From Candidatus Saccharimonadota bacterium (GTDB taxonomy: Bacteria; Patescibacteriota; Saccharimonadia; Saccharimonadales; UBA4665), in contig JAQBRY010000004.1 of NCBI GenBank assembly GCA_028286245.1, positions 248,001-312,000 on the forward strand: DNA of 64,000 nucleotides, given 5' to 3'. Below the pieces are notes generated by a model. That model made no database searches and had not been told where the DNA came from. It saw only the letters and a list, made by a program, of their open reading frames with translations. The first letter of the stretch is position 1. Every line of letters begins with the position of its first letter. The translations under genes and the position numbers were made by a program. This document shows positions 1 to 64,000 of the stretch, piece by piece.

Positions 1-591
1 TTTAAAAAGCCCCTGGCCTTCTTTGAGCGTGCTACCACCAAACGCGAAGTCTCGGCGCTTGGCCACTACCCGCTGATTCTTATTGGTTACCACCAGGGCG
101 GCTATAGTTTCGTGCAGACCTTCCGCGAAATGAAAAAGCGTTACGTGGTGATCGATTACGACCCGGAGGTTATAGAAATACTGGAACACCAGCATGTCAA
201 TCACCTCTACGGTGATGCCACCGACACTGAATTACTCGATGAAATCGGCATTCACAAGTCTGAGCTTATTATTAGCACCATCGGCAGTGCCCGCACCAAC
301 ACCATCCTGGCTGAATTTATATCTAGTGCAAACCCAGAGGCAATCTTTGTGTGCCACGCCAATACCCTCGACGACGCCGGCGCGCTCTACGATGCCGGCG
401 CCTCCTACGTGATGCTGCCACAATTTATTGGCCACGAGCACATCAACCAGTTTATTAAGCGCAATGGCAGTGATAAGAACGCCTTTGCGCACTACAAGCA
501 GCGCCACCTCCTGAGCCTTGGAAACATGGTGTCGCCGATGCCGCCGCGGGCCCACCATCCCCGCTTTCACGCTTCCAGCCTAAAAATATAG
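1..591 (+). CDS. TrkA-N (RCK) domain protein, 3' part of a K+ transport/channel regulator
   Basis: The frame is open from the left edge, so this is the C-terminal part of a longer protein. It contains a Rossmann NAD-binding RCK/TrkA-N domain: a glycine-rich turn (LIGYHQGGYSF, about bases 82-114), then the acidic strand end VVIDYDPEVIEIL and a YGDATD motif, both typical of TrkA-N. Such domains bind NAD(H) or other nucleotides and gate Kef/Trk potassium transporters or channels in the membrane. The membrane part should lie upstream, outside the window. The first glycine motif is unusual (GYHQGG rather than GxGxxG). The GTG at 112 is only an internal codon. The protein ends in a short basic, proline-rich tail. 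The family is fairly sure; which transporter it belongs to cannot be told. Confidence 0.8.
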   Translation, partial: FKKPLAFFERATTKREVSALGHYPLILIGYHQGGYSFVQTFREMKKRYVVIDYDPEVIEILEHQHVNHLYGDATDTELLDEIGIHKSELIISTIGSARTNTILAEFISSANPEAIFVCHANTLDDAGALYDAGASYVMLPQFIGHEHINQFIKRNGSDKNAFAHYKQRHLLSLGNMVSPMPPRAHHPRFHASSLKI

Positions 592-662
592 CCATCCGGT
601 GCCCAGACTGCTTGGCAGTAGCCCCTAAACGCTGTATAATCACCCCTTGTAGCGCTGGCCAA

Positions 663-737
663 TGGGGATTCGCCAAGTGGTAAGGCACTGGTTTCTGGTA
701 CCAGCATTCGGGGGTTCGAATCCCTCATCCCCAGCCA
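663..737 (+). tRNA. tRNA-Gln (anticodon CTG)
   Basis: A full cloverleaf can be folded: acceptor stem TGGGGAT/ATCCCCA, D stem GCC/GGC, anticodon stem CTGGT/ACCAG with loop TTCTGGT (anticodon CTG, reading CAG), and T arm GGGGG-TTCGAAT-CCCTC. The discriminator is G and the CCA is encoded. The U1-A72 pair is typical of tRNA-Gln. Its 3' end is duplicated downstream (see repeats). Confidence 0.95.
720..737 (+). repeat. tRNA 3'-end direct repeat, copy 1 (att-like)
   Basis: The 18-bp sequence atccctcatccccagcca at the 3' end of tRNA-Gln is repeated exactly at 896-913. Integrative elements often duplicate tRNA 3' ends in this way. No integrase gene is present in the window. Confidence 0.75.
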
Positions 738-776
738 AATAAATAAGGCCTGCGAAAGTAGGTCTTATTTATTTGG
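735..776. terminator. Long AT-rich hairpin overlapping the tRNA CCA end
   Basis: Bases 735-747 (CCAAATAAATAAG) are the exact reverse complement of 764-776. The inner part (GCCTGC-GAAA-GTAGGT) also pairs with one mismatch and has a GAAA tetraloop. It probably terminates or processes the tRNA transcript. The stem includes the encoded CCA, which is unusual. There is no clean T tract after it. Confidence 0.6.
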
Positions 777-895
777 TTTGGTGTGAGGGGGCCTAGAATC
801 CCATGCCACAGGCATTAGGGTTCGGTGGAGCGAGGACGCGCGCAGGAATTTATTCCGAGCACGCCGCAGCGGAGAAGCGTAATGAAGTGAAGCGC

Positions 896-913
896 ATCCC
901 TCATCCCCAGCCA
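896..913 (+). repeat. tRNA 3'-end direct repeat, copy 2 (att-like)
   Basis: Exact 18-bp copy of the tRNA-Gln 3' end, 158 bp after the tRNA. The DNA between the copies (738-895) is GC-rich, has no ORF, and contains small inverted repeats such as GGAAT-TT-ATTCC. It looks like leftover element-end sequence. Confidence 0.75.
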
Positions 914-963
914 GTTCAATTTGTATCTGTTATAAAACTTTAGGGCAAGTGAGACGTTAGAAT
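905..963 (+). repeat. Imperfect direct repeat flanking the hydrolase gene, left copy
   Basis: Beginning with CCCCAGCCA, this stretch resembles 1719-1777. Both contain AGCCA, a TTCA-type segment, the block GTATCTGTTATAAA and then an AAGTGA..CGTTA block. The two copies bracket the AT-rich gene at 966-1649, so this looks like a small insertion bounded by att-like sites. Confidence 0.6.
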
Positions 964-965
964 TT

Positions 966-1649
966 TTAAGTGGTCTTGAGCCACTTATCAATTTCAGAGA
1001 CTACCATTTTCCTGTCCTTTTGTGAGGTAAGGCCATGGTTAGCATTGTCCAGTTCAACGAAATGCTTTGGTGATGTAACTTGCCGATAAAAGTCTTGAGA
1101 CTGCTTTATAAAAACGTATTTATCAACTTTGGAGTGAATTACTAATACAGGCACAGCAATCCTCTCTGGTTGTAATCTGCTTTTGTAGTAGAGTAGGATT
1201 TTTCTATACTTAGGAATTATTAAAGCTGCAACCCTAAACTTTATGTAAGTCTTACGATGTTCTTGTCCGACATCCCCTTGTCCAAAAAACCCGTTTAAAG
1301 TTATTAGTCGATTAATCCTTGATAACTGAATAGTCGCAATAGCTACTGTAAGCGCAGCAAAACTGCCTGCTAACAGTATCAATTCATTGTAATCTTTGAA
1401 GTGATTGACTATCTGAGCAACATCACCCACTTGGTGCTTAATATCAAACCCACCAGTGTTTTCTGAGAAGTTAAATGTAAATGTGTCATGACCCTTCTTA
1501 TTCAGGCCATGTGTAATAGCTATGATGGTCGGGTCTTTACTTGAACCTTGATAACCATGACATACAATAATAAGTTGCTTGCGAGAACTGGCATGACTCC
1601 ACTTTCCAGTGAGATTATTATTTGCCAGATTTACTGTCTCAAATTGCAT
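966..1649 (-). CDS. Alpha/beta hydrolase fold protein
   Basis: 227 aa, cytoplasmic, serine-hydrolase type. An HG dipeptide in IIVCHGYQG (about residues 27-35) would form the oxyanion hole. The nucleophile serine lies in LLAGSFAAL (the GxSxG elbow reads AGSFA). The aspartate is in VIHSKVDKYV and the histidine in NANHGL near the C-terminus. Length and order fit small serine aminopeptidase/esterase-type hydrolases; the substrate cannot be told. The gene is much more AT-rich than its neighbours and sits alone between imperfect repeats behind tRNA-Gln, so recent acquisition is likely (inference). Confidence 0.8.
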   Translation of the reverse strand: MQFETVNLANNNLTGKWSHASSRKQLIIVCHGYQGSSKDPTIIAITHGLNKKGHDTFTFNFSENTGGFDIKHQVGDVAQIVNHFKDYNELILLAGSFAALTVAIATIQLSRINRLITLNGFFGQGDVGQEHRKTYIKFRVAALIIPKYRKILLYYKSRLQPERIAVPVLVIHSKVDKYVFIKQSQDFYRQVTSPKHFVELDNANHGLTSQKDRKMVVSEIDKWLKTT

Positions 1650-1718
1650 ATTAACAGTTTAATCCAGATAGGAATAAAGTTCCAACCTAATACATAATAC
1701 TTCTAAACTCATCCACTA

Positions 1719-1777
1719 ACCCCAGCCAATTCAGTTGGTATCTGTTATAAATTACTGAGTAAGTGAACCGTTAAAAC
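1719..1777 (+). repeat. Imperfect direct repeat flanking the hydrolase gene, right copy
   Basis: Similar to 905-963, sharing CCCCAGCCA, GTATCTGTTATAAA and AAGTGAaCCGTTA-type segments. It marks the right edge of the AT-rich insert. The 242 bp from 1650 to 1891 contain no other gene. Confidence 0.6.
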
Positions 1778-1891
1778 CACGGGTACTTCGAATACTTTTC
1801 TTGTAAATATTTTATGAGTATAGTGAAATATCTCACTGTATTATAAATATTAAATACTATGGTTAGAACATAAACTAACAAGGAGATTACT

Positions 1892-2269
1892 ATGGGTTCA
1901 GGCGGCGGAGCAGGATTTGGTGAAATAATGACGGGTGAAGCGCTTGTTGGCAGCGTCCAACCAGCAGCAAACATCGAAGAGCCAGCCTGTCTCGTGAATT
2001 GTTTGCGGAGGGGCGTACAAACTCGTGTTGATTTACAGGAGATTGCTAGTAGGCATCAACTTTACGGCGGCGATGAAGCTTCAGATCAGGACATCAAAAC
2101 GACTACTTGGCGCTGCCCGCAAGACGACTGTCGGGCCGAGGCAACAGCGGTTATCGACGATAGCGATCCAAATGGTAAAGTTGTATCGCTTGAATTCCCC
2201 TCAAAGGTACCGGCCGTTCCTAATGTTTGCGCAGAAGACCCATCGGCAAGTATCAATACTAGTATGTAG
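1892..2269 (+). CDS. Hypothetical protein, 125 aa, cysteine pairs
   Basis: No family recognised. The start has a good Shine-Dalgarno site (acAAGGAGattactATG), which supports translation. The protein begins with a Gly-rich stretch and contains a CLVNC pair, a CPQDDC pair and a later single Cys, spaced like a possible metal-binding or disulfide unit. There is no signal peptide or membrane segment. It is the first of several small unrecognised genes on the plus strand behind the tRNA-Gln repeat region, probably accessory DNA. Confidence 0.6.
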   Translation: MGSGGGAGFGEIMTGEALVGSVQPAANIEEPACLVNCLRRGVQTRVDLQEIASRHQLYGGDEASDQDIKTTTWRCPQDDCRAEATAVIDDSDPNGKVVSLEFPSKVPAVPNVCAEDPSASINTSM

Positions 2270-2364
2270 CTTGAGCCTGCGAAGCTCGTTAGTTAAAGGC
2301 AACCTAGCTCTAACTTTGTCGATGATATATTGATTTTTGTATTTGTTTGTGATTTAATATTGGT

Positions 2365-2610
2365 ATGAGCGAAGTTACAGATCCAGACAACATTGATGCT
2401 CGACGTAGTATCGTAGAACTTGGCGCCTCACTTCTAATGAGCGCAGGTACATTTATCGAAGGTGCAATGTTATATGAAGATGGCAGACAAGATGGTCTGA
2501 GTTCTTTTGCTGAAGCGGCAGTACACAATCCTGCAGTATCTATACCAATGTGCATTATGGCCGCAAGTTCAGTTATAGTTGCGCGTGCCTCAGGCCGTCA
2601 TTCACGCTAA
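2365..2610 (+). CDS. Hypothetical protein, 81 aa
   Basis: Short acidic N-terminus followed by two moderately hydrophobic helices (about residues 15-33 and 54-74), so it may be membrane-associated. No Shine-Dalgarno site is visible. A TAATAT element lies directly before the ATG, as at other leaderless genes here, though the spacing (4 nt) is tight. Function unknown. Confidence 0.5.
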   Translation: MSEVTDPDNIDARRSIVELGASLLMSAGTFIEGAMLYEDGRQDGLSSFAEAAVHNPAVSIPMCIMAASSVIVARASGRHSR

Positions 2611-2686
2611 AGAATCCTGCAAGGCTGCAAAGTACGCAGACTAAGGGTGCTCGGCACAAGCAATATACTAAATACTACTTTTGTGG

Positions 2687-2692
2687 TATTTT
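2687..2692 (+). promoter_or_regulatory. Extended -10 box of a leaderless transcript
   Basis: TGG-TATTTT followed by 7 nt and the ATG at 2700. No convincing -35 box. Transcription would start at or next to the 16-codon ORF that precedes the gene at 2747. Confidence 0.4.
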
Positions 2693-2699
2693 TAGATTC

Positions 2700-2750
2700 A
2701 TGAGTAATAAAAGATGCATTGAATGCGTCGGTGATAAGAGAGAGATATGA
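2700..2750 (+). CDS. 16-aa upstream ORF coupled to the next gene
   Basis: A short ORF (ATG AGT AAT AAA ... ATA TGA) with a CxxC pair (RCIEC). Its stop overlaps the ATG at 2747 in the arrangement ATGATGA. Together with the -10 box at 2687 it suggests that the transcript starts at this ATG and that translation is passed on to the following gene. Too short to be sure that it is translated. Confidence 0.35.
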   Translation: MSNKRCIECVGDKREI

Positions 2751-2980
2751 TGAGCGACAAAATACGGACATGGGATATATCTGGTGACGATTTGAACGGC
2801 GTAGCTCCGCCACCAGCATCTCCAGAATTACTTAGTAGAATTCAAAGTAATATCCCGCGTGGCGTCATCGAGATGAAGGCGTGGTCAGAGAATCTGGCTG
2901 CAGTAGGCATCGATTCTAGCAAGCTGGAAGGCGTGAGCGACGAGGTAATTCTGGCTGCATTTCCTGACGAGAGCCGCTAA
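2747..2980 (+). CDS. Hypothetical protein, 77 aa
   Basis: Small soluble protein, no family recognised. The N-terminus has an IRTWDISGDDLNG segment and a Pro-rich turn (APPPASPE). The rest is predicted helical with an acidic end. Two adjacent ATGs (2747, 2750) could start it; a purine-rich AGAGAGAG stretch lies just upstream and would suit 2750 slightly better. It overlaps the stop of the 16-codon upstream ORF. Confidence 0.5.
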   Translation: MMSDKIRTWDISGDDLNGVAPPPASPELLSRIQSNIPRGVIEMKAWSENLAAVGIDSSKLEGVSDEVILAAFPDESR

Positions 2981-3022
2981 CTTCAAGACGTGCGGTTTTA
3001 GCCCAATAAATTCTTGGATACT

Positions 3023-3051
3023 TTGCATTATTGTTAGTTTTGTAGTATTAT
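3023..3051 (+). promoter_or_regulatory. Sigma-70-type promoter, leaderless
   Basis: TTGCAT (3023-3028), 17-nt spacer, TATTAT (3046-3051), then 7 nt to the ATG at 3059. Initiation would fall at the start codon itself. Confidence 0.65.
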
Positions 3052-3058
3052 ATGTTTT

Positions 3059-3544
3059 ATGACACATGAAAAACTTGGCACAGCATCACCTCATGAAAAC
3101 CTACAACTTGATGACGCATCCATACTCCAACGCCGAAGCTTAGCTGTTATAGCCAGACAGTTTGGTTCTGCAATCCTTACTGGCACGACGCATAGCCATC
3201 CAGTAGTTCGTGAAAAATATCGCAGGATGTATGAACGTATCAAAAATCCGGTAGTGGGAGACTTCGTCTTCGAAACGACCACACTACTCCGCCGTGATCA
3301 AGATATGCGACAGATTGCATTGGGCATAGGCATTTTAATTGAGGATACAGTAGAGCCGTCCTTCTCAGATGAGGTGTGGGCTGAAGAAAAGGCATATGCT
3401 GAAGGAGCAATAACCGATAGCGACCGCCCGACTGAACGCGTGTACTACGTGCAGTATGGGCCACAGCCCGAAGACGTGGCTCGATGGACTGATGCCAATT
3501 TCCAAGTCATCCCTACTGATCCTGATTTTGGGCGTGAGTCTTAG
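3059..3544 (+). CDS. Hypothetical protein, 161 aa
   Basis: Soluble, mostly helical protein of unknown family. Visible features are a basic central stretch with Tyr and Arg (VREKYRRMYERIK, about residues 50-62) and a C-terminal YYVQYGPQPEDVARW segment. There is no Shine-Dalgarno site; the ATG follows a canonical promoter by 7 nt, which argues for a leaderless mRNA and for this start. The next gene (3591) is similarly arranged, so both are separately transcribed. Confidence 0.6.
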   Translation: MTHEKLGTASPHENLQLDDASILQRRSLAVIARQFGSAILTGTTHSHPVVREKYRRMYERIKNPVVGDFVFETTTLLRRDQDMRQIALGIGILIEDTVEPSFSDEVWAEEKAYAEGAITDSDRPTERVYYVQYGPQPEDVARWTDANFQVIPTDPDFGRES

Positions 3545-3590
3545 ATTCGATCAACATTGTGTTATTTGTGTATTGTTATAATATAAGTTA

Positions 3591-4478
3591 ATGTCAGAAA
3601 CACCGACGTTTTTAGATTATTCCGAAGCTAAACACTCATACGAGGTCACAGGGCGCCTTAGAGAGGCAATGATTTGGATACAGGAAATACCATTACGCTG
3701 GACGTCTGAAGATGGTCAGTCACTGTATACTGCCTGCCCAGCAGATTTCGATAATGTGAGTGAACATCTAACGCAACTTCCTGAACTGCAATCAGGGACC
3801 CTAAGAAACATGATGAACTTTTGGGTATTTAGCCGTACCTACCCAAACACAAGTGGTGAAAACCCCCTACGGATGGACAGAGTTTTTATAGGTGCTGGAA
3901 AAGCACTCTTATGCGCTACTGTAGAGTTTGACCCTAATAGCCCGGACTTTAGCTCAGAACAAGTACGAGCTGCACTAGATACACAAGTGCGTTCGGGAGA
4001 GCCTAATGCCACCCTTGAAGATCACGCCCGTCTAGATAATGCGCTGTTCGATCTTGCGCCAGTTAAAGAAGCTGCGGCAGAAAGATGGGAGGACGCGCAG
4101 AACAATTTAACTGACCAGGAAAAGATGCTTAAGCGCATGATGAATTTCCGGTTCCTAGTGACACCCGAAGTCGACAAATCAAGAGGACCAGGTTGGTGGA
4201 CTATTACTGAAGGTAACTTTTTGCACACAGTCAGAGCTTCCTCGCCCGACCAGGCGGCTGCTCTTATAGACATTTATCATGAGTCTAAAGGCTCTGGGAT
4301 ATTCCCACTCTTTTCTGTAGGGAGACTGGATGATGAAGCTTCTGAGAAGCTTGATGACCAGCTCAAGCCCGATCAAGTGTATCGATTAATACCATTTTCA
4401 AACGTACCATGGCCCGAAGATCCAAATAATATGACGCAAGCTCAGCAAGAAGCTTTCGAGCGATTAAAAAGAGGCTAG
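3591..4478 (+). CDS. Hypothetical protein, 295 aa
   Basis: Soluble acidic protein with no recognised domain and no signal peptide or membrane helix. It is Trp-rich in places (GPGWWTITEG at about 200-210). Two segments (MMNFWVFSRTYPN at about 80 and MMNFRFLVTP at about 185) look like a weak internal duplication. The start follows an extended -10 box (TGT-TATAAT, 3577-3582) by 8 nt, so the mRNA is probably leaderless. It ends 26 bp from the convergent surface-protein gene. Confidence 0.6.
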   Translation: MSETPTFLDYSEAKHSYEVTGRLREAMIWIQEIPLRWTSEDGQSLYTACPADFDNVSEHLTQLPELQSGTLRNMMNFWVFSRTYPNTSGENPLRMDRVFIGAGKALLCATVEFDPNSPDFSSEQVRAALDTQVRSGEPNATLEDHARLDNALFDLAPVKEAAAERWEDAQNNLTDQEKMLKRMMNFRFLVTPEVDKSRGPGWWTITEGNFLHTVRASSPDQAAALIDIYHESKGSGIFPLFSVGRLDDEASEKLDDQLKPDQVYRLIPFSNVPWPEDPNNMTQAQQEAFERLKRG

Positions 4479-4503
4479 TACCAGCCCGCCCAGTGTGTTC
4501 TTT

Positions 4504-5931
4504 TTAATGGGGAAGTTTTTTGCTGCGATATTCTTTCCAGACAAAGCCGACGGTCAAAAGAAGCGCTACGGGTACCAACCACCAAGTGCGTAATGTGCTG
4601 CTCGGACTATAGCCAATGGGTTGGGGAGCCTTCTTAGGGTTGTGTGAACTACTTTGACCGGCTTTTGCAGTTGCGTCCATTATTAGCGGAGCTGAAACCG
4701 ACTCCGTACCTAATGCAGCATCCTCGCTCTCTGTCGGCTCTGTCGTATACGTACGAAGAGTAGTCTTGCTGGTTGCAGTGCTATTAACTTTCAAGGTGCC
4801 GGACGCCCCACTGCCCGGGTCGGTTGCCCCGAAGGCGGGTACCGACGGCGGTATGAGTGAGGGGTCATCGGCAGTATAAATGTCACCAAAAAAATTTATT
4901 GCAGCCAAGTGCTGGCCCGTAGAGCTGGATGCGAGTCCGTACCAAAGTTGCGTGCCAATAGTTGTGCTGACTGTCGAATCCTGCCAGCTTGCACCGTAGT
5001 CACTGGACCTCCAGATGTCACCACCCCAAGTCGATGCCGCTAAGTATTGGCCGGACGAACTTGAGGTGATAGGGCCCCAGCCCAGTCCGGCAATAGCAGT
5101 ATCAGTGATGGAACGATCAGCCCAAGTAGCGCCGTAATCAGACGATGTCCATATGCCTTCCCCGTAAACGGTCGCCGCTAAGTATTGGCCGGATGAACTT
5201 GAGGTGATATCTTTCCAACCTAATCCGGCAGTGGCGGTGTTGGTAAGAGAATCATTGGTCCAGGTTGCGCCGTAATCAGACGATGTCCATAAACTTCCAG
5301 TCGCAGCTGCGGCTAGATATTTTCCGCTGGAACTGGAGGCAATTTGATACCACTGCAGACCTGAAGTAGCGAGGTTAGTCGTCGAATCATCAGTCCAAGT
5401 GGCACCATAGTTTGAGGAAGTCCAGATGTCGCCTCCTATAGCTACGGCTGCCAGATATTGTCCGCTTGCATTTGAAGTAATAGAATACCATTGTTGAGCG
5501 GCAGTGGCAGTGTCGGTAAGTGAATCATCAGTCCACGTAACGCCATAGTTTGAGGAAGTCCAGATGTCGTTGCCACCGGTAAGAGCCGCTAAGTACTGTC
5601 CCGATGCATTAGAGGTGATATTTTGCCAAGGCTGATTGGCAGTGGCAGTGTCCGTGACTGAAATATCAGTCCACGTACTGCCATAGTCGCTGGAAGTCCA
5701 GATGTCGCCACTTCCATACGCACTAGCGTTGGCAGCGGCCAGATATTGCCCGGTGGAGTTAGAGGCGATACCCGTCCAAAGCTGCCCTGACATTGAGGTG
5801 ATGCCCGTCGTCCGGTTAACCCAGGTGTATGCGCTATCCGCAAATACCGCTGGGCTAACCATAAATACCGCGAATAATGGCACCCATACTACTACCGCGG
5901 ATCTTTTCACGAGTTTTTTAATAATTTTCAC
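4504..5931 (-). CDS. Cell-surface protein with seven Asp-box (BNR-like) repeats and C-terminal membrane anchor
   Basis: 475 aa. The N-terminus has a basic stretch and a hydrophobic signal peptide ending near AVFA-DSA. Residues about 45-370 hold seven copies of a roughly 48-residue repeat with a pattern like W..I.S...GQYLAA....GDIWTSSDYGATW. The S-x-D/N-x-G-x-T-W unit is the Asp-box seen in sialidases and Vps10-like beta-propellers, so a seven-bladed propeller is likely. A low-complexity Thr/Ser stalk and one C-terminal membrane helix with a basic tail (EYRSKKLPH) follow. No sialidase catalytic residues are evident; adhesion or ligand binding is more likely than catalysis. The repeats are also visible in the DNA, so unit number may vary between strains. 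Confidence 0.75.
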   Translation of the reverse strand: MKIIKKLVKRSAVVVWVPLFAVFMVSPAVFADSAYTWVNRTTGITSMSGQLWTGIASNSTGQYLAAANASAYGSGDIWTSSDYGSTWTDISVTDTATANQPWQNITSNASGQYLAALTGGNDIWTSSNYGVTWTDDSLTDTATAAQQWYSITSNASGQYLAAVAIGGDIWTSSNYGATWTDDSTTNLATSGLQWYQIASSSSGKYLAAAATGSLWTSSDYGATWTNDSLTNTATAGLGWKDITSSSSGQYLAATVYGEGIWTSSDYGATWADRSITDTAIAGLGWGPITSSSSGQYLAASTWGGDIWRSSDYGASWQDSTVSTTIGTQLWYGLASSSTGQHLAAINFFGDIYTADDPSLIPPSVPAFGATDPGSGASGTLKVNSTATSKTTLRTYTTEPTESEDAALGTESVSAPLIMDATAKAGQSSSHNPKKAPQPIGYSPSSTLRTWWLVPVALLLTVGFVWKEYRSKKLPH

Positions 5932-6113
5932 GATTTTGTTATTATGTATCCGCTTCGGCCCAAACTGACATTACGCTTATGCTCACAGTGTAGCACCTCA
6001 TGGCCGTAGTTGCGTTATAAGCCATGTGCGTAGTCTAACTCCGTCTACGATGGCATGCATGGCGTAAACACTTGAATATTGTCATTCATAATTATTTATG
6101 TCATCATACAGAT

Positions 6114-6380
6114 ATGTGCGACCCCGAGGCACTAGATGCGCTTGAACTACAATTTTCAGCAGATGATATTGCTGTTGCAGCCAACGAAGTTGCCTTGATT
6201 GCAGACGCCCAGCTTAGAGAACAACTTGCAGCTCAAAGAGCATGTGATGCGGATTCTGATGTTGAGCGTTTTGCCGCAGTACTCGATTTACAACGAGCAA
6301 ATCTCGACCATATCGCAGCAATGGCAACAAGCTCTCGTGCCGAATATGAACTACGAAAAATCATTGAATCTGATAGTTAA
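6114..6380 (+). CDS. Hypothetical protein, 88 aa
   Basis: Acidic, Ala/Leu-rich, entirely helical small protein of unknown function; probably cytoplasmic. An upstream in-frame TTG (6072) would add 14 residues, but the ATG at 6114 is the better start because homogeneous helical coding begins there. No Shine-Dalgarno site is seen. The 180 bp upstream hold only the promoter regions of this gene and the divergent surface-protein gene. Confidence 0.45.
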   Translation: MCDPEALDALELQFSADDIAVAANEVALIADAQLREQLAAQRACDADSDVERFAAVLDLQRANLDHIAAMATSSRAEYELRKIIESDS

Positions 6381-6450
6381 GTTTTCACCCTATGCACATA
6401 AAGTACAGACGGGCATATGCATTGTACGAAATACCACCAGCATTATTTCA

Positions 6451-7596
6451 CTAAGCTAAAGTAAACGCTCGGTTGTTTGCGATCCGCTCGTCGATATCGA
6501 GTTTTACAGCGCTAATGATATCGAGAGCCCGCCTAGTGTGATGGAGCGATGCCTCTGGGTGTGGACGCACTTCGTGCAGCGCCAGCCGCGTGCCGGCTAC
6601 TTCCGACACCATCTGTAGTCCAATAAAGTAGCCTCGGCGATATCGTTCGCTCTCGCCAGCACCCTGAGGTACTGCCAACAGCGTGTCCGCCAGGTAGTGT
6701 TGTCGGTCTGCTGACTGCTTAACGGCGGCTTGCACCAAAGACATGGCGATATCCTGGTTACTGAGCTCGTTGTAGCGACCATCCCGAACCCGTAATTCCA
6801 TGGTAGCGAAGCTCTGCATGGCTGGTCTCAGGCGAAAAATCAGATTATCAAGAGCTTTAGCGATTGCAATAATTACATGCGGGCGATTCGCCTTCTCTTC
6901 TTCGGTAGAATAATGGATTTGATCGCCATACGTATCTACCGCATCCTGGGCAACGCGGGACAAATGACAATATACAGAGGCAGGCGTATTCGGCCATGAC
7001 GGGCCGTGGCCTCCACCCTCGAATCCTAGATCATGTGCAGCCAAGTAAAAATAGTTTGGGCCTGGAGTTAAAATCTTCATATCAGCAATAGCTTCGGTTA
7101 TCTGCCCGGCGGTTGACTGATCCGTAGCATTGCCTCCAACTGTAACTGTAGGGATGTCGATGCCTGGTTTTCTACCGAGTAGACGGTGCAGATTGTTTGC
7201 GCCTTCAGGGCCATTAATTATGGTGAACTTATGCAAGCAATCAAGGGATTTTGATCGAGGTCTGTACAGGGCAACATAGCCGTCTCTTTCTTCAATCAGT
7301 CCATGCAAAGATTTGTCATGCGCTTCGTCTGGATCGAGCTCTGAGGGATCCCAGTCATCATAGCGTGATGTAAAAACCCTTTCATCTACAATTCCATCGG
7401 CCGGATCTGAGACATAGGGTATTTGCGTATCCGTCTCGCTTAATTCTGCGTATCGAGTGCCGCCAGTTTCGGTAAGCACCACATTGCGGTATCGATAATC
7501 AACCGACACATCAACTGCGCATGTGGCCGGATCGAACTCAAAACCAATGTGTTGAGCCAGTGTCTGCAGTCTAGCAGTGTCATAAGTACTGAGCAT
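6451..7596 (-). CDS. Hypothetical protein, 381 aa
   Basis: Large soluble protein of unknown family. The N-terminal 130 residues are rich in beta-forming and acidic residues; the C-terminal half is helical with conserved-looking HE and RPHPEASLHHTRRA segments. There is no membrane helix or signal peptide. The start follows TAGAAT by 6 nt on the minus strand (plus 7603-7608), so a leaderless mRNA is likely. The protein at 25478-26569 has a similar size and composition (central YEPVIYALQKYEYPGD, DGAGILP), but I see no clear homology by eye. Confidence 0.6.
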   Translation of the reverse strand: MLSTYDTARLQTLAQHIGFEFDPATCAVDVSVDYRYRNVVLTETGGTRYAELSETDTQIPYVSDPADGIVDERVFTSRYDDWDPSELDPDEAHDKSLHGLIEERDGYVALYRPRSKSLDCLHKFTIINGPEGANNLHRLLGRKPGIDIPTVTVGGNATDQSTAGQITEAIADMKILTPGPNYFYLAAHDLGFEGGGHGPSWPNTPASVYCHLSRVAQDAVDTYGDQIHYSTEEEKANRPHVIIAIAKALDNLIFRLRPAMQSFATMELRVRDGRYNELSNQDIAMSLVQAAVKQSADRQHYLADTLLAVPQGAGESERYRRGYFIGLQMVSEVAGTRLALHEVRPHPEASLHHTRRALDIISAVKLDIDERIANNRAFTLA

Positions 7597-7635
7597 AACT
7601 ATATTCTATAATATATGCTTGTTTTATTCAAGGGG

Positions 7636-8304
7636 CTATTTATTGGGCCCCAGCTGCGTAATGCCTGCTAAAATCAGATCCAAACCGTAATAAAATTCAT
7701 CCATGGTCCGGTACCCGGCCTTGACGACTTGCTCAGCAACTAGCTCGCCGACGTGCGGATACAGGTCAAACGGAAAGTGTTCCATTATATCCAGACCCAT
7801 CTGGGCAGATTGCTCTACCGTTTCGGTTGGTCTGAGCTGTTCCGCGAATCCAAAAGTATAGGCATCTAATAGCGAGAGTACGTGCGCCACCATGTCTATG
7901 GAAAAACCTGTTTGCCGCAGGCACCGGACCGTAGCATCGATGAGCTGCATGGATGCGGGCCCCGGATTCTGCCGTGACTCCATGAGCGGGGCTGCCCAGC
8001 GATGATTTGAGATAGCTTTAACTGCCGAAACAGCTCGCCGGCGCATAGCCGCGTCCCAACTGTCATTTACTTTTGGTACTGTAATCTCAGCATGCACGCT
8101 GTCTACCATGGAGTCTATAAGCTCCTCCTTGTTAGCAAAGTGGTGGTACAGCGCCATTGCCTCAACTCCAAGTACGACCCCTAATTTACGCATACTTAGC
8201 GCATCAATTCCGCCTGCGTCAGCCATTTTGACCGCAGCCAGCACTATCCGCTCTTTATTGAGCGGGGCGTGGCTGGCCAATTTACGTTTCTTTTCTGTGC
8301 CCAT
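7636..8304 (-). CDS. TetR family transcriptional regulator
   Basis: 222 aa. The N-terminal helix-turn-helix is clear: KERIVLAAVKMADAGGIDAL, then the recognition helix region (MRKLGVVLGVEAMALYHHFANKEEL). The ligand-binding half resembles the TetR_C_1 (tetracycline repressor) type with DAYTFGFAEQ near residue 155. It acts as a dimeric cytoplasmic repressor. It is divergent from the DUF4386 membrane protein gene at 8414, and the 109-bp gap holds two palindromes, so it most likely represses itself and that gene; the ligand is unknown. Confidence 0.85.
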   Translation of the reverse strand: MGTEKKRKLASHAPLNKERIVLAAVKMADAGGIDALSMRKLGVVLGVEAMALYHHFANKEELIDSMVDSVHAEITVPKVNDSWDAAMRRRAVSAVKAISNHRWAAPLMESRQNPGPASMQLIDATVRCLRQTGFSIDMVAHVLSLLDAYTFGFAEQLRPTETVEQSAQMGLDIMEHFPFDLYPHVGELVAEQVVKAGYRTMDEFYYGLDLILAGITQLGPNK

Positions 8305-8351
8305 TAACGTCTCTCAGTTCAAAGTTATACACATCATTATATCGAAATGCC

Positions 8352-8377
8352 TTTACACTGTAAACTTTACGGCGTAA
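8352..8377. promoter_or_regulatory. Tandem palindromic operators between tetR-like and DUF4386 genes
   Basis: TTTACA-C-TGTAAA (8352-8364) and TTACG-G-CGTAA (8367-8377) are two perfect palindromes whose centres lie 14 bp apart, in the shared promoter region. They are the best candidate sites for the TetR dimer (inference from position and symmetry). Confidence 0.6.
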
Positions 8378-8413
8378 GGTTAGCCTATAAGTAAACAAAT
8401 TAAGGAGTATATA

Positions 8414-9088
8414 ATGAAAAACCACAGAAAAATATCACTAACGGCCGGATGGCTATACGTATTGACCTTCGTTTCCATACCAACCCTCGCACTCTACACT
8501 CATGTAAAGAGCGCTAATTACATCCTTGGCTCGGGTTCGGACACCCCTGCTATTATCGGCGGCATTCTGGAGATCATCGTGGCTCTGGCGGGCATAGGCA
8601 CCGCTGTTGTGCTGTTCCCTGTTCTCAAGAAACAGAACGAATCAGCTTCGCTGGCCCTGGTTGCAGCCCGAATCCTGGAATCGAGCACTATATTTGTAGG
8701 TGTGGCCTTTCTTTTGACGATAGTTACGCTACATACGTCCGGAGCAGGAGCAAACTCATTACCGGTGAGTCACATACTATCTGCCCTTTACGATCGCATC
8801 TTCCTGCTAGGGCAGAGCTTTATGCCGGCAATATGTGATCTGTTACTAGGATTCATGCTGTATAAGTCTCGTTTAGTACCTAAACGCCTGTCTATGATCG
8901 GCATCGTCGGTGGACCGATTCTACTGGCAAGTTACTTTGCAGTGATGTTTGGCCTGCTTGGGCAACATGACGGCTTAGCTGGACTATCGGCATTCCCCGT
9001 CGCGATATTCGAGTTCTCGCTAGGCGTATGGCTGATTGTCAAAGGTTTTGATCCTAAGGCTGTTGCTGTTCTGGCGTCCAAAGAATAG
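8414..9088 (+). CDS. DUF4386 family integral membrane protein
   Basis: 224 aa with about six hydrophobic helices. The N-terminus (RKISLTAGWLYVLTFVSIP) and the segment LVAARILESSTIFVG match the DUF4386 pattern, in which a conserved R.xE lies in a membrane helix. The role of this family is not known; it is often next to TetR-type regulators, as here. Translation has a strong Shine-Dalgarno site (ttAAGGAGtatataATG). Regulation by the divergent TetR protein is likely through the palindromes at 8352-8377. Confidence 0.8.
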   Translation: MKNHRKISLTAGWLYVLTFVSIPTLALYTHVKSANYILGSGSDTPAIIGGILEIIVALAGIGTAVVLFPVLKKQNESASLALVAARILESSTIFVGVAFLLTIVTLHTSGAGANSLPVSHILSALYDRIFLLGQSFMPAICDLLLGFMLYKSRLVPKRLSMIGIVGGPILLASYFAVMFGLLGQHDGLAGLSAFPVAIFEFSLGVWLIVKGFDPKAVAVLASKE

Positions 9089-9195
9089 TATCGCTTCTTT
9101 AGCTACAAATAAGCTAGTATTCCCGCAAAAGGCTTCTAAAAAGCTCCGCTGTAATTTTCTGAGATATTACTGAAAGCTACTGTACAATATTGCTT

Positions 9196-10548
9196 ATGAT
9201 TAAAAGCAAAGATTCTCTCACTCAGCCTACAGATCAACGTGGTTTTGCCCACCACATAATTTTTGTGGTGGTTATCGTTATAGTACTCGTTGGCCTCGTC
9301 GGCTTGCAGGTTGCAAAGAAGGCACATAAAGATTCCGAACCGGCCCATAGCGTATCTGTAAACACCGGGCCGGACATGGGTGATCCCGACTCGCTCGACC
9401 CTGTCACTAAAGGCAAGGCTTCCACTAACGGCAAGTGCACTGGCAAGGGCAGCACCAAGATGACATACGCACCAATGAAGGCTGCAGACATCGGCACGAT
9501 TGCCCCGATGGGCGAATACGGCGGCGCGCATGTCACGCCAATCGACCACGAATATTACTATGGAGTGGATCCAACCAAACCTAAAGATGCCTACCCGGTA
9601 TATGCCGTCATGGACGGTACCCTCACCAGTATGGGCAGCGTCAGTACGCCCACTAGTGGCACCAACTGGAACATTACGCTGGCCCACAGCTGTACCTTCA
9701 TGGTTTTGTATAATCTTATGACAAGCATGTCACCTGACATCATGAAGCAAGTGCCCAGCAACTGGCGCGAAATGGGTGGCGCCGTGAAAGTACCGGTCAA
9801 AGCCGGACAGTTGATTGGCTACGTTGGTGGCCAAAGTCTCGACTTCCAGGTGGGCGACACGACCTTCACTAACCCTAAACTGCTGTATCACACTGCCTAC
9901 AACAACACCGAGCCGTTCAAGATTAACACCGTACACCCACTCGACTACTTCGCAGACAGCGTCAAAAAGCAAATCCTGCCCAAGTACTTGCGCACCGTTG
10001 AGCCGCGTGACGGCAACTATGCCTACGACATCGACGGAACCGCCACTGGCAACTGGTTTAAAGTCGGTACCAACGGCTATGCCGGCGGTGATAAGCCAAC
10101 CAGCAACCAGTACAGCACCACTACGGGTCACTTAGCGCTGGCCTACGAGGGCTTTGACCCGAGCGCCTTGGTCGTATCAACTGGTGATTACCAAAATGGT
10201 GTTGGCAAAGAATTGCTGGTCAACGACAAGTCCATCGACTGGGCTAAAATCACTCCCACTTCCGGGCCAGTTAAAGTCCAGCTCGCGGAAGGTAGCTTGA
10301 AACAACCTGATGGCAGCAATTGGAGCGGCGGCTACGTTGCCGGCGGCCTTAAATACGTACCAAACTTTAACCTAGCAACAGCACTCGTCCAGCTGACAGC
10401 CAAGCAGGAGCTTAAATTCGAAATCTTTATTGGCAAGTCCCCGTCTCAGGTCAGCGGCTTTGACGCCAATGCCGTCACATACAACCGTGGTCAAGACGCG
10501 CACATGGTAAAATCAACCACCGCCAGTCCCTCGGTAAATAAGAATTAG
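9196..10548 (+). CDS. Membrane-anchored protein with degenerate M23 (LytM-like) domain
   Basis: 450 aa. A single N-terminal membrane helix (about residues 20-42) places the rest outside. Residues about 115-260 show the M23 endopeptidase layout: an H-x4-D segment (HVTPID), YPVYAVMDGTLTSMG (like the PVYA..DG.V..G strand) and VKAGQLIGYVGG (like the VKAGQ.IG..G turn). The usual terminal H-x-H (HLHFE) is replaced by SLDFQV, so a zinc ligand is missing and the domain is probably non-catalytic, perhaps a peptidoglycan binder. The rest is unrecognised. The TTG at 9190 is less likely than the ATG at 9196, which follows TACAAT by 7 nt (leaderless). Confidence 0.65.
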   Translation: MIKSKDSLTQPTDQRGFAHHIIFVVVIVIVLVGLVGLQVAKKAHKDSEPAHSVSVNTGPDMGDPDSLDPVTKGKASTNGKCTGKGSTKMTYAPMKAADIGTIAPMGEYGGAHVTPIDHEYYYGVDPTKPKDAYPVYAVMDGTLTSMGSVSTPTSGTNWNITLAHSCTFMVLYNLMTSMSPDIMKQVPSNWREMGGAVKVPVKAGQLIGYVGGQSLDFQVGDTTFTNPKLLYHTAYNNTEPFKINTVHPLDYFADSVKKQILPKYLRTVEPRDGNYAYDIDGTATGNWFKVGTNGYAGGDKPTSNQYSTTTGHLALAYEGFDPSALVVSTGDYQNGVGKELLVNDKSIDWAKITPTSGPVKVQLAEGSLKQPDGSNWSGGYVAGGLKYVPNFNLATALVQLTAKQELKFEIFIGKSPSQVSGFDANAVTYNRGQDAHMVKSTTASPSVNKN

Positions 10549-11003
10549 CTATTATGGGTGCCCGACCTTAGGCGTAAAACCCAACTCCTTCAGTTACGAG
10601 GCTATTTTAAAGCTCCGGTACGGATTCTCCTTGCACCCGCTGACTTAGTTTATATGGTATATGCCCATCTGTTACTAACACATATATGAGTAATGGCGTT
10701 TGCAGCAAAGCCAGTCAACTAGTATCAGCTGAGCATAAGGCGGCATCAAAATCAGGAAAGTAGCCTACAATATACATACACTTATTCAATCTGTGATGTA
10801 ATGCTTTGAATGTATGTTGCCCACTCAGTTAATTACGCGGTCGAGTACGATGACAAAAAAAATCCAGGCCATGCACCCGAATATAAAAATTGTTAAACTG
10901 CGTATTGCCGACTAAGCGACGGTATTAAGTGCTTATGCTAGGGTACTATTAAATATCATTGACTATTTGTCATAGAGTAGCTATTATATCTGCAAGGAAA
11001 TAT
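10549..11003. other. 455-bp non-coding region with paired ends at 10556-10638
   Basis: No gene is supported here. GGGTGC at 10556-10561 pairs with GCACCC at 10633-10638, closing an 83-nt segment, on either strand. A second imperfect inverted repeat (CAATATACATAC / GAATGTATGTTG) lies near 10768-10825. The end contains the promoter region of the polysaccharide deacetylase gene. I cannot assign the hairpin to a known RNA family. Confidence 0.35.
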
Positions 11004-13325
11004 ATGAAGAAACTTATTTATATCGCTCTAAGCGCCATCTTACTAGCACCTATTGTCTTGACACCCTCCCGTGTACTGGCTGAAAGTCCGAATTTGATTG
11101 CAAACGCATCAGTTGAGTCTGCCGCCAATAATCTGCCAACTAATTGGAGCACAAACAGCTGGGGCACCAACACCCCCACGTTCAGCTACGACACGACCGG
11201 CCACACCGGAAGCCGGGCGCTATCTGTAACCGTTACTAACTACACGGATGGTGATGCAAAATGGATGGCGGATCAAGCCGCCGTGACCGCCGGCCAGACG
11301 TATACGTACACTGATTATAGTAAGTCCGATGCTACGACCGAGCTTGACGTGGCCTACACTAATGCCGCCGGCAAGATGAGTTTTGTGTACCTGCAATCAA
11401 TCCCGGCAAGCAGTACTTGGCAGCAGACAACCAGCACGTTTACCGTTCCTAGTGGTATCGTGAGCGCTTCGGTATACCACATTGTTTACTCCAACGGCTC
11501 ACTGCAAACTGATGACTTCAGCCTCACCGTCCCAGGCCAGACAACCACTCCGACAACCCCCGCGACGCCAACTACACCTACCACCCCTACCACACCTACC
11601 ACTCCTACTACTCCGACTACTCCTACAACGCCAACGACTCCAGCTACGCCAACCGCGGCAACGAATCTGTTAGCGAACCCTTCGTTTGAAACGGCTAACG
11701 GCAGCGATCCAGCCAGTTGGCAACGCGGCGGCTGGGGAACTAATAGCACCACCCTCACCTACGCAACCGGCGATGCGCACACCGGCCAGCGCAGTGCCAA
11801 CATTAAGATAACAAGTATTAGCAGTGGCGATGCCAAGTGGTACGCCAGCCCCGTTAGCGTAACTGCAGGCGGCACCTATACCTATCAAGATTATTATAAA
11901 TCAACGGTAAGCACGCGCGTTGTTGTAGCCGTAACAAACACCAGCGGCGTTGATAGTTATCTCGAACTTCCGGCGGCATCGCTTGCTAGCTCATGGACCC
12001 TCTACAGTAATACCTTTACCGTGCCTACGGGCAGTAAGTCCGTTACTATCTATCACCTGCTGGATCAGGTAGGCAGCCTAACAATCGATGATACCTCACT
12101 GGTTGCCGGCACCGGCGCCCCAGCGCCCAATCCAACGCCAGACCCAACTCCTAATCCAACTCCGGGTCCCGTACCGGCAGCAAATGCTATTGCCAACCCG
12201 TCTTTCGAAACTGCCAGTGGCACCACGCCAGCTGGCTGGCAATCTGATAAATGGGGCACGAACACAGCTGCCTTTACCTACGTCAAAAATGACGGTCATA
12301 CCGGTACCAGCAGCTCAAAGGTAACGGTAACCAACTACACCAGCGGTGATGCCAAATGGTACTTTACACCAATTACCACGCTTACTCCCGGCAGTCAGTA
12401 CAACCTGTCGGCATGGTATAAGACAAATACCCAAGCCCATGTGGTGGCTGCCTACGTTGATAGCGCTGGCAATGATCAGTATTTGACACTTCCCGCCCCA
12501 CTATCCGGTGCTGATGCCGCCACTACCTGGCAGCAATATAGCGCTCAGCTGGCCATACCCACCAATGCGGTATCTATGACGGTCTACTTCCTAGTCTCCA
12601 GCAACGGCTGGCTGCAAACAGATGATTTTAGCCTGACTCCCGCCACTCCGGTTGGATTTAGTGCACCGATGATTAGCCTGACGTTCGATGACGGCTGGTC
12701 GTCAATTTATACTAATGGCTTGCCGCTGCTGCAGAAATACGGTTTTGCTTCAACCCAGTACCTGATTACTTCCAAGTTGAACACCACCGATTACATGACT
12801 ACCGCCATGGCGCAGGCCTTCCAGACTGCCGGCAGCGAAATTGGATCCCACACCGTTACCCACCCCGATATTACACAGCTCACCGACGCCCAGTTAACAG
12901 ACGAGCTCAGCAACTCACAGGCTACCCTCCGCCAGCTTTTTGGCACCACAGTTGCCCAGGACTTTGCGTCGCCATACGGACTATATAACGCCCATAGCCT
13001 TGCCTTTATCCAACAGTACTATCAGTCGCACCGCTCAACCGATGTAGGTTTTAACACCAAGAATAACTTTAATCCTTACGATATCCTCGTCCAGAACGTC
13101 GATACCGACACAACGCCTGCGCAGGTCACAGCCTGGGTTGCCGAGGCAAAAGCCGACAAATCCTGGCTTGTGCTGGTGTATCACACGGTAACCGACTCTG
13201 CTGACCCTGATGATTACGCCGTAAGTCCTGCTAACTTAGACCTAGAGTTAAGTAACATTCAAGCTTCTGGTGTGCAGGTTAAAACTGTCAGCCAAGCCCT
13301 CACTATCGTCAAAAGTCAGCTCTAA
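11004..13325 (+). CDS. Secreted polysaccharide deacetylase (NodB/CE4) with three N-terminal repeat modules
   Basis: 773 aa from the ATG at 11004 (GGAA upstream), which gives a clean signal peptide (MKKLIYIALSAILLAP..LAES). Three homologous modules of about 135 aa follow, each starting like NPSFE/NASVE and ending like LQTDDFSL, a carbohydrate-binding-like beta-sandwich layout. A Thr-Pro linker separates modules 1 and 2, and a Pro/Asn linker modules 2 and 3. The CE4 domain is C-terminal: TFDDG (residues 560-564), HTVTHPD (motif 2), ASPYG (motif 3) and LVLVYHT (motif 5). It would remove N- or O-acetyl groups from an extracellular glycan using a metal ion. Upstream of the GT2 synthase, it may modify that polymer. 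Confidence 0.9.
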   Translation: MKKLIYIALSAILLAPIVLTPSRVLAESPNLIANASVESAANNLPTNWSTNSWGTNTPTFSYDTTGHTGSRALSVTVTNYTDGDAKWMADQAAVTAGQTYTYTDYSKSDATTELDVAYTNAAGKMSFVYLQSIPASSTWQQTTSTFTVPSGIVSASVYHIVYSNGSLQTDDFSLTVPGQTTTPTTPATPTTPTTPTTPTTPTTPTTPTTPTTPATPTAATNLLANPSFETANGSDPASWQRGGWGTNSTTLTYATGDAHTGQRSANIKITSISSGDAKWYASPVSVTAGGTYTYQDYYKSTVSTRVVVAVTNTSGVDSYLELPAASLASSWTLYSNTFTVPTGSKSVTIYHLLDQVGSLTIDDTSLVAGTGAPAPNPTPDPTPNPTPGPVPAANAIANPSFETASGTTPAGWQSDKWGTNTAAFTYVKNDGHTGTSSSKVTVTNYTSGDAKWYFTPITTLTPGSQYNLSAWYKTNTQAHVVAAYVDSAGNDQYLTLPAPLSGADAATTWQQYSAQLAIPTNAVSMTVYFLVSSNGWLQTDDFSLTPATPVGFSAPMISLTFDDGWSSIYTNGLPLLQKYGFASTQYLITSKLNTTDYMTTAMAQAFQTAGSEIGSHTVTHPDITQLTDAQLTDELSNSQATLRQLFGTTVAQDFASPYGLYNAHSLAFIQQYYQSHRSTDVGFNTKNNFNPYDILVQNVDTDTTPAQVTAWVAEAKADKSWLVLVYHTVTDSADPDDYAVSPANLDLELSNIQASGVQVKTVSQALTIVKSQL
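11541..11655 (+). repeat. Thr-Pro linker microsatellite
   Basis: Tandem ACN-CCN-ACN codons encode a (T-T-P)n linker between the first two modules of the deacetylase. Codon choice varies along the tract, so it is not a fresh slippage product. The reverse strand gives a Val-Gly shadow ORF. Confidence 0.85.
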
Positions 13326-13357
13326 AGAGCTTACCCTTACTTATCTATAAAATATAC

Positions 13358-13440
13358 TTTACTATACAACATAATTAGTGTATAGTCATTCCTGACAAAG
13401 ACTTCAGCGGAAAGGGTACCTCGAAGAGCGGTACCCTTTT
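13358..13440 (+). terminator. Hairpin with T run upstream of the GT2 gene (terminator or attenuator)
   Basis: AAAGGGTACC (13411-13420) pairs with GGTACCCTTT (13430-13439), followed by TTTTGCTTTTG. A weak promoter (TTTACT-N17-TATAGT, 13358-13386) and a 7-bp inverted repeat (CTATACA/TGTATAG) lie between the deacetylase stop and the hairpin. It either ends the deacetylase transcript or attenuates the GT2 transcript. Confidence 0.65.
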
Positions 13441-13477
13441 GCTTTTGTCCGAAATAACCTGATAAGAAAGACTGTAC

Positions 13478-14572
13478 ATGGCTCGCAAGGCACGCGTTAT
13501 CGCATTGGTTCCGGCGCACAACGAACAAGATATCATTAAGGCCACGATTGTTTCGTTAATGGCTCAAACATACCCATTCTCGTACGTGCTTATCATCGCC
13601 GATAACTGCACCGATAATACCGTACGTATCGTAAAACGATGCCAGCGTAAATACGGCAGCGATAAGTTACGATTACTGATCACTACCGGCAATGCGTACA
13701 AAAAAGCCGGGGCCTTGAATCAAGGCTTTAAAGCAGTCCGTAAAAGCCGACCTGATTTTGTGTTTGGCATGGACGCCGATACCATCATTGATCAACACAT
13801 GGTCGAAGAAGCAGTCAAACAGTTCAGGTACGAAGCACATACGGCCGGCATCTGCTCGGCTTATAGAACCATGCCGCTCAAGGACGATGTCACACTTTGG
13901 CAACGCTTTTTGTGGCGGCTCCAGAATATTGAATTTGGCCTTGCAAACGCCTGGCGAGTCGAAAATTACCGGAGCGCTCGCGTACTTCCCGGTGTTTCTG
14001 TGATGTTCCGCGCACAGGCACTGCGCGACGTCTACAAGCTTAACAACGGCATTGTCTGGGCTACCGACAGCCTGGTGGAAGATTATCGCCTGACACTTGA
14101 GCTAAAGGATCTGGGTTGGGACACTAAATCATCACTGCGTATGATTTCATGGTCGGACGTACCACTACGCCTCTTTGGCAAAGGCGGCCTGTTTGATCAG
14201 CGTCAGCGCTGGTACAGCGGCACTGTTGACGAGCTACGCCGCCGTGGCGTCAAAAAGCATTCCCGCTACGAGTTATTTACCATTGCGTTGCTGGCAATAA
14301 ACTTTTTGATGCGCCTGCTCCTGATTGCCGCCTACGCAACAATTATCGCAATGGGCAACAATGTGCAGTGGATATCGTTCTTCCTGCTCATTCCTGTGGT
14401 TGCGGCCTTGGTACAATTTCACCGCTGGGTTAAATACACCGACCAGCGCGACCGGTGGCAGGGCTTTATGACGCTCATGCTGGTCCCCAATGAGGCATAC
14501 GCCATCTTTAGAGAGTTTATTTACCTGTACGCGATTTGGCTTAGCTATCGAAGACCCAACCGGGCCTGGTAA
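13478..14572 (+). CDS. Processive family 2 glycosyltransferase (beta-glycan synthase-like)
   Basis: 364 aa. The GT-A domain has VPAHNE at the N-terminus, GMDADT (DxD, nucleotide sugar and metal binding), a LVEDYR acceptor/base motif and DQRQRWYSG (the Q-x-x-R-W motif of processive synthases such as cellulose, hyaluronan and PNAG synthases). Two or three membrane helices follow (about 270-330). It should polymerise a nucleotide sugar and export the chain. There are fewer membrane helices than in full cellulose synthases. Flanking deacetylase, GH16 and GH6 genes suggest an extracellular beta-glycan; the sugar cannot be told. Confidence 0.85.
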   Translation: MARKARVIALVPAHNEQDIIKATIVSLMAQTYPFSYVLIIADNCTDNTVRIVKRCQRKYGSDKLRLLITTGNAYKKAGALNQGFKAVRKSRPDFVFGMDADTIIDQHMVEEAVKQFRYEAHTAGICSAYRTMPLKDDVTLWQRFLWRLQNIEFGLANAWRVENYRSARVLPGVSVMFRAQALRDVYKLNNGIVWATDSLVEDYRLTLELKDLGWDTKSSLRMISWSDVPLRLFGKGGLFDQRQRWYSGTVDELRRRGVKKHSRYELFTIALLAINFLMRLLLIAAYATIIAMGNNVQWISFFLLIPVVAALVQFHRWVKYTDQRDRWQGFMTLMLVPNEAYAIFREFIYLYAIWLSYRRPNRAW

Positions 14573-14607
14573 TGGATAAATTTTAAGAAAAGGAAAGAAA
14601 ATAAGTT

Positions 14608-14829
14608 ATGTATACTCCAACAAACGCCCCACTCCTAGGCAGCCTGGCACCCGTCACTTCCGTTGACCTGTCCCTTCACACGCTGCTTGGTGCTAGCTGG
14701 CACATCCTGTTACCATACACCGTCTTTGGCGGCGTGCTCATGGTATACAGCCAGAGCAGGCTCATACGCGGTCAGCGTCAGCTCAAGCGTGCAGAACGTT
14801 TAGCTGCACTCGATACAAACGCCGAGTAA
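14608..14829 (+). CDS. Small membrane protein, 73 aa
   Basis: One hydrophobic helix (about residues 27-48), then a basic amphipathic tail (RLIRGQRQLKRAERLAAL). The ribosome site AAGGAAAG lies a little far upstream of the ATG. It sits 35 bp after the synthase and is probably in the same operon; small membrane subunits are common next to polysaccharide synthases, but no family is recognised. Confidence 0.6.
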   Translation: MYTPTNAPLLGSLAPVTSVDLSLHTLLGASWHILLPYTVFGGVLMVYSQSRLIRGQRQLKRAERLAALDTNAE

Positions 14830-14851
14830 TCCCGAGCGGACCATTAGAAGC

Positions 14852-15934
14852 TTACTTTATATCTTTTGCGCCAACGTACGGGTAGTAATGAATGGAGCGA
14901 ATATCCAGTGATGCCGGCAATACGCTGTCATCGATGCCGTTACCCGGGTAGTGAGCAGTATCCATGCCGCCCCAGCTTCCGCCCATTGCTAGGTTAGCAA
15001 TTAGATAAAACGGCTGGTCAAAAGGCCATGTAGCATAATCAGCTCCCTGCGGGCGAGCGTACGTATAATACGGCTTATCATTTACTGCAAAGGTCACACT
15101 GGTGGGTGTCCACAGCAGCGTATACTTGTTAAAGCTAGTGCTACTACCAGGCACCGTTACGGTACTATACTGGCCGGTTCCATCAGAGCGACGGCTTAGG
15201 TCTGACGCAGTGTGCGCAACACCATACATCACGTCCGGCTCAAATCCTACGGCCTCGATAATATCAATCTCGCCGCCATTTTTATAACGCAAAAGGTTAC
15301 TTTCCGGACTCTTTTTAGCGTATATATCATTAGCCGGCAGTAACCACACGGCTGGCCAGGTACCAACCCCGCTGGGCAACTTAGCGACTATATCAATTCG
15401 GCCATACAAAAAGGTTTGTTTGGCTTGCGTCTCAATGCGAGCTGATCCGTACTTATAGCCGCCGGGCTGATCTTGCTTAGAAGCAATTAAGCGTAGCGCA
15501 CCGTTTTCGATGCGCAGGTTTGCAACGTTGTTCGTGTAGTACTGTTGCTCATTGTTGCTATTTTCTGCCGGCCCAACCAGCACATTCCAGTAGCGTGCAT
15601 CCAGGAGCTTAGACGTTTGGCTGGTAAAGTTCTGCGACCAGCTTGGACTGGTGGCGAACAGCGGATTGTCCTGTGTAGAATGGTCGCTCAAGCTTGAATC
15701 TGAGTCTGCATTCTGCCGAGCGGCCATCTTAGCCGTGCGGGGCGCATTTGCAGTCGCAGTTGCTGCCGCTTGGTAAAAATGAGCAGCTATTAGCCCACAG
15801 AGCGCACTCACTACGATAATAGTGCCGTAGACTGCTAACTTAATGCGTAGTTTTAGTTTCTTCTGCTGTTTCCGGTAGGTACTACTGGTCTTTGAACGTA
15901 TACGTTGCAGCGCAGAAAAGGAGACGCGAATCAT
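14852..15934 (-). CDS. Glycoside hydrolase family 16 (beta-glucanase), membrane anchored
   Basis: 360 aa. An N-terminal basic segment and one membrane helix (about residues 34-54) anchor it outside the cell; a variable linker follows. The GH16 domain (about 100-350) carries GEIDIIEAVG with the nucleophile E222, D224 and acid/base E227, and WPAVWLLP before it. GH16 enzymes cleave beta-1,3 or beta-1,3/1,4 glucans and related polymers. The ATG at 15934 is chosen because a perfect consensus promoter ends 6 nt before it and overlaps the six extra codons of the longer ORF. It probably trims or remodels the polysaccharide made by the adjacent GT2. Confidence 0.92.
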   Translation of the reverse strand: MIRVSFSALQRIRSKTSSTYRKQQKKLKLRIKLAVYGTIIVVSALCGLIAAHFYQAAATATANAPRTAKMAARQNADSDSSLSDHSTQDNPLFATSPSWSQNFTSQTSKLLDARYWNVLVGPAENSNNEQQYYTNNVANLRIENGALRLIASKQDQPGGYKYGSARIETQAKQTFLYGRIDIVAKLPSGVGTWPAVWLLPANDIYAKKSPESNLLRYKNGGEIDIIEAVGFEPDVMYGVAHTASDLSRRSDGTGQYSTVTVPGSSTSFNKYTLLWTPTSVTFAVNDKPYYTYARPQGADYATWPFDQPFYLIANLAMGGSWGGMDTAHYPGNGIDDSVLPASLDIRSIHYYPYVGAKDIK

Positions 15935-15940
15935 CTCTTT

Positions 15941-15969
15941 ATTATAATACATACAATAATAATTGTCAA
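15941..15969 (-). promoter_or_regulatory. Perfect consensus promoter driving a leaderless GH16 mRNA
   Basis: On the minus strand: TTGACA (15969-15964), a 17-nt spacer, TATAAT (15946-15941), then AAAGAG and the ATG at 15934. Both hexamers are full consensus. This fixes the start codon and leaves no room for a Shine-Dalgarno leader. Confidence 0.85.
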
Positions 15970-16050
15970 TCTTACAAACACTTTTCTTGCGTCCGTGTAA
16001 ATCTTACTGCTAGAATACTAATTAATGACCGGAAACATAAAGGCTATACA

Positions 16051-17268
16051 ATGAAATTCGCTCGGGGTGCAACCCCCCAGTACAGATACGGGCAAAAAGT
16101 AAAACCACGACACTTTGCCGCCCAGCCCAAACCTCCGGGCAGGTATACGGCGCTGGTATTTATTATTCTGGCACTATCTTTTAGCACCTCCCTTAAAACC
16201 ATCAATCAAAGAGACGCGGCAACGACACCCGACGGGCAACTAACAACGGTATCATCACGAGGAAAAATCGGCGCTTCAAGACCAACAGGAGTTGCGGCCA
16301 ACGTTGCAGCAGGAGCCACAAAAAAGCTTATGGGAAGTTCAACTAAAGATCTAGCAAATAAGGCGCTCCAAAGCGCTCCCTCCTTACAGTCACTTAAGCC
16401 CGCATGGGTTTCCTTGCCACTGTATACCGATCCAACAAATGGAGCGGCCCAGTACCTGGCCGCCAACCCGTCAGTGAATGGCGCTGCGTATATTAAGCGC
16501 ATGGCGCAGGTTCCAACCGCCCAGTGGTTTGGCGACTGGAATACCAACGTTACAAACGATGTGGACGCCTACGTTTCTGCCGCCGCTGCTACCGGGTCCG
16601 TACCGGTGGTAGTAGCCTACAATATACCGAATCGCGACTGCGGCGGCTATTCGGTGGGCGGTGCCGGCAATATTACTAACTATACGCAGTGGGTACGGCA
16701 AGTTGCGGCTGGAATTGGCGAGCGCCCGGCAGTAGTAATCCTGGAGCCCGATGCGCTTGGCGCGCTTGACTGCCTGCCCGCCTCCCAGCAGCAAGAACGG
16801 ACTCAGTCCATTGCACAGGCTGTAACGATTCTCAAAACACATGTACACACCGCTGTGTACATAGATGCCGGCACACCCGTTTGGCAACCCGCCAAAACCA
16901 TGGCGGCCCGACTACAACAGGCCAACGTTGCAGCGGCTGACGGCTTTAGCTTAAATGTATCTTATTTTGCCACCACCGCCCAAAACCGTGCCTACGGCGA
17001 TCAGCTTTCGAGCTTGGTGGGGTACAAACATTACGTCATCGATACCTCAAGGAATGGCGGCAATCACGCCGTAACCGGCATGCAATGCAACCCGTCGTGG
17101 GCCTCATTCGGCGATACACCTACCACCAATACCGGCAGCGCCTTAAACGACGCGCTACTATGGATAAAAATTCCGTGGGAATCCGATGGTGCTTGCGATA
17201 GCAGCCCCGGTCCTGGTGAGCCATATTGGAGCTATGCCATACAGCTCGCCCAAAACGCTGGCTGGTAG
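16051..17268 (+). CDS. Glycoside hydrolase family 6 (cellulase/cellobiohydrolase type), membrane anchored
   Basis: 405 aa. A basic N-terminus and one membrane helix (about residues 35-52) anchor it facing outside. GH6 features are VVVAYNIPNRDCGG with catalytic acid D196, LEPDALG with D234, DGFSLNVS, YVIDTSRNGG, and the C-terminal WESDGAC (GH6 usually KPPGESDG). The family hydrolyses beta-1,4-glucan with inversion. The start has an AAAGG ribosome site and a promoter TTGCGT-N18-TAGAAT upstream, so unlike many neighbours it has a leader. It is divergent from GH16. Finding GH6 and GH16 next to a GT2 synthase and a deacetylase suggests they edit a self-made beta-glucan, although foreign glycan degradation is possible. 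Confidence 0.9.
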   Translation: MKFARGATPQYRYGQKVKPRHFAAQPKPPGRYTALVFIILALSFSTSLKTINQRDAATTPDGQLTTVSSRGKIGASRPTGVAANVAAGATKKLMGSSTKDLANKALQSAPSLQSLKPAWVSLPLYTDPTNGAAQYLAANPSVNGAAYIKRMAQVPTAQWFGDWNTNVTNDVDAYVSAAAATGSVPVVVAYNIPNRDCGGYSVGGAGNITNYTQWVRQVAAGIGERPAVVILEPDALGALDCLPASQQQERTQSIAQAVTILKTHVHTAVYIDAGTPVWQPAKTMAARLQQANVAAADGFSLNVSYFATTAQNRAYGDQLSSLVGYKHYVIDTSRNGGNHAVTGMQCNPSWASFGDTPTTNTGSALNDALLWIKIPWESDGACDSSPGPGEPYWSYAIQLAQNAGW

Positions 17269-17279
17269 CCGCCTAAACT

Positions 17280-20096
17280 CTATATCAGTGAAGTCGTGCG
17301 CTTGTCGATGAGCGGCGGGGCGGAATCAAGCTCCGCTTCGCTGAGAATTTCTGACAATGCAATGGCGTGGCGGTTTGCGTAATCTAGTTGTGCTTGGGCG
17401 ATCCTTAGATTCTTGGCGCGCTGCTCAGGATTACCACTTGCGCCATTTTGAAGTCTTTGTAGCACTTCTTGGGCCACTTCCAGATCTTTATCTGTCTGCT
17501 CTGTAAGACGTTGGTAAAGGTTTTCGGCTATCCGGCGGCGACTGTAGACTTTATGAAACCCGGCCGAGCCAATATCACCTGTATCAGAAATACTGCGCAG
17601 CGCCTCCTCGAGGGAGTCAAGCCTTTCGTCGATAGCTTTTTGTAAATCTATATAGTGTGTTTGGGCCAACAGTAATCGACCGCCGAGTGCACTTTGCTGG
17701 TCATGATAACTTTCAGGCAGACCATACGCCAGCTCGACAATGCGAGGGTCAAGTTGGCCATTTTTTATAAGATAGTCAAAACTATAGTGATCCCGAATAT
17801 TTGTCCGTTCCATACCGTTCCTGTACTCAGAAAGTTCTTCTATTACGGTATATATACTTTCTTTGAGTTGATCCGCGTTCGTGGATACTTTGCCCGCCAG
17901 ATAGACGCCATCGGGTTCAAGGGAGCCCACTTTCAGTATGCTAGTACCGTGTATGGTCGAAAGTAGTCTTTCCTTAGCATTGGCAATAAACCTTTGTTCC
18001 CAGACACTAAGGTTCGTGTCTATGTATTCTAAGTTCCAGGATAGACTCTGTGGAGGCACGTCAGGAGCGAAGACACGCTTACCGCTTAAACCAAAGTTCG
18101 GCATAGGGGGACTGTCATCAACGAGCACGGGTTCATCTGTTTCATATTCTGCTACCATATCTCTACCAATGCTAAGCCTATGGGACCGACTAATGTGGCG
18201 TAGCTTAGATAATGTTGCGGATTCTATCTGTAGTATGCGTCCTCGGGTAAGTCCGAATTCCCGGCCAACCTCATCCATAGTCTTCCTATCTCCGTCTATC
18301 AGTCCGAAACGCATATTAATAAGACGTGATTCACGGTCGGTAAGTGTTTTGACAACACTATGCACTTCCTGTCGCAAGAGTTCCTGCATAACGGTTCTAG
18401 GAGTGTTTTCGTCGGAGGGGCCTTCGGTCAGTATTTCATCAAGGCTGCAGCGAATAGCGAAGTTGCTCAGGCGTTCAAAGCGAGGTTTTGACAACTCGTA
18501 GCGCAAACCGATTTCTTCCATTATTTCTTCATGCACCGGTAACCGCCCTAAGAGATGCGCCAGCTCGTCAAACGCTGTTTGGTACTTTTGCATGTCTTTT
18601 CCATCTTGAAACTCATCGGGCAAGTTTGCTGGAAGCCCTTCGTCCGTTAAAACTTTTTCCCAATGGCGCACCAGCGGGTTTTCGAGTTTGCGAGGAATAG
18701 TTACCTCGCGCAGCAGTTTGCCCTGGCTCCCCATAAAGCGGCTGTACAGTTCGTCATCAAAGAGGTGGCTAATATCCTTTAATTCAGCTGTCGGTCGCGC
18801 TGCGTTATACCGATGGCTGCCGAGTACCCGTGAGACGTCAATATCTTCAATGTCCAGAGCGTGTAAAGCGGTATATTGCTGCTTGGCTATACCACTGGTT
18901 TTATCTACGAAGTCTATGTAAATGCTTTCTTTACCATCAGGATGCGGACGAAGCACTCGGCCCAGCAACTGGGTGGTGCGCAGCGGCGAAGTAGTAGGCG
19001 CCAAATTCAGGCAAAAGCTTGCCATATTACTGTCCCAGCCCTCTTCGATTGCTTTGGTAAACGTCAACACGTCGTATTCGCCGCGCTCAAAAGCTTGCAG
19101 GCGGGCTTTTTGCTCTTTGGGTTCCAGATGTCCGCCCACCTCAACGGCCCGTATCTGTTTACCGTTTGCTTGTTTTTGCGATAGCAGCCCAGCAACTAGT
19201 CGCGCGTGAGCGTTACGGCCGCCTGGCACGCAGGCGATAATACCCTGTCGCCCATCAGCAACTAAGTCCTCAACAATTTCTATGGCCGCCGCATTACGCT
19301 CAGCAAGGTGGGCTAGCGGGGCGAGCTCCTTTTCGGTAATATCTTTGCGTGCTTCGCTAAGCACCAGCGTATGGCCGGTTTCGAAAACAAGAGCTCGTAT
19401 TGGTGCCGTACGACCTTCTTCGATTGCTGCGCGAAGTGAGTACTCATGTATTCGAGCTCCAAAAACTTCTTCGGAGCGCCGATCGTCCGCAAAATCAGCC
19501 GTGGCAGTAAAGCCAATACGAACAGCATCCGGCTGATAATCTTTGACTGCCTGAGAAGTTAATGGACCTAAGCTGCGGTGGCACTCGTCCGCCAAAATTA
19601 CGTCAAATGTACCAAGCCTCGATTTACCACTCTTAACTTCATTTAAGAATCCGGCATAGGTGGTCACTACAACTGGTGCGGTTGCGTTACCCCGGGAATT
19701 ACCGAAGTGACTCCGGACCTTTTTATCGTCAACGAGTGACGTAAAGCGATTAAGGCCGGTGGCCCTATCTCCATTACTGGCTCCGATGTGCTGCTCACCT
19801 ATAGGGATGCTTGGTACAAGGATTAGAGCTCGCTTACCGGCGGTAACTGCAGCCTCCGCCAGCATTGCAATGTATAAGGATTTACCCGAACTAGTCGCCG
19901 ACAACACATGGCCTTCTGCTATTCCGTCCGCCAAGGCGGTTCCAATATCTGTAATGCCAATTTCTTGGTTAAGCTCCGGGTGATAATCACGGTTGGCTAA
20001 ATCCTGATAGACTCTAAAGAAGCCGCCGGCGAGTTCCTGGGCATTAAGCATTGCAGCCGTAACTTCGGCACGTGGCGCAGTTTCCTTGGGCAACAT
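17280..20096 (-). CDS. SF2 DEAD/DEAH-like helicase fused to sigma-70 regions 3 and 4
   Basis: 938 aa. Residues 50-420 form an SF2 helicase core: Walker A SATSSGKS (66-73), DECH box (170-173), TATA (197-200) and QLLGRVLRP (376-384), nearest in style to the HsdR/UvrB-like helicases. Residues about 503-640 match housekeeping sigma-70 region 3 (ELAHLLGRLPVHEEIMEEIG) and region 4 (LTDRESRLINMRFGL, then MDEVGREFGLTRGRILQIE, ending KLRHISRSHRL). The sigma core-binding and -10-melting region 2 is absent. Residues 640-938 are helical, partly coiled coil, unrecognised. A promoter (TTGATA-N17-TATTAT) precedes the ATG by 9 nt. The protein may load the helicase at promoters or -35-like DNA, or link transcription to repair or defence; all roles are inference. 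Confidence 0.85.
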   Translation of the reverse strand: MLPKETAPRAEVTAAMLNAQELAGGFFRVYQDLANRDYHPELNQEIGITDIGTALADGIAEGHVLSATSSGKSLYIAMLAEAAVTAGKRALILVPSIPIGEQHIGASNGDRATGLNRFTSLVDDKKVRSHFGNSRGNATAPVVVTTYAGFLNEVKSGKSRLGTFDVILADECHRSLGPLTSQAVKDYQPDAVRIGFTATADFADDRRSEEVFGARIHEYSLRAAIEEGRTAPIRALVFETGHTLVLSEARKDITEKELAPLAHLAERNAAAIEIVEDLVADGRQGIIACVPGGRNAHARLVAGLLSQKQANGKQIRAVEVGGHLEPKEQKARLQAFERGEYDVLTFTKAIEEGWDSNMASFCLNLAPTTSPLRTTQLLGRVLRPHPDGKESIYIDFVDKTSGIAKQQYTALHALDIEDIDVSRVLGSHRYNAARPTAELKDISHLFDDELYSRFMGSQGKLLREVTIPRKLENPLVRHWEKVLTDEGLPANLPDEFQDGKDMQKYQTAFDELAHLLGRLPVHEEIMEEIGLRYELSKPRFERLSNFAIRCSLDEILTEGPSDENTPRTVMQELLRQEVHSVVKTLTDRESRLINMRFGLIDGDRKTMDEVGREFGLTRGRILQIESATLSKLRHISRSHRLSIGRDMVAEYETDEPVLVDDSPPMPNFGLSGKRVFAPDVPPQSLSWNLEYIDTNLSVWEQRFIANAKERLLSTIHGTSILKVGSLEPDGVYLAGKVSTNADQLKESIYTVIEELSEYRNGMERTNIRDHYSFDYLIKNGQLDPRIVELAYGLPESYHDQQSALGGRLLLAQTHYIDLQKAIDERLDSLEEALRSISDTGDIGSAGFHKVYSRRRIAENLYQRLTEQTDKDLEVAQEVLQRLQNGASGNPEQRAKNLRIAQAQLDYANRHAIALSEILSEAELDSAPPLIDKRTTSLI

Positions 20097-20105
20097 ATTC
20101 CGTTC

Positions 20106-20134
20106 ATAATAACATGTTATCTATATTTTATCAA
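20106..20134 (-). promoter_or_regulatory. Promoter of the helicase-sigma fusion gene
   Basis: Minus strand TTGATA (20134-20129), 17-nt spacer, TATTAT (20111-20106) with an upstream TGT extension, then 9 nt to the ATG at 20096. The leader would be only about 2-3 nt. Confidence 0.65.
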
Positions 20135-20255
20135 TAGCCAGCCTCTGCTAGACCTCTGTTAGTTCATGCTTCTGCATATTCATGCCTACGGCAGTTCAGT
20201 AAACTACGCCAAATCCCGCCTCTAGCAGTATAATTAGTGATATAAAGGAGTCAGT

Positions 20256-20549
20256 ATGTTAACGAAAGCTATTTTCGCTACTCTGGTAGCCAAAGAAGGT
20301 AAGGAGGCCGAAGTAGAGGCCTTTTTAAGAAGTGCCGAGGCCATCGTCAAGGACGAGCCGGGCACAAGAACGTGGTACGCCGTCAAGCTGAGCGCTAGGC
20401 ACTACGGCATATTCGACACATTCGACGACGAACAAGGCATGCAGACTCATTTGCATGGAAAAGTCGCTGACGCGCTAGCCGCGCAGGCGCCCGAATTATT
20501 CAGCAAAGCCCCGGTAATTTCGAGCTACGATATCCTGGCCCATACTTAA
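20256..20549 (+). CDS. Antibiotic biosynthesis monooxygenase (ABM) domain protein
   Basis: 97 aa, the usual length for single-domain dimeric alpha+beta-barrel ABM proteins. It starts with KAIFATLVAKEGKEAEVEAFL and contains EPGTRTWYAVKL and YGIFDTFDDEQGMQTHL, the standard strand-helix order with the aromatic/His ligand-site residues. Members oxidise quinol-like or polyketide compounds or degrade haem; some are non-enzymatic. The Shine-Dalgarno site is good (atAAAGGAGtcagtATG). Stand-alone gene; substrate unknown. Confidence 0.85.
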   Translation: MLTKAIFATLVAKEGKEAEVEAFLRSAEAIVKDEPGTRTWYAVKLSARHYGIFDTFDDEQGMQTHLHGKVADALAAQAPELFSKAPVISSYDILAHT

Positions 20550-20795
20550 CCAGACATTTTTATAATTTTAGAAATAACTTAGGGAGTAAATTATTTTAGG
20601 AGACTCTTTGGGTTTGTGTATTAGTGATGCTTATATTTGGGTATTTTAAACAATAAGTACGGTTATCTTTGACTCATGACGGCGACATTTGAATTGTGTA
20701 TGACATTGCAAAAATAATTGTTTAAGCTGAGCAGTATCTAGTGTTATTAACTTATGCGGTATATCAGAGTAAATTTGGTATACTGTTCGTAATAA

Positions 20796-21758
20796 ATGAC
20801 CCACGTACCTCATCATTATCTATCTGTTGTCGTGCCCGTTCATAATGAGGCTGAAGGCATTACGGCATTCCATGATTCCTTAGTCGGGATAATCCAGCAC
20901 GTCGGGGCTTACGAGATCCTATACTGTAACGACGGCAGCTCCGACACAACGATGCAATCCCTCAACGCTATCGCCCAGGCTAATGAGCATGTCAGAGTAC
21001 TTACGCTAACTCGTAATTTCGGAAAAGAGATCGCAATTAGTGCCGGTATTGAACATGCTCGTGGTGACGCTATCCTCATGCTGGATGCTGACGGTCAGCA
21101 TCCAGTTGAGCTGATTCCAGAATTTATTAAATCATGGAAGGCAGGCTATAAAGTCGTGACTGGACTGCGGACTGCAAACCAAAAAGAAGGACTAGTTAAG
21201 CGCTATGGTTCGCGGCTGTTTTATAGCATCTTTCGTCGTTCTACCAGTTTTGACTTGGTAGCAGGAGCTACCGATTTCCGATTGATCGACCAGGAAGTCA
21301 GAAAGGAGTTTTTGCGACTCAGTGAGCGCAGCCGTATCGTGCGGGGGCTCATTGATTGGCTGGGGTACGAACAGCATTACATCCCCTTTGTGGCCAATCC
21401 TCGTTTGCTCGGCAAGTCACCTTATTCATACCGAAAACTATCCAAATTAGCAGTAGACAGCGTAGTATCGTTAAGTAGCGTTCCTCTGTATCTCACCGCC
21501 TTTATGGGTGTAATCGTTCTGCCACTTTCCGTGTTACTTGGTTTGTTTATGACTATAGAAATGCTAATCGGAGACCCACTACAGCTGCACATTACTGGCG
21601 GCGCATTTGTGCTGGTTCTAGTGCTATTCCTGGTTGGCTGCGTGCTTATGTCGCAGGGGATTATCGGTCTTTACTTAGCGCACATACATTCAGAAACACA
21701 AAATCGACCGCTATACGTCATAGACAACGCAGCATCAGTGAGGCTCAATGAAACGTAG
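20796..21758 (+). CDS. GtrB/DPM1-like polyprenyl-phosphate glycosyltransferase (GT2)
   Basis: 320 aa. The cytoplasmic GT2 domain has VVVPVHNEAEGI, YCNDGSSDTT, NFGKEIAISAGIEHA and MLDADGQHP (DxD), all typical of dolichol/undecaprenyl-phosphate glucosyl- or mannosyltransferases. Two C-terminal membrane helices (about 230-300) match GtrB-type enzymes. It should move a sugar from a nucleotide donor to a lipid carrier. It overlaps the gtrA-like gene by 11 bp. The ATG lies 11 nt after an extended -10 (TGG-TATACT, 20779-20784), so the leader is very short. Confidence 0.9.
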   Translation: MTHVPHHYLSVVVPVHNEAEGITAFHDSLVGIIQHVGAYEILYCNDGSSDTTMQSLNAIAQANEHVRVLTLTRNFGKEIAISAGIEHARGDAILMLDADGQHPVELIPEFIKSWKAGYKVVTGLRTANQKEGLVKRYGSRLFYSIFRRSTSFDLVAGATDFRLIDQEVRKEFLRLSERSRIVRGLIDWLGYEQHYIPFVANPRLLGKSPYSYRKLSKLAVDSVVSLSSVPLYLTAFMGVIVLPLSVLLGLFMTIEMLIGDPLQLHITGGAFVLVLVLFLVGCVLMSQGIIGLYLAHIHSETQNRPLYVIDNAASVRLNET

Positions 21759-22155
21759 ACTAGCGAGCGAGCTACAAAAGCCAGGGGTGCGCTACTTACT
21801 TATAGGCGGGAGTATCTATCTACTTGAACTGCTTATTATCTTTGCGGCAGGACGTATGGGAGCGGGACCAGTCCTTTCTGTTGGCTTGAGTTTTTGGATA
21901 GGGCTAGTTGTCTCCTTTGTGTTACAAAAGGTAGTCACCTTTAAGGACAAGCGAACGGAGACACATATACTCGCTCCACAAATTGCTGCCTATGCAGCCC
22001 TCGTAATATTTAATTTTAGTTTTACAATCGTTGTTACGGCATTACTCAGACATTCACTCTCCCCTGCTATAACGCGGACACTGGCTTTAGGTATTACCAC
22101 AATTTGGAACTTTTATTTGTACAAAACGAGAATTTTTTCTAGGCAAGCAGAATGA
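21748..22155 (+). CDS. GtrA family membrane protein (lipid-linked sugar flippase candidate)
   Basis: 135 aa with four hydrophobic helices and the GtrA pattern: RYLLIGGSIYLLELLI at the N-terminus, SFVLQKVVTF after helix 2, and TIWNFYLYKTRIF at the end. GtrA proteins are proposed to flip polyprenyl-phosphate-linked glucose made by GtrB. Start and stop overlap the neighbours on both sides (11 bp and the ATGA arrangement), so the three genes form a tightly coupled operon. Confidence 0.9.
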   Translation: MKRRLASELQKPGVRYLLIGGSIYLLELLIIFAAGRMGAGPVLSVGLSFWIGLVVSFVLQKVVTFKDKRTETHILAPQIAAYAALVIFNFSFTIVVTALLRHSLSPAITRTLALGITTIWNFYLYKTRIFSRQAE

Positions 22156-24728
22156 GTCGTTCCGCAGCTGTTGTGCTGTTGCGTTCAAAGTCGCTTCTCC
22201 AGCTAGCTAAACAGCGGTGGTTCCGGGTTGCATTTGTTTCACTCAGCCTTTTTGTCCTGTTGATTGTAACGCTCCTAAGCGGCTACTACGGAGGACGGTT
22301 ACAGCTAGGCAATGCCGATCAACTGGTAAACCCATACCTATTCGAAAACGCAACGGTTGCACGTCATGCATTGTATCCAGGTCCGCATACCTTCTTGCTA
22401 AAGTGGCCTTTCTTCTTAATTGTAAAACTTTTTGGTTTCACGGACACCAATTATATTGCCGTAACTATGCTCGTGTTGCTTGCGACAATCGCAGGGTTGA
22501 CATACGTGATCTGGCGAATAGAGCGCCGACCGCTCGTATTCGGTGCCATATGTCTGGCGCTAGCATCAATACTTATAGCTATTCCGGGCCAACCGCACGC
22601 AGGTGGCCTTTTACCGGTTAATATGGCTATGATCGCTACACGCAATATTGAATACGTCGTGCTGATTGGTGCAGTTGCATTAGTTGTATCCGCCAAGGCT
22701 ATACGCTCCTGGAAATTTTTGGCTGGAACTCTACTACTTACGATACTTGTGGCATCCGACCAGTTATTTTTGAGCATTAGTATTGCCGGTGCAGTTGGCG
22801 CATTGATAGCTTATGGGGTACGAAAAAAAATTAACTATGTTGCGCTCAGTGGCCGCTTTATCCTTGCTTCCGGCGGTGCGGCCATTATGGGTTTGGCTCT
22901 TATACTGACAATAAAAAACACCGGGCTAATAGGAATCACCATGGCAAGCAGCCCGTACGGTTTTGTGGGCAGCGCCCACTCTTTACTACTGGCAGCTATC
23001 TACGGTGCCAGCGGAATACTCACAAACTTTGGCGCAAATCCGGCCTACGATGCAACTATAGTGGCTAATATACCCGGTACTGCGATTCGGCATATGCTGT
23101 CGCTGGGAGGCCCCACCTATATCGTGAACGCCTGCCTCTTTATAGTTGCCCTGGCTCTCGCGAGTATTCAATTATGGAGTAGCCTGCGACGCCAAAAAAT
23201 CCGCAAACAAAATATTAGCCATTCAGATGGTCTGTCGTTACTACTATTGTGGACTAGTGGGGCAGCTGTTGGCTTATTTATTATCAGTAACCATTATTAC
23301 GCTGTTGATGCGCGTTACCTTACAATTACTCTTTTTGCACTTAGCATCACAGCAGTTAGCCGCCTGCGTGGCGTTCGAATTTCAGCCGACAAGCTGCTAA
23401 TTATATCAGCTATGCTATTAACGAGTGTAGTATTGGGGGCTTTGCACGCCGGATCCACGTATCGTGTGCAAGCAGCCGCACTAAGCGATATTAAAAGTCG
23501 TAATATGACTGTTATCCAGACACTAAAAGCCAGAAACGTAGATGTTCTGCTGGGCGATTATTGGCGTGTCTTACCAATAAGGCAACATGCTGGCCAATCG
23601 ATGACGGTTACGCCCTTACAGAATTGCACGCAACCGCGGCAAGTGCTCACTAGTCACGCTTGGCAAACGGATACCAAAAATAAACCATTTGCATACCTCT
23701 TGTCATTTGATAAAAGTTTGACAGATTTTCCGAAGTGTACGCTTGAACAAGTCATTGCCTATTATGGTCGTCCTAACGAAAGCACATTGATCGCCGGCAC
23801 ATTAAAATCCCCCAAGGAAGTGTTACTGTACTACGACCAAGGCAAAAACACGCACCGTGCGCCCACAGTCCGAAATACGGCCACAGTGTTACCTATTAGC
23901 ATTCAGGAATTGCCGAACATGATGTGTCGTGGTGAGAGCGTAATGAACATAGTAGCCCATGAGGACGACGACTTATTATTTCTAAATCCAACGATTATTG
24001 AGGACATTGCCAGCAAGCATTGTGTTCACACCATATACGTGACTGCCGGAGATGGCGGCCATGGCGCAGCCTACTTATCCTCGAGAGAACTAGGCGCCCA
24101 AGCTGCATATGCCCAAATGTATGGCGCAAGCAATATCTGGACGCAGCGCATTGTCCAAATTGCTGAGGGAGAATATGTGCGTATTGCCAGTCTGAGCGGG
24201 CATCACGATGTCTCACTGATCTTCCTTCGCTTACCGGATGGGGGCTTAGACGGTAACGGTTTTGCGGGTCATAATTATGAGAGTTTACGTAAGTTAGCGA
24301 GCGGCCGGATTTCCACTATTCATAGCCTTGACGGACAGTCGCATTATAGCAGCCAGGGGCTCAAGGCAGCACTGAGTACCTTAATGTCAGTATACAACCC
24401 ATCCGAGATTCGAACCCAGAGTAGCCAGCAAGGATTAGTCTATCGTGATCACAGCGACCATCACGCCGTTGGTGCATTTGCAACCCAAGCCTACGACCTT
24501 TACGAGCATGACCACTACGATGGACTTGTCGCCGTAGGACTACGTTATTATATGGGGTACCCAATCAGGGAGTCTCGTCCCAATCTAGATGGCAGCGTAG
24601 CCAAAGCAAAACTGGCTGCATTCCTAGCCTATGCGAAGTATGATATAGCTGTCTGTAAATCGGAGAGTGATTGTGGCAACAGCGCTACTTATGGTTCATA
24701 TTTGACTCGTCAGTACCTGAGCCCCTGA
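22152..24728 (+). CDS. Multi-pass membrane protein fused to a PIG-L/LmbE-type deacetylase domain
   Basis: 858 aa. The first ~430 residues contain about ten to eleven membrane helices, in the position of the GT-C or acceptor-modifying enzyme that usually follows GtrA-GtrB. Then come an extracellular loop (about 430-590) and a PIG-L domain (about 595-840): NIVAHEDDDLLFLNP (A602-H603-E604-D605-D606-D607, matching the AHPDDE zinc motif), TAGDGGHG and a late RDHSDHHAVG histidine motif. PIG-L enzymes remove N-acetyl groups from GlcNAc conjugates. The fusion suggests sugar transfer or handling and deacetylation by one protein outside the membrane (inference). Confidence 0.8.
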   Translation: MSRSAAVVLLRSKSLLQLAKQRWFRVAFVSLSLFVLLIVTLLSGYYGGRLQLGNADQLVNPYLFENATVARHALYPGPHTFLLKWPFFLIVKLFGFTDTNYIAVTMLVLLATIAGLTYVIWRIERRPLVFGAICLALASILIAIPGQPHAGGLLPVNMAMIATRNIEYVVLIGAVALVVSAKAIRSWKFLAGTLLLTILVASDQLFLSISIAGAVGALIAYGVRKKINYVALSGRFILASGGAAIMGLALILTIKNTGLIGITMASSPYGFVGSAHSLLLAAIYGASGILTNFGANPAYDATIVANIPGTAIRHMLSLGGPTYIVNACLFIVALALASIQLWSSLRRQKIRKQNISHSDGLSLLLLWTSGAAVGLFIISNHYYAVDARYLTITLFALSITAVSRLRGVRISADKLLIISAMLLTSVVLGALHAGSTYRVQAAALSDIKSRNMTVIQTLKARNVDVLLGDYWRVLPIRQHAGQSMTVTPLQNCTQPRQVLTSHAWQTDTKNKPFAYLLSFDKSLTDFPKCTLEQVIAYYGRPNESTLIAGTLKSPKEVLLYYDQGKNTHRAPTVRNTATVLPISIQELPNMMCRGESVMNIVAHEDDDLLFLNPTIIEDIASKHCVHTIYVTAGDGGHGAAYLSSRELGAQAAYAQMYGASNIWTQRIVQIAEGEYVRIASLSGHHDVSLIFLRLPDGGLDGNGFAGHNYESLRKLASGRISTIHSLDGQSHYSSQGLKAALSTLMSVYNPSEIRTQSSQQGLVYRDHSDHHAVGAFATQAYDLYEHDHYDGLVAVGLRYYMGYPIRESRPNLDGSVAKAKLAAFLAYAKYDIAVCKSESDCGNSATYGSYLTRQYLSP

Positions 24729-24761
24729 GCACCTGAGTCAACCTGCGGTTCACTAACTCGG

Positions 24762-25361
24762 TTAGTAGTGCCTTGCTTCATCTAAGGCAGCACCGCCCTC
24801 TTTAAAGCCGTAGAAAACAATGACCAGTGCGGAAAGCAGATCCGCCCACCAAAAGTGTAGCGTGGCGTTAAGTATCAAGCCTGTCATGACAGAAGCCGCT
24901 AAATAAGCATCCACTAGGGTGACCTTAGCTTCGGTTATTAGAACAGGATTTTTTAACTTGTTACCGGTGGTACGCTTAGCATTTGCTAGCAGTAGCATAG
25001 TGATGAATGTAACCGCAGTCCAGGCAATACCAAGCACAGAGGCTCTTGGATGCGTACCCCTTATGAGTAGATATATAACCTGTAACAAAATGTAGGTCGC
25101 AATTATATAAAAACTAATGCCAATTAGTCGTAGCGCTTTTGCCCGCGTGGCTTCTTTAGTACTTTTGAGCTCCCATATTACGACAGTACTTGCACCAATC
25201 TCAATAAGTGAGTCGAGCCCAAAGCCGCCAACAGCCACCGAGCGAGCCTTGAGGGCGGCTACTGCGGTAATAAATATACCTAAGACATTCCAAATAAGCG
25301 TGAAGTATTCTAAGCGTAAGCCACACTGTAGCAGATCTTTTGAAGTGTACTGTTTGCTCAT
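24762..25361 (-). CDS. Cation diffusion facilitator-like transporter
   Basis: 199 aa from the ATG at 25361. About five or six membrane helices. The segments ALKARSVAVGGFGLDSLIEIG (helix 2, with the metal-site G.D..IE pattern) and LVDAYLAASVMTGLIL match the CDF fold; the second site retains D in VDAYL and in WWADLLSALVI. The family exports Zn2+, Mn2+, Fe2+ or related ions. The usual cytoplasmic C-terminal domain is missing. The longer ORF overlaps the divergent gene and has a poor N-terminus; TATACT (plus 25370-25375) lies 8 nt before this ATG, so it is probably the true leaderless start. Confidence 0.75.
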   Translation of the reverse strand: MSKQYTSKDLLQCGLRLEYFTLIWNVLGIFITAVAALKARSVAVGGFGLDSLIEIGASTVVIWELKSTKEATRAKALRLIGISFYIIATYILLQVIYLLIRGTHPRASVLGIAWTAVTFITMLLLANAKRTTGNKLKNPVLITEAKVTLVDAYLAASVMTGLILNATLHFWWADLLSALVIVFYGFKEGGAALDEARHY

Positions 25362-25477
25362 ACTCTTGAAGTATATAACGAGCTGCCCGCAATAGTGCAT
25401 TTTAATCCGATGATGCGAGGTCTGGAACAATCCATCCAAAGGCTTCCTTAGCTGTTTTTTTGCTATACTAAACAGAT

Positions 25478-26569
25478 ATGTCATTCGAGCATGAAACACC
25501 TATCCAAGATCAGTCGGCTGCCAAAGAGTTTCAACTCAAATATGACGATCTATTAGACCGCGATATACCCGGTAAGCTCATACCGGATTTTCTTGGCGAC
25601 GCCAATGATGCCGCGGACGAGTCGATCCTGGCAGCGTCGGTTAGAACGCATGTGGAGTTTGAAATGCAGGGTCCTAATGATAATCACATCGCAGCAAAAA
25701 AGAGAGCCATCATTAACGCTAGTATAGCTGCAGAAGCAGTTGTTGATTTAGACAGCTTTTTGCGTGATGAGGTTAACACGTACGAGCCGGTTATCTATGC
25801 CCTGCAAAAGTACGAATATCCGGGGGATGTTCCCGGTTTCTTGAGCATACATTTTACTATCGCGGACGGCTCCCGGGTCATGGTACGTACAAGAGATGGA
25901 AAAGACAATCCTTTTTACTATGTTAGCCCCGACGTTAAATATGGCGTAGCCTCACCAGTCATCGCGCATGGCCAAGTTATAGATAATTATCTTCAAGGAA
26001 CGCGGTCGTACAACTACGATAGTCCCAATGGCATGGACGGCTTTATGCAAGGCATCGGCACGAGCTACCCAAGTATTAGCAGTGGCACGTTATGGCCTAA
26101 TACATATCGTATCCCCACATTTACGCACGGCAACGACGACGTCATAAAACTTTTTACTGACATAGTTGACCGGGATTACACGCAGGGCTATACGGAGCAT
26201 CGCAGCCGCCGGGGTGGCTATTTATTGCTACGCCAGGCGCGGTTCATGGGTCATGTCATAGCCGATAGCCTGCTCGGCATTGCCGACGGAGCTGGCATCC
26301 TACCCGTATGGCAGCGGCAGGTAGCCGATGACTATGCGCTGGAAGCGGTAACTATTCTCGAAAAGCTGCAAAGAAACGATACAAGCGTCTCGGCTTTTGC
26401 AAATAACTATTTTGGATATTTATTGAGTGGTAAAGCGCTCGAGCTCGAAACACTAGGCGTACAGCCAGCTGCCATAGTCGCTCGCGCCGAGGAACATGCG
26501 GCACAACGCGGGCTGCAAGCCGCGGAATCAGACATTGGTCAAATAGTAGATCTACTCATAAGCGACTAA
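25478..26569 (+). CDS. Hypothetical protein, 363 aa
   Basis: Soluble acidic protein with no recognised family. Features include VRTHVEFEMQGPNDNH, a beta-rich centre around GSRVMVRTRDGK, a Tyr/Gly-rich stretch, HRSRRGGYLLLRQARFMGHVIADSL, and a helical C-terminus. It lacks signal and membrane segments. An extended -10 box (TGC-TATACT, 25464-25469) lies 8 nt before the ATG, so the mRNA is probably leaderless. Its layout resembles the other unrecognised large protein at 6451-7596. Confidence 0.6.
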   Translation: MSFEHETPIQDQSAAKEFQLKYDDLLDRDIPGKLIPDFLGDANDAADESILAASVRTHVEFEMQGPNDNHIAAKKRAIINASIAAEAVVDLDSFLRDEVNTYEPVIYALQKYEYPGDVPGFLSIHFTIADGSRVMVRTRDGKDNPFYYVSPDVKYGVASPVIAHGQVIDNYLQGTRSYNYDSPNGMDGFMQGIGTSYPSISSGTLWPNTYRIPTFTHGNDDVIKLFTDIVDRDYTQGYTEHRSRRGGYLLLRQARFMGHVIADSLLGIADGAGILPVWQRQVADDYALEAVTILEKLQRNDTSVSAFANNYFGYLLSGKALELETLGVQPAAIVARAEEHAAQRGLQAAESDIGQIVDLLISD

Positions 26570-26646
26570 GTAATATCCAGCCCTCAACATCGAACTGTCA
26601 GCTGAGGCCTATAATGAAATTAATGGAATATAAATAAAGGAGCCAT

Positions 26647-27141
26647 ATGCTTGCAAACACACTACTACTGGACGCTTTCGACAGGATAAAAACAGTCGTT
26701 CACACTACTGTTGACGGCTTGAGTACCGACCAGCTCAGTCAACTACCTAATGATTCGGCAAACTCGATTGCTTGGCTCGTTTGGCATTTAACGCGTATCC
26801 AAGATGATCATATTGCCGATCTGGTCCACGAGGATCAGATTTGGAAGGAGTGGTATAAACAGTTTGCTCTGCCATTCGAAGAATACGAAACGGGCTATGG
26901 CCAAACGGCAGAAGACGTAGCCAGCGTACAGGCAAGCGCCGAACTATTGCTCGGTTATTATGATGCCGTGCATGCTGCAACGATTAATTACCTTAGCACT
27001 CTTACAGAAGAAGCTTACCAACGAATCGTCGACAAAAACTGGGACCCGCCCGTAACCCTAGCCGTAAGATTAATAAGCGTTATATCGGACGACCTACAGC
27101 ACGCTGGCCAAGCCGCCTATGTGCGCGGCCTGCTAACCTAG
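26647..27141 (+). CDS. DinB/DUF664 family protein
   Basis: 164 aa, the usual size for the DinB four-helix bundle. A metal-binding triad is visible as the first His in WLVWHLTRIQDDH, the second His in that segment, and DDLQHAGQAAYVRG near the C-terminus. Relatives include thiol-dependent S-transferases and nickel-binding stress proteins. The strong ribosome site (aaatAAAGGAGccatATG) is preceded by a TATAAT. Its last 4 bp overlap the convergent gene. Confidence 0.85.
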   Translation: MLANTLLLDAFDRIKTVVHTTVDGLSTDQLSQLPNDSANSIAWLVWHLTRIQDDHIADLVHEDQIWKEWYKQFALPFEEYETGYGQTAEDVASVQASAELLLGYYDAVHAATINYLSTLTEEAYQRIVDKNWDPPVTLAVRLISVISDDLQHAGQAAYVRGLLT

Positions 27142-27629
27142 ATATCCGCTGTTAGCCGCTTCCGGGTCCTCTGGTAAAAGAAGTAGAGCAGCGTGTCCCA
27201 GAGCGCGAAGGCGCCGGCAAAGCCGCCGCTAAAAATAGCTTGGGCCGGGTACGGGTTTGAGTAATACGGCATAGCCATGCGCGGACGTCTGGGGTTAACA
27301 AGAACAGGCACAGGGTCAGTGACCGGTACATAGGTACGCCAGACCACTTGCACGTTCTGCTCTTGCTTGTCATAAATTGTATAGGTTCCGTACGAGTCGT
27401 AACCGCAGCCGCTTCTCGTGCAATCTCGCTTGGTGCTGGTTACCGTCGCCGTCACCTGCTGCGTACCGGGGCTCTGCCTATAGTATTCATGGATTAGCGC
27501 ATTCGCCGCCAGTCCCACCATGAACAGGATAAGCACCGAAGTCGTAAACAGATACACTCGAAAGCGCAGCTGCATATTTCGTAGCCGCGTGGCCGGGTCT
27601 AGGAGTGGGCGATTTCGTATAATGGACAT
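27138..27629 (-). CDS. Membrane protein with DUF3592-like layout, 163 aa
   Basis: Two membrane helices (about residues 25-47 and 127-147) flank an extracytoplasmic beta domain with the paired cysteines CTRSGCG. This arrangement resembles DUF3592 proteins, but the match is weak. The ATG at 27629 is preferred over the longer ORF because TATACT (plus 27637-27642) ends 7 nt before it. Function unknown. Confidence 0.6.
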   Translation of the reverse strand: MSIIRNRPLLDPATRLRNMQLRFRVYLFTTSVLILFMVGLAANALIHEYYRQSPGTQQVTATVTSTKRDCTRSGCGYDSYGTYTIYDKQEQNVQVVWRTYVPVTDPVPVLVNPRRPRMAMPYYSNPYPAQAIFSGGFAGAFALWDTLLYFFYQRTRKRLTADI

Positions 27630-27683
27630 ACTATGCAGTATAACCCTTTCAGGCTGTAGAGCGCTCCCCAGATTTGACACATT

Positions 27684-27703
27684 GTGCAACTAAATGGTTG
27701 CAC
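27684..27703. promoter_or_regulatory. Palindromic operator in front of the SRPBCC-arsR operon
   Basis: GTGCAAC-TAAATG-GTTGCAC is a perfect inverted repeat with 7-bp arms. The right arm overlaps a likely -35 box (TTGCAC, 27698-27703), followed by N17 and TTAACT. Position and symmetry fit an ArsR-type autorepressor site. Confidence 0.6.
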
Positions 27704-27762
27704 TTACTGTCGTTTAGTGGTTAACTTAGTTACATAAACAAATCATCATTGAACGGAGAAAT

Positions 27763-28200
27763 ATGCAAGACAGCATTCAGCGCGAGATCACCATCAAAGC
27801 ACCAAAAGAGCGCGTTTACGAAGCGATTACTGATCCGGCACAAATTATTACTTGGTTTCCAGACTCGATAGACGGCGGTCTATCCAAAGGGGATAAACCT
27901 TTTCTTCATTTTGGCGAACACGACAAAACACAGATATACGTTGTAGCAGCGCAGCCACACGATTACTTTTCCTACCGCTGGGTACCCGGTGGCAATACGT
28001 TTGACGGCGACATCGCCAGCGTGCCCACGACGCTCGTGGAGTTCAGGATTACAGAAACCGATGGCGGTAGCGTTGTAACGCTGACAGAGAGTGGTTTTGC
28101 ATCACTTCCGGCCGACATCATCGAGGCAAGCTTTAAGCAAAATTCAGGTGGTTGGGACTTTATGATGGAGCGCCTCGAAAAGAAATTTGCCGAGGCCTAA
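27763..28200 (+). CDS. SRPBCC (AHSA1-like) domain protein
   Basis: 145 aa. It starts SIQREITIKAPKERVYEAITDPAQIITWFPD, the standard first strand and helices of the AHSA1/START-like fold, and ends NSGGWDFMMERLEKKF. The fold makes a hydrophobic cavity for small ligands. The gene is paired with an ArsR regulator 2 bp downstream, a common arrangement of unknown physiological role. The ribosome site is GGAG (gaacGGAGaaatATG). Confidence 0.9.
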   Translation: MQDSIQREITIKAPKERVYEAITDPAQIITWFPDSIDGGLSKGDKPFLHFGEHDKTQIYVVAAQPHDYFSYRWVPGGNTFDGDIASVPTTLVEFRITETDGGSVVTLTESGFASLPADIIEASFKQNSGGWDFMMERLEKKFAEA

Positions 28201-28202
28201 TC

Positions 28203-28538
28203 ATGCTCGTGGCAGATACTTTTAAAGCGCTCGGCGACCCGGTCCGTCTACAAATGATACAAAGGTTGTCCCAGAGTACGCAGTATACCGTTGGCAGCCT
28301 GTCCGCCGGTCTCGGGCTCACTCGCCAAGGTGCCCGTAAACACCTACAGCTACTGGCTGATGCTGAGCTGGTTTCCTTGCAACCCAGAGGCCGCCAAACC
28401 AAAGTTACACTCGACGCTACTACCCTTGCACATGCAAAGCGATTCATCACTGAGCTGGAACTTCAATGGGATCAGCGTTTACTAGCCCTAAAAGATTTCG
28501 TAGAAAACGACGTTCCCACCAAACAAACAAATACATAG
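28203..28538 (+). CDS. ArsR family transcriptional regulator
   Basis: 111 aa winged-helix protein: ADTFKALGDPVRLQMIQRL at the N-terminus, the recognition helix in GLTRQGARKHLQLLADAELV, and the wing PRGRQTKVTLD. No metal-binding CxC is present, so it is not a classical metal sensor. It starts 2 bp after the SRPBCC stop and most likely represses its own operon through the palindrome at 27684. The upstream ATG at 28152 is inside the previous gene and unlikely. Confidence 0.9.
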   Translation: MLVADTFKALGDPVRLQMIQRLSQSTQYTVGSLSAGLGLTRQGARKHLQLLADAELVSLQPRGRQTKVTLDATTLAHAKRFITELELQWDQRLLALKDFVENDVPTKQTNT

Positions 28539-28606
28539 CGGCATAACGCGTATAAGCGTATAAACTATCCATAGCAACACATCAATAAATTATTAGGAGT
28601 ATACCC

Positions 28607-29023
28607 ATGAGTAATCTAGCAGCCAGTCCATACATTAACTTTCAAGGCCGTGCCCGCGAAGCCATGGAGTTTTATCAAACAGCCCTAGGTGGCACACTTG
28701 AGTTGTCAACATTCACCGAAGAGGGTGCGCCCAAGGAAGCCGGTCCGGATGACGCCATAATGCACTCGGTGCTAGCGGTCGATGGCCTCATTATTATGGG
28801 GTCTGACGGTATGCCTGCGTACCCACCGACTGTGGGCGACAACATCGCTATAGCGTTATCGGGGAGCGATCATGAGCTGCTGTCCAAGGCCTTTGATCTG
28901 CTCTCCGAAGGCGGCACAGTAAAGCAGGCGCTCAAAACCGAATCATGGGGCGACTCATTCGGTTACTTCGTTGATAAGTTTGGCATCAACTGGATGGTCA
29001 ATATTAATAAAACTGAAAATTAA
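28607..29023 (+). CDS. VOC superfamily protein, PhnB-like
   Basis: 138 aa with the PhnB/3-demethylubiquinone methyltransferase-like layout: PYINFQGRAREAMEFYQTALGG, a central IMHSVLAVDGLIIMGSD, and SWGDSFGYFVDKFGINWMVN at the end. These proteins form betaalphabetabetabeta dimers; function is usually unknown. The ribosome site is TTAGGAG. It is followed by a second VOC gene 16 bp later; both probably belong with the SRPBCC-ArsR operon. Confidence 0.88.
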   Translation: MSNLAASPYINFQGRAREAMEFYQTALGGTLELSTFTEEGAPKEAGPDDAIMHSVLAVDGLIIMGSDGMPAYPPTVGDNIAIALSGSDHELLSKAFDLLSEGGTVKQALKTESWGDSFGYFVDKFGINWMVNINKTEN

Positions 29024-29039
29024 TAGGACTTATACAAAT

Positions 29040-29396
29040 ATGCGAATCGAACTAATCCCCTTACCTTCAAATGATCTAGACCAAAGCAAAGACTTTTACG
29101 TAAATGTTCTAGGCTTTCATTTGGATCACGACGTTACGCCAGGCAATGGCATACACGTTATTCAGCTCACCCCGCCCGGCTCCGCTTGCTCGATTGCAAT
29201 CGGTACCGGCATGGGCACCGAGGGTGCAGCACCGGTCAAAAACATACACCTGGTCGTCGATGACATAGTTATTGCGCGGGCCGAGCTAGCTGAGCGCGGC
29301 CTAGAAATCAGCGAAGTAAACGACATGGGCGGCGTAAAATACGCCTACTTTGCTGATCCTACCGGCAACAGCTGGGCCCTCCAGCAAATCGGCTAA
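29040..29396 (+). CDS. VOC/glyoxalase-like protein
   Basis: 118 aa. LIPLPSNDLDQSKDFYVNVLGF is the first VOC module and GGVKYAYFADPTGNSWALQQ is the characteristic end of the second. The metal-site residues are only partly conserved. ATG at 29040 gives the normal family N-terminus; the longer ORF overlaps the preceding gene. Function unknown, perhaps binding or detoxification. Confidence 0.88.
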   Translation: MRIELIPLPSNDLDQSKDFYVNVLGFHLDHDVTPGNGIHVIQLTPPGSACSIAIGTGMGTEGAAPVKNIHLVVDDIVIARAELAERGLEISEVNDMGGVKYAYFADPTGNSWALQQIG

Positions 29397-29485
29397 AGAA
29401 GCTTGCCTTACGACGAGTACAGTAGTGAACTAGCAGTAAGTTTCGTAAAGTTTCAGATACGACACGTATGCGATATAATAAAATT

Positions 29486-30037
29486 ATGATTTTACAAAAT
29501 ATTGCCGAAAAGGTGAAGCGGCACCCGCGAATTTCTACAGGCATTGCGGTATTTTTAGGGCTAGCCGCAGTCGCTGAAATCGACGGATACGCCAGTAATC
29601 GCACATACGACCGACCCGACCACAGTTGTGTTTCGCCCTTCTCTGTCAGCGATAGTTACAGAGACTCTGGTACCAATACTTTGCTTATGACGGACACCGG
29701 AATACTTACCACCGGGATAAGCGCGAAAGTACACCTGAGGGGTGATGCATATGGGCTGCAAGCCGCTTACGAAGATCCCGCCGAGAACGGTAGTGGCTGG
29801 CATATTAGTAGAATGGTCAAGGCGAATAAAGTAGGTGATGCCACCGTAAAACTCGCCATTGGTTCCGGGGAGGTTCATTTTGGAGTACGGGCGGTTGCGC
29901 CCCAGGGTTCCGCTACATGCGAGGCTGCACCGGATACCACTTTTAGTCACCTTGGTAAAAGCGACTACTACGGTAATGATGGCAAATTAGCGTGGACAAA
30001 TCCTGTAAATACTATAACCAGCGTCGTACACAGTTAA
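29486..30037 (+). CDS. Secreted or membrane-anchored hypothetical protein, 183 aa
   Basis: A basic N-terminus and a hydrophobic segment (about residues 17-33) make a signal peptide or anchor. The extracellular part contains TNTLLMTDTGI, one Cys pair in the sequence as a whole (CVSPF and TCEAAP), and beta-rich stretches. No family recognised. The same 11-residue peptide is encoded at 38059-38091. TATAAT (29474-29479) ends 6 nt before this ATG, so a leaderless start is preferred over the ATG at 29468. Confidence 0.6.
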   Translation: MILQNIAEKVKRHPRISTGIAVFLGLAAVAEIDGYASNRTYDRPDHSCVSPFSVSDSYRDSGTNTLLMTDTGILTTGISAKVHLRGDAYGLQAAYEDPAENGSGWHISRMVKANKVGDATVKLAIGSGEVHFGVRAVAPQGSATCEAAPDTTFSHLGKSDYYGNDGKLAWTNPVNTITSVVHS

Positions 30038-30056
30038 TTTCATGGTCGTGCCGGGA

Positions 30057-30950
30057 TTATGGCAGGTGCTGGCCGCCGGTGACGCCAATGACTTCACCGG
30101 TTATGTAGCTTGACTCCTGCGACGCCAAAAACACGTAGGCCGGAGCCAGTTCGGCTGGCTGCCCGGCGCGTCCGATGGGCGCTTGTTGGCCAAACTCCGT
30201 CAGCTTTTCCATCGGCTGACCAAAACTTGGTTGCAGCGGCGTCCAGATAGGGCCCGGTGCGACGGCGTTTACACGGATGCCTTTGGGAGCAAGCTGCTTG
30301 CCTAGACCGTGCGTAAAGGCCACGATCGCGCCCTTTGTGCTCGCATAATCCAGCAGCGATTCGGAAGGCTGATACGCCTGAATGGAAGCGGTATTTATTA
30401 TGGTGGCACCCTTGGGCATGAGCGGTATGGCCGCCTTGCTTATGTAGAACATTGCAAAAATATTGGTCTCAAAGGTAGCCCGCCATTGTTCGCTACTCAG
30501 CTCCAGAATATCCTCGCAAAATAGTTGCCGGCCGGCGTTGTTAACCACAATATCCAGACCGTCCAGCTCGCGCGCGGCCGTCTCGACAAGCTCTTGGCAA
30601 AACGCCTCATCGCTGATATCACCCGGGAGTGTCACCGCTTTGCGGCCGGCCGCCTCAATTTGCTTAACTATGCTTTGGGCGTCTTCTTCCTCGGCTGGCA
30701 AGTAGCCCATCGCAACGTCCGCGCCTTCACGGGCAAAGGCAATAGCCACGGCTGCACCAATGCCTGAATCCGCGCCCGTTATAAGCGCCTTACGGCCCTC
30801 AAGCCGGCCGCTACCCCTGTAAGTTTCCTCGCCGTGATCCGCCTTAGGCTCCAACTTTGAATCCAGCCCCGGTTCGTCCTGCCGCTGTTCCGGAATGTCC
30901 AGCTTAGGATACTGCGTTACCGGATCCTGCATACTATACTGATCAGCCAT
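30057..30950 (-). CDS. SDR family oxidoreductase (YghA-like)
   Basis: 297 aa. After a charged N-terminal extension with [19 protein letters not shown], the Rossmann fold shows TGxxxGIG ([13 protein letters not shown]), NNAG, the catalytic Ser in NTASIQAYQ, and YxxxK in YASTKG. The extension and overall length match the YghA-like SDRs, NAD(P)-dependent dehydrogenases of aldehydes or sugars such as glucose. The start at 30950 has a strong GGAGGAG ribosome site. The longer ORF is not needed. Confidence 0.9.
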
Positions 30951-31103
30951 AGCTCCTCCGTCCATATTTACATAATAAATAGGGTACAAAAGAGTGTATT
31001 GGCGCACAGCCTAATATATTACAGTACCAGATCATAAAAGTGTTTGCTTCCTTAATGATAACCACTGCTAGGCGTCTTTTGTTTTAGCTGCTATTATCAC
31101 ACT

Positions 31104-31733
31104 ATGAATCGTTGCACTAACTTTGCGGACAGCCCTGAATTCCCCTGCCCTATGCCCGAAGGGACTACCTACGGTGAACTTCGGGAGCCATGCGCGCAGG
31201 ACAGCTACGGTGCGCATTGTGGCGCAATATTATGTCAAAAATTTGTTCTGGCTACGTTTGACCCCGAAAGTTGGGAAAACAGTCTTGATACTGTACTCGG
31301 TATGATTACGGCTCAAGCCAGATTCACCAGTTTGCCCGAAGGTGAAGCTCCCGAAGAAATACGAGAAGTCGTACAGCACACGATCCTTCCTCTTAGAGAG
31401 CGACGTCCTCTCGATGAAGCCCACGTATTTGTAAACCCCTACGACCTCGTATTGTCTTTGATGAATCAGGGGAAAGTGCATGAGGCCAATTGGTACCTCT
31501 CGTATAATGCCGACCGCGGCGCTAATGGCGAACAAGTTGAATGGTGGGCATTTCAGTCGTCGGAAACTTCTGTAAGCCAGCTTGCCACTCCGCGTTCAAG
31601 CCTCAGTCAGTACGATGGCTCAGCGACCAAGGGCAATGCAGCACTATGGAATAGCTTTGTACCGCCGCTATGGCGCGCACGGCAGGCTATAGATGGCTCC
31701 GTTTTACCTAGAACAGTTCAAATTAGAATTTAG
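31104..31733 (+). CDS. Hypothetical protein, 209 aa
   Basis: Soluble protein, no recognised family. The first 50 residues hold four cysteines (NRCTNF, FPCP, EPCAQ, HCGAILCQ). The centre is charged and helical, with LREERRPLDE-like sequence, and the end is basic. An extended -10 (TGC-TATTAT, 31092-31097) lies 6 nt before the ATG, so the mRNA is probably leaderless. It is followed 19 bp later by the promoter of the candidate RNA gene. Confidence 0.55.
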   Translation: MNRCTNFADSPEFPCPMPEGTTYGELREPCAQDSYGAHCGAILCQKFVLATFDPESWENSLDTVLGMITAQARFTSLPEGEAPEEIREVVQHTILPLRERRPLDEAHVFVNPYDLVLSLMNQGKVHEANWYLSYNADRGANGEQVEWWAFQSSETSVSQLATPRSSLSQYDGSATKGNAALWNSFVPPLWRARQAIDGSVLPRTVQIRI

Positions 31734-31751
31734 CGGGCAAATAAAAAAGTC

Positions 31752-31780
31752 TTGACGCGCGGTTTTGAGTTTGGTATTTT
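31752..31780 (+). promoter_or_regulatory. Strong promoter of the candidate structured RNA
   Basis: TTGACG (31752-31757), exact 17-nt spacer, TATTTT (31775-31780) with a TGG extension. The predicted start is about 31787, which is the first base of the closing stem of the RNA. Confidence 0.7.
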
Positions 31781-31786
31781 ATTTCA

Positions 31787-31927
31787 GGAAGACATACGTG
31801 ATACAGTAATTTGTACTTCATATGTGGCCAGTCAAGTTAGTAAGTTCGTTTGTTAGTTAGTAGGCCACATCTGTGGGTGCAAGTCTTCCCGCAAATTAAA
31901 AGAGGCACAATTGTGCCTCTTTTTTTA
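31787..31927 (+). ncRNA. Candidate structured small RNA, about 135-140 nt, family unknown
   Basis: No ORF is supported. The first seven transcribed bases, GGAAGAC (31787-31793), pair with GTCTTCC (31883-31889), and ATGTGGCC (31822-31829) pairs with GGCCACAT (31863-31870), leaving a 33-nt U/G-rich loop with GTTAGT repeats. CCAC/GTGG (31865-31876) could form an alternative small hairpin. The RNA ends at a perfect intrinsic terminator. Having its own promoter, 5' end in a stem and a terminator makes an independent RNA gene likely. I could not match it to tmRNA, SRP RNA, RNase P or 6S RNA by eye. Confidence 0.6.
31899..31927 (+). terminator. Intrinsic terminator of the candidate RNA
   Basis: GAGGCACAAT/ATTGTGCCTC palindrome preceded by AAAA and followed by seven to eight T residues. 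A textbook rho-independent terminator. Confidence 0.85.
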
Positions 31928-31966
31928 TGATTTCAATTAGCTAATATGACAGTATCTATACTACAG

Positions 31967-31995
31967 TTGACACTATAGCTATTTTGCAGTATTGT
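31967..31995 (+). promoter_or_regulatory. Promoter for the 32019 gene
   Basis: TTGACA (31967-31972), 17-nt spacer, TATTGT (31990-31995). The predicted start, about 32002, leaves at most 17 nt of leader before the ATG at 32019. Confidence 0.6.
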
Positions 31996-32018
31996 ACACT
32001 GTGGTTGAGAATTATTAT

Positions 32019-32330
32019 ATGCGATTTATTTCAGAGAATAACCCAGTAGAGCGACACCAAGAAGGCATGCTTCATGCATACCTTAGCTTCCCTAATACTT
32101 TCAGTTTAGAGGACTGCGATAATGCTTTGGAAGTATTACAGGATGCTCTCGGTGATCGCGCAGTATGTGCGCCCGATTCGGTTAACACTGACGAAACAGA
32201 CCTCGAAGCCTGTCGCAGGTTTTTTGTTGAGTTTCCTGATGATGCTAGTATGGCTAACAATCTCATCGCGCTTGCAATAGTCGCAGAACACTTTGAGTCA
32301 TACTCCTATCCTAGGCTCCATTTAGTCTAA
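32019..32330 (+). CDS. Hypothetical protein, 103 aa
   Basis: Small acidic protein, no family recognised. It begins MRFISENNPVERHQEGMLH and contains EDCDNALEVLQDALG and a helical, hydrophobic end. GTG codons at 32001 and 32004 are alternative starts; given the promoter position the ATG at 32019 or a leaderless GTG are both possible. It stops 12 bp from the convergent VOC gene. Confidence 0.5.
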   Translation: MRFISENNPVERHQEGMLHAYLSFPNTFSLEDCDNALEVLQDALGDRAVCAPDSVNTDETDLEACRRFFVEFPDDASMANNLIALAIVAEHFESYSYPRLHLV

Positions 32331-32341
32331 GTTAAAGTGCT

Positions 32342-32692
32342 CTAGGCATCCGGATCATCAATAATGCCAAAGATATTACCACTGGCGTCTTTAAAAGTTG
32401 CCATCATCATACCACCACCTACGTCCTTAAGATCAGAGTGCACGACTACACCACCAGCTACGAGCTCCTCTACAGCCGTTTTTGCATCGGTAACATGCCA
32501 GTAGCTCACCGGATATGTGAGGCCTTCACTTGCAGCATTGGGGTCGAGGCCCAACTCGCTGCCGTTGATATTAAATCCAACGTAATATGGCTGGTCGAAG
32601 TAGGGTTTTACACCTGATACACGTTCCCAAAACTGTTTATCGGCCTCTAAGTTGACGGATGGATAGATAACTGATTTAAGTCCTGTAAACAT
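32342..32692 (-). CDS. VOC superfamily protein
   Basis: 116 aa from the ATG at 32692, which has a strong AAGGAGG ribosome site; the longer ORF lacks one. Typical elements are LKSVIYPSVNLEADKQFWERVSGV, YYVGFNINGSELGLDP, and the terminal MMATFKDASGNIFGIID. A third VOC protein in the window, not adjacent to the other two. Ligand unknown. Confidence 0.88.
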   Translation of the reverse strand: MFTGLKSVIYPSVNLEADKQFWERVSGVKPYFDQPYYVGFNINGSELGLDPNAASEGLTYPVSYWHVTDAKTAVEELVAGGVVVHSDLKDVGGGMMMATFKDASGNIFGIIDDPDA

Positions 32693-32770
32693 GCTGCCTC
32701 CTTGTTTTGATTCTCTTAGTATAGCAAGCATGTAAGGGCATGAGCGCCATGATTTGTTATAGTGAGAGTT

Positions 32771-33190
32771 ATGAAAGGCACTGATCAACTATATGACTTT
32801 TTGTACAGTTACAAAAACGGGGTTTTAGCCACAGTAGGCAGCGATGGCACTCCCAGTTCGGCTATTATTGGATTTGGGCAAACTCACGATTTAGAGCTGC
32901 TATTTGGAACTGAAACGACTTCTCGTAAGTACAAGAACTTAACCCATAACCCACACATTGCCTTCACCGTTGGCGGTGAAACAGCTGAAACTATACAATA
33001 TGAAGGTATCGCCCGCGAGCTTAATGAATCCGAATACGACGTGCTGCTTAATAATTACTGGCTTAAGAACCCACATGCTAAAAAATACCATGCCAGCCCC
33101 AACCAGCGGTACTTTACAGTGGCCCCAACATGGATTCGTTACACCGACATGCGTTCTGGTCCCTCACAAATAACAGAACTAACGTTCTAG
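32771..33190 (+). CDS. Pyridoxamine 5'-phosphate oxidase-like (split-barrel flavin-binding) protein
   Basis: 139 aa. LYSYKNGVLATVGSDGTPSSAIIGFG and the following strands match the PNPOx-like split barrel, with TSRKYKNLTHNPHIAFTVGG as the usual FMN/F420-contact region. Such proteins are flavin reductases or haem/F420-binding oxidoreductases. The ATG at 32771 lies 7 nt after an extended -10 (TGT-TATAGT, 32758-32763), and the alternative GTG at 32762 falls inside that -10 box, so 32771 is the leaderless start. Confidence 0.82.
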   Translation: MKGTDQLYDFLYSYKNGVLATVGSDGTPSSAIIGFGQTHDLELLFGTETTSRKYKNLTHNPHIAFTVGGETAETIQYEGIARELNESEYDVLLNNYWLKNPHAKKYHASPNQRYFTVAPTWIRYTDMRSGPSQITELTF

Positions 33191-33196
33191 CCTTTT

Positions 33197-33751
33197 TTAG
33201 GCTGCATTAGAACGCAATACCGGCAACCCTACCGCTCGTTTGGCAGCAAATGAGTCAACGAAATGCCCTACCTCATCTGTACTTACGGTCTGCTGCAGAC
33301 GAGTCGGGATTTGGGCATGTATCATCGTGCCGCCTTTAATGAAAGCAACTTCGTACACAGATATCTTGCCGTAATCAATCCAATGGCAGAGCCTATACGG
33401 CTGGCCGTGAGCGGATAAAACGCCTTTACACGTCGGCTTTACGCTTTTCGCGTCGTAATTGTGGTCGGAGGGCCCGACAGTGTCTTCGCCTGCTTTGGAC
33501 TCAATTATTTCATACACCCAGTCCTCGGTACGAAAATTCAACGAAGCGGTAGCTCTCCCATTTGCTATCAGTATCCTTTTTGCTTTGATGGCTACGCCCG
33601 GTGGCAAATAACTAGGCTCGTAATAGCTAAAACCTAACGCCGGGTGTAAGTAGTGATAGCCAGCTAGCCCAATCAGCAAGAAAGCTGCAAGAGCAATATA
33701 TCTGTAAAGGTGATGTTTCACACCATTACTGGCATGAACCTTTGAAGTCAC
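33197..33751 (-). CDS. Membrane-anchored hypothetical protein, 184 aa
   Basis: An N-terminal membrane helix (about residues 17-37) and an extracytoplasmic domain rich in Tyr and Pro (YYEPSYLPPG) with two cysteines (CKGVLS, RLCHW). No family recognised. It is the third gene of an apparent operon with the pilin-like protein and the coiled-coil secreted protein (19 bp after the latter). A small hairpin with AGCC/GGCT arms lies between it and the convergent 33190 stop. Confidence 0.6.
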   Translation of the reverse strand: MTSKVHASNGVKHHLYRYIALAAFLLIGLAGYHYLHPALGFSYYEPSYLPPGVAIKAKRILIANGRATASLNFRTEDWVYEIIESKAGEDTVGPSDHNYDAKSVKPTCKGVLSAHGQPYRLCHWIDYGKISVYEVAFIKGGTMIHAQIPTRLQQTVSTDEVGHFVDSFAAKRAVGLPVLRSNAA

Positions 33752-33770
33752 TCTAGCTACGACCTAGCGA

Positions 33771-34562
33771 TTAGATTGTAGTTTTTCCGAAGGCCTGCTG
33801 AAGTGTCTGCCGAGCGCTGGCTGTACTGGCTTGAAATGCCTGTGAGGCAGTTTTGAAAGCCGCGTCACGGGTGGCGGCATACTGTTTCTGCTGACTCGCA
33901 ACCTTGTCATCATTCTTGCGGTCGCTCACGAAGCTCTCGCGGGCCGTCTTTAGGCTGGCCTGCAACTTCGTGCGAATTGCTGGACCCTCACTTGGCGTGG
34001 CGGCACAACTTGCTTCTGCAGTGCTAACGGCTCCATTAACAGCAGTCTTGAATGTTTGCATCTGTCCGTCGATGGTGCTTCGGCGTGTTGTCACGACTGA
34101 CTGCACGTTCGTACGATAGGTGGAACGAGCGGCATCAAAAGCTGTGCGACGCGTAGAGACTGCAGCCTGTACAGACGTCTGGTATGTTTGCACGGCTTGC
34201 TTCTGTGGGTCAGTGGTTGCTTTAGCTTGTAGCTTCGTGAATTCAGTTTGGCGTTTGCTGTCGGCTTGACCACGATCGGTTGAAACATTTTGATCTACTT
34301 TTTGGAATTCTGCTGCCATTTTTTGATCTTGTTGCGCCCAAGCTGCCGTGACTTTGCTTACTACGCCAGTGACTTGACCAGTTAGGTTAGCCACTTTTGT
34401 GGGCAGCTCAGAACAAAATGGGCTGGTTTTAGTGGGAGTTGTCGCTGCTGCTGTGCGCGACGACAGGGCAAAAGCTGAGACAGGTAGGACCATAATAACA
34501 GCACAGGCTGCCACAGAAATGGCAAGACTGAGCCTGCGTGTAAAGTTAGAGATTGTTTTCAT
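33771..34562 (-). CDS. Secreted Thr/Ala/Gln-rich helical protein, 263 aa
   Basis: Signal peptide (LSLAISVAACAVIMVLPVSAFA) followed by a long helical region with Gln, Thr and Ala heptads (about 60-260), so a coiled-coil rod or filament-associated protein is likely. Two cysteines (FCSEL and ASCAAT) could pair. The start overlaps the end of the pilin-like gene by 17 bp, implying translational coupling. Possible minor pilus component or periplasmic/surface filament; no family recognised. Confidence 0.65.
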   Translation of the reverse strand: MKTISNFTRRLSLAISVAACAVIMVLPVSAFALSSRTAAATTPTKTSPFCSELPTKVANLTGQVTGVVSKVTAAWAQQDQKMAAEFQKVDQNVSTDRGQADSKRQTEFTKLQAKATTDPQKQAVQTYQTSVQAAVSTRRTAFDAARSTYRTNVQSVVTTRRSTIDGQMQTFKTAVNGAVSTAEASCAATPSEGPAIRTKLQASLKTARESFVSDRKNDDKVASQQKQYAATRDAAFKTASQAFQASTASARQTLQQAFGKTTI

Positions 34563-34890
34563 TGTAGGCGCTTCCCACGCTACTCACTGTGCTGCTATCA
34601 CTGGTGCTGGTCTGCTGGATCTGGCCGTCAGACGAACTATCAACGCTAGCCTCATTTTGGCTATCTTGTTGTGTCAGCTTATCGATACTGGCACTTGTAC
34701 CACTTGCCGTAGTAGTTGGCGATTGAGAGCTACTAATTTTAGCTTCACTACTAAGGGTAGCATCGGCACTATTCTTTTGATGCAATACATATGCGCCGAC
34801 GCCTGCAATGATAGCAATAATAACCAGAACTAATAATGCCTCTACTAGGGCAAATCCCGACGAGCTTTTTCTTAAAATTTTCTTCGACAT
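34546..34890 (-). CDS. Type IV pilin-like (prepilin) protein
   Basis: 114 aa. The N-terminus KKILRKSSSG-FALVEALLVLVIIAI is a class III signal: prepilin peptidase cleavage after G12, Phe as the first mature residue, and Glu at mature position 5, followed by the hydrophobic helix. The rest is a Ser/Thr/Gln low-complexity region without the Cys loop of major pilins, so a minor or reduced pilin is likely. AAAGG upstream fits the second ATG (34890) better than the first (34896). First gene of a three-gene minus-strand operon. Confidence 0.8.
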   Translation of the reverse strand: MSKKILRKSSSGFALVEALLVLVIIAIIAGVGAYVLHQKNSADATLSSEAKISSSQSPTTTASGTSASIDKLTQQDSQNEASVDSSSDGQIQQTSTSDSSTVSSVGSAYNENNL

Positions 34891-35069
34891 TTCCATCCTT
34901 TATTTATAGCCTAGGTACTTTAGGTTTAAACTTGATAGCATAGTATCTTGAGCTTATTATAAACATAAGAATTATATGGTCAACAATCATGCTAATAGCA
35001 AGCCTAGTTATAAATTAACTGCTCGCACTAAGATATACCTGAAGAAATAATACACTTGCTCGGCCACTA

Positions 35070-35897
35070 TCATTTTGGATTTTTCGCTAAAGATATAACA
35101 CCGCCTAAAGCAAGCAATGTACCGATGATTACTAGGTACCATAGGCCGCTGCGAGCAGTATCTCCTAAAAATGTTATCCCTATTATGGCCGGGATTACTA
35201 TTTGACTACTAGTCATTGTTGCATTCACGGTCGTTGCTTGGGCGCGTTGCAGAGCAATAGAGAATAGTAGTATGCCCAGAGCCCCAGAAACAATGATACC
35301 GACCATCAGGGGGTTATAAATGATGTGCCAAAAGGGGTGAGTAATAGTCAAGATTCTCCCCATAACAGAGGTGGTTCCATAGGCCAGCCCACCAAGCGCA
35401 GCTAAACCCAGAGCTGTCTTATAGCTACGCCTGCGTGCTAAGACGTAGCCTAACAGCGCGACGGGAATAGGTGTCAGCACTACCATCCATCTAAGCAGCG
35501 TGCTCACTGGTTCAGCTTTACCAGGAAGCGATGCTACTGCGAGCAAAGTGAGTCCGACAAGTATGGAAACGATGGCTACGTAGGATTTAGACGTTATGAC
35601 TATGCGTCGATACAATCGCTCAATCAGAGCGGTCACAATGATATTGGACGCAATAATGGCTTCTACCAAAAACAACGGAAGGTGCTGCACGGCGACAAGG
35701 GTTAGCAGCCAGCCAAGTAAATCAAGTGTGGTACCAATGATATAAGGTCTATCCTGCAGGAGCCGCCATAGTAGGCGTACATCTAGAGAGTGGCCATTTT
35801 TTTCCTTATCGGCACTCATTTTCTGCAAAACTGCAGCTACACCGTTACACAAGGCGCATGCGAAAGCCGCAAGCACTGGAATCAAGTAGTTATGCAT
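35070..35897 (-). CDS. DMT superfamily (EamA-like) transporter
   Basis: 275 aa with about nine or ten membrane helices in two similar halves. Features are LAAFACALCNGVAAVLQK, HLPLFLVEAIIASNIIVTALIERL and in the second half ATTVNATMTSSQIVIPAIIG-FLGD, the EamA-type pattern. A drug/metabolite or small-molecule exporter in the inner membrane; substrate unknown. Nearest in style to small DMT proteins of Actinobacteria. Confidence 0.85.
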   Translation of the reverse strand: MHNYLIPVLAAFACALCNGVAAVLQKMSADKEKNGHSLDVRLLWRLLQDRPYIIGTTLDLLGWLLTLVAVQHLPLFLVEAIIASNIIVTALIERLYRRIVITSKSYVAIVSILVGLTLLAVASLPGKAEPVSTLLRWMVVLTPIPVALLGYVLARRRSYKTALGLAALGGLAYGTTSVMGRILTITHPFWHIIYNPLMVGIIVSGALGILLFSIALQRAQATTVNATMTSSQIVIPAIIGITFLGDTARSGLWYLVIIGTLLALGGVISLAKNPK

Positions 35898-35944
35898 GCC
35901 CTTATCTTAACAAAGCCCGCCGTGATAGGTCGCATAGTCGCGGC

Positions 35945-37930
35945 TTAGCGGCTAAACTGGACGGCGTCTGCAACCACGAAGCCGGTGGTTCCAGCAGTGG
36001 AGAGCGAAACGTTAGCGCTGTGCCCCGCTTTGAGTGTAAAGGTTCCGAGTGAAACCCAGGTGCCACCATTGGTTTGTTGATTTTCGGTTACCGTAGTTTG
36101 CTTTCCTGCAGAATCGGTTACTACATACTTTGCTGCCGTAGTGCGATTGGTGTGTGCCGTCCAGCGAACCGAGACTGTATAGACGCCCGTAGTAGGAATG
36201 TCCGGTGTCCACTTAACAGTTTTAGTATCGGTGCCATTATTATCGTGAAGATAATCTGCGCCGTAGTAGCCGGCAGTAGCCGTTGATGGCAGCCACGCAC
36301 CCGTTAGGCTCACACCGCTCGGATCGCTGCTATCAACCACGATATTAGTTTTTTGATTGAATGTTAGTAGCATGCCCTTGCGAATCAGCAACGTCTGCAA
36401 ATTAGGTATCGATATATTTTGCACGGCAATGTTTGAGTCGATGGCCATTGAGGCTGCGTCTGCAGCGGCCTGACCGAGCATCATAAACTGCGGTTCCATT
36501 CTTATCCCGGACCAAGCAACATGCGTCGTAGAGAGTGCCCCTGTTACCAGCAAGTTAGTTACTTGCGACACTTGCGGCGTAATCATGCGGTAGGGCAGTT
36601 GGTACCAACCGGCCGTCGTTATGCTAAAGGTGCCTTCGTTTTGCGCGTTACCAGTGCTGCCAACGCCCCGATATGATGGGTGCTCGTCCATTCGGTACGA
36701 GCCGAGTGCAATGCTATCAGTTTTGCTATTTGTAGTCTGCAAATCTTTCTGGGTCACAACATACTGTCCAATCATACGTCGAGCCTCTCGTACGTATAGC
36801 TGTGGCGGCCAGTTACCTGTGGTAGTAAATTCGTCCGAAGGCAGCCCGTAATTTGCCATGTCGGCGTGTACCGAAGGAAGTACTGACGGATCATTTTGCA
36901 AAAAGTACATGAGGCCCTGATCGTAGTCTTTGGTCTGCTGGTAAATAGTTTGACGATCGGCATAGCTGCCGTTGGAGTAACCGAAACTGGCATTTAAAAA
37001 GTCGGTAGTGAATGGCCCGCGAGCATTGGTGTCAAACTTGCCGTTTGGGATTGGCACAAATGCAACTAGATCGTTGGCAACTAAGTCTCGGCCTAAGCTA
37101 GCTTGGTAGGATGGCATCCATTGTGCGAGCAGTGCGTAGTCATTTGCATTGTAATTGAGTGGCTTAGGATACGGCACACGTTTAGCAGCAACGTTTGTGC
37201 TAGTAAAACGGAAGTTGTAAGCCTGAACATGATCGTCGGCTGCTCCGACTGCATTAAGCGGTGTGGCACTAACTCCCGGATACAGGTTACCACTAGCATC
37301 ATAGGCCGAAACGGTCGGTGTAAAATCGTTATTGTACGCTTGAACGCCCGCAGCACTCTCACCATATTGCGCCGACGACTCGCGACCGGTTGTGTAGGAC
37401 ACGCCAGCATCCGCCATGAGGTCACCCTCATAACTTGCGTCAATAAATACCTTTCCGGCAAATGTATCGCCAATAGTCGTAGTAATAGAGGTAATGGTGG
37501 TACCGGTTTTTGTAATGCTCGCCGGTCCCTCGACAAGCTGCTCGCCCGTAAAGATCGGCACGCCAGCTTCACTCAGCATCTGATTCATAACTTGAGTGCC
37601 CACCTTTGGTTCAAAATCATAGCCCTCACCGGCACCATATACACTGGCGATGCGACCAAAGTATTCTTTAGCAATACCACCGATAACGGTTTTGTTACCG
37701 ACGTCGGTGTGCGATAAACCACTGGTAACCATGCCGCCAATAAAACTAGTGGGTTCTACGAGCGCAACAGTTTTACCCTGACGACGGGCTTCAATAGCAG
37801 CCGTAACGCCGCTTGGCGTTGCACCATACACCACTACGTCATACGACCGAGTAAGTGCTGAAGTCTCAAGAGGAGCGGCTACAAACGAGAACGCTGTTAC
37901 TAAGGTAATAATAAGTACTTTCCACTTCAT
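35945..37930 (-). CDS. Secreted FAD-dependent oxidoreductase with C-terminal golvesin/xanthan-lyase-like domain
   Basis: 661 aa from the ATG at 37930 (AGGAG 6 nt upstream). A signal peptide (about 1-26) is followed by the FAD-binding motif DVVVYGATPSGVTAAIEARRQGKTVALVEP and by GGMVTSGLSHTD and FIDASYEGDLMADAG, typical of the FAD-dependent oxidoreductase family PF12831. The C-terminal 130 residues (GYYGADYLHDNNG..FVVADAVQFSR) resemble golvesin-like/xanthan-lyase carbohydrate-binding domains. An exported flavoenzyme attached to glycan is likely; the substrate could be a sugar residue (inference). Confidence 0.85.
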   Translation of the reverse strand: MKWKVLIITLVTAFSFVAAPLETSALTRSYDVVVYGATPSGVTAAIEARRQGKTVALVEPTSFIGGMVTSGLSHTDVGNKTVIGGIAKEYFGRIASVYGAGEGYDFEPKVGTQVMNQMLSEAGVPIFTGEQLVEGPASITKTGTTITSITTTIGDTFAGKVFIDASYEGDLMADAGVSYTTGRESSAQYGESAAGVQAYNNDFTPTVSAYDASGNLYPGVSATPLNAVGAADDHVQAYNFRFTSTNVAAKRVPYPKPLNYNANDYALLAQWMPSYQASLGRDLVANDLVAFVPIPNGKFDTNARGPFTTDFLNASFGYSNGSYADRQTIYQQTKDYDQGLMYFLQNDPSVLPSVHADMANYGLPSDEFTTTGNWPPQLYVREARRMIGQYVVTQKDLQTTNSKTDSIALGSYRMDEHPSYRGVGSTGNAQNEGTFSITTAGWYQLPYRMITPQVSQVTNLLVTGALSTTHVAWSGIRMEPQFMMLGQAAADAASMAIDSNIAVQNISIPNLQTLLIRKGMLLTFNQKTNIVVDSSDPSGVSLTGAWLPSTATAGYYGADYLHDNNGTDTKTVKWTPDIPTTGVYTVSVRWTAHTNRTTAAKYVVTDSAGKQTTVTENQQTNGGTWVSLGTFTLKAGHSANVSLSTAGTTGFVVADAVQFSR

Positions 37931-38058
37931 CACGTTCTCCTGTGTCTGTTATAAAACTACTCGTAATGTAGCAAGCCCGCACATAATATGCAACCTAAAT
38001 GCTACGGTGTCCATATGCCTATCTTTGGTAAACAGTAGTATTGGAGATGTATGGCTAT

Positions 38059-38091
38059 ACCAATACCCTACTTATGACCGACACGGGTATT
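38059..38091 (+). pseudogene. Orphan copy of the TNTLLMTDTGI peptide
   Basis: An 11-codon stretch encodes the same peptide as part of the secreted protein at 29486. All differences are synonymous (six of the eleven codons differ). No complete homologous gene is visible around it, so it is a gene fragment or part of a short ORF. See findings. Confidence 0.4.
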
Positions 38092-38120
38092 AGACAGTTA
38101 TGGCTTTGCCAGTCTATAAT
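38091..38120 (+). promoter_or_regulatory. Promoter of the 31-aa membrane peptide
   Basis: TAGACA (38091-38096), 18-nt spacer, TATAAT (38115-38120), then 7 nt to the ATG at 38128. Leaderless arrangement. Confidence 0.6.
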
Positions 38121-38127
38121 CACCGTA

Positions 38128-38223
38128 ATGCCTCCTGCAATATTCGCACTCTTTATTATTGCCCTCCTAGCGGTTGTAGCCGCAATTATTTGGATAATTA
38201 ACGATTCAAAAAAACCGCGCTAA
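38128..38223 (+). CDS. 31-aa single-helix membrane peptide
   Basis: Starts MPPAIFALFII, one strong membrane helix, ends INDSKKPR. The basic tail predicts an N-out, C-in orientation. The TATAAT 7 nt upstream and the clean stop support it as a real small gene. Similar short hydrophobic peptides are common companions of transporters or membrane stress systems; no family recognised. Confidence 0.55.
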   Translation: MPPAIFALFIIALLAVVAAIIWIINDSKKPR

Positions 38224-38252
38224 ACAACTAAACAAAGCTATAGTTTCTTGAC

Positions 38253-38660
38253 TTAGGCTGCCTGCGCTTGTGCGGGAGATAAAATTTTATTAACAATGCC
38301 ATCTAGCTGATCATTCGACAGGCTAGCCTTGACAACATAATCCTCAATACCGAGGTCGCGTAGGCCTGCTGGGGCATCAGATTCGTTAAGGTTTGAGATG
38401 ATTAGTACTTTTATGTCCTGCCCCCAACTACTCTTGCGGATAGTAGCAAGAATCTGATCACCGGATATATCGGGAACCATGAGGTCGAGCAGCACCAGGT
38501 CCGGCATTTCTTGCTGTATAAAGTAGAGCGCTGTAATGCCGTTGTAGGCTAGAAAGCAAGTGTAGCCAATCAGCTCCAAACGAGTTTTGTAGATTTCGGC
38601 CAAGCTTAAGTCGTCTTCGACGATGATAATCTTTTTAGAAACGACCGATTGCGGATCCAT
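38253..38660 (-). CDS. Receiver-only response regulator
   Basis: 135 aa: the whole protein is a CheY-like receiver. IIIVEDD gives the acid pocket, D59 (LLDL) is the phospho-acceptor and K111 (VVKAS) the conserved lysine. The short C-terminus has no output domain. It is about 65% identical by eye to the receiver at 50036-50485, including the stretch YKTRLE.LGYTCF. TAGAAT (plus 38667-38672) ends 6 nt before the ATG (leaderless). Partner kinase is not adjacent. Confidence 0.9.
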   Translation of the reverse strand: MDPQSVVSKKIIIVEDDLSLAEIYKTRLELIGYTCFLAYNGITALYFIQQEMPDLVLLDLMVPDISGDQILATIRKSSWGQDIKVLIISNLNESDAPAGLRDLGIEDYVVKASLSNDQLDGIVNKILSPAQAQAA

Positions 38661-38711
38661 GCCTTGATTCTAATACATATATTGTTGTTTTACTACCACA
38701 TTCAGTCAACA

Positions 38712-38741
38712 TTGACAGTGTTTATACCTGCTGGCTATCAT
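38712..38741 (+). promoter_or_regulatory. Leaderless promoter of the 38747 gene
   Basis: TTGACA (38712-38717), 18-nt spacer, TATCAT (38736-38741), then 5 nt to the ATG. Confidence 0.65.
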
Positions 38742-38746
38742 AAGTC

Positions 38747-39283
38747 ATGGCTTTCCCATCACGCAGCTACCCACTTAGTCCCGAGCAGCAGCACCAGCTA
38801 GCAGCTAGTACCGTGCAGGCCGGGACGCTCGGTATGACCGAGCAGTATCACGCTGCCCAAGCTACCACGCTGGCAAAGCTTAACCATCTTATTGAGCAGG
38901 CTCCCAGTAAGGATCTACCTTTGGACGACAATGCCCGACGAATCCGCGTTCAGTCGCTTACCAGAACTTCAATTTTTGCAGCCTTAGAAGCGGATGCCTA
39001 TTTTGCATTCGGCATAAGTCTGACGGCTCCTAGCGGCCTAGCTGCCGATCTGTATGTATTAAAGGTAGACACAGAAACCGGCAGTCCGCTCAAACAGTCT
39101 CAGGTGCAAATCGGCAGCGCACACTTGGAGCCAACTCTTCGTTATACTGCAGACAATGGATTTGATGTGTTAATGGCTCACTTTGGCGCTCAAAAGATCA
39201 TTGAGCAACATCAGGCAGATTTGCATTACCTGGAATTTGGTTCTGTAGCCACACTTGGCTGGTTACTGGAATACCAGGTGTAA
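38747..39283 (+). CDS. Hypothetical protein, 178 aa
   Basis: Soluble protein. The N-terminal half is helical and rich in Gln/Ala (HQLAASTVQAGTLGMTEQYHAAQATTLAKL); the C-terminal half is beta-rich (YVLKVDTETGSPLKQSQVQIGSA). No signal peptide, no recognised family. A TTGACA promoter ends 5 nt before the start. It lies between the receiver and the secreted propeller protein, on the opposite strand to the former. Confidence 0.6.
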   Translation: MAFPSRSYPLSPEQQHQLAASTVQAGTLGMTEQYHAAQATTLAKLNHLIEQAPSKDLPLDDNARRIRVQSLTRTSIFAALEADAYFAFGISLTAPSGLAADLYVLKVDTETGSPLKQSQVQIGSAHLEPTLRYTADNGFDVLMAHFGAQKIIEQHQADLHYLEFGSVATLGWLLEYQV

Positions 39284-39368
39284 TCCGCGGCGGTAATATA
39301 TCTAACAGCGTAGGTGTTTTAAATGAGGTTATTCTGAAATCAATAGAATATAAAATGCTGGGGGCAAA

Positions 39369-40922
39369 ATGATAGTACATAGTAAATATGATCAGTTACG
39401 TAATAAGCTATTTTCGATCCTAAGCATTATGTTACTGAGCGTAGCAGCCTTGCCCATGCCATCCGCTCAAGCACTGCAATCCCCTGTTTCTTTTACGGCA
39501 GTCAGCCTACCCACCTATCAAACTAGCGGTATTTCCTGGTCCGTGGCTCAAGCCAACGGACTAGTGTTTGTAGGAGGTACATTTACGAGCATCCGGCCGG
39601 CCGGTTCGGCCAGCGGTTCTAATCTCACTACCCGTAATAATTTGGCTGTCTTTAATGCCGCTACCGGCTCTCCCACCAGTTGCGCCCCTTCTGTCACGCT
39701 ACCCTCTAATCCGTCACAGGCAACCGTACGCACGCTCAACGTTTCCCCCGATAAAAAAACTTTGTACGTGGGCGGTTATTTTAGCCAAGTCAACGGGCAG
39801 GCACGTAATAGCCTGGCAGCTATCGACATTGCCAGTTGTTCACTAATAGCCAATTTTAAGCCCACCTCCAACGCAACGGTTCGAGCCATCCAATCTACCG
39901 CCTCAGCCGTATATTTTGGTGGAGATGTCACCACGGCCAACGGGCAGGCTCGGCACTACGCGGCGGCAGTCAGTGCCGCCGGAACCGCCAGTCCGGGTGC
40001 GCTGCAGCCGTGGGCACCAGTACTAAGCAAGAACTTGCGAGCCCTTGCCCTCAAATCCGATGACAGCGTCATTGTGGCCGGAGGTGACTTTGACACGGTA
40101 AATGGTGCCGACTCACACGCTCTGGCAGTACTTAACACCACCTCTGGCGCGCCGGTAAAAACCTTCCCAAATCATTTTGTACCGGTTAAATCCGTCGTAA
40201 AAGATGTTGCCGTTGACGACACTGGCTTTTATACCGGCAACGAGGGTACCGGCACGGGTGTTTTTGATGGTCGCATAGCTTTAAACTGGTCTGGCTACAG
40301 CCAACGATGGCGTGATACCTGTTTGGGAGCAACCCAAGCCGTGGTTGTTTATAAATCTGTTGTTTACAGCGGTTCCCATGCTCATGACTGTTCGTCTATG
40401 GGAGAATATCCTGATGGGGCCCGGCACCACTTCTTAGCTGAATCCGTAAATAGTCCTTCTTTACTTGCCTGGTTCCCACAGACAAACGAAGGTACGGGTG
40501 AGGGCCTCGGCCCGCGCGACATGGTGGTCGCTCCTACTAGCGGCGGTGATTATCTGTGGGCGGTCGGAGAGTTTACAACCGTCAACGGTGTTGCCCAGCA
40601 AGGCATGACCCGGTTTGGTGCATCACCGGATGCCACTCCATCGGCCCCAGCAACTACTGTCAGTAGTCCTAGCGCCGGTAAAACGACCATAGGCTGGACA
40701 ACCAGTTTGGATAACGACAATATCTCACTCACCTACAATGTGTATCGCGATAACTCCACAACGCCCATCTACACCAAAGCAGCCAACTCTACGTTTTGGT
40801 CGCGTCCGCAGTTGAGTTACACCGACACGGTAACGGCTAAATCGACACACTCCTATAAAGTTACCGTCTCCGATTCTGTCCACACCACTACTAGCGTGTC
40901 CCGTAGCATTACCGTTAAATAG
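39369..40922 (+). CDS. Secreted beta-propeller protein with C-terminal fibronectin type III domain
   Basis: 517 aa. Signal peptide (about residues 12-36, ending AQA-LQ). Residues about 50-410 hold repeats such as LVFVGGTFTSI, LYVGGYFSQVNGQARNSLAAID, VYFGGDVTTANGQARHYAAAV, VIVAGGDFDTVNGADSHALAVLN and LWAVGEFTTVNGVAQQG, which fit delta-60/WD40-like propeller blades. A single FnIII domain (about 425-515) with the usual YNVYRD and YKVTVSD strands ends the protein. No anchor is visible, so it is probably released or held by wall interaction. Likely adhesion or surface recognition. Confidence 0.8.
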   Translation: MIVHSKYDQLRNKLFSILSIMLLSVAALPMPSAQALQSPVSFTAVSLPTYQTSGISWSVAQANGLVFVGGTFTSIRPAGSASGSNLTTRNNLAVFNAATGSPTSCAPSVTLPSNPSQATVRTLNVSPDKKTLYVGGYFSQVNGQARNSLAAIDIASCSLIANFKPTSNATVRAIQSTASAVYFGGDVTTANGQARHYAAAVSAAGTASPGALQPWAPVLSKNLRALALKSDDSVIVAGGDFDTVNGADSHALAVLNTTSGAPVKTFPNHFVPVKSVVKDVAVDDTGFYTGNEGTGTGVFDGRIALNWSGYSQRWRDTCLGATQAVVVYKSVVYSGSHAHDCSSMGEYPDGARHHFLAESVNSPSLLAWFPQTNEGTGEGLGPRDMVVAPTSGGDYLWAVGEFTTVNGVAQQGMTRFGASPDATPSAPATTVSSPSAGKTTIGWTTSLDNDNISLTYNVYRDNSTTPIYTKAANSTFWSRPQLSYTDTVTAKSTHSYKVTVSDSVHTTTSVSRSITVK

Positions 40923-40969
40923 CTGGCCATAAACAGTATTTACCTCTGTGTATGCTAAAATATTAGGCA

Positions 40970-42862
40970 ATGAACGCACAAGAAATCCGCCGCGCCTACC
41001 TTACATTTTTTGAAGACCGCAGTCACACGGTTATTCCCAGGGCGCCACTTGTTTTACAAAACGACCCGACTACGCTATTTACCGGCAGCGGAATGCAGCA
41101 ACTCATGCCCTACCTGCTCGGTCAATCCCATCCGGATGGCTCGCGTATTACTGACAGTCAGACCTGTTTACGCGCTCAAGACATCGAAGAAGTAGGCGAT
41201 AATAGACACACTACCTTCTTTGAGATGCTAGGCAATTGGAGTCTGGGCGACTACTTTAAGGCCGAACAACTGCCCTGGATATTTGAATTTCTAACCGACA
41301 CAGTGGGCATTGACCCCCGCAAGCTCTACGTAACAACCTTTCTTGGCCACCAAGAATACGGCATACCTAAAGACACCGAGAGTGGTGCACTATGGAAAAG
41401 TTTATTTGCTAGCAAGGGTATAGATGCCGCTGAAGCCGAAATTGGCTCAGAGGCAGATGGTTATGAAAAGGGCATGCCAGAGGGAGCCCGAATCTTTTAT
41501 TATGCTGCCGATAAAAACTGGTGGTACCGGGGCAAGAATATTGAAGATATGCCAGTCGGCGAACCGGGTGGCCCCTCGAGCGAAATATTTTATGAATTTG
41601 ATTATATTCAGCATGACACCGCATACGGACCTAAGTGTCATCCAAACTGTGACTGCGGACGGTTCGTAGAAATTGGCAACAATGTGCTTATGCAATACGT
41701 TCGACGTGATACTGGCTTTGAGTTGTTACCAAATAAAAATATAGACTTTGGTGGTGGCCTGGAACGTATCGCTATGGCCGCCATAGATAGTGCCGACGCC
41801 TTTAAAGTAAGTGTCCTTTGGCCGATTATAGAGAACCTGGAACTAATCTCCGGAAAAACATACGGCAGTCACACAAACGCTATGCGTGTCATTGCCGACC
41901 ACCTTCGAGCCGCCACATTTCTTGCAGTAGATGGCGTTGTACCCAGCAATAAAGAGCAAGGCTACGTTATGCGGCGGCTTATGCGCCGGGCCATCAAAAA
42001 GGCTTTTGACCTTGGCATAGAGCAAAACTTTATTGAGCAGGTCATCCCGGTTATTGCCGACCTGTACGAAGCTGACTTTCCCGAAGTAAAAGCCCAGCGC
42101 CACGAGGTGGTGGCAGTACTTGCCAAGGAAGAGAAGATCTTTCGCCAGACTCTCCGGAAGGGCTTGGCTGAACTTACCAAAATCGCGCAAAGAAACGACA
42201 ATGTCGTAAATGGCGACTCAGTGTTTACACTCTACGATACTTTTGGCTATCCGGTGGAGCTGACCACCGAAGTAGTTGGTACCTCGGGCGACTACAATCT
42301 TTCTAGCAACTGGCAGCAGGAATTTGACGCCAAGATGCAAGAGCAGCGCAACCGGTCGCGCACAGCCACCAAGGGCGAATTTAAAGGCGGCCTCGGCGGC
42401 CAAACCGAGCAGCACAAAAAGTATCACACGGCCACGCACCTCATGTATCAGGCGCTTCGCACCGTGCTTGGCGACCATGTTATTCAACGCGGCAGCAACA
42501 TCACCGAAGAGCGCCTGCGTTTTGACTTTAGCCACGACCAAAAGGTTACTCCCGAACAGCTTAAGCAAGTCGAAGATATGGTTAACGAGCAAATCATTAA
42601 AGACCTGTCAATTTTCTGGAAGGAGTACCCCACTAAGCAAGCCCTGGAAATGGGTGCGCTCGGCGCGTTTGGCGACCGCTACGGCGACACCGTAAAAATC
42701 TACCAGATGGGCGAAGGTAACGACCGCTACAGCTTTGAAATCTGTGGTGGCCCGCATATGGATCACACTGGCCAGCTTGGCGAAAATGGGCAGCACTTCA
42801 AAATACTTAAAGAAGAAGCCAGCTCGAGCGGCGTCCGTCGAATCAAGGCCGTTCTCCGCTAA
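40970..42862 (+). CDS. alaS: Alanyl-tRNA synthetase, C-terminally shortened
   Basis: 630 aa compared with about 870 in most bacteria. The catalytic core has FFEDRSHTVIPRAPLV, LFTGSGMQQLMPYLLG, RAQDIEEVGDNRHTTFFEMLGNWSLGDYF and the DFGGGLERIAMA motif. The editing domain has HTATH (H486-H490) and CGGPH (C592-H596, usually CGGTH). The protein ends right after the editing domain, so the oligomerisation/C-Ala domain is missing. Essential for translation. The ATG follows an extended -10 (TGC-TAAAAT, 40956-40961) by 8 nt, a leaderless start. Confidence 0.96.
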   Translation: MNAQEIRRAYLTFFEDRSHTVIPRAPLVLQNDPTTLFTGSGMQQLMPYLLGQSHPDGSRITDSQTCLRAQDIEEVGDNRHTTFFEMLGNWSLGDYFKAEQLPWIFEFLTDTVGIDPRKLYVTTFLGHQEYGIPKDTESGALWKSLFASKGIDAAEAEIGSEADGYEKGMPEGARIFYYAADKNWWYRGKNIEDMPVGEPGGPSSEIFYEFDYIQHDTAYGPKCHPNCDCGRFVEIGNNVLMQYVRRDTGFELLPNKNIDFGGGLERIAMAAIDSADAFKVSVLWPIIENLELISGKTYGSHTNAMRVIADHLRAATFLAVDGVVPSNKEQGYVMRRLMRRAIKKAFDLGIEQNFIEQVIPVIADLYEADFPEVKAQRHEVVAVLAKEEKIFRQTLRKGLAELTKIAQRNDNVVNGDSVFTLYDTFGYPVELTTEVVGTSGDYNLSSNWQQEFDAKMQEQRNRSRTATKGEFKGGLGGQTEQHKKYHTATHLMYQALRTVLGDHVIQRGSNITEERLRFDFSHDQKVTPEQLKQVEDMVNEQIIKDLSIFWKEYPTKQALEMGALGAFGDRYGDTVKIYQMGEGNDRYSFEICGGPHMDHTGQLGENGQHFKILKEEASSSGVRRIKAVLR

Positions 42863-42976
42863 TAGCCGTCCGTACTAATACTGCTAATGCTTGCTCCTAT
42901 TTTGTGCGGATTTATGCTACTATTTAAAGAGTAGGGTACATACAATAAGCCCGGTATAGTTTGAGCAAATAAAAAT

Positions 42977-45900
42977 ATGTTACGAATAAGATCCGTCAGC
43001 CGGAAAAAGCTGCAGTTTGGCACTGTTAGTATATTTTTAGTAACGCTTATTTTAAGTCTTACGGCCTCTTCGCTGACACCCTTTCTTCAAACCAAAGTCC
43101 AAGCCGCCAAAACTCCTAAATTTAATTGGGTAGATAAAGGTACTATTAGAGCTGATGATTGGTACATCGGTGGCAACGTCGGCTCCGGTAGTGATATCGG
43201 TTATGGCAGCATCACCTTTAAAGACAGCAACCCGGACGATAGCAATAAAACCTTTACCACTGACTTTGTACCACAGGGTACTAACTGTGGTGGCACCATC
43301 TTAGTCGTTGATAGTAACGATAACGGCAAAGGCAAAGTTACCAGTGCACTTAAAGGCGCCAAAGACGGCGAGTGTACTACTACTTCACCGCATGATACTA
43401 GTATTGGCTCTACCGATAAAGCCGGCGGCTCCGTTACTACCACCCCGCCGGTAGTCGGCAGCTACGATGCGGTATCGTTTAACTGGGAGAATAGTCAGAT
43501 TATACTGGCCACCGGGTCTATTACCGACCAATTTAAATTGGGCAGCAGCTACACCTGGGACCGCGCCGGTGGCCCTGACCTAAAATGCCCCGACAATATC
43601 AGCTCCGTCTCCACCGACTTTACTAAGGGAACGCTTAATTCGCGTAAATACCAGGATGGTGCGTGCGTTATTACGGGGAGCAAGGGCATTACGCTGGGTT
43701 CACCGCAAAATGCCCATATTGAGCCGAGCCTAACCGGAGATGCCAAAGATATAAAGAAGTCTGATTGCGAGAACGGTGCCGGCGCTTTTGGCTGGATGCT
43801 CTGCCCGCTTTTTGACGGGGTCAGCAGCGTATCAACATTTATTTTCCAGTCGCTCATCCAGCCGCTACTAGTCACAAAGCCAATCAGTACCGACACTACT
43901 GACCCCCGTTTTGAAATATGGGCCAACTTCCGCATTTACGGCGATATCTTCTTATTGCTGGCGTTGATTGTCGTTGTTTTTGGGCAGAGCATCGGAGGCG
44001 GTCTCATAGATGCCTACACTGCCAAGAAAATCTTGCCCCGACTACTTATGGCAGCCATCCTTATTAACCTTTCCATATATATCGTGTCATTGCTGGTAGA
44101 TATTACAAACATTGTTGGTATGGGCATGAGTGATTTAATTGCCAGTCCGGTCTCTCAATGTGCGGCCGGAACGGTCGCCGGACACTCCTGCTGGCAGTTT
44201 AATATATCAAACACCGCTGGCATGGGCATTCTGTCTATTGGCCTTATTGGGGCCATTATCGGGTCCGTTTCGCTCGGCGTTGCCGTACTCGCAGTACTCA
44301 CCGGGGGTGCCAGCGCATTTATAGGCATGGCGTTCTTTATGATTTTACCGGTACTGTTTTCTATAATCGCCGTCTTTATAACCCTAATAATGCGCCAAGG
44401 TATTATTGCCCTGCTGGTTATTATTAGCCCGGTCGCCTTTGCATTGTACTGCCTGCCCAATACCGAGCAATATTTTAAAAAGTGGTGGGAAGCGCTTACC
44501 AAAACGCTGTTAGTTTACCCGATTGTTATGGTAGTATTTGCCACCTCAAGCCTGCTCAGCATCCTCTTCCTGCAGAGCAAGGGCATTACGCCGGATAATA
44601 TCACGCAGGGCACCACCTTTAGTAATAAGTCCGACGTTATATTCGGTGCAGTCATTGGCTTTGCGCTGCAGTTCCTACCGCTGTTCCTCATACCGTTCTC
44701 CTTCCGTATTGCCGGCGGTCTCGTTGGCCGGGTTGCGTCGCTGGCGCTCGGTGCCGGCTCCAAGCTCAACAATATGTCGGCCATCAAAAACCGGCGCGAG
44801 CTCAAGCAAGACAAGTGGATGGATCACAAGTCCCAATCGCAGGATTACCTTAACAGTAAATTTGCCGCAGCAGGTAATACTAACACCGGGCTTAAAGGCT
44901 ATGCGGCCCGCCGCCTGGCAAGTCGTACCAGAACCATGGGTGGACGCGACATTAAGGACATTGAAGCCGAGCGTACGGCTAAGGAAGCCAGGCGACAGGA
45001 TGCAACTATCAGTAATGGTGATGATCGAAATACACGCGGTTTATCAGTTGATATGGACTGGGCTGACAAGTACGGGGAAGCCGGTTACGACTATAAAGAA
45101 ACCGATAACGGTCGCGAATATCGAACAGCTGGCGGTGCCTGGATGAAAAAATCAGACGTAATAGCAGCCCACAAAGAAAATGGTAGTAACCGAGCTGCAA
45201 TTCAAGCTGCAATGACCTACGAGCTTAAAAAGGCCACCGCGCCAGACGATATTGCCTACTACAAACAGAACTTTGGGCGTCTAACTACTGGCCGCAAAAC
45301 AAGGCTCGGTACGTCGGTTATGTCCGGCGGACAGGCCTACGGAATATTACAGGGTGCCGCCTACACCTACGCCAATACTAACCGTGACCTTAAGTCAGCC
45401 ACTGTTTCTAAGATGTCCAATCCTGGGGATCGAGGCGGCCTCGAACTTGATTCAGCTGGCACCCTTAAAGAAATCGTGAACACCGTAAACGGTTACGCCA
45501 ACGTTCAATCTAACGCCGCCGTACCCGCAGCGCTTACGACCGGTGTCGAACAAGCAATTGCAGTCCTGTCCAACCAAGGTGCCTATAGCCCTGACGAAGT
45601 TAAAAATGCTCAGAGTGTCAAGGACGATGCAGTGCTATTGGTAGCATCAATGCGGTCCTCTGCCATGTCCCAACCACCGAATGACAGTACTACCATACAG
45701 GGCTCCGGTGCCGCCGGCACCCCAATGCAAAGAGGCCAGCCTGCTGGCCGCGAACTGGCATCCGGTGGTACGGCACGCGCCCAAGAAGCTTGGAATAACT
45801 TTGCAAATGTAGTTGACAGTGGCTTTGGCGTTCACCGGTTCCCATCCGGTGCCGGCATACAACAAAGCACTACGCGCAGTGGCGACGGACCTCCCGGCGA

Positions 45901-45985
45901 AGGACCTACAGCGCCGCCTACTTCGCCTCCGGAAGCCGACGACGGCGATAGCGGTGAGTGGCGCAATCCAGATGCCTATCTCTAA
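42977..45985 (+). CDS. VirB6/TrbL-like type IV secretion membrane protein
   Basis: 1002 aa. Signal-like first helix (about 15-40), then a large extracytoplasmic region with Cys residues, then about seven membrane helices (about 315-610) in the layout of VirB6/TrbL proteins of Gram-positive and CPR type IV secretion systems (FRIYGDIFLLLALIVVVFGQS, ISPVAFALYCLPN, FLPLFLIPFSFRIAGGLVG). The last ~400 residues are cytoplasmic, charged and end in a Pro-rich tail. It would form part of the DNA or protein transfer channel. No other T4SS gene lies next to it in this window; VirB4-like genes should be elsewhere. Confidence 0.78.
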   Translation: MLRIRSVSRKKLQFGTVSIFLVTLILSLTASSLTPFLQTKVQAAKTPKFNWVDKGTIRADDWYIGGNVGSGSDIGYGSITFKDSNPDDSNKTFTTDFVPQGTNCGGTILVVDSNDNGKGKVTSALKGAKDGECTTTSPHDTSIGSTDKAGGSVTTTPPVVGSYDAVSFNWENSQIILATGSITDQFKLGSSYTWDRAGGPDLKCPDNISSVSTDFTKGTLNSRKYQDGACVITGSKGITLGSPQNAHIEPSLTGDAKDIKKSDCENGAGAFGWMLCPLFDGVSSVSTFIFQSLIQPLLVTKPISTDTTDPRFEIWANFRIYGDIFLLLALIVVVFGQSIGGGLIDAYTAKKILPRLLMAAILINLSIYIVSLLVDITNIVGMGMSDLIASPVSQCAAGTVAGHSCWQFNISNTAGMGILSIGLIGAIIGSVSLGVAVLAVLTGGASAFIGMAFFMILPVLFSIIAVFITLIMRQGIIALLVIISPVAFALYCLPNTEQYFKKWWEALTKTLLVYPIVMVVFATSSLLSILFLQSKGITPDNITQGTTFSNKSDVIFGAVIGFALQFLPLFLIPFSFRIAGGLVGRVASLALGAGSKLNNMSAIKNRRELKQDKWMDHKSQSQDYLNSKFAAAGNTNTGLKGYAARRLASRTRTMGGRDIKDIEAERTAKEARRQDATISNGDDRNTRGLSVDMDWADKYGEAGYDYKETDNGREYRTAGGAWMKKSDVIAAHKENGSNRAAIQAAMTYELKKATAPDDIAYYKQNFGRLTTGRKTRLGTSVMSGGQAYGILQGAAYTYANTNRDLKSATVSKMSNPGDRGGLELDSAGTLKEIVNTVNGYANVQSNAAVPAALTTGVEQAIAVLSNQGAYSPDEVKNAQSVKDDAVLLVASMRSSAMSQPPNDSTTIQGSGAAGTPMQRGQPAGRELASGGTARAQEAWNNFANVVDSGFGVHRFPSGAGIQQSTTRSGDGPPGEGPTAPPTSPPEADDGDSGEWRNPDAYL

Positions 45986-47277
45986 GTTTGCTGACGCTTA
46001 TGATGATTGCCCACATTGGCAACATCGCGGCCACGAGCTGTAGCATCGTTTGCAGCAGAATAGGCTGACGAAAACAGTAGTGCCGGAACAATGCTTACAA
46101 TACGTAAGAGACCATTCCGAAAACTACTAGCACGGAGCCCTTTTTCCATCCGCCCAACGTCTTCGGCTACTATTTCGCGGGCCAGCGTAAGATAGGCTTT
46201 TCTACGCTCTTCGGCGGATCTTTCTGGGGCTACAAGTACGGCAAACGCTGCCTTACGCTCAATAAGTATACGGGCTGCGTAGCCCAGGGCTTGGTCGCCG
46301 CTATATGGCTTGCCGCCCGGATCATTATTAAGATGTTCAAATTCCTTATCAAGGGCAGCAAAGCGCCGCAAGTTTTCTTGCTTATCGTCGCTGGCCGCGC
46401 GACCAGTAACAAAGTTCTCGTGCACCCCGTATCGAGTAGCGTTATAGCTTAGACGCAGGGCTAGATCACTGAGTTGTTTATTTTCGGCTAGTGTCTCGTG
46501 TAGGCGCTTAGTCTCTCGGGTATGGATCAGATCCAGGTACCGCCAACGAATTTCTTCGGGCGCGTCGAGTCCAAATACCGATGCCGATAGTATGGTAAGG
46601 CCTACCTCCACCTCGTCGGCGACCGTCTCGCTTTCTATCGGAATAAAATGTAGCCGCGGCGAAAGCGACGACACAATGACGCTGCCCGCCAGAGCCATAC
46701 GAACTACTCGGTTGCCGATAATCCGGGCAATCAAGCCTTTGTGCTTATAACTATCAATCAGATTTCGCCGCTCGCTATGCTCGCGCAGGGCCGTGTCCAC
46801 CAATACATACAAATGATTAGCGGCTATCGTTTCCGCATCAGGCGGCGTCTCGTCGCTAAAGGAAGTATCCTCTACAATAGACGGCATCTGTCGTAGCGCT
46901 AAGGCCCGTTCAGGCGTATCCGCATCGATAACGCTTTCTATCTTTGCTACTACGCCGTCAACATAGATCGAACGGGCATTATGGCCCCATTGCTTACGCC
47001 GCCAAGGTATAAGCGGTCGATGCGTGAGCTCTTGTATATACTCTGCTCTGTCATCGGCTAAATATTGCTCGGCCACCTCAGGTTCAGAAAGTTTTACTAT
47101 TTCATTTAGGCAAAGCCGTATACTGCCGCCGCGTTTAATGTAGGCTAGGGTGGCTGGTCGCGGGGTCTCTTGGCAGGAAGCAATATCCAGATAGTAGGCT
47201 CTTAAATGGTCAAGTCGGCTGGCCGGATCTAGCTGATCCGGTGGACTAATTGTATATTCTGCGTCACCTTGAGGCAT
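45982..47277 (-). CDS. Hypothetical protein, 431 aa
   Basis: No family recognised. The N-terminal half is soluble and acidic (ISPPDQLDPASRLDHLRAYYLD). Two hydrophobic stretches (about 187-205, VVRMALAGSVIVSSLSP; and about 400-418, FRNGLLRIVSIVPALLFSS) may be membrane segments. Charged helices predominate between them. The final 4 bp overlap the VirB6-like gene's stop (convergent). It could act with the secretion gene, but the opposite orientation gives no support. Confidence 0.6.
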   Translation of the reverse strand: MPQGDAEYTISPPDQLDPASRLDHLRAYYLDIASCQETPRPATLAYIKRGGSIRLCLNEIVKLSEPEVAEQYLADDRAEYIQELTHRPLIPWRRKQWGHNARSIYVDGVVAKIESVIDADTPERALALRQMPSIVEDTSFSDETPPDAETIAANHLYVLVDTALREHSERRNLIDSYKHKGLIARIIGNRVVRMALAGSVIVSSLSPRLHFIPIESETVADEVEVGLTILSASVFGLDAPEEIRWRYLDLIHTRETKRLHETLAENKQLSDLALRLSYNATRYGVHENFVTGRAASDDKQENLRRFAALDKEFEHLNNDPGGKPYSGDQALGYAARILIERKAAFAVLVAPERSAEERRKAYLTLAREIVAEDVGRMEKGLRASSFRNGLLRIVSIVPALLFSSAYSAANDATARGRDVANVGNHHKRQQT

Positions 47278-47356
47278 TGTAACCGATCAAATTAATATCT
47301 AGTAATATGTTTTAAAACATTATACAGTAATTTCTTCTAATCTGTACGGCAACAGT

Positions 47357-48802
47357 CTATAGTTCGAGGGCAACCTTTTTGCGCGGCATTTGCTCATGGC
47401 TTTTGACGGCGCCGGATCGGCGGGGCTGCTTAATAACCGTAGCGCCCAAGGCAGCTGCAACTAATATAAAGGCGAGGCCTACCAGCAAGGCTCTGTCGTA
47501 GCCGTGCACCACTGCGCCCAAGGCTCCTAAATGAGCCGAAGATGCAGTTACCGATGCGGCTACACCAGACAGTATTGCCAGGCCTAACGCTCCACCCATT
47601 TGCTGTGAGGTACTAATAAGTCCTGATGCCAGGCCAGCTTCGTGGGCCGGAACACCGGAGGTAGCGGCGGCAATAATGGGCATAAATGTTAGACCCATAC
47701 CTACCGGCATAATTAACAGAGCCGGTAAAAGGTTAACCCAGTAATTGCCGTCTACGGGCAAGCGGCTCAGCCAGGCCAAAGCCACCGCAATCAGCAGCGG
47801 GCCGGCAACCAGAAAGCGCTTAAAACCGTACCGGGCCACCAGCTTTGGTGTCCGGGTAGACATAAAGCCGAGTACCATCGGGAACGGCAAGAATGCCAGG
47901 CCAGTGCGCACCGGTGAATAATGGAGTACGCCTTGCATGTAGAGCGTAACAATAAAGAACAGTCCTAGCATGGAGGCGTAAATCGGCGCCATCATCAGGT
48001 TGGCTCCAGAAACATTACGAATCTTAAAAATCGACATTGGCACCAAAGGATGCTGTACGCGCTTTTCGTTAATAACAAAGGCTGTCATAAGGACAATGGC
48101 AGCCGCAAAGACACCAAGCGTTGTGCCACTCGTCCAGCCCCAAGTGGAAGCTTCGCTAAAGGCCAGCACCGTAGCTATTAAGCTAGAAGTTACTAAGACG
48201 GCACCAGGCAGGTCGAGACTGGTGTAGGCCTCTTCTCGACCGTGTTTTGGAACATTTTTAGCGATGGCGTAGGCCATAATAATGCCAACCGGAACGTTTA
48301 TAAAGAAATTCCAGCGCCAGCCCACGTACTGCGTCAGTGCGCCGCCCAGTAACAGTCCGAGCGCAGCGCCACCGGTTGCTACCAATGTCCAGTAGCCAAG
48401 CGCCTTGTTGCGGTCAGGGCCATCACGAAAGGTGGTAAGCACAATCGATAGTGCCGAAGGCGACATAAGCGCCGCAGACATTCCCTGCAGGGCGCGCAGC
48501 ACAATCAGCATAGTGGTAGATTGGGAAATACCAATCAAGAATGAAAACGCCGTAAAGGCGCCCATCCCTATTAGTAAGGTTCGGCGCCTGCCAAAGAGGT
48601 CTGCCGCTCGGCCTCCCAGTAGCAAAAAGCCCCCAAAGGTCAGTACGTACGCTGTTACCACCCACTGAATTGAGCTATTAGTAAAGTTAAGCTGCTGCTT
48701 TATTGTGGGCAGTGCCACATTGGTAATTGAACTGTCGAGCACCACCATAAACTGGGCGATGGCCACCAGAACAAAGACTTTCCACTTGGATACTGTTTTC
48801 AT
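47357..48802 (-). CDS. MFS drug:proton antiporter, DHA2 (14-helix) family
   Basis: 481 aa, 14 membrane helices. Motif A is GGRAADLFGRRRTLL, motif C GLLLGGALTQYVGWRWNFFINVPVG, and D/E residues in the first helices (QFMVVLDSSITNVALP) match EmrB/QacA-type exporters. It uses the proton gradient to export drugs or toxic compounds. A good GGAGG ribosome site precedes the ATG. It is divergent from a MarR regulator, and a palindrome made from both -35 boxes lies between them, so it is very likely repressed by that MarR protein. Confidence 0.9.
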   Translation of the reverse strand: MKTVSKWKVFVLVAIAQFMVVLDSSITNVALPTIKQQLNFTNSSIQWVVTAYVLTFGGFLLLGGRAADLFGRRRTLLIGMGAFTAFSFLIGISQSTTMLIVLRALQGMSAALMSPSALSIVLTTFRDGPDRNKALGYWTLVATGGAALGLLLGGALTQYVGWRWNFFINVPVGIIMAYAIAKNVPKHGREEAYTSLDLPGAVLVTSSLIATVLAFSEASTWGWTSGTTLGVFAAAIVLMTAFVINEKRVQHPLVPMSIFKIRNVSGANLMMAPIYASMLGLFFIVTLYMQGVLHYSPVRTGLAFLPFPMVLGFMSTRTPKLVARYGFKRFLVAGPLLIAVALAWLSRLPVDGNYWVNLLPALLIMPVGMGLTFMPIIAAATSGVPAHEAGLASGLISTSQQMGGALGLAILSGVAASVTASSAHLGALGAVVHGYDRALLVGLAFILVAAALGATVIKQPRRSGAVKSHEQMPRKKVALEL

Positions 48803-48866
48803 ATTGCCTCCGAATGGGTTAAATTAGTTGAAGTTATTAACTATTGTATACTTCTACTATTTAGAT

Positions 48867-48905
48867 TGTCAACTATTGACTGCATAGAGTATTATGCCGT
48901 ATAAT
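48867..48905. promoter_or_regulatory. Divergent promoters sharing one MarR-type operator
   Basis: The perfect palindrome GTCAA-CTA-TTGAC (48868-48880) consists of the two -35 boxes: minus-strand TTGACA (48872-48867) with TACAAT 18 nt on for the MFS gene, and plus-strand TTGACT (48876-48881) with N18 and TATAAT (48900-48905) for marR. A dimer bound here would block both promoters. Confidence 0.75.
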
Positions 48906-48911
48906 ATAGTT

Positions 48912-49370
48912 ATGGCAGAATCCGAGTTACAAGATACTATCAGCTGGCTGCTCCTCCAATCTTCAATGGCAGCTAAACACCGGCTCATGAAAACGTCCGA
49001 TGCACACGACCTCTCTCTTATGCAGGCCTTTACCCTTTGTCTTCTCGCGCCTGGCGAGTCCGTCGCTATGTCTTCTATTTCCGAGTTACTTTTGTGTGAT
49101 CCATCAAATGTTACCGGCATTGTCGAACGCTTGTCAGTAGGATCGTATATTGAGCGCCGCGAGTGCGCTACCGATCGCCGAGTAAAGACAATTACTCTTA
49201 CCAAAGCCGGGACCGCACTGCGCTCCGAATTCCTGCAGCAAATTAATGAAATTGATGCCGACAACCTTGCACAGCTTACGCAGGCCGAAGCAGCAACGCT
49301 AAAAGCACTCTTATTAAAAACTTCTGCTAAGCCGCAAGCCCACAAAACCTATACTACCGTTCAGCAGTAA
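48912..49370 (+). CDS. MarR family transcriptional regulator
   Basis: 152 aa winged-helix regulator: SWLLLQSSMAAKHRLMK, the recognition part SISELLLCDPSNVTGIVERLSV, and the wing YIERRECATDRRVKTITLTKAG (D-R dipeptide typical of MarR). TATAAT ends 6 nt before the ATG at 48912, so the ORF start at 48894 would fall upstream of the mRNA start; this is a leaderless start. It probably controls itself and the divergent DHA2 exporter through the shared operator; the inducer is unknown. Confidence 0.92.
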   Translation: MAESELQDTISWLLLQSSMAAKHRLMKTSDAHDLSLMQAFTLCLLAPGESVAMSSISELLLCDPSNVTGIVERLSVGSYIERRECATDRRVKTITLTKAGTALRSEFLQQINEIDADNLAQLTQAEAATLKALLLKTSAKPQAHKTYTTVQQ

Positions 49371-49378
49371 TCCCCTGT

Positions 49379-49407
49379 TTGCAATCGGGTCTGACCCTCG
49401 CTACACT
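49379..49407 (+). promoter_or_regulatory. Leaderless promoter of the deaminase gene
   Basis: TTGCAA (49379-49384), 17-nt spacer, TACACT (49402-49407), then 8 nt to the ATG at 49416. The -35 lies just after the marR stop. Confidence 0.6.
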
Positions 49408-49415
49408 TATACGTA

Positions 49416-50033
49416 ATGAGAACCTACGGACTTAAATACGGCGCCCCGCAGCCCCCGGGCTTCCAGGAGGATGGGATGTATGTGCCAAACGAATACTACA
49501 TGGGCCTGGCAATCGACTACGCCCGAGAAAACGTTGCCCGTGGGCAGCACCCGGTTGGCGCGGTAGTAACGCGAACGCTCAGTATGTTTAATGTTGATAC
49601 AAGGCAGCAACAAGTAGTACAGCTCGTCGCCGGTGTGGGCGTAAATGAGGTCCACAACAACTCATACAAACATGCTGAGGCTGTCGCCATCGAAAAAGCC
49701 GAAGTCTACCATGGCCGCCACCAGCTTCGCGACCTAAGCGCAGTGCTCTATACCACACACGAGCCCTGCCCAATGTGCGCTGGCCTAATTGCTAACACCA
49801 AGCTGAGCGGCGTGGTGTATGGCACCAGCGCGGTGGACGCTACGGATTTAGTACGTGATCAAGGCATACGGTGGCGCTCCAACGCCGTCTCGGGTCTGGA
49901 TATAATTCGTGGCAGGATTGAACCAGGTATGCCGGAGCAATTTATTATTGGCGGCTTTATGCGGGAGCAATGCTTAGAGCTTTTGCAAAGCGCTGGGCAG
50001 CTAGCCGTAGCCAGCATCGAACCAATTATTTAA
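49416..50033 (+). CDS. Zinc-dependent nucleoside/nucleobase deaminase
   Basis: 205 aa. The cytidine-deaminase fold has the zinc motifs HAE (SYKHAEAVAIEKAE) and PCPMC (THEPCPMCAGLI). The sequence PVGAVV before it is the family's usual GAVI strand. It is closest to the guanine/cytosine deaminase or tRNA-adenosine deaminase group, but the ~35-residue insertion between strands (TRTLSMFNVDTRQQQVVQ) and the C-terminal extension are unusual. Substrate not assignable; TadA function is less likely because the N-terminus does not match. Confidence 0.85.
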   Translation: MRTYGLKYGAPQPPGFQEDGMYVPNEYYMGLAIDYARENVARGQHPVGAVVTRTLSMFNVDTRQQQVVQLVAGVGVNEVHNNSYKHAEAVAIEKAEVYHGRHQLRDLSAVLYTTHEPCPMCAGLIANTKLSGVVYGTSAVDATDLVRDQGIRWRSNAVSGLDIIRGRIEPGMPEQFIIGGFMREQCLELLQSAGQLAVASIEPII

Positions 50034-50035
50034 TG

Positions 50036-50485
50036 CTACGCAGCGTCGAGGTCGACTGACTCTTCTTGATCGGCAGGCTTAAGGATACTGTCTACCAGCT
50101 GGTCGAGCTGATCATTGGAAAGGTTGGCTTTGACGGCATAGCCTTCTATGCCTTGCTCACGCAAACCGGCGGGCGCATCGGCTTCGTTGAGGTTAGAAAT
50201 AACCAATACCTTAATGTTCTTGCCCCAATCGCTGGCACGCATAGTTTCTAGTATCTGATCGCCAGCAATTTTAGGCACCATCAGATCAAGCAGTACCAGA
50301 TCCGGTAGTTCCCGTTCAATAATCGCCAAGGCCTCACGACCGTCGTAGGCGGAAAAGCAGGTATAGCCAAGTATTTCTAATCGGGTTTTATAGATGTCAT
50401 TTAGACTGTAATTATCCTCGACGACTACAACTTTTTGGGCCGTACCAAATTGAGCGGGTTGATCTGCTTGCACTACTGGGTCCAT
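50036..50485 (-). CDS. Receiver-only response regulator (paralogue of 38253-38660)
   Basis: 149 aa CheY-like receiver with VVVVEDN, D67 (LLDL) and the lysine in AVKANL. Like its paralogue it has no output domain; the C-terminal tail is acidic (QEESVDLDA). The start at 50485 is preferred (AGGAG with 4-nt spacing to the ATG); the longer ORF overlaps the divergent MFS gene. It is divergent from the second DHA2 transporter, 76 bp between starts. Confidence 0.9.
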   Translation of the reverse strand: MDPVVQADQPAQFGTAQKVVVVEDNYSLNDIYKTRLEILGYTCFSAYDGREALAIIERELPDLVLLDLMVPKIAGDQILETMRASDWGKNIKVLVISNLNEADAPAGLREQGIEGYAVKANLSNDQLDQLVDSILKPADQEESVDLDAA

Positions 50486-50561
50486 ATTGCTCCTAGTGTA
50501 GCCGATGCTACGTTCACGTAAATACTGCCCCCAGTATAGCAACTTAGTGTATATTTATCAT

Positions 50562-52271
50562 ATGACAGCAAGCACCCTCACACCCAAAAAACATATATCG
50601 GCCCAAGACAGCGCCGCTGCCTTTAGCAGCAAGATGCGTACCATCGCCCTAGTAGTAGTCGCACTAGCCTTTGTAATGGACCTGCTCGACTCAACCATCG
50701 TTAACATTGCCATCCCCTCTATCCAATCTAACTTGGGAGCAAGTTACGCAGCCATCCAGTGGTTAGTGGCCGGCTACTCCTTGGCCTTTGCTATCCTGCT
50801 GGTTACCGGCGGCCGCATGGGTGACGTCTTTGGGTACAAGAAAATCTTTATGATTGGTGTGGGCGGCTTTACGCTAGCTTCGCTGCTGAGCGGCTTGGCA
50901 CCAAATCCCGGCTTGCTGATTGCTGCCCGTCTTTTTCAGGGTTCAATGGCCGCCCTAATGGTCCCTCAGGTTATTTCGCTCATGCAGGTTATGTATAAAC
51001 CCAGCGAACGAGGGGCCATAAATGGTCTGTTTGGCGCGCTGGGCGGCCTGGCGGCCTCGCTTGGGCCAGTCGTCGGCGGCCTGCTTATTAAAGCTAATGT
51101 CTTTAACCTGGATTGGCGTCCAATATTTTTAATAAATGTTCCTGTTGGTATTTTTGGCCTCGTTATGGCTGCTAAATATCTTCCAGATGGTAAGTCCACA
51201 CATCCGTTACGGCTTGATCTGCGCGGCACAGCCATCTTAATGGTGGCCCTCGTGCTCCTCATATTCCCCCTGATTGAGGGCCGCGAGCTCGGCTGGCCAA
51301 TCTGGGCATTCCTAATGATTATTGCATCCATCCCCGTATTTGTAGTCTTTGCCCTGTGGCAAATTAAAAAGGAGCGCTTAGACGGCTCCCCGCTCGTACT
51401 ACCTTCCCTCTTTAAAAATCGCTCATTTACAGTAGGGCTGACCGTAAACATGGTATTTGAGGCCGCTATGCTCGGCTTTTTCCTGACATTTGGTCTGCTA
51501 CTGCAGATCGGCCTGGGCTTTAGCCCTATCCATGCGGCCATCACCAGCTTGCCAACGGCAATCGGTATTGCCGTCACTATGGCCACACTCGGCGAAAAAG
51601 TCATTCCTAAAATGGGGCGTAATGCCCTGGGTCTCGGCTCTATCGTAATGGCTATCGGCTTGAGTATTACCATGCTTGTGGCCCATCACTATGGCTTGAA
51701 CGTTCATAGTTGGCAATTTATACTAGGCTTGGTAATTGTGGGCGTTGGCATGGGCATGATATTTGGTGCCCTCTTTGCGGCAGTACTCAACGGTGTTGAT
51801 CCTAAGCACGCCGGTTCAGCCTCGGGTATCCTTAACGCCGCACAGCAAGTCGGTGGAGCCGTCGGCATTGCTTTAATTGGAGTAATTTTCTTTGGGCAGC
51901 TCAATCATTCGGCAGCGCACAGCTTTGCCGCTATTGAACCAGCGTTTCGGCAGCAGCTCAGCGCCCAGCATATTACTGGCGCTGGCCAAGACGGCCTTGT
52001 AGCTACTACCAGAGATTGTTTTATTGACCGTTCCCACGAAAAAGACTCTTCGGTAGTGCCAACCAGCTGCGTGCACGTAACGCCTCATTCCCCCGCCACC
52101 AAGCAGATACTTTCTACTGTCACCAGCAGTGCCCGACAGGCCAATACTACTAATTTTAATAATGCCTTCCGCTGGAGCATCATTTACGAGCTCTGCTTGT
52201 TAGCTCTTACCTTTAGCTTAACCCTGTTCCTACCCCGTAAGTTTAAGGCAGAAGCCTACACCGAAGCCTAA
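50562..52271 (+). CDS. MFS drug:proton antiporter, DHA2 family
   Basis: 569 aa, 14 membrane helices. VMDLLDSTIVNIAIPSIQSNLGAS, motif A GGRMGDVFGYKK, motif C GGLAASLGPVVGGLLIK. Longer than the transporter at 47357 because of an ~85-residue loop with a CVHV cysteine between the last helices (about 470-540), which is unusual for the family. The ATG at 50562 removes an N-terminal stretch that would overlap the divergent regulator. Substrate unknown. Confidence 0.88.
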   Translation: MTASTLTPKKHISAQDSAAAFSSKMRTIALVVVALAFVMDLLDSTIVNIAIPSIQSNLGASYAAIQWLVAGYSLAFAILLVTGGRMGDVFGYKKIFMIGVGGFTLASLLSGLAPNPGLLIAARLFQGSMAALMVPQVISLMQVMYKPSERGAINGLFGALGGLAASLGPVVGGLLIKANVFNLDWRPIFLINVPVGIFGLVMAAKYLPDGKSTHPLRLDLRGTAILMVALVLLIFPLIEGRELGWPIWAFLMIIASIPVFVVFALWQIKKERLDGSPLVLPSLFKNRSFTVGLTVNMVFEAAMLGFFLTFGLLLQIGLGFSPIHAAITSLPTAIGIAVTMATLGEKVIPKMGRNALGLGSIVMAIGLSITMLVAHHYGLNVHSWQFILGLVIVGVGMGMIFGALFAAVLNGVDPKHAGSASGILNAAQQVGGAVGIALIGVIFFGQLNHSAAHSFAAIEPAFRQQLSAQHITGAGQDGLVATTRDCFIDRSHEKDSSVVPTSCVHVTPHSPATKQILSTVTSSARQANTTNFNNAFRWSIIYELCLLALTFSLTLFLPRKFKAEAYTEA

Positions 52272-52284
52272 TTTGTATAGCTAA

Positions 52285-53349
52285 TTAGTAGTTGCCGGCT
52301 GCAATGTAGGTGAGCGTATCGGCATAGTCGCTAGCGGCACCAATGGAGGCTCCGACGGCAATGCGTTCTTTGAGTGTGATTGCATCGGCATTGGTGTAAC
52401 CATTGCGCGACACAAAGGCCGCAAAATTTGTGCCATTAAAGGAGCCGGCTTGGGTGCCTGAGGCCACGGCGTACTCACCGTTATAGGTAATGGTGCCCGT
52501 ACAGCTCGTGCAAGCAGTCCCTGTTGCTGGCACCAGGCCGTATTTAGAGGTGCCGGCGGCAATCGTATCTACGGCATTGTCAAAGGTACCGGTGGGGATT
52601 GGTGTGCCCGGGCTAATAGTAGACGTTAATGAGCCGTTTGCCGACTTTACATAGGCCGTGTAACCCAGTGGCGAGTTGGTGCCCACGGTCATAGTAACTC
52701 CGGGTGAGGTTTGAATGGTAGAAGTGTCAACCTTAGGGATAGTATCGCTGTTAGCACTCAATGAAAAACTAAAGTTAGGGGCCACCGAGGCATTAACGGT
52801 CACCTGATCGGCATTTGCGGTGCCACCGGTAATATAGACGGGCTCGGTGTCGGTATCTATAGTAACGTTGCTGGTGTTTTGGCTTTCTAGGGTAATACTA
52901 TACTGGGCTGCACTGGCTGGGTTTTGAATACTGCCGGTAGGGATAATAAATCCGTAGAGCGAAGTGCTATTAAGACTAGCCGAGGTGAGCCCAGAAACGA
53001 TAATTGTGCCACCAGCATTGGCACCGGCACCGGTAACGGCGGCCGTGAGGGCACCCGGTGGAGCGGTAATGGAAGCCGGTGTGAGCGGGAAGCCCGTAGT
53101 ACTGACGGTGGGTGTACCGGTAGTGAGCGTAAAGCCCGTAGGGAAGGTCGCCTTAATCTTAGCAACACTGGTTGGCGTAGTATTTAAGGTAAAGGTAACT
53201 AAAATATCATTGTTGGCCGTGGCCGAAATACCCAGACGCCCCAGACGTATACCGGTCTGGCTAAGCTGGCCGGCACTAGCAATATCATGCGAAAAAACGC
53301 TGAGTACCATGGCCGCTACAACAAGTAGGTATCGTTTATTCTTTACCAT
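52285..53349 (-). CDS. Secreted WxL-like surface protein
   Basis: 354 aa. Signal peptide (about 1-26). The body is Thr/Ala/Ser-rich, beta-forming, low in charge, with one Cys pair (ACTSCTG). The C-terminus, ending in IGAASDYADTLTYIAAGNY, has the layout of a WxL-domain end (A..YTDTLTY), although the WxL words themselves are not evident. Cell-wall attachment is therefore possible. The DUF916-like protein at 62907 is the family that usually anchors or accompanies WxL proteins, which supports the idea. Confidence 0.6.
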   Translation of the reverse strand: MVKNKRYLLVVAAMVLSVFSHDIASAGQLSQTGIRLGRLGISATANNDILVTFTLNTTPTSVAKIKATFPTGFTLTTGTPTVSTTGFPLTPASITAPPGALTAAVTGAGANAGGTIIVSGLTSASLNSTSLYGFIIPTGSIQNPASAAQYSITLESQNTSNVTIDTDTEPVYITGGTANADQVTVNASVAPNFSFSLSANSDTIPKVDTSTIQTSPGVTMTVGTNSPLGYTAYVKSANGSLTSTISPGTPIPTGTFDNAVDTIAAGTSKYGLVPATGTACTSCTGTITYNGEYAVASGTQAGSFNGTNFAAFVSRNGYTNADAITLKERIAVGASIGAASDYADTLTYIAAGNY

Positions 53350-53449
53350 AAAAAGTTAACTTTTTATTAAATTTCCCAAAACACTTATGCTAGTATAGTA
53401 AGTTTTTAGGAACCCAAAGTCAAGATAATCACGAGGTTAATTAGCAAAA

Positions 53450-53692
53450 TTACTCACCCTTGCCGATGCGATCAGCCCGCTGTTTGGAATCGGTATATAT
53501 TTTTTGTATTTTGACCTTTATTTTCTGAAACTGGGTATTAGCCCAGCTAAATTCGCGCGACAGGATAAAGAGTGCCAAAAAGCATACCAGTAGCCCTGGC
53601 CCCGGTGCCGGTATTAAGATAATTCCCACAATGAGCAGGGGAATCCCTATAACCAAGGCCGCTATTTTTCGGATCACCGCTATAACTCGCAT
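53450..53692 (-). CDS. PGPGW-type small membrane protein
   Basis: 80 aa. One long hydrophobic segment with the motif PAPGPG (about residues 28-33), then LLVCFLALFILSREFSWAN and a basic amphipathic tail, matching the putative transmembrane protein family PGPGW (PF09656). Function of the family unknown. TATACT lies 9 nt before the ATG on the minus strand. Divergent from the polyprenyl synthase gene. Confidence 0.8.
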   Translation of the reverse strand: MRVIAVIRKIAALVIGIPLLIVGIILIPAPGPGLLVCFLALFILSREFSWANTQFQKIKVKIQKIYTDSKQRADRIGKGE

Positions 53693-53754
53693 ACTGTCTA
53701 CAGTATACTAATAGCTAGTAACATCCAGTGTCATATTACTAACAGAAAGCTCGC

Positions 53755-54819
53755 ATGGCTATCACCACCTCTCTGGATACGCTCCGGCATGACATAAATG
53801 CCTTACTGGCAACATATTATAGCGAACAGATCAAGCACGCTCGCCTAGTGAGCCCCCAGTACGCCAATCTGTGGCAATCTATGTGCGAGCTGCAATCGGG
53901 GGGTGGTAAACGACTACGTCCCTATCTGACGGTTGCCCTATATCAAGCACTCGCCGGCACGGAGTATGCGGGCGTGCTCTTCCCGGCAGCCGCGCAAGAA
54001 TTGCTGCACTTTGGTCTCTTAATTCACGACGATATCATTGATCGAGACTATCTGCGCTACGGCCAGAAGAATATTGCGGCGCAGTATTTGGCCGTCTACA
54101 GTGAACATGCCGACAGCCAGCTGTCCGAGCACCTTGCCCTGAGCACGGCCTTACTGGCAGGTGATCTTGCCCTCACGGGCGCTTACCACATGTGCACCCA
54201 GGGCAGCTTAACTCCTCAACAGAAACTCCAAGCAGTTCAGTATCTTGACCAGGGCGTATTTGATGTCATAGGCGGCGAGCTACTGGATACGCAGTCGGTT
54301 ATTAGCTCACCAGAAGCAACCGACAGCTTTACTATCGCTCGCTATAAGACCGCCAGCTACTCTTTTATTGCACCGATGTGCACCGGCGCAGCCCTGGCAG
54401 GCGCCCCCGACGAAGTCATCGGACAGCTGCAACACCTCGGCAGCGTTATGGGCCTGGCCTATCAGCTTGTTGATGACTTGCTGGGCCTATTCGGCGAAAC
54501 AGCAGTGACCGGTAAACCGGTGTTAAGCGATTTAATAGAGGGCAAACATACGTGGCCATTACAGGAAACGCTTCGCCGATCAGGTTCTAGTGACAGGCGT
54601 AAAATAATGGCCGTCCTCAAAACACCAACCTCGTCGCAATCACAGCTAGAATGGGTCCTGGGTAGAGTCACAATCACGGGAGCGCGCACCGCAACTGAGG
54701 AAAAGATCGAAGCCTACTACCATCAAGCCCTGGCCCTTATTGCCACCCTGCCAATCTCGCCAGCCGATCAAATACTATTGAGCAGCTTTGTAAGCGACGC
54801 CCTCCACAGAGAGTACTAG
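53755..54819 (+). CDS. Trans-isoprenyl (polyprenyl) diphosphate synthase
   Basis: 354 aa. Core motifs: [14 protein letters not shown], first Asp-rich motif HDDIID (DDxxD, about residues 91-98), and second [10 protein letters not shown] (about 240), plus KTAS before it. It condenses allylic diphosphates with isopentenyl diphosphate; residues before DDxxD (LLHFGLLIH) do not settle the chain length, though this layout fits GGPP synthase-type enzymes. It is 4 bp from overlapping MsrB (convergent) and 0.6 kb upstream of the regulator-peptide-kinase-cyclase operon, for which it could supply the substrate (inference). An alternative role is quinone or undecaprenyl side-chain supply. Confidence 0.9.
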
Positions 54820-55247
54820 GAAGGCTCAGAGGCGGTAGCCTCAGTTTTGCCAGGTTCAAAGTCTAGAGACAGGGAGTTGATACAGAACCGTTGACCACCT
54901 TTATCTACCGGCCCATCGTCAAAGACATGCCCCAAATGGGCCCCACAGTTACTACAGGTAACCTCTGTACGATGCATACCGAAACTACTATCATCATGCA
55001 GCACTACATGCTCTCGGTTTACAGGGTCCGTAAAGCTCGGCCAGCCGGAACCGGATTCGAATTTAGTATCACTAGTAAAGAGCGTTTGGCCACAGGCCAC
55101 ACAGCGATAGGTGCCATCCTCGTGGTTGTCCACATACTTACCGGTGAATGGTTGTTCAGTTCCTTTTTCGCGGGTAATACGGTACTGCTCAGGCGTAAGC
55201 TTTTGGCGCCAGTACTCATCGGGTTTGTCTTGCATCGTATTCGTCAT
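54816..55247 (-). CDS. msrB: Peptide methionine-R-sulfoxide reductase
   Basis: 143 aa, normal length. [25 protein letters not shown], two zinc-binding CxxC pairs (CVACG and CSNCG), SGSGWPSF and the catalytic Cys in [13 protein letters not shown]. It repairs oxidised Met residues, using thioredoxin. The GGAGG ribosome site is strong. It overlaps the polyprenyl synthase stop by 4 bp. Confidence 0.95.
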
Positions 55248-55418
55248 TGCGTTCCTCCACTGAACTCTAATAAGTATGAACCCTGACTACGCACCGAGTC
55301 AAACATATGCTCCGCAATATTTATTATTATCTCAGGGGTGGCTCAGAATAAAAACATCAAATTCAAAAAGTTAATAATTATTTAATGATTGCCTGCGATA
55401 ATATGCCTAGGAGCACAA

Positions 55419-56144
55419 ATGAAAGTACTACTTATAGAAGATGACCACGGCATTAGCCTCGCCCTCCGCCAAGCCCTTTCAACGGTTTATGAACTGACGT
55501 TTGCTCATAATGGCCTCGACGGTATTAAAAAAGCAACTTCCCGATCAGGTGAGTACGATATTATCTTACTCGACCTTAACCTACCCGATATGCACGGTCT
55601 GGAAGTTTGTAAACGACTGCGTGAATACGGCATAGACACCCCTATACTCATACTAACCGCCGACAGCGCGGTGCTCCGTAAAATTACCCTGCTCGATGCC
55701 GGCGCGGATGATTACCTGACTAAGCCCTTTAGCTTGGGTGAACTTAAGGCCAGAATCCGTGTACTAGACCGCCGAGCCGGGGCTATTAAAGAAATGACCT
55801 CGCAACATATTACCGTACACGACTTAACAATTAACGGCGTCACGCGCATGGCCGAACGGGCGGGCAAAATGATTAAGCTGCGCCGAAAAGAATTTGCCAT
55901 GCTTGAGTGCCTTATGCAAAATGCCGGTTCTGTTGTAACCCGTGAAATCCTCTCCAACCATGCTTGGCCTAACACTGATGACCCCTGGACGAACACTATA
56001 GATGTGCACATAAAATACCTACGTGATAAAATTGACCGTCCTTTTGACACGCCGTTAATTAAAACGGTTCATGGCCTTGGCTACAAACTCGAGGCGCCGC
56101 GAGCGGTAGCAAATAACATAAATAAGGGGGTACAACATGAGTGA
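55419..56144 (+). CDS. OmpR/PhoB family response regulator
   Basis: 241 aa. Receiver (1-115) with IEDD, phospho-acceptor D52 (LLDLNLP) and K102 (LTKPFS). The C-terminal winged helix (about 130-225) has LRRKEFAMLECLMQNAGSVVTREIL and HIKYLRDKID-TVHGLGYKL, the OmpR/PhoB signature. The start is set by AGGAG before the ATG. The last codons contain AAGGGGGT and the start of the next gene, so the regulator, peptide and kinase are linked. It is the expected partner of the kinase at 56305. Confidence 0.93.
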   Translation: MKVLLIEDDHGISLALRQALSTVYELTFAHNGLDGIKKATSRSGEYDIILLDLNLPDMHGLEVCKRLREYGIDTPILILTADSAVLRKITLLDAGADDYLTKPFSLGELKARIRVLDRRAGAIKEMTSQHITVHDLTINGVTRMAERAGKMIKLRRKEFAMLECLMQNAGSVVTREILSNHAWPNTDDPWTNTIDVHIKYLRDKIDRPFDTPLIKTVHGLGYKLEAPRAVANNINKGVQHE

Positions 56145-56256
56145 ACTACTACAAGCAGTGCTTTCTGATCAGTCAGTCCGATCAGAAAACATGCTACCAG
56201 TCGCCGCTGCGAAAGCAGCCGACAAGTTCAATCCTTGGGCAACCAAGGTAGACTAA
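56137..56256 (+). CDS. 39-aa peptide ORF between response regulator and kinase (possible signal precursor)
   Basis: Overlaps the regulator's end by 8 bp and has its own near-perfect Shine-Dalgarno site (AAGGGGGT, 56124-56131, 5 nt before ATG). It starts MSELLQAVLSDQ, an amphipathic helix, and ends FNPWATKVD with a single Trp six residues from the C-terminus; no Cys and no signal peptide. Position and form resemble ComX-type precursors, which have a hydrophobic helical N-terminus and a Trp near the C-terminus that becomes isoprenylated by ComQ. Similarity is in layout only; homology is not shown. A 7-bp inverted repeat (TCTGATC/GATCAGA, 56164-56186) lies inside the ORF. It could also be a coupling leader peptide. 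Confidence 0.6.
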   Translation: MSELLQAVLSDQSVRSENMLPVAAAKAADKFNPWATKVD

Positions 56257-56264
56257 ATAAAAAA

Positions 56265-56288
56265 GCGGACCGGCAATTGCCGGTCCGC
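56265..56288. terminator. Perfect 24-bp GC-rich palindrome between peptide and kinase genes
   Basis: Self-complementary along its whole length (GCGGACCGGCAA and its complement). It follows AAAAAA, so on the minus strand it would be a terminator with a T tract; on the plus strand no T run follows. It lies 9 nt after the peptide stop and 4 nt before the kinase -10 box. It may stabilise or end part of the peptide transcript. Confidence 0.6.
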
Positions 56289-56304
56289 AGTCTATACTAT
56301 GATC

Positions 56305-57699
56305 ATGAACACATCCTTAACCCTCCGTCCGCTCATCCAAATATGCAATCGACGGTTTATTACCCCCCGCAGCAACACCATTGATGACCGGCGACAAGAA
56401 TACATCCTTAACATCCTCCTCTTCTCGTTATCACTGTTCGCAATCCTGGCGCTTCTCATTAGCGGCTATAATTATTTTTTTACCAATCTAGTACTTAATG
56501 CCACCAGTCTGGTGTCGACCGCTCTTGTTTGCGCTTTTATATTTGGACTACTATTTGCCTCGCGTAAGGGGCATTTTAAATTTGCGGCCGTTATCTTTAT
56601 AGGCATACTGAGTTTTGCCGCACTACAGCTCTCACTCCGCTGGAGCTTTGAGCTACAGCAGGCCCTTCTCACCTTTGCACTGGTTATAGTAATTGCCGGA
56701 GTAACGCTAAATGCCCGGATTGCCCTTATATTTGGCAGTGTACTAGCCGGCTCATTTTTACTGATAGGTTTCTTGCAATCCAATATGACTCTAACGCCTG
56801 ATACCAGCTGGCAAAACTCCCGGCTTAATTTTAGCGATACCCTGGGCTACGCCGTCACAATGCTAGTCATCGCAGTCGTTTCGTGGTTGGCTAATCGTGA
56901 GATCGACCGCTCCCTCAAGCGAGCTCGTTTGAGCGAGGCTGCCCTGGCAAAAGAACGCGATAATTTAGAGATCAAGGTACTGCAACGAACGCATGAATTA
57001 GAAGAAGCACAGTTGGTTCGTACAATGGAGCTTCGCCGCTTTGCGGAGTTTGGCCGTTTGAGCGCAAACCTGCTGCACGAAGTTGCAAATCCACTAACAG
57101 CCGCTTCGCTTAACTTAGAGCAGCTCGATTCCGAAGAACATTCAAATCTGGTTATTCAGGCCCGTAAGAACCTGCGCCACATGGAGCGCTACATTGATGC
57201 CGCCCGTAAGCAGCTAAAGGGTGAGGGCGAAGTCACCAAGTTTATGGTTCGTAAAGAAGTGGCTCAGTTAATGCGTATCGTGATTCCCCGGGCTGAACGC
57301 TCCCATGTAAAGATAAGCGTAATAATTCAGGGCCAGCCTAAGCTGCATGGAGACCCTGTCAAGTTTAACCAACTGCTGGCAAATCTGGTGCTCAATGCCG
57401 TAGAATCCTACGACGGCCTGGCTCGACCAAAAAGCATGCGGCAAATAGACGTCGCTATAGAACAGATTGAGTCGGCTTTGCACTGTACCATCCACGATAA
57501 CGGCAAAGGTATTGAGCCCGGCGAACTTTCTAAAATATTTGAACCGTTTTACAGCACCAAGTCCGAAAATAACCGAAGTATGGGTATTGGCCTTGCAATG
57601 GTTAAGCAATTTGTAGAGCAGGATTATAACGGCAACATCAGCGTTATGAGCGATCAAACCGGCACAGAGTTCAGGCTTGTGCTCCACTCGGTAAAATAA
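56305..57699 (+). CDS. Sensor histidine kinase with about six membrane helices
   Basis: 464 aa. Membrane helices occupy about residues 34-195 with very short loops, so the sensor has no large extracellular domain; this is typical for detecting peptides or lipids in the membrane. A coiled-coil linker (200-245) precedes the H-box RLSANLLHEVANPLTAASLNLEQL with H258. The ATPase domain shows NLVLNAVESY (N box), HDNGKGIEP (G1), FEPFYSTK and GIGLAMVKQF (G2). TATACT ends 6 nt before the ATG at 56305; the ATG at 56299 lies too close to it. The regulator at 55419 is its likely partner. The cyclase-like gene begins 1 nt after its stop codon. Confidence 0.92.
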   Translation: MNTSLTLRPLIQICNRRFITPRSNTIDDRRQEYILNILLFSLSLFAILALLISGYNYFFTNLVLNATSLVSTALVCAFIFGLLFASRKGHFKFAAVIFIGILSFAALQLSLRWSFELQQALLTFALVIVIAGVTLNARIALIFGSVLAGSFLLIGFLQSNMTLTPDTSWQNSRLNFSDTLGYAVTMLVIAVVSWLANREIDRSLKRARLSEAALAKERDNLEIKVLQRTHELEEAQLVRTMELRRFAEFGRLSANLLHEVANPLTAASLNLEQLDSEEHSNLVIQARKNLRHMERYIDAARKQLKGEGEVTKFMVRKEVAQLMRIVIPRAERSHVKISVIIQGQPKLHGDPVKFNQLLANLVLNAVESYDGLARPKSMRQIDVAIEQIESALHCTIHDNGKGIEPGELSKIFEPFYSTKSENNRSMGIGLAMVKQFVEQDYNGNISVMSDQTGTEFRLVLHSVK

Positions 57700-57700
57700 T

Positions 57701-59635
57701 ATGAAGGGTGCATCGTATTCTCGTCCTAAAGCGCTGGCATACCTTAAGAAGATGCAGGCCGCAGATGGGTCATTTTTAGGGCAGGCTAGCCAGCATACGC
57801 ACAATTTTAGCCAAAGCCGAGTTCACTACACCAGCTTTTTTACGAGCCTAATTGTTTGCAGTCTTGCCGAAATAAAGGGGGCCAGTAGTATTACCCAGAA
57901 AGCGGCCACTTTTTTACTAACGCAAAAAAGTGCCGATTGGTCCTGGAACTACTGGATTACCGGTAGTCCAGATGATCAGAAACGCCCCTACCCCGATGAT
58001 TTGGATGATACAGCCTGCGCGCTCAGTGCACTTTATTTGACCGTTCCAAGAACAGTGGATGGCGCGGTGCTAGGAAACTTTGCACGCCAACTTATCAGCC
58101 AAGAAACTGCGGTTGGCGGCCCATACACCACTTGGCTAGTACAGCCAGCTGCCGAAGAAACCTGGCGTGATGTAGATTGTGCCGTTAATGCTAATATTGG
58201 CTATTTTTTATCGCTCCACAATGTCACCGTGCCAGGGCTGACAAGCTACATTGAATCACTGCTTAGTAGTGATAAACTTCAGTCGCGCTACTATATAGGC
58301 GCGCTGCCAACGCTGTATTTTATTGCACGCTGGTATAAGGGGCCGGCTCAAGCAAAGCTCAGGCAATTAATTGCCCAGCAGCTGCACAATGAGCAGTATG
58401 CTAGTGATCCGCTGGCACTAGCCTTACTATTGGCTGCTGGCTGCCGAGCTGATATTTCTAAAGTTAAGCTAGCCGGCGTATACCACCTGTTGCTTGGCCT
58501 GTACCAGCAAGATCACTGGGCCGCAAGTGCGCTTTACAACGAGCCTCCCGTCGATGGCAAAAATTACTACGCCGGCTCAACTGCATTAACGACAGCCCTA
58601 GCGCTCGAGGCGCTTGACCTGTTTGAAACTTTATCAACAACAGAGGTGGAAACACCACCGGCACTTAAGCCCATCATAGTACCAGATTTGCCAGCCGGCA
58701 GTGATTTACGCAGTAACTATGCTAGCTTGATTCGTGGTGTCATCACGGCAGACGTCCACAACGAAGTCACCCGCATTGGCACCGTCATAGCTCAAGCCTG
58801 CGGTGCCCGATTGGCCCCTGCTCAGCTAAGCCACTTCAATCGCGCCAGCGTAAACGGTTGGGCCGCCTACAGTATTTATGATGATATTATTGATGGCCAG
58901 GTTGATCCGGCGTTGGTAGGGGCAGCCAATGCTGCCCAGCGCCGGATGCTCCATCACTTTAACGCTGCCCTCCCCGACAACCCTCAGTACGCCCAGCTGG
59001 TTGCTCGCACAATGGATGGCATTGATGCCGCCAACACCTGGGAGGCCGTGAGGGCTCGGGCTAAGGTCGCAGACGGTATTGTAAGCTTGGCACGCTTGCC
59101 GCACTACGGCAGCTACCGGCAACTTGCCCGGCGATCATGGGGCCATATCTTGGCACCGATTGGGGTGCTCGTATCGCTCGGCTATGCTGCATCCGGCAAC
59201 GAAGTAACACAACTCTGTCGATTTTTTAGACACTATATTATTGCTCGCCAGTTAAATGATGATGCCCACGATTGGGAAGATGATCTACGAGCAGGTATTA
59301 TAACGGCGGTGATTGTACAGCTTTTAGATGATGCCGGTCTTTCACCGCCAGTGCAGATGACTCTTTCCCGTGATTTGGATAGCCTTAAAGCCTGTTTTTG
59401 GAACTATACCATCCTCTCTGTCACTGCTGATATTGCGCATCACTGCAGTGCCGCCCGGAAGGCGCTGGCAGCCTGTGCGTTTATAGTAGAGCCAAAAGTG
59501 TTAGAAGGCTGGATTAGCAACCTGGAACAATCGGCTGATGCTGCCCTCCACGAACGTCAAGAAGCAAAAGCCTTTATGCAACACTACGCCGGCGAGACCA
59601 ATAAAAAAGCTAGCGTCCGCTCGACTGCAAGCTAG
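57701..59635 (+). CDS. Two-domain terpene cyclase/isoprenyl synthase-like enzyme (DxDD and DDxxD)
   Basis: 644 aa. The N-terminal 310 residues form an alpha/alpha-barrel cyclase domain (LAYLKKMQAADGSFLG is QW-like) with the class II motif DLDDTACAL (D100-L-D102-D103), which in diterpene cyclases protonates a prenyl diphosphate. The C-terminal half (about 340-640) is isoprenyl-synthase-like: IYDDIIDG (D394-D398) and RQLNDDAHDW (Q517-D524, the QxxDDxxD form). One protein could thus cyclise and then ionise or transfer a prenyl group. It follows the kinase by 1 nt, so it is in the two-component operon. Alternative: only one site is active. I know of no such enzyme in Saccharibacteria. Confidence 0.8.
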   Translation: MKGASYSRPKALAYLKKMQAADGSFLGQASQHTHNFSQSRVHYTSFFTSLIVCSLAEIKGASSITQKAATFLLTQKSADWSWNYWITGSPDDQKRPYPDDLDDTACALSALYLTVPRTVDGAVLGNFARQLISQETAVGGPYTTWLVQPAAEETWRDVDCAVNANIGYFLSLHNVTVPGLTSYIESLLSSDKLQSRYYIGALPTLYFIARWYKGPAQAKLRQLIAQQLHNEQYASDPLALALLLAAGCRADISKVKLAGVYHLLLGLYQQDHWAASALYNEPPVDGKNYYAGSTALTTALALEALDLFETLSTTEVETPPALKPIIVPDLPAGSDLRSNYASLIRGVITADVHNEVTRIGTVIAQACGARLAPAQLSHFNRASVNGWAAYSIYDDIIDGQVDPALVGAANAAQRRMLHHFNAALPDNPQYAQLVARTMDGIDAANTWEAVRARAKVADGIVSLARLPHYGSYRQLARRSWGHILAPIGVLVSLGYAASGNEVTQLCRFFRHYIIARQLNDDAHDWEDDLRAGIITAVIVQLLDDAGLSPPVQMTLSRDLDSLKACFWNYTILSVTADIAHHCSAARKALAACAFIVEPKVLEGWISNLEQSADAALHERQEAKAFMQHYAGETNKKASVRSTAS

Positions 59636-60095
59636 AGCCATCAGATACACTGACAGTACTAACTGTAACAATCTGCTTAGTAGACGGCCGGTATAAAATT
59701 GCTTCTTTTTGACCACTGTACACAATAACTTTATCGCCGTCTTGAGCTTTCTTAAAAAAGCTCTGATTCGCTAATTTAGCAGCGTTCGTAACCGTTGCTA
59801 CCGTCGGAGTTTCGTTTGTGGGCAAAATAATTACCCTACTCACATCCTTTAACAAACCCGACACGCGGGCGTTTTGGCTCCCACCCTGTAGTTTATTTTG
59901 AGCTTGGCGATACTGAATAAACATAAATACACTAATGATCACTAAAACGGCGGTGATAAGCCAGGGAAGCTGCTTCTTAGTAACATGCACCGAAGGCGTA
60001 GGCAGCTTAAGCGACTTTTTAGGTGGTTTAGGTACCTTGTCTGGTGCTAGGGATGGCGTAATGTATGTCCGGGTCGTAGATGATGTGGTGGGCAT
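59610..60095 (-). CDS. Membrane-anchored hypothetical protein, 161 aa
   Basis: A Pro/Thr-rich cytoplasmic N-terminus (TPSLAPDKVPKPPKKSLKLPTPS), one membrane helix (about 45-62) and an extracytoplasmic domain of about 95 residues with DGDKVIVYSGQKEAILYRPSTKQIV. Such short anchored proteins are common near surface genes in this phylum, but no family is recognised. The last 26 bp overlap the cyclase-like gene (convergent). Confidence 0.6.
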   Translation of the reverse strand: MPTTSSTTRTYITPSLAPDKVPKPPKKSLKLPTPSVHVTKKQLPWLITAVLVIISVFMFIQYRQAQNKLQGGSQNARVSGLLKDVSRVIILPTNETPTVATVTNAAKLANQSFFKKAQDGDKVIVYSGQKEAILYRPSTKQIVTVSTVSVSDGSSLQSSGR

Positions 60096-60150
60096 GAGGG
60101 GTTCCCGCTATTCATTAACTTTTTATTAAGTTTATCAGAAATAGGGCAAA

Positions 60151-62787
60151 TTATGGAGCGACAGTTGGCGATTCGGCAGGTATAAGCGGATTTTGGGCGG
60201 TGAGCGGGTCGATCACCCCAGTTGCCGTCCAGCTTAAATTCAGATCGGTGGTGGCCGGCGTTTGCAGGGCAATGTCAAAGCCATCTTTGGTGATATTAGC
60301 CAGCGCCACAACCACAAACTGACCATTAACTGGGGTGACGTTCACAATCGGCACTGCCTCATATGCGTTTTTAAAGCTTACGTGCACCGTCTTTTCGTTG
60401 CTACGCACCAAAGCGTAACCGGCGCTATCATTGCTGACGGTAACATGGCCCTGGAATGAAACATCTTGCCTAAATACCGTCTTACCAAAAAATGTCGCTA
60501 GCTTTTGGAAATTACTAAGGCCCGCAATATTTACGTCTCCGCCCACACTTAAACCACCACTTATGGCAGCGTTCGCCATATTAAGTGCGCCATTAAAGTC
60601 GGCGTTACCCGCTTGATCAATACGAACCGTCTGGCTACCACCAGCATCAACCAGGGTAAAGCCTCCTTTTGCAGACAGGCTGCCATCGGCTCGTACGTCA
60701 CCCTTACCGGTTACAGTAAAGCTCGGGCTGCTAAAGATATCCGTATAGCCTGCACCGCCGCTATTATCAACCTTGATGGCTGCAGCCACTACTGTTGAGC
60801 TGCTAGGGTTATCAATGCGTATAGCATCGTCCTTGAGGCTTGGCGCTTCATTTGAGACGGCTAGGCTACTAACGTCATTACTGCCAATGGCAATACTGGC
60901 CTCAGCACCGGTGGCTACTACATTGGCAGGAGTACCGGCATCAATACTAAGGGCACCTTCGGCCGAAAGCTTACCGGTAATGATAGTATCATTTACTCCA
61001 GCTTCAATCGGGCTAATAACGCGGTAGCCGATACCAAGCTGGAGCGTTATCTGCGCAGTAGCCTGCGTGCCATCGTAACTGGTCAGTGCGGTACCAAGCG
61101 TAGGTCCGGACTTAGTGGCCTTCATGGCAAAACCGGGTGTCGATGAGGCGGTCAAATAATCTCCTACAGCAATCGGTCCGTTTTCTAGACTAACATTCAC
61201 AGGCACGCGTCCGGCCAGCGCCATTACCACTGAATGTCCGTCATCCTGGCTAGCTACCGAGTATGGGTCAGTTGATACAACACCAATAGCCGTTGCATCG
61301 TACGATTTGGTAGAGTGTTTAACGCTCTCCGGTTCGTCGCCAACACTTAAAACGTCACCGGGCTGCGGTTGATAGCTACCGCTGTAGTGTACCCATTCAG
61401 CAAAGTCAGCCGTGTTTACCGTTGACGATGCCGTTGCCGGGGTTGCCGCCAAACCCGACCCTACCACCTGCCAAACACCATTCATACGGGCAACCGTAAA
61501 TGACCGGGTATTTGTGGCAGCAGTGGTACTGCTGGCATTGGTAATGGTTGAGACGGTAGTACCGGCAATTTGAATAATAACCGTATGGATTCTAGCCGTG
61601 CCGGTAACACCCTTGGCCGAATTGCCAGTAATGAAGGCGAAGGTACCGTCGGTAGCCGGCAGGCCGGTAATATTAAAGGTGGTCGTAATGGCGGCGTTGG
61701 TAGTGCCACTGTTGGACGACAGGTAATAGGCCAGTGCCGGTGTAGCTTCGGTATAGGTGGTGGTAGCCGTTTCGGTGGCATTAATATCACTAAAATAGCC
61801 GGCGGTTATACTGCCACCAGCAGTAATATTACCGGTGGCATTAGCAACGGTAAATTTGGTACTTTGGATAACGTTGGTCCAGCCCGTACCCACGTTTATG
61901 GCACTGGCTACTCCCGTTCCGGCAGTGATGGCATCAATTCTTAAGCCGTTTACTACCCCCGACGACGTACTGGTTGTTACTACCAGGCGCAGAGCGTCAG
62001 TAGTAGATCCGGCGACGGTGGACGTATTGGTAATATTAACGCGCAGGGCTGAAGTTTGGTAGGCGGCATTAGAAAGGGCGGCGTAGTAATCAATTTGCTG
62101 GGCATTAATTCCATCACCAGTAATCGGAAAACCAACGTTCGTAAAGTTGACCATGTCGGTAGTAGGGACGGCGGCAGCCTGAATTTTGAATATATCCGTA
62201 GCCGCCTGCGTAAAGGTTACCATCCCGCCCGTGGATGTAATGCCGGCAGCAGTAATCGAGGTACCAAAGGTGCCACTACCGCTGACATTTATGTTGCCGG
62301 CCTGCTGACTGCTCGGCGAAAGTTGCACCAGCTGGCTAGCGGCCAAACCGCCAACTTTGTCGGCATTATAGGCAAATGGTACGGACTGGAGCTGTACTCG
62401 GGGCGTCATCTCGCCAGCTGCATCACCATTAAAAGTAATTCCCAGGTAAAGGCTACTGAGCGTATTAAAATCCAGGGGTGTGTTGTTATTACAGGCATTG
62501 GCCGTAAAGAACGAACAGCTGCTACCCAGATTTACTTGAAAAATGCCGGCTGTAACCGCTACGCTACTCTGTGTTTCTGTCCAAACTGCCGTACCGGCGC
62601 TGCTAACGGTATACATCTTAAACAAAAAGGTATAGTTGCCATCAGCCACGTTTGTGCCGTTAGCATTGACCACTTTTCCTTGAAAACTCATGGTAGTAGG
62701 ACTAGCGGCAGAAGCTGGCGCGCTTAGCAAAAAACTCAGCGTCAAGAGTGCGCCAAGCCCGAGTAACCAGCGGCTTATTTTCCCCAT
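60151..62787 (-). CDS. Large secreted surface protein, 878 aa
   Basis: Signal peptide (SRWLLGLGALLTLSFLLSAPASA). Residues about 30-150 contain FQGKVVNANGTNVADGNYTFLFKMY, a fold seen in many bacterial surface proteins with tail-fibre-like C-terminal parts. The middle is low-charge Thr/Ser/Ala repeats with beta-helix-like spacing (GNINVSGSGTFGTSITAAG); the end (about 560-878) repeats SAEGALSIDAG-type and DVSFQGHVTVSN-type segments. No catalytic motifs. Likely adhesin or fibrous surface layer. The ATG at 62787 is preferred over the GTG at 62796. No membrane anchor is seen. Confidence 0.7.
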   Translation of the reverse strand: MGKISRWLLGLGALLTLSFLLSAPASAASPTTMSFQGKVVNANGTNVADGNYTFLFKMYTVSSAGTAVWTETQSSVAVTAGIFQVNLGSSCSFFTANACNNNTPLDFNTLSSLYLGITFNGDAAGEMTPRVQLQSVPFAYNADKVGGLAASQLVQLSPSSQQAGNINVSGSGTFGTSITAAGITSTGGMVTFTQAATDIFKIQAAAVPTTDMVNFTNVGFPITGDGINAQQIDYYAALSNAAYQTSALRVNITNTSTVAGSTTDALRLVVTTSTSSGVVNGLRIDAITAGTGVASAINVGTGWTNVIQSTKFTVANATGNITAGGSITAGYFSDINATETATTTYTEATPALAYYLSSNSGTTNAAITTTFNITGLPATDGTFAFITGNSAKGVTGTARIHTVIIQIAGTTVSTITNASSTTAATNTRSFTVARMNGVWQVVGSGLAATPATASSTVNTADFAEWVHYSGSYQPQPGDVLSVGDEPESVKHSTKSYDATAIGVVSTDPYSVASQDDGHSVVMALAGRVPVNVSLENGPIAVGDYLTASSTPGFAMKATKSGPTLGTALTSYDGTQATAQITLQLGIGYRVISPIEAGVNDTIITGKLSAEGALSIDAGTPANVVATGAEASIAIGSNDVSSLAVSNEAPSLKDDAIRIDNPSSSTVVAAAIKVDNSGGAGYTDIFSSPSFTVTGKGDVRADGSLSAKGGFTLVDAGGSQTVRIDQAGNADFNGALNMANAAISGGLSVGGDVNIAGLSNFQKLATFFGKTVFRQDVSFQGHVTVSNDSAGYALVRSNEKTVHVSFKNAYEAVPIVNVTPVNGQFVVVALANITKDGFDIALQTPATTDLNLSWTATGVIDPLTAQNPLIPAESPTVAP

Positions 62788-62906
62788 TTGTCTCACGAGT
62801 TTTTATCCCATGTTTATTTTTAAATCGTACTCGTAAATCGTATCAAATTTTACAACCAAACACAAGCGTTTTGGATGATTATTTTAGCGCACTTTACAGG
62901 TGTCGT

Positions 62907-63884
62907 TTACCGGCTGGGCCAATGTAATTTTTTGGCTAGTTTGCGCCCAAATATTACCAGTGATTTGCGCTTTATACTAACAACTCCAGCAATGATGATC
63001 ACTAGCAACCATAGAGCGGCACTAGCGTAGATAAAATGCTCGGTCCGGGTAACCGTACGGTCGAGGCCGTCATAGCGATAACTCACTGAAATACTGTAGG
63101 GACCCGGTGGCTCTACGGGACTTGCGGCCAGCCTTTGGAGCGGCACATACATTTGGCGATACGATTCGGGCAGCACAAAGCTGGAGTCGTCGTTAATTAT
63201 CCCCTGAGCTACTACTCTGCCACCGGCATTTTTAAGTTTTACCTGCCCCCGAGGAATAACGTCTACGTTTCCGGGGTTTTGAAACCGTAGCGTAACAGTC
63301 GACGGCAGCGTAAATAGATTGCCGTTCCACGTTATTGTTTTGAGCCGTAAGTCGTAGCGGGCACCGCCCAGCTTATTTACAAATACTAGGCTGGTGAGTT
63401 CTTGCTGAACCGATACCTTATTACCAGAAGTCGGATCTCGATTATTAATACTGGCGATAATTGCCCCGTAGTGGCCGCCCGGTTGGAGCGACAAACGATT
63501 TTGAACCGTTACAAGCACCGATTTGCTGGCGCTAGGCTCAAGTACTACCGAAGTTGATTCTAAGCTAATCCATGAGGTAAGGCCATACTTTTGGGTATAG
63601 TCATTCTCGCCTTGAAAGAGTATGCCGCCCGTTTCGTTTAAAGAGCCAAAATCGCGGGCCGACAGGGCAACTTCCTGCGTAAAATGGGTGTTGTTGGTGA
63701 GCGTTACCGTAAATACCTTTTGGGCATCGGCCTGGTTGATGGTTACCTTCTGTAAAAACGGGCTAATCGCAATACCAGATGCTACCGGCACCGTATTGGG
63801 CGTACTGGCTGCAAAAACCGTAGTAACTGGCACTGCGGCCATGACTACCAGGAGCAGTCCGCCAAGCAGCCAGCGCCTAGGCAC
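62907..63884 (-). CDS. DUF916-like (WxL-interacting) surface protein with C-terminal membrane anchor
   Basis: 325 aa. Signal peptide after PRRWLLGGLLLVVMAAVP. GIAISPFLQKVTINQADAQKVFTVTLTNNT is an N-terminal beta-sandwich strand pattern like DUF916 proteins, which bind WxL proteins or peptidoglycan. A C-terminal membrane helix (about 290-310) and a basic tail hold it in the membrane. The start is uncertain: a GTG at 63884 overlaps the stop of a 38-codon ORF by 8 bp and gives the shortest clean signal peptide; a TTG at 63938 is the longest option. Likely holds WxL-like proteins (such as 52285) at the surface. Confidence 0.7.
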   Translation of the reverse strand: MPRRWLLGGLLLVVMAAVPVTTVFAASTPNTVPVASGIAISPFLQKVTINQADAQKVFTVTLTNNTHFTQEVALSARDFGSLNETGGILFQGENDYTQKYGLTSWISLESTSVVLEPSASKSVLVTVQNRLSLQPGGHYGAIIASINNRDPTSGNKVSVQQELTSLVFVNKLGGARYDLRLKTITWNGNLFTLPSTVTLRFQNPGNVDVIPRGQVKLKNAGGRVVAQGIINDDSSFVLPESYRQMYVPLQRLAASPVEPPGPYSISVSYRYDGLDRTVTRTEHFIYASAALWLLVIIIAGVVSIKRKSLVIFGRKLAKKLHWPSR

Positions 63885-63993
63885 GACCACGTCGCTTATC
63901 GACGCCCAGCTTCGCTTTGGTAACAATTGGGCGTACAAGCAGCATCCAAATGGCGTAGAGAATCAGTAACAGCAATATGACACCGACAGTCAT
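63877..63993 (-). CDS. 38-aa single-helix membrane peptide overlapping the DUF916-like gene
   Basis: MTVGVILLLLILYAIWMLLV plus a basic tail. It overlaps the start of the DUF916-like gene by 8 bp, suggesting coupled translation. Its upstream region is cut by the window edge. No family recognised; it may be a small partner of the DUF916-like protein. Confidence 0.5.
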   Translation of the reverse strand: MTVGVILLLLILYAIWMLLVRPIVTKAKLGVDKRRGRA

Positions 63994-64000
63994 GAGCTTC

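Follow-up and report, generated by a model that had tools for sequence, protein, structure and literature searches.

Organization of the locus

The window, that is, the whole stretch of 64,000 nucleotides that was analyzed, comes from a genome of 1.13 Mb; within named collections, its closest relatives belong to the Saccharibacteria and other Patescibacteria. It carries a fused enzyme together with a short peptide gene, a histidine kinase, and a response regulator, preceded by a canonical polyprenyl diphosphate synthase, with the following features:

53755..54819 (+): canonical polyprenyl diphosphate synthase (PF00348, 1e-44; GGKRLRP, DDIID, and K-T present)
55419..56144 (+): response regulator of the OmpR type, receiver plus winged helix (PF00072, 7e-25; PF00486, 4e-24)
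56137..56256 (+): candidate precursor-peptide gene, 39 amino acids, MSELLQAVLSDQSVRSENMLPVAAAKAADKFNPWATKVD; GGGGG before the ATG; overlaps the regulator stop
56299..57699 (+): histidine kinase, 466 amino acids, with approximately six transmembrane helices in the sensor (HATPase_c, 1e-20)
57701..59635 (+): fused class II cyclase/trans-IDS-like prenyltransferase (predicted), 644 amino acids, one open frame
57701..58633 (+): predicted TC-beta class II cyclase domain, residues ~1-311, with D100/D102 (DxDD) and Y197-Y198
58655..59593 (+): predicted trans-IDS-like (ComQ/PalQ/ChrPC-like) domain, residues ~319-631, with D394/D398 and Q517-D520-D521-D524

The regulator frame was listed from a TTG at 55389, and its likely start is the ATG at 55419. 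In the window, the ATG of the enzyme lies one base after the stop codon of the kinase.

The fused enzyme and its two domains

The preliminary description of this DNA proposed a single protein joining a class II cyclase to an isoprenyl-synthase-like domain, and positions 57701 to 59635 do form a single frame with the DxDD, DDxxD, and QxxDDxxD motifs all where it had placed them: D100-L-D102-D103 falls within PYPDDLDDTACAL, and the C-terminal motifs are D394-D395-I-I-D398 and Q517-L-N-D520-D521-A-H-D524. Homologues bearing both sets of motifs were also found, as 33 full-length relatives keep the DxD pair together with the C-terminal Asp motifs. Among them, D100, D102, and T104 are invariant in the N-terminal half, L101 and D103 are at least 90% conserved, and D394, D398, Q517, D520, D521, D524, W525, and D528 are invariant in the C-terminal half.

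Searches of Pfam/NCBIfam with the single protein returned sub-threshold squalene cyclase/toroid matches in the first 110 residues and no polyprenyl synthetase match for the C-terminus, and phmmer with the single protein against the PDB gave nothing relevant. A family profile was needed to reach PDB relatives; it matched drimenol synthase with an E-value of 3e-22 over profile positions 18-299, while the C-terminal profile alone found no relative in the PDB by sequence. Both halves were therefore compared by structure as well, with an alignment-based AlphaFold model of the full enzyme (pLDDT 90.4). Residues 1-309 superpose on the drimenol synthase AsDMS (9mhs, Z 32.6, 2.6 Å over 287 residues), followed by MstE (Z 26.4) and squalene-hopene cyclase (SHC; Z 25.9), which places the N-terminal half inside the terpene cyclase clan. 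It is best matched, and predicted to act, as a monodomain class II cyclase of the TC-beta kind seen in drimenol synthase and MstE; the class II assignment of the preliminary description holds by motif and fold, the domain being an alpha-barrel TC-beta monodomain rather than of the beta-gamma CPS type.

In AsDMS, D331/D333 and Y426-Y427 are catalytic or substrate-binding residues, as determined by mutation (PMC12365925). In a profile alignment, which pairs positions without superposed coordinates, the acid pair corresponds to D100/D102 and the Tyr pair to Y197-Y198 of the CPR enzyme, whereas the diphosphate-binding R378 and R380 of AsDMS fall opposite W155 and D157 and are not kept. The fusion partner differs too, as AsDMS joins its TC-beta domain to a HAD phosphatase (HAD-TC-beta).

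In the same model, residues 319-613 match polyprenyl diphosphate synthases (4jyx, Z 23.2, 2.8 Å over 274 residues), and the C-terminal domain modelled alone (pLDDT 92.3) gave the same hit with Z 22.8; no class I terpene synthase was among the 50 best-aligned folds. None of 19 aligned sequences of the domain has the IPP-site signatures, namely GGKRxRP, K-T, and an Arg following the first motif. GGKRLRP, K-T, and R101 are present in the canonical synthase of the window, whose GGKR falls opposite HNEVT of the C-terminal domain in an unfiltered, low-confidence alignment. Profile comparison between the two is weak (E 0.002-0.013; hhalign probabilities 13% and 3%), with QxxDD pairing with QxxDD. In fungal IDS-like enzymes, loss or change of the equivalent Arg abolishes chain elongation (PMC7484799). 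Because GGKRxRP and K-T are absent, the C-terminal domain is probably not a chain-elongating synthase. The IPPS-type C-terminus proposed earlier is thus borne out in its fold (Z 22.8-23.2) and Asp motifs and not in its IPP-binding residues. These missing residues, together with the conserved neighbors described below, point to a tryptophan prenyltransferase resembling ComQ, PalQ, and ChrPC. The Gln before the second Asp motif also occurs in canonical synthases and is hence not diagnostic of this class.

A fusion of prenyltransferase and class II cyclase is known from the fungal PvCPS (PMC8190136), whose prenyltransferase has the IDS fold and makes GGPP and whose cyclase is beta-gamma. The C-terminal domain matches its prenyltransferase domain (7s0m, Z 21.6), and with a class II domain also present, the CPR protein could be read as a comparable assembly line, with a C-terminal domain producing GGPP or FPP as substrate for cyclisation by the N-terminal one. 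This reading is highly improbable: the IPP-binding signatures are absent, a separate canonical synthase is encoded in 23 of 25 family-bearing genomes and forms part of the locus in 12 of 51 cases, the C-terminal domain persists in lineages that lack DxDD, and the adjoining peptide is left unexplained.

A conserved peptide gene between regulator and kinase

The gap between regulator and kinase is usually 100-400 bases long, and when these gaps were aligned, one frame was seen to read F-x-P-W. A search of all gaps found an ORF of 35-40 codons in nearly every locus, encoding a leader MxxLIxxILTDxxxR, a hydrophobic middle, Pro-Trp, and then 0-7 variable residues. The leader Arg is kept in 46/46 peptides, the leader Leu in 45/46, the Trp in 47/47, and the Pro of PW in 41/47; because the search required a Trp close to the end, the constancy of this residue is in part a product of selection, while Arg, Leu, and Pro were not criteria. 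An ATG-initiated ORF of 30-65 codons with PW near its end was present in 34 of 40 gaps, as opposed to 0.2% of dinucleotide shuffles. Moreover, pN was lower than pS in all 33 pairs above 50% identity, the ratio being rough because synonymous changes approach saturation. The ORF is a genuine, conserved gene for a peptide with a C-terminal Trp. Five of the peptides, all very short and divergent, gave no match to the ComX family in Pfam/NCBIfam.

A structured RNA between regulator and kinase was also considered. Positions 56145-56294, which span the bulk of the peptide gene plus the gap that follows, fold far better than shuffles (z -9.1), and L035 and L064 fold well too; this candidate was set aside, as most other relatives do not show such folding (z about -2 to +1) and the regulator-kinase stretch has no match in Rfam. 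A perfect palindrome, GCGGACCGGCAATTGCCGGTCCGC, lies after the peptide gene at 56265-56288.

Two-component partners

When the flanking genes were clustered, a histidine kinase and an OmpR-type regulator recurred at almost every locus; this clustering found neither an exporter nor a protease gene conserved near the cassette. By profile searches, 47 of 51 loci have the kinase directly upstream of the enzyme and in the same orientation, in most cases touching or overlapping it, and the regulator lies upstream of the kinase on the same strand in 38 of 51. The kinase has six hydrophobic peaks between residues 35 and 199 with no obvious extracellular domain, and its H260, N362, N366, and D400 are invariant in eight aligned kinases. 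In 265 of 325 pairs, conservation is lower in the sensor than in the kinase part. The sensor domain occurs in 15/16 enzyme-bearing relatives versus 4/83 others (Fisher p 3e-13, a value that ignores kinship).

Distribution in CPR bacteria and loss of the DxDD motif

A scan of one contig collection recovered 30 relatives, in records named Saccharibacteria, Levy-, Davies-, Colwell-, Shapiro-, Moranii-, Magasanik-, Uhr-, Doudna-, Dojka-, and Paceibacteria. Of 380 genomes sampled across the phylum, 22 gave a match with the family profile, in a few cases a weak or partial one. The four genes occur together in CPR genomes of many lineages. A plasmid search gave two weak N-terminal matches only, and phage records gave no match. 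The full regulator-peptide-kinase-enzyme cassette was also seen on L130, a 53-kb contig binned as viral (IMG/VR), which is probably a CPR fragment; carriage of its cassette by a mobile element is possible.

The DxDD motif or most of the cyclase domain is lost in L012-L016, L022-L029, L055, L057, L060, and L061, all of which keep the C-terminal motifs, and several DxDD-less relatives retain a GGPY stretch. L095 and L097 have a DxDD with a variant Thr, as judged by eye; in counting DxDD states, L054 was masked and L058 is truncated. On a tree of the C-terminal domain with many weak branches, the DxDD state changes at least twice and most parsimoniously three times. Since the C-terminal motifs and the peptide persist in lineages without DxDD, the C-terminal domain appears to be the core activity and cyclisation an addition. 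The cyclase-half profile also matched two alpha-barrel-like proteins of 318 and 340 amino acids (L126:3790-4743 and L128:3657-4676) with no adjoining kinase or prenyltransferase.

Comparison with known systems

The ComQXPA system of Bacillus (ComQ, ComX, ComP, ComA) consists of an IDS-derived Trp prenyltransferase, a short precursor bearing a Trp close to its C-terminus, a membrane kinase, and a regulator (PMC5331326). The CPR loci have the same parts list, with enzyme, peptide, membrane kinase, and regulator encoded together as in ComQXPA loci. They differ in the fusion of the enzyme to a class II cyclase, the order regulator-peptide-kinase-enzyme, the OmpR-type regulator, and their occurrence in Patescibacteria; the CPR peptide is about 35-40 residues long instead of 53-58, with a conserved leader and usually Pro-Trp. 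The second motif of ComQ needs Asn or Gly at its first position (PMC5331326), whereas that of the CPR enzyme is QxxDDxxDW, a full DDxxD with Asp first and no NDxxx/GDxxx pseudo-SARM. Membership in ComQ proper is not claimed; that the cassette works like ComQXPA would best explain the set of genes.

A further comparison is with PalQ/PalX/PalP of Paenibacillus alvei, which comprises a kinase, a precursor with C-terminal Trp, and a prenyltransferase of the IDS superfamily with both Asp motifs (PMC10853753). Because PalQ keeps Asp in the second motif, the Asp-first motif of the CPR enzyme is compatible with the reading as a Trp prenyltransferase. Parts list and both Asp motifs are shared, but the P. 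alvei system has no cyclase domain and has a leader of the nitrile-hydratase type, and the Trp of PalX must be C-terminal, while that of the CPR peptide is followed by 0-7 residues.

In ChrPC and NctPC, Trp is first modified by a prenyltransferase domain, after which the attached chain is cyclised by a cyclase domain; the prenyltransferase of ChrPC is trans-IDS-like, and the cyclase of NctPC is described as MstE-like (PMC13290415). They thus share with the CPR protein, as interpreted here, a Trp prenyltransferase and a cyclase in one polypeptide. The CPR cyclase is N-terminal and the prenyltransferase C-terminal, unlike the order of ChrPC/NctPC, which was inferred from their names, and the two-component system belongs to the CPR cassette. 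The CPR enzyme may best be regarded as a ChrPC-like protein with reversed domain order, a comparison that uses descriptions of ComQ, PalQ, ChrPC, and NctPC.

The fusion of DxDD and IPPS-type domains in a CPR bacterium had been put forward as new; for the fusion in itself, PvCPS (PMC8190136) and ChrPC (PMC13290415) are precedents. What appears to be new here is its CPR-wide occurrence together with the surrounding signaling cassette, ChrPC/NctPC being compared from a review description. Literature on quorum sensing or terpene enzymes in CPR, as covered by an open-access library, yielded nothing on such a system.

Separable halves and competing explanations

In three genomes of a single genus (G148, G227, and G295), the enzyme is immediately preceded by the peptide, and the sensor has no match genome-wide. 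In G092, of the same genus as G148, there are only the regulator and kinase, with no room for the peptide. The two arrangements occupy one syntenic locus beside metK with flanks 87-88% identical, which holds peptide and enzyme in G148 (L076) and regulator and kinase in G092 (L119). Regulator-kinase pairs with no gap between them were also found in G038 and G007, the latter pair sitting where the window has the full cassette, and G001, from the genus of the window, has a regulator-kinase pair and a peptide remnant with a stop. All four genomes with the pair only (G092, G038, G007, and G001) lack the enzyme. In these small numbers of incomplete genomes, the peptide is kept or lost with the enzyme, separately from the sensor. 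That the peptide follows the enzyme and not the sensor would be expected of an enzyme acting on the peptide and of a pair able to receive the signal of others.

A free-terpene signal had been the first hypothesis, drawn from the adjacency of the kinase, and was demoted when the conserved FNPWA-like stretch in the gap proved to be a gene. In that explanation, the protein is a free-terpenoid synthase, a class II step followed by ionisation of the class I type giving a diffusible terpene; the two-component system senses this product or controls its synthesis, and the peptide gene is something else. The class II TC-beta match, the retained Mg motifs, and the kinase adjacency would all fit, as would the lack of IPP-site residues, which is also found in IDS-derived terpene synthases; these may keep the second Asp motif (PMC7484799). 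The explanation is nevertheless improbable, as it leaves unaccounted for a conserved peptide with an invariant Trp that is lost or kept with the enzyme; that known class I terpene synthases are not among the 50 best-aligned folds is weak evidence in the same direction.

A peptide-modifying enzyme whose product is a bioactive peptide, for example against host or competitor cells, with the two-component system controlling production, is rather unlikely but fits several observations. Enzymes of the ChrPC/NctPC kind make modified peptides with no signaling role stated (PMC13290415), and the three genomes above have enzyme and peptide without sensor. A receiver role makes it easier to understand why regulator-kinase pairs survive without enzyme and peptide; the contiguity of kinase, peptide, and enzyme resembles that in ComQXPA, and the sensor is the less conserved part of the kinase (265/325 pairs). 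None of these three points is decisive.

A probable peptide-pheromone cassette with a built-in cyclase

The locus is probably a peptide-pheromone cassette of the ComQXPA type, rebuilt with a fused terpene cyclase. In the proposed pathway, a separate polyprenyl synthase would provide a C15-C20 prenyl diphosphate, which the C-terminal domain would ionise via Mg2+ at D394/D398 and the second Asp motif and couple to the peptide's Trp. The TC-beta domain at the N-terminus would then protonate the attached chain with D102 and cyclise it, while relatives without DxDD would make a linear prenyl-Trp version. Prenylation before cyclisation is favored for two reasons: FPP that had been cyclised first would no longer carry its allylic diphosphate, and the diphosphate-holding Arg residues of AsDMS are not kept. 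The C-terminal core of the peptide would be cut off and exported, and the membrane sensor of the kinase would bind the modified peptide, leading to phosphorylation of the regulator.

More broadly, the balance tips slightly toward many CPR lineages communicating by short peptides with a polycyclic terpene on the Trp (or a linear prenyl chain where DxDD is lost), made by the fused enzyme and read by a dedicated six-transmembrane kinase, with producer-only and receiver-only strains and with isoprenoids that may come from hosts or neighbors. If right, this would give the ultra-small, mostly uncultured CPR bacteria a defined form of cell-cell signaling built on a molecule that can be tested, an unexpected means of communication for minimal bacteria. 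It would widen the range of prenyl-tryptophan pheromones beyond Bacillota to include Patescibacteria, where the modifying enzyme contains a terpene cyclase, and would explain as a pheromone-modifying enzyme what otherwise counts as an odd terpene synthase. Some fifty natural pairs of peptide and enzyme, including ones that lack the cyclase motif, would also become available for studying peptide terpenylation.

Isoprenoid supply

The canonical synthase at 53755..54819 is the only PF00348 gene found in the window genome and likely supplies the prenyl donor. Among relatives, such a synthase is present in 15/16 genomes with the enzyme versus 39/83 without it (p 6e-4, kinship ignored). HMG-CoA reductase was found in 0 of 25 family genomes and GcpE in 0 of 10; with markers of both IPP routes thus missing, the isoprenoid of the signal may be drawn from a host or neighbor. 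Retention of the system in 1-Mb genomes with no recognised IPP pathway would, if the pheromone reading is right, raise the question of the isoprenoid source. On the minus strand between the synthase and the regulator, a 143-amino-acid ORF with an MsrB-like look (54816-55247) lies near the cassette, as do its homologues in L035 and L054, a proximity that may be due to chance.
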